A DNA stretch of 8,198 nucleotides, from contig JAJRTK010000261.1 of the NCBI GenBank assembly GCA_024278345.1, positions 1-8,198 of the forward strand. Direction: 5' to 3'. The DNA is from a bacterium (GTDB taxonomy: Bacteria > CSSED10-310 > JAJRTK01). The position numbers and the translations under genes are program-made. Below, in pieces: positions 1 through 8,198 of this stretch. The notes under the pieces were generated by a model. It saw only the letters and a list, made by a program, of their open reading frames with translations, searched no databases and was not told the DNA's origin. How positions within the stretch are numbered: position 1 is the first letter of the stretch; each line of letters opens with the position of its first letter.

Positions 1-111
1 CCGGTTGACAACATCACCGCTGGGGCAGGCCTCCTTCCCGGCTCCGTGCAGCCCGGAGGGCGCTACACCGGCAAGATGCCGGTGCCACCGTTTCGGCGAA
101 GAAAATTGTAA
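1..111 (+). CDS. Possible 3' end of a gene entering from the left (partial)
   Basis: Frame 1 is open from the first base to a TAA at 109-111 and encodes 36 residues. It begins PVDNITAGAGLLPGSVQPGG and ends in a basic tail (FRRRKL). The first 20 residues look protein-like, with no low-complexity bias. The last part reads through the palindrome at 66-84, so the C terminus may be a repeat-derived extension, or the frame may be open by chance. I recognise no family. The start lies outside the window. Confidence 0.3.
   Translation, partial: PVDNITAGAGLLPGSVQPGGRYTGKMPVPPFRRRKL
66..84. repeat. REP-like palindrome
   Basis: Arms CACCGGC (66-72) and GCCGGTG (78-84) pair perfectly around the loop AAGAT, and CCACC follows at 85-89. 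The core GGCAAGATGCC followed by a CCAC-like tail resembles, from memory, a dispersed palindrome seen between genes in many unrelated bacterial genomes. Only one copy is present here, so the repeat status comes from that resemblance. There is no T-run after it, so it is not a convincing intrinsic terminator. Confidence 0.5.
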
Positions 112-166
112 AGCAAAAACACGACAATTTGATAGGTCCCACCAGGACCTTTCCCAAGATCCCCGT

Positions 167-604
167 TTGCCGCGGGCCCGGTGTCTCGGCTTCCTCCTTT
201 GTCTCCTGGTTTCTCTTGGCCTCTTCTCAGGTTGCGGCTTCCTGGACAGGGTGTTCGACCCAGTCAAGGACAACGATCCTGTTCTCATCGGCCTTGATCC
301 GCATTTCAAGACCCTGAGCGTCGGGGAGGAGGTCGTTCTGGAGGCTTCGGTGCTTCTGGGAAAACCCAAGGAGACGCGGTTCGAGTTCCAGGAAGACAGC
401 CAGGGGCGCGTTCTTGTCATTGTCTCCAAGGAGAGCCCGCAGGTCACTGTCCGAGGCGTGGGCCCCGGACAGGCCGTAGTGACGGCAAATATTGGAGACG
501 CCGAGGGGATCGCCGTCATCACGGTTCAGGGAAAGCCAAAGACCCGCATCGACCTCTCCGGTGACGCGGCGCCCAGAAAAAACCGCTTTCGCCGTGGCGG
601 CTAG
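167..604 (+). CDS. Predicted lipoprotein with a bacterial Ig-like (Big2-type) domain
   Basis: This is a small exported protein of unknown function, 145 aa from the TTG at 167. Residues 1-22 form a lipoprotein signal peptide: basic MPRAR, then the hydrophobic core LGFLLCLLVSLGLF, then F-S-G-C with Cys23 as the lipidated residue. Position +2 is Gly, not Asp, which in Lol-type sorting favours the outer membrane. Residues of about 38-130 have the Big2 pattern: a strand near LDP, a 'SVGEEVVLEA' strand, and a late 'VTVRGVGPGQAVVTANIGDAEGIAVITV' segment. The open frame extends upstream to a TTG at 5, but that would put about 54 odd residues, partly encoded by the palindrome, ahead of the signal peptide. 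TTG 167 is the only in-frame start that places the signal peptide at the N terminus. Its ribosome site is weak. The stop (602-604) overlaps the stop of the convergent hydratase gene. Such domains often mediate surface or protein contacts, but its role here is unknown. Confidence 0.72.
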   Translation: MPRARCLGFLLCLLVSLGLFSGCGFLDRVFDPVKDNDPVLIGLDPHFKTLSVGEEVVLEASVLLGKPKETRFEFQEDSQGRVLVIVSKESPQVTVRGVGPGQAVVTANIGDAEGIAVITVQGKPKTRIDLSGDAAPRKNRFRRGG

Positions 605-1389
605 ATCCCCTGGAATTTCGCTTCCCGCTTCTCCACGTACGCTGCGAGGCCTTCCCGGGCGTCTTCGCTCTGGAAGAGCTGTTGCTGCAATTCTCGCTCC
701 AGCGCCAGGGCGGACTCGAACGGGATCTCCATACCGCTTTGCACTGAACGCTTGATCCGGCCCACGGCCCTGGATGCCTTATTCGGCGGCGTGAACTGCG
801 TGGCGTACTCCATCACCTTCTTCATGAAGTCCCCGGCCTCAAAAATCCGGTCCACCAAACCCCACTCCTGGCCCTGTTCGAAGTCGAAAAGGTCCCCCGT
901 CACCATGAGCTCGATGGCCCTGGACTTGCCCACGACCCTGGCTATCCTCTGGCTCCCGCCGGTCCCGGGCAGCACCCCCAGGGCGATCTCCGGAAGTCCC
1001 ATCTTCCCGCCTCCACGCTTCGCGATGCGGAGATCGCAGGCCAGCGCGATTTCCAGGCCCCCGCCCACCGTGTGGCCGTTGAGCGCCGCGATGACCAGCT
1101 TGGGCGTCTGCTCCAGCCGGTTGAGGGTCTCGTTGGCGTGGAGACAGAAATAGTATTTGAACCCCGGCGTCACGCTTGCCAGCATCCGGATGTTCGCACC
1201 GGCGGAGAAGAACTTCTCTCCCGCGCCCGTCAAAACGATCACGTGGACGTCGTCGTCGAATCGGGCCTTCAGGATCGCCTCGTCGAGATCCACCATCATT
1301 TCGTGGGTATAGGTATTGGCCGGGGGATCGTCCAGAGAGAGGAGGGCGACACCGTTCGCGACTTTGTAATCAACTAGCTTATTGGACAT
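601..1389 (-). CDS. Enoyl-CoA hydratase (crotonase superfamily)
   Basis: This 262-aa protein has the usual crotonase length and should hydrate trans-2-enoyl-CoA to 3-hydroxyacyl-CoA in the cytoplasm (fatty-acid or branched amino-acid beta-oxidation). The oxyanion-hole segment FSAGANI lies at about 61-67, and NGHTVGGGLEIALACDLRIA at about 104-123. Glu113 (GGGLEIA) and Glu134 (GLPEIALG, followed by PGTGGSQR) match the two catalytic glutamates of rat crotonase (Glu144 and Glu164). The C terminus SEDAREGLAAYVEKR is typical of the family. I chose the ATG at 1389 because GGAG (1397-1400 complement) sits 7 bases upstream and the protein then begins MSNKLVDY; an upstream in-frame start would add 12 arginine-rich residues. 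The chain-length preference cannot be read from the sequence. It converges on the lipoprotein gene, and the two stop codons share the bases CTAG. Confidence 0.93.
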   Translation of the reverse strand: MSNKLVDYKVANGVALLSLDDPPANTYTHEMMVDLDEAILKARFDDDVHVIVLTGAGEKFFSAGANIRMLASVTPGFKYYFCLHANETLNRLEQTPKLVIAALNGHTVGGGLEIALACDLRIAKRGGGKMGLPEIALGVLPGTGGSQRIARVVGKSRAIELMVTGDLFDFEQGQEWGLVDRIFEAGDFMKKVMEYATQFTPPNKASRAVGRIKRSVQSGMEIPFESALALERELQQQLFQSEDAREGLAAYVEKREAKFQGI

Positions 1390-1724
1390 CTTCAGTCTCC
1401 GGAAACGGGCTCTGGTGGGTGCCACACTTGGCCGGAAATTTCATCAAATCCCTGCTGCGTCAACGCAATCATCGCAGCCACCAGCGCCCTCCTCGGTCAG
1501 GCATCCTCAACGTAGTTCTACCACGCCTCCGGTGCCTGCCTATCGTCGGACTCGCCGGCTGCCCGCCCGCGCCGCCTCGCGACGGGATTTGATGAGAAAT
1601 CCGGGACTTGGCGGCTTCAGCATAATACAAACCATGAAGTTTGCAAAATCCGACGGCGGAGGGATAGCATGGGCGGCGAGGTGGAGGTGTGGAGATGCGC
1701 CTTGTCAAGGCTGGAGAAAAACGT
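1390..1724. other. Divergent intergenic spacer between two crotonase genes
   Basis: This spacer lies between two divergently transcribed genes and must carry both promoters. I see no gene in it. For the plus-strand gene, CATAAT at 1621-1626 is the best -10-like hexamer, but it lacks a good -35. For the minus-strand gene, TTGACG (complement of 1458-1463) is a good -35-like hexamer without a clear -10. No strong hairpin, repeat or riboswitch is visible. Confidence 0.6.
1456..1467. promoter_or_regulatory. Candidate operator palindrome over a -35-like box
   Basis: TGCGTCAACGCA is a 12-base inverted repeat (5-base arms, CA centre). On the minus strand its middle reads TTGACG, one base from a consensus -35 box, and it lies about 70 bases upstream of the hydratase start codon. 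A regulator binding here could block that promoter. No matching -10 is clear, and the palindrome is short, so chance is possible. Confidence 0.25.
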
Positions 1725-2471
1725 ATGTCGCTCATCGAAGTAGTCAGAGAGCCGCCCGTCACGACGGTCTGGCTCAACCGACCGGAAAAGCTCAACGCCT
1801 TGGCCGGGACGATGCGCCAGGATCTGGCCGCCGCTTTCACCGCGGTCGCCTCCGATCCAGACGTCTCGGTGGTGGTTCTTGCCGGCCGTGGCCGAGGCTT
1901 CTGCGCCGGGGGAGATCGCGAGGTCATGGCCCGCCTGCGCCGATCCGGGGATCTTGCGGGATTCCGAAAACTGCTTCAGGCGGGCGGTCAGGCGCTCCTG
2001 GCCATCGCACGGTGCCCGAAACCGGTGGTTTGCGCACTGGACGGCGCCGCGGCCGGTGCCGGGCTCTCCATGGCCCTGGCCTGTGATCTTAGACTGGCCT
2101 CGACCCGGGCGGCCTTCACCATGGCCTTTGTCCGGATCGGACTGGTCCCCGATTGGGGAAGCAGCTATTTGCTGCCCCGCGTTGTCGGTCCCGCCGCCGC
2201 CCTGGAACTCTCCCTCACCGGCCGGAAGATCGATGCCAAGGAGGCGTTTCGCCTCGGCCTGGTCCAAGAGGTCGTCGAGCACGATCAGTTTCCCCGGGAG
2301 CTGGCCCGGCGGGTCTGGGATCTGGCGGCGCTCCCGCCCCACGCGCTCTCCGGGATCAAGCGGCTTCTCCGGCAAGAGGAGCAGTGGGAGTTGGAGAAGG
2401 CGCTGGCGGCGGAGTGCCAGGCCCAGATCCGCTGCTTCCGGGATCCTGGTTTCGCTCCATCTTCGACCTAG
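1725..2471 (+). CDS. Enoyl-CoA isomerase/hydratase family protein, PaaG-like, lacking both crotonase glutamates
   Basis: This 248-aa crotonase-fold protein has LNRPEKLNAL at 17-26 and FCAGGD (oxyanion-hole segment) at 59-64. The turn AAAGAGLSMALACD lies at 108-121, followed by FVRIGLVPDWGSSYLLPR at 135-152. The position of catalytic Glu144 of rat crotonase is Ser115, and that of Glu164 is a hydrophobic residue (near Phe135), so ordinary hydratase chemistry is unlikely. Asp143 in 'GLVPD' matches the acid/base aspartate position seen in PaaG-type isomerases and related dehalogenases, and the 'AAGAG' turn is also PaaG-like. A double-bond isomerase acting on acyl-CoA is the best guess; the substrate is unknown. 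No phenylacetate genes are nearby. The start is uncertain: ATG 1725 (GGAG 8 bases upstream) gives the usual N terminus MSLIEVV, while ATG 1695 has a stronger GGAGG 7 bases upstream and would add 10 residues. Confidence 0.87.
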   Translation: MSLIEVVREPPVTTVWLNRPEKLNALAGTMRQDLAAAFTAVASDPDVSVVVLAGRGRGFCAGGDREVMARLRRSGDLAGFRKLLQAGGQALLAIARCPKPVVCALDGAAAGAGLSMALACDLRLASTRAAFTMAFVRIGLVPDWGSSYLLPRVVGPAAALELSLTGRKIDAKEAFRLGLVQEVVEHDQFPRELARRVWDLAALPPHALSGIKRLLRQEEQWELEKALAAECQAQIRCFRDPGFAPSST

Positions 2472-2584
2472 ATCATGGGTGGCAAGCTTTCCCTATAAGG
2501 GCACGGGAACTCTGGAGTCGTTTTCCGCGGTACAGCGGCCGGCCCGTGTTTTGGGCTTTCCGCTGCCACCGGCGGTGTCGATGT

Positions 2585-2633
2585 GCGGACGGCGGCGGCC
2601 GGATGGCGGCCGACGGGAGCGGAACGCGATCTT
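2585..2633 (+). repeat. Dispersed 49-base hairpin repeat, copy A
   Basis: This copy aligns without gaps to the reverse complement of 5802-5850, with about 38 of 49 bases identical by hand count. Both copies begin GCGGAC and share GGGAGCGGAAC near the end. Here the hairpin is CGGCCG, loop GATGG, CGGCCG. It lies in the 263-base spacer (2472-2734) between the convergent isomerase and antiporter genes. That spacer holds no gene I can support and no classical terminator. Weaker similarity seems to extend some tens of bases upstream. Confidence 0.6.
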
Positions 2634-2734
2634 CGTGATCCTTCTTGGCAAGGTTCCATTGATCACGGGAACAGGTCTGTCCAAACACTCCTTGGGGAGC
2701 TCCAGCTTCTCCGGGAGCGAACGCCTTGCCTCCG

Positions 2735-4369
2735 TCATTCCACGGGCAGATCCGGGACGTCGTCCCTTTCTTCGGGAGAATAGAAGGGAACGCCCTCGTG
2801 GGCGATTTTCGTGTCGATATCCGCCGTGAGGAGATCCATGGCCTCCTCCGCCAGGAGCCCCTTGCGGAATGCGTCCTCCAGTGCGGCGCGCTCCGAAAGA
2901 AGAAGCGAGTTGGAAACCTTTTTGAACTCGGTGTCATTGAGCTCGTAGTGAGCGGCCACCAACTTGTTCCGGGATGCGGAGAGGTCCGCCAGCTCTCGAT
3001 CGATCTCGTTGACGATACCCTGGTAGACATTCTCCGAAACTTCCCCTCGGTCATTGAGGCGGGCCAGCGCTTCCCGAGCCGCCTTGAGGCTGATGGTGCG
3101 CCCGCGGAGCAAATCGTATTCTCGCTCGTGGTGTGGGACCTTGCCAAATCCGAGCCGACGGAGAAGCCAGCCGATGCTTAGCCCCTGCAAGAGGAGAGAA
3201 AGAAGGACCACGCCGAAGATGATCTGCGTGATGTCCGACCGGTGGAAGGTCTGGCCCGCCGTTTCGATGGCGATCCCCGCCGGTAGTCCCAAAGCCAGAG
3301 CCACGGGAATCGAGCCCCGTAGGCCGCCCCAGTTCATGATGTGCTGCCAGGCCCTGGAAATGGGCCGCCGGTAGAGGTTGAGCAGTGACGTGAGCCCGTA
3401 AACGATGGCCGAGCGGCCCAGAACCACCGCCAGATAGGCCACAAGGATGTACTGCCAGAAGTGGAAAATCCGTTCCATCTCCGAGCCCATCCCCATGAGC
3501 AGGAAGAGGATCGAGTTCACCATGAAGGCCGCCACTTCCCAGAAGTTCGTCAAGGCAAGGCGCGTCGTGGGCGACATGGAGAGGATTTTTCCGTAGTTCC
3601 CGATGATGAGACCCGCCGCCACCACCGCGATCACCCCTGACGCGTGGAGATGCTCGGCCACGATGTAAACCCCGTAAGCCAACGCCACGGAGATCATCAC
3701 TTCCGTGAACCGGTCGTCGATCCGCCCCAGGATGCGGTGTGCGCCGTACCCGATGAGGATGCCAACGCCGCCGCCGATGGCGATTTCCCGCACGAGCTCG
3801 TAGAGCGCCGCCCCCAAGGTCACCGCATGCTTCGATTCCACCGCTTCCAGGAAAATCAGGAAAAAGACCACGCCGATCCCGTCGTTGAAGACCGATTCGC
3901 CCTCCACGATGGTGGAGAGGTTCTTGTCCACGCCTTCTTCCTTAAAAAGGGCGATGACACTCACCGGGTCCGTCGGCGCCAGAATCGCTCCCAAAAGAAG
4001 GGCACCCGCCGCGGCGAATCCAAAGGCAGCATAGAACGATAGACCGAGGATTGCCGTGGACAGAATCGTTCCCACCGTCGCGAAGAGCACCACCGGCGCC
4101 GTGTTCCGCCGCAGGATCTCGAGATCCATGTTGATGGTCCCCTCGAAGAGAAGCGGCGGCAAGAAGATCAGCAGAATCAAGTCCTTGGACAGCTCCGCTT
4201 CGTGCAGAAGCTGCAAAAACTCCAGGTCCAAGTTCTTCAGCAGGCTGATGATGAGGCCCACCACCACGAGGCAGACCGTGTAGGGAATCCGGAATGACTT
4301 GGCCAGCACGGCCACGATGGTGGCGATGACCAAAAGCTCCACGACGATTTCTATGGCAAACAGGCTCAT
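2735..4369 (-). CDS. Na+/H+ antiporter, CPA1 (NhaP/NHE) family
   Basis: This inner-membrane cation/proton exchanger (544 aa) would regulate pH or sodium by swapping cytoplasmic Na+ (or K+) for protons. Residues 1 to about 405 form roughly twelve hydrophobic segments. Family motifs are present: FLPPLLFEG (69-77), LAPTDPVSV with Thr133-Asp134 in the unwound helix (130-138), EGESVFNDGIGVV with the ion-binding Asn162-Asp163 pair (156-168), and NWGGLRGSIPVALAL with the conserved Arg351 (346-360). Residues from about 411 to 544 form a charged, mostly helical cytoplasmic tail, longer than in minimal NhaP proteins and possibly regulatory. The ATG at 4369 has GAGGA 5 bases upstream. It starts only 15 bases after the aminotransferase stop, so the two are probably one transcript. 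The sequence cannot show the ion preference or whether exchange supports sodium-coupled uptake of the aminotransferase substrate. Confidence 0.93.
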   Translation of the reverse strand: MSLFAIEIVVELLVIATIVAVLAKSFRIPYTVCLVVVGLIISLLKNLDLEFLQLLHEAELSKDLILLIFLPPLLFEGTINMDLEILRRNTAPVVLFATVGTILSTAILGLSFYAAFGFAAAGALLLGAILAPTDPVSVIALFKEEGVDKNLSTIVEGESVFNDGIGVVFFLIFLEAVESKHAVTLGAALYELVREIAIGGGVGILIGYGAHRILGRIDDRFTEVMISVALAYGVYIVAEHLHASGVIAVVAAGLIIGNYGKILSMSPTTRLALTNFWEVAAFMVNSILFLLMGMGSEMERIFHFWQYILVAYLAVVLGRSAIVYGLTSLLNLYRRPISRAWQHIMNWGGLRGSIPVALALGLPAGIAIETAGQTFHRSDITQIIFGVVLLSLLLQGLSIGWLLRRLGFGKVPHHEREYDLLRGRTISLKAAREALARLNDRGEVSENVYQGIVNEIDRELADLSASRNKLVAAHYELNDTEFKKVSNSLLLSERAALEDAFRKGLLAEEAMDLLTADIDTKIAHEGVPFYSPEERDDVPDLPVE

Positions 4370-4384
4370 GGGGTTCCTCGGTCT

Positions 4385-5704
4385 CTAGCCCTCGAAGGCA
4401 CGGTCGGTGACGTCCAGGCAGCGGTCAATGATGGCGAAACCTTCCAGGAGCTCTTCTTCGGTAATGCAGAGCGGTGGGTTGCACATGAAACTCGACCACC
4501 GGACAAAGGTAAACAAGTGGTTGTCCCGGAATGCCTTGGCCAGAGCCGCCATGGCAGGGCTCGACCCATTGTAGGGAGCCGACGCCTCGCCGGAACTGTT
4601 CTTCTGGATGTCGATCATCCCGAAAAGACCGATGCAGCGACCCTCCTTCACCGATGGATGTTTCTCTGTCAGGCGATCCATCTCCCGCCGCATCACCTCT
4701 TCCAGCCGCGCCGCGTTCTCTACCAGTTTCTCTTCTCGGAGAACTTCGATGACCGCCTCCGCCGTCGCCAGCGCCAACGCGTGGGAGTTGTAGGTCAAAC
4801 CGCCCCAAAAGACGTTGGAGTCGAAATGTGCTGCTATTTTGTCGCAAAGCCCCATGCAGCCCAACGGAATGTACGAGCTCGTGAGCCCCTTGGCCATGGT
4901 GAGGATGTCCGGCACGATGCCGCCATGCTCGAAGGCGAACATCTTGCCCGTCCTCCCGAACCCGCACATCACCTCGTCGCAGATGAGCAGAATGCCGTGC
5001 CGGTCCAGAAGCTCCCGCAGCCCCCGCAAATACCCCTCGGGAGGCGCCAGAATCCCGTTCGTCCCCGTCACCGTCTCGATGATCATCGCCGCGATGGTCT
5101 CCGGCCCCTCGTACTGGATCACCTCTTCCAGATAGACCAGGTTGTTCCGCGTTTTTTCTTCGTCCGATTCCCCGAACGAATAGTCGTACGGCCTGGGATC
5201 CAGCACCCGGATGATCCCCGGCGTCCCCGGCTCGTTGGCCCACCGCCTGGGATCCCCCGTGAGCTGCATGCAAAGGTTCGTCCCGCCGTGATAGGAGCGA
5301 TACCGCGATAGAATCTTGGAACGTCCCGTATAGAGCCGCGCCGCACGAATCGCGTTCTCGTTTGCCTCCGCACCGCCCAGGGTGAAGAAAAATCGGTTGA
5401 TGGGGTCGGGAACAATCTCCGAAAGCAGCTTGCCTACCCGCGCCCGCACCGGCGTCGCCGACCCGGGAAAGACATAGATGAGCTCGTCGATCTGCCGCTT
5501 CATCGCCTCGATCACCCGGGGATGACCATGGCCGATATTCACCGACATGAGCTGACTATTGAAATCCAGAATCCGCTCGCCATCGGGCGTGTAGAGGTAG
5601 ACACCTTCGGCAGTCTCGATGGGGAGCGGTGACACGGCTTCCCCCTTCGCCCACGTGTACATCGTATACTGCTTGCAAAGGCCGATCATCTCTTGCGTGT
5701 TCAT
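4385..5704 (-). CDS. Class III omega-aminotransferase (beta-alanine or taurine type)
   Basis: This PLP-dependent fold-type I transaminase has 439 aa, the normal length for class III. It should move an amino group from an omega-amino acid or amine to pyruvate or 2-oxoglutarate, giving a semialdehyde. Key sites are the phosphate-binding TLGGAEANENAIRAAR (108-123), ring-stacking SYHGG (137-141), IIETVTGTNG (208-217), and the Asp243 in ICDEVMCGFGRTG that binds the pyridine nitrogen. Lys272 in TMAKGLTSSYIPLG forms the Schiff base. The C-terminal FVRWSSFMCNPPLCITEEEL (400-419) is also typical. ATG 5704 is chosen because AAGGAG lies exactly 5 bases upstream; an in-frame start at 5755 would add 17 residues with no such site. 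It lies downstream of mmsA on the same strand, which favours beta-alanine or beta-aminoisobutyrate as substrate. Taurine, GABA or other omega-amines remain possible. The antiporter gene follows after 15 bases. Confidence 0.9.
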   Translation of the reverse strand: MNTQEMIGLCKQYTMYTWAKGEAVSPLPIETAEGVYLYTPDGERILDFNSQLMSVNIGHGHPRVIEAMKRQIDELIYVFPGSATPVRARVGKLLSEIVPDPINRFFFTLGGAEANENAIRAARLYTGRSKILSRYRSYHGGTNLCMQLTGDPRRWANEPGTPGIIRVLDPRPYDYSFGESDEEKTRNNLVYLEEVIQYEGPETIAAMIIETVTGTNGILAPPEGYLRGLRELLDRHGILLICDEVMCGFGRTGKMFAFEHGGIVPDILTMAKGLTSSYIPLGCMGLCDKIAAHFDSNVFWGGLTYNSHALALATAEAVIEVLREEKLVENAARLEEVMRREMDRLTEKHPSVKEGRCIGLFGMIDIQKNSSGEASAPYNGSSPAMAALAKAFRDNHLFTFVRWSSFMCNPPLCITEEELLEGFAIIDRCLDVTDRAFEG

Positions 5705-5775
5705 CTCGTCTCCTTGGTTCCCAAAAAGCCCGCGAGGTGCGTCAGTTTTCCCCATGGCGGTCTGCTTCGCAAGGG

Positions 5776-5803
5776 CATAAATCTCGTTTCGCCATCATTT
5801 CAA
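5776..5803 (-). promoter_or_regulatory. Weak candidate promoter for the aminotransferase-antiporter genes
   Basis: Reading the minus strand, TTGAAA (complement of 5798-5803) is one mismatch from the -35 consensus. A poor -10-like TTTATG (complement of 5776-5781) follows after 16 bases, about 70 bases before the aminotransferase start codon. The -35 overlaps the end of repeat copy B, so the repeat may have supplied part of it. Confidence 0.25.
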
Positions 5804-5850
5804 AGTTGTGTTCCGCTCCCAGCGGCGGCAGTCCGTCCGCCGCTGTCCGC
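5802..5850 (-). repeat. Dispersed 49-base hairpin repeat, copy B
   Basis: This is the inverted, diverged copy of 2585-2633 (about 78% identical by hand count). On the plus strand, 5820-5828 (CAGCGGCGG) pairs perfectly with 5837-5845 (CCGCCGCTG) around an 8-base loop. This is a different stem from that of copy A, so hairpin formation seems retained while the arms changed. It lies about 100 bases upstream of the aminotransferase start, within the long gap after mmsA. Confidence 0.6.
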
Positions 5851-5988
5851 CACGTTCGCCGCCTGCCCAGGCCCCCGACCCCAATGCCTCATACCACCCC
5901 TCAAGGTTCTGGGTGGCGGAGGCACCACCGATGACCGGGTCCGGTTCTGGGTTCAGGGCGTGGGAATCAGGTTTTCCGGCCTGCTTCT
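5851..5988. other. Non-coding stretch between repeat B and the MITE-like structure
   Basis: This stretch holds no gene I can support. CCACCC (5894-5899) can pair with GGGTGG (5911-5916), and GGTTCTGGGT occurs twice as a direct repeat (5905-5914 and 5943-5952). It looks like repeat-rich intergenic DNA continuous with its neighbours. Confidence 0.45.
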
Positions 5989-5998
5989 CACCCTTCGA

Positions 5999-6019
5999 GT
6001 ATCCACGCAAAGCGGGACA
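5999..6019 (+). repeat. Left 21-base inverted repeat
   Basis: It begins GTATCCACGC and ends GCGGGACA. Every base pairs with 6215-6235. If transcribed, the two arms would close a stem around the whole hairpin cluster. Confidence 0.85.
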
Positions 6020-6037
6020 CTCCGGGAATTGGGAATC

Positions 6038-6168
6038 GCGAGCGGCAGGGTGCGCCTCACTCCGCTCGCCGGGTAACGCTTCGCGTTACTCGGCGGTTGT
6101 CCGGGGACTCCGTCCCCGGTCCCCTGGCAGGGCTTCACCCTGCACCCACCAGGGAGCTCGCTCCCTGG
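6038..6168. repeat. Cluster of five different hairpins
   Basis: Five hairpins follow each other almost without gaps. H1 (6038-6069) has the outer stem GCGAGCG/CGCTCGC and an inner 5-base stem with one G-T pair. H2 (6068-6094) has 12-base arms, one G-T pair and loop TTC. H3 (6101-6119) pairs CCGGGGAC with GTCCCCGG, loop TCC. H4 (6127-6143) pairs GCAGGG with CCCTGC, loop CTTCA. H5 (6149-6168) pairs CCAGGGAG with CTCCCTGG, loop CTCG. The stems differ, but H2-H5 share a centre like CT(T/C)C(G/A), and H3-H5 are each followed by a short CCC-containing linker (GGTCCCC, GCACCCAC, GGACCCAC). A weak T-run (6176-6180) follows H5. Confidence 0.75.
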
Positions 6169-6214
6169 ACCCACGTTTTTGTAAGCTGCGCGGCTTCCCC
6201 TTTGTTTCCTTGCT

Positions 6215-6235
6215 TGTCCCGCTTTGCGTGGATAC
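6215..6235 (-). repeat. Right 21-base inverted repeat
   Basis: This is the exact reverse complement of 5999-6019. It lies 35 bases from the mmsA stop codon, on the 3' side of that gene's transcript. Confidence 0.85.
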
Positions 6236-6270
6236 CCCACCCTTCGCCATCCGCCCTTCGCTCCCTGCCT

Positions 6271-7788
6271 TCAGCTCATCCAGTTCTGATCCGTTTGTGG
6301 AGCCCATTTGCCAGTCACCTTCTTGGGCCGGGTCCAGAAACGGAAGCCGTCCATGCCGGTCATGTCCCCGTGCCCGAACTTGCTGTCGTTCCAGCCAGCG
6401 AACGAGAAGGGCTCCCGAGGCACCGGAACGCCGATGTTAACGCCTGTCATGCCCGCTTGGAACCGCGAGGTGGCATATTCGGCGACTCCTCCCGACGAGG
6501 TGAAAATCGACGCCGCGTTCCCGTACGGGCTCTTGTTTTCGAGAGCGATGGCCTCGTCCAGGGTGTCTACGTGAACGATAGTGAGCACCGGCCCAAAAAT
6601 CTCTTCGCATGCCGCCGGCATGTCGGGGGTCACCTGGTCGATGATCGTTGGACCCACCCAGAAACCGTCAGCGCCTTCCACGTTGGCATTTCGGCCATCG
6701 ACGATAACTTTGGCCCCCATCTTTTCGGCCTCGTCGATGTATCGGGTGATCCGTTCCACGCTCTCGGCGTTGATGATGCAACCCATCTCTTGCCCAAGGA
6801 CCATGTCGTTGGCCACTTCCACCATCTTGTCGATGATCCGCTGGACATCGCCTACGGCAATCATGACCGCCGCCGCCATGCAACGCTGGCCAGAGCAGCC
6901 GAAGGCCGAGGCCACGATATCCCGGGACGACATTTCGAGGTCCGCGTCCGGCACCACCACCAGGTGGTTCTTGGCGCCGCCAAGACAGAGCATCCGCTTC
7001 CCCTGCTTCGAGCCCTCGGCATAGACGATCCGGGCAACCCGCGTGGAACCCACAAATCCCACCGCCGCGATCTCCGGGTGTCCCACGATCCCCTCCACCG
7101 CCGGCCGGGCACCGTTCACCAGGTTCAAAACGCCGTCGGGAAGCCCAGCCTCCCGAAGCAGGAGCGCTAGCTTCATGGCGCTGTAAGGCACTTGTTCCGA
7201 TGGCTTCAGAACGAAGGTATTTCCGCCAAGGAGCGCCTGGGGAAGCATCCAGAGAGGAACCATGCTGGGAAAATTGAAGGGAGTGATCCCGGCGCAGACC
7301 CCCAGAGGCTCGTAGACCACGCGGCAGGTGACGCCGCGGCTCACCTCGAGGCGGCCGCCAGCTATCATGTTCTGGAGCGCCGTCCCCATTTCCACGCACT
7401 CGATTCCCTTGAGCACGCTCCCTTTGGCCTGGCCATAGACCTTGCCGTTTTCATGGGAAAGAAGCCATGCCAGCTCTTCCAGGTCCCGCTCCATGAGCTG
7501 CTTGAGCCGGAAGAGCACCTGCGCCCGTTCCTTCACCGGCGTGGATTTCCAGCCGGGAAAGGCCGACTTGGCCGCCTGGACGGCGGCGTTCACGTCTTCG
7601 ATGCCGGAGAGGACCACGCTGCCCATCTTCTTTCCGTGGCGCGGGTTCATGACCTCTAGGGCTCCGCCACTGGCCGCGTCCCGCCACTGGCCGGCGATCC
7701 AATTCTTGCAGTCGATGTAGGGAGTGAATTCGTAGCTCCTTGCCGGGAATTCCGGCGCTCCATCGTGGGCTGGGATGTGGGAAGTCAT
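6271..7788 (-). CDS. mmsA: CoA-acylating methylmalonate-/malonate-semialdehyde dehydrogenase
   Basis: MmsA oxidises methylmalonate semialdehyde to propionyl-CoA, or malonate semialdehyde to acetyl-CoA, using NAD+ and CoA and releasing CO2. It acts late in valine, beta-alanine and inositol breakdown, in the cytoplasm. The 505-aa protein is an aldehyde dehydrogenase of normal length for this subfamily. Markers are ITPFNFP with Asn172 (168-174), VLKPSEQVP (193-201), FVGSTRVA (245-252) and the catalytic Cys303 in FGCSGQRCMA (296-305). EEIFGP lies at 395-400 and GVPVPREPFSFAGW at 453-466. LGGAKNH (269-275) replaces the general-base glutamate motif of hydrolytic relatives (ELGGK), the hallmark of the CoA-dependent MMSDH group. 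ATG 7788 is chosen for GGAGGAG 5 bases upstream; the upstream in-frame extension of 25 residues has no such site. It is first of three minus-strand genes, and the next (aminotransferase) could supply its semialdehyde. Valine or inositol use cannot be excluded. Confidence 0.95.
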   Translation of the reverse strand: MTSHIPAHDGAPEFPARSYEFTPYIDCKNWIAGQWRDAASGGALEVMNPRHGKKMGSVVLSGIEDVNAAVQAAKSAFPGWKSTPVKERAQVLFRLKQLMERDLEELAWLLSHENGKVYGQAKGSVLKGIECVEMGTALQNMIAGGRLEVSRGVTCRVVYEPLGVCAGITPFNFPSMVPLWMLPQALLGGNTFVLKPSEQVPYSAMKLALLLREAGLPDGVLNLVNGARPAVEGIVGHPEIAAVGFVGSTRVARIVYAEGSKQGKRMLCLGGAKNHLVVVPDADLEMSSRDIVASAFGCSGQRCMAAAVMIAVGDVQRIIDKMVEVANDMVLGQEMGCIINAESVERITRYIDEAEKMGAKVIVDGRNANVEGADGFWVGPTIIDQVTPDMPAACEEIFGPVLTIVHVDTLDEAIALENKSPYGNAASIFTSSGGVAEYATSRFQAGMTGVNIGVPVPREPFSFAGWNDSKFGHGDMTGMDGFRFWTRPKKVTGKWAPQTDQNWMS

Positions 7789-8198
7789 ATCGGCTCCTCC
7801 GGACGCTGGTGCGTGGATGATTGTCCTTGATGCCAAGGCCACAAAGAGAGATGCAACATTCACAAAACCGAATCTTAACGCTTTCAGACATCGTCTGCCA
7901 GACTAGGCCACGAGGTAGCCCCTTCATCAACAAAAAAGGGTGGCAGTGGCCTCGGCCATCCCTTCGGCCACTCAGTCCAACGGCGGACCTTCCGAGACAT
8001 TCGTCATTCCCCGTTCCACGACCTCAATGGATTCGAGTACGGGACCTATCAAATTGTGGGCATCAACTTTAGCCGGGACACGTACCTGAACAAAAGAAGA
8101 CGCGAGCCGAGCAGAGCGAGGCGCGGCCCGGAGGTCGGAAACGCCCCGGTTTCGAAGTCGTGGCATGGAAACGGCCAGCGGGCTCCGGTTGACCGCCG
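7789..8198. other. Region without a supported gene at the right end
   Basis: The first ~110 bases are the leader and probable promoter of mmsA. Beyond that, one plus-strand frame stays open from 7879 to the window end and contains a protein-like stretch (FHDLNGFEYGTYQIVGINFS, roughly 8011-8070), but it has no ATG and no ribosome site. A minus-strand frame (stop at 7972) also stays open to the edge and encodes about 75 residues. I recognise neither, and they overlap each other. No repeat, RNA gene or terminator is clear. Confidence 0.5.
7872..7901 (-). promoter_or_regulatory. Candidate mmsA promoter with embedded operator palindrome
   Basis: On the minus strand, CTGGCA (complement of 7896-7901) and TAAGAT (complement of 7872-7877) are each 4/6 matches to -35 and -10 boxes, 18 bases apart and about 84 bases before the mmsA ATG. 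The perfect palindrome CAGAC-ATC-GTCTG (7885-7897) lies in the spacer and touches the -35. A dimeric repressor bound there would block RNA polymerase. No regulator gene is in the window. Confidence 0.35.

Follow-up and report, generated by a model that had tools for sequence, protein, structure and literature searches.

Genetic context and boundaries of the element

The window analysed here is a stretch of 8,198 nucleotides in which a short intergenic element lies 34 bp beyond the stop codon of mmsA. The genes on either side, named as in an earlier sequence-only reading, are mmsA (6271-7863) and, at 4385-5755, that of an aminotransferase; both are encoded on the minus strand. As that reading had described, an inverted pair of perfect 21-mers is present with 195 bases in between: GTATCCACGCAAAGCGGGACA occupies 5999-6019, and 6215-6235 holds its exact reverse complement. 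In 8 kb, a perfect 21-base inverted repeat with this spacing would not be expected to arise by chance. Comparison with other copies defined a terminal inverted repeat (TIR) of 23 bp (GGGTATCCACG... / GGGTATCCACGCAARGCGGGACA); the pair in the window comprises 21 perfect base pairs and one mismatch at base 2 (left GAG, right GGG).

The sequence CACCCTTCG is found on both sides (5989-5997 and 6238-6246), separated from the left 21-mer by 1 base and from the right one by 2. This had been taken for a 9-base duplication immediately abutting the inverted repeats. The repeat on both sides is real, whereas its length and its contact with the 21-mers required revision: the ninth base, a G common to both flanks, is coincidental and belongs to the left TIR, so that the element, 241 bp in length, occupies 5997-6237 and is flanked by the 8-bp duplication CACCCTTC. 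Only spurious ORFs overlap the element, and its length is below the limit of ~600 bp used for MITEs. Five hairpin-forming palindromes are present at 6038-6168, in agreement with the five hairpins previously proposed for the interior (Table 1).

Table 1. Parts of the element and their positions in the window.
Feature	Position	Strand	Basis
Target-site duplication (TSD), left copy, 8 bp CACCCTTC	5989-5996		Sequence; TSD statistics, 39 copies
Left TIR, 23 bp GAGTATCCACGCAAAGCGGGACA	5997-6019	+	Sequence; inverted-repeat and genome-wide TIR searches
Whole MITE, 241 bp, without transposase gene	5997-6237		Sequence, blastn, TSDs, aligned copies
Palindromic module 1, GCGAGCGG...CCGCTCGC	6038-6069		Sequence; folds
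Palindromic module 2, GTAACGCTTCGCGTTAC	6073-6089		Sequence; fold
Palindromic module 3, CCGGGGACTCCGTCCCCGG	6101-6119		Sequence; fold; recurrent unit
Palindromic module 4, GCAGGGCTTCACCCTGC	6127-6143		Sequence; fold
Palindromic module 5, CCAGGGAGCTCGCTCCCTGG, also outside the MITE family	6149-6168		Sequence; fold; recurrence count
Right TIR, 23 bp, GGGTATCCACGCAAAGCGGGACA on the minus strand	6215-6237	-	Sequence; inverted-repeat and TIR searches
Target-site duplication, right copy, 8 bp CACCCTTC	6238-6245		Sequence; TSD statistics

The element is dispersed in many copies with 8-bp target duplications

The source genome (G000; 6.06 Mb in 550 contigs, 87.9% complete) contains 491 matches to the TIR pattern at up to 3 mismatches, 241 forward and 250 reverse, and the reversed control pattern matched nowhere. 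From these TIR ends we estimate ~250 elements, corresponding to ~1% of the genome. A blastn search with the whole element returned at least 108 matches in the same genome (540 first-look candidates, 40 of them scored).

For 39 elements with paired TIRs both flanks could be read. A perfect duplication was present in 17, being exactly 8 bp long in 14 and 9 bp in three, and its sequence was different at each locus; perfect duplications of other lengths between 4 and 12 bp were absent from this set. Duplications matching in at least 7 of 8 positions were observed for 16 elements, compared with 0.36 expected from random pairing of flanks. The remaining 22 elements, which have no perfect duplication, can be explained as recombined, nested or decayed copies, or as wrongly paired ends. 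At one locus (L158) the element is nested in the TIR of another copy, so that an internal empty site is directly readable: when the flanks GAGTATCTACG and CAAGGCGGGACA are joined with one copy of the duplication they yield GAGTATCTACGCAAGGCGGGACA, which is an intact TIR apart from a single odd base.

The claim that the window holds a non-autonomous MITE of ~240 bp is thus upheld by copies at many unrelated loci, each with its own duplication, and by a single-copy empty site. Two of the checks suggested with that claim gave the predicted outcome, the genome-wide search through its 491 TIR ends and the empty site in one nested case. The TIR was found in none of 59 other genomes, just 7 of which share the phylum, and whole-element blastn in plasmids gave no match. 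As a type of element the MITE itself is ordinary; what is unusual is its number.

Interior palindromes behave as exchangeable modules

The element folds much better than shuffled sequences (z of -9.4 and -9.5 for the two strands), as expected of any cluster of palindromes. Alignment of 18 copies revealed a common core with hairpin modules lost, duplicated or replaced; L022 and L032 do not contain module 2, and L142 and L002 carry other palindromes where module 5 stands. Both sides were altered in a compensatory manner in 2 of the 47 predicted pairs, and the covariation term was +0.43. In about a third of the aligned copies the TIRs are asymmetric (for example GCAAGGCGGG versus CTAAGCCGGG), which breaks the outer stem of the putative RNA but is still compatible with two DNA-binding sites. 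Searching the window against Rfam at the gathering thresholds identified no family, and a search for a terminator-like site found none.

Module swapping together with almost no compensatory change means that a conserved RNA is not supported. The sequence-only reading had also envisaged an RNA in which a 21-bp stem closes the five hairpins; the swapped modules, the few compensatory pairs, the asymmetric TIRs and the missing Rfam match all speak against it, and the structural comparison of aligned copies that had been suggested for it came out negative on covariation and compensatory pairs.

Palindromes of the same sequences occur 59 times outside TIR-bounded units and 51 times inside, at a density that is ~5.6-fold higher inside. 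Several of those outside fall in a second repeat family with ends GGCCTCGGTCATNGG. We take the internal hairpins to be exchangeable passenger modules common to the MITE family and other repeats of this genome. Members of the second family were seen at L125, L212, L062, L010, L032 and L140, and a fragment lies near window positions 5918-5942. This family has hairpin modules of the same kind, CCAGGGCTTCCAGCCCTGG and CCAGGGAGC..GCTCCCTGG followed by ACCCACAT..TTTGTGCGCTGCGCG. Among the loci read, the palindrome CACCGGCAAGATGCCGGTG of window positions 66-84 has at least six occurrences that are not within MITEs.

Elements encoding DUF6399 proteins have the same kind of TIR

Elements of 1.7-2.5 kb that encode a DUF6399 protein have TIRs of the same kind together with 8-bp duplications, and matches between the TIR and an autonomous element were obtained for four of them (L117, L119, L175 and L176) as well as for remnants in the MITE's own genome. 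The strict TIR pattern had no match in viral contigs; a relaxed pattern located L117, where 1694 bp (6022-7715) lie between perfect 23-bp TIRs (GGCTACCCACTTAAAGCGGGACA) with the target duplication TTCATTTT on both sides. Its one ORF encodes 508 amino acids and matches the Pfam family of unknown function PF19936 (DUF6399; E = 5.6e-64). A DUF6399 search in further viral contigs returned nothing beyond L117. A DUF6399 element on the Crinalium plasmid NC_019737 (TIR GGCTACCAATCTAAGGCGGGACA, duplication CGTTTTCT) has the same layout as L117, and in Thiodictyon GGCCTTGATCAT repeats enclose the DUF6399 gene, with GTCCAACC present at either side.

An order-wide search detected DUF6399 in 13 of 151 genomes. 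One of these, the single-contig genome G141, contains six near-identical copies of 1688 bp with TIRs GGCTACCCACTTAAACCGGGACA / GGCTTCCAACTTAAGCCGGGACA. Clear 8-bp duplications flank L175 (GAGATATA) and L199 (CGTATATG), and two of the six copies are without duplication; a copy in another genome (G101) has the duplication GTTAATTC. In G141 two DUF6399 elements stand in tandem (L187/L192; contig C1, ~1,193,147-1,196,528), separated by the 6-bp spacer CTGTTT. AAATTTTC flanks this pair as one unit; together with the spacer, this is the arrangement that a dimer or circle junction would leave on insertion.

The TIRs of DUF6399 elements start with GGCTACC/GGGTATCC, and the ORF of ~500 amino acids runs into the right TIR in L117, L175 and L176. 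At the start of the ORF (L117:6084-6101, L175, L176 and L174) the sequence ATGAYTAAAAAAACAAAA is conserved, with the start codon not visible in L174, and the transposase frame is -1 relative to the ATG of ATGAYTAAAAAAACAAAA. The A7 run at the fourth codon makes a programmed frameshift or transcript slippage possible. Beyond the TIR, no sequence common to the MITE and the DUF6399 IS was seen. The annotation records read, including those of complete plasmids, label DUF6399 proteins as unknown or hypothetical. The open-licence literature contained neither a mention of DUF6399 nor these TIRs as printed transposon ends.

DUF6399 remnants adjoin the TIR in the genome of the MITE

Searches of G000 with PF19936 and with a DUF6399 profile identified decayed pieces only. 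No intact DUF6399 gene was found in this 87.9%-complete assembly, and a live source in this genome was therefore not seen. On contig C188 the 3' end of a DUF6399 gene, interrupted by a frame break, is directly followed by the right TIR TGTCCCGCCTTAAGTGAATACCC; 3' remnants on C390 and C507 lie beside the right TIR in the same way. On C36 the left TIR GGCCATTCACGTAAGGCGGGACA precedes what we read as the start of a DUF6399 gene (GKKSIRKIARQVGASKSSVH). As remnants adjoin both left and right TIRs, DUF6399 genes in the MITE's own genome have these same TIRs at their boundaries. At L126/L172 on C390, a TIR adjoining a decayed DUF6399 gene is broken by a two-copy tandem repeat, ACCATGAAAGTACATGGTTAAATCC....

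DUF6399 proteins resemble IS256/Mutator-like transposases

Residues D118, D173, D193, H196 and E423 are invariant in eight DUF6399 sequences. According to published work on prokaryotic Mutator-like transposases (PMC3942029, PMC7780238), their DDE triad is accompanied by C/D(2)H, located 11-19 residues downstream of the second D, and the E is preceded by a helical insert. In DUF6399 the distance from the second D to the corresponding D193-x-x-H196 is 20 residues and thus falls just beyond this range, and 250 residues separate the second D from the E. On the basis of these invariant residues, the DDE triad and D(2)H, the predicted DUF6399 catalytic core is placed near the IS256/Mutator-like DDE transposases.

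None of the NCBIfam transposase models reached its cut-off with the eight sequences. NF048019 (IS256_Zn_var) matched four of the eight, at best with 8.4e-6 and below its 150-bit cut-off, and we therefore call DUF6399 IS256-like rather than a member; the ISKra4 model NF033572 was not among the matches. Profile comparison of DUF6399 to three IS256-type proteins put the D1 and D2 motifs in register, in an alignment that was not significant (hhalign probability 1.2%). A search of solved structures with the same profile gave coiled-coil chance matches only, and a single-sequence AlphaFold2 model (mean pLDDT 39.8) was too poor for a fold search.

Explanations for the origin of the element

We interpret window positions 5997-6237 as a MITE with 23-bp TIRs and 8-bp duplications that was most likely moved in trans by a DUF6399-type IS transposase, with a probability of roughly 0.87. 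Mobilisation by another transposase, such as those of the ISKra4/ISMich2, ISL3 or IS1595 elements of the same genome, appears unlikely. Remnants of ISKra4, ISL3 and IS1595 are all present, and ISKra4/ISMich2, ISL3 and IS1595 elements also generate duplications of ~8 bp. However, at these loci no matching TIR is near the transposase gene. A single TIR-like match, at L087, is an old MITE copy ~450 bp beyond an ISL3 gene, and the ISL3 copy itself ends in a different sequence, whereas the DUF6399 remnants of this genome do adjoin the TIR. With remnants only, and with wrong TIRs or none, ISKra4, ISL3 and IS1595 were rejected as parents of the MITE.

Still less probable is the reading that the element serves as a structured RNA or a regulatory cassette, its structure being what is preserved, and that transposition did no more than disperse it. 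The strong folding relative to shuffles and the site just past the mmsA stop codon would suit such a cassette, but the copies differ by gain, loss or replacement of hairpin modules, compensatory changes are nearly absent, asymmetric TIRs break the outer stem, and neither an Rfam match nor a terminator-like site was found. That the pattern arises from faulty assembly or binning, or from low-complexity palindromes mimicking a transposon, we consider hardly credible. Many copies do lie at contig ends, where they accumulate because repeats break assemblies, yet complete copies with unrelated flanks and matching 8-bp duplications reside within contigs, and similar TIRs accompany complete DUF6399 elements in a one-contig genome and on complete plasmids.

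In the favoured scenario, that of a MITE mobilised by DUF6399, we infer that DUF6399 supplies catalysis, that it acts in trans and that transposition follows a copy-out route. The transposase of an IS with the same kind of TIR, predicted to consist of an N-terminal helix-turn-helix region and a DDE-type core in which D(2)H is present and a long stretch separates the second D from the E, would bind the TIR as DNA (GGGTATCCACGCAAGGCGGGACA) rather than as an RNA stem. The element would be cut or copied out, possibly via a circular or figure-eight intermediate analogous to that of IS256-like enzymes, and joined to staggered target DNA, which would produce the 8-bp duplication; in the window it would have landed between mmsA and the aminotransferase gene. 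Circle junction spacers of 6-10 bp have been reported for IS256-like elements (PMC3942029), and the 6-bp spacer of the G141 tandem pair fits this range.

Relation to known systems

The ISKra4/ISMich2 group (p-MULT 4), which has TIRs starting with GGG and 8-bp repeats, bears a likeness to the elements described here. A -1 frameshift occurs in some ISMich2 members (PMC3942029). In contrast, DUF6399 does not match NF033572, and the ISKra4 loci of this genome are without these TIRs. IS256/Mutator-like elements have in common with DUF6399 elements the 8-bp duplication, a TIR, the predicted D-D-E in which C/D(2)H follows the second D at ~20 residues, and a long, putatively helical stretch preceding the E, and the DUF6399 tandem copies with their 6-bp spacer recall circle junctions. 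The differences are that DUF6399 remains below every NCBIfam IS-family cut-off, that its TIR starts with GGCTACC/GGGTATCC and that the ORF of ~500 amino acids extends into the right TIR in the three elements named above.

The Geobacter uraniireducens MITE Chunjie is 235 bp long, with 38 full and 57 partial copies (reviewed in PMC10969869). Compared by description and not by sequence, it resembles the window MITE in size, in having a TIR and direct repeat, in its mostly intergenic location and in size variants among copies, but its copies are far fewer than the ~250 estimated here. REP/REPIN and ERIC-type repeats are likewise high-copy intergenic palindromes; here, in contrast, the units that contain the palindromes are bounded by TIRs, have target duplications and are linked to a DDE-type partner.

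The DUF6399 partner is the less ordinary part of the system, and a listing of this IS group may possibly already exist in unpublished or non-open form. The odds appear even that DUF6399 represents a further, unrecognised prokaryotic Mutator-like DDE lineage in cyanobacteria, gammaproteobacteria and the candidate phylum of the window, whose MITEs multiply to hundreds of copies and serve as platforms for the exchange of hairpin modules with a second repeat family. Through this association a Pfam family of unknown function gains a testable role, that of a transposase, and a likely source can be named for a MITE family of very high copy number. Proteins on plasmids and chromosomes annotated as 'DUF6399 domain-containing' or 'hypothetical' are candidates for re-annotation, and their MITEs can be located with the TIR motif. 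A MITE family with interchangeable palindromes as its interior may also offer a route by which hairpin repeats spread.

Related termini were also encountered in other genomes. In a Methylococcaceae MAG (G002, LinL3_bin-0689; L065-L074, L095-L116) the same TIR type bounds many short elements, down to ~70 bp, with different interiors; despite these many TIRs, no DUF6399 match at 1e-10 was obtained in this MAG. The Anaerolineales elements L067, L069, L070 and L072 have the same TIR, and their contigs end ~140 bp into the element, too early for a gene to be read. At L093 (G109:C33), about seven units of 193 bp are arranged head to tail, each ending in the TIR TGTCCCGCCTTAAGTRGGTAGCC.
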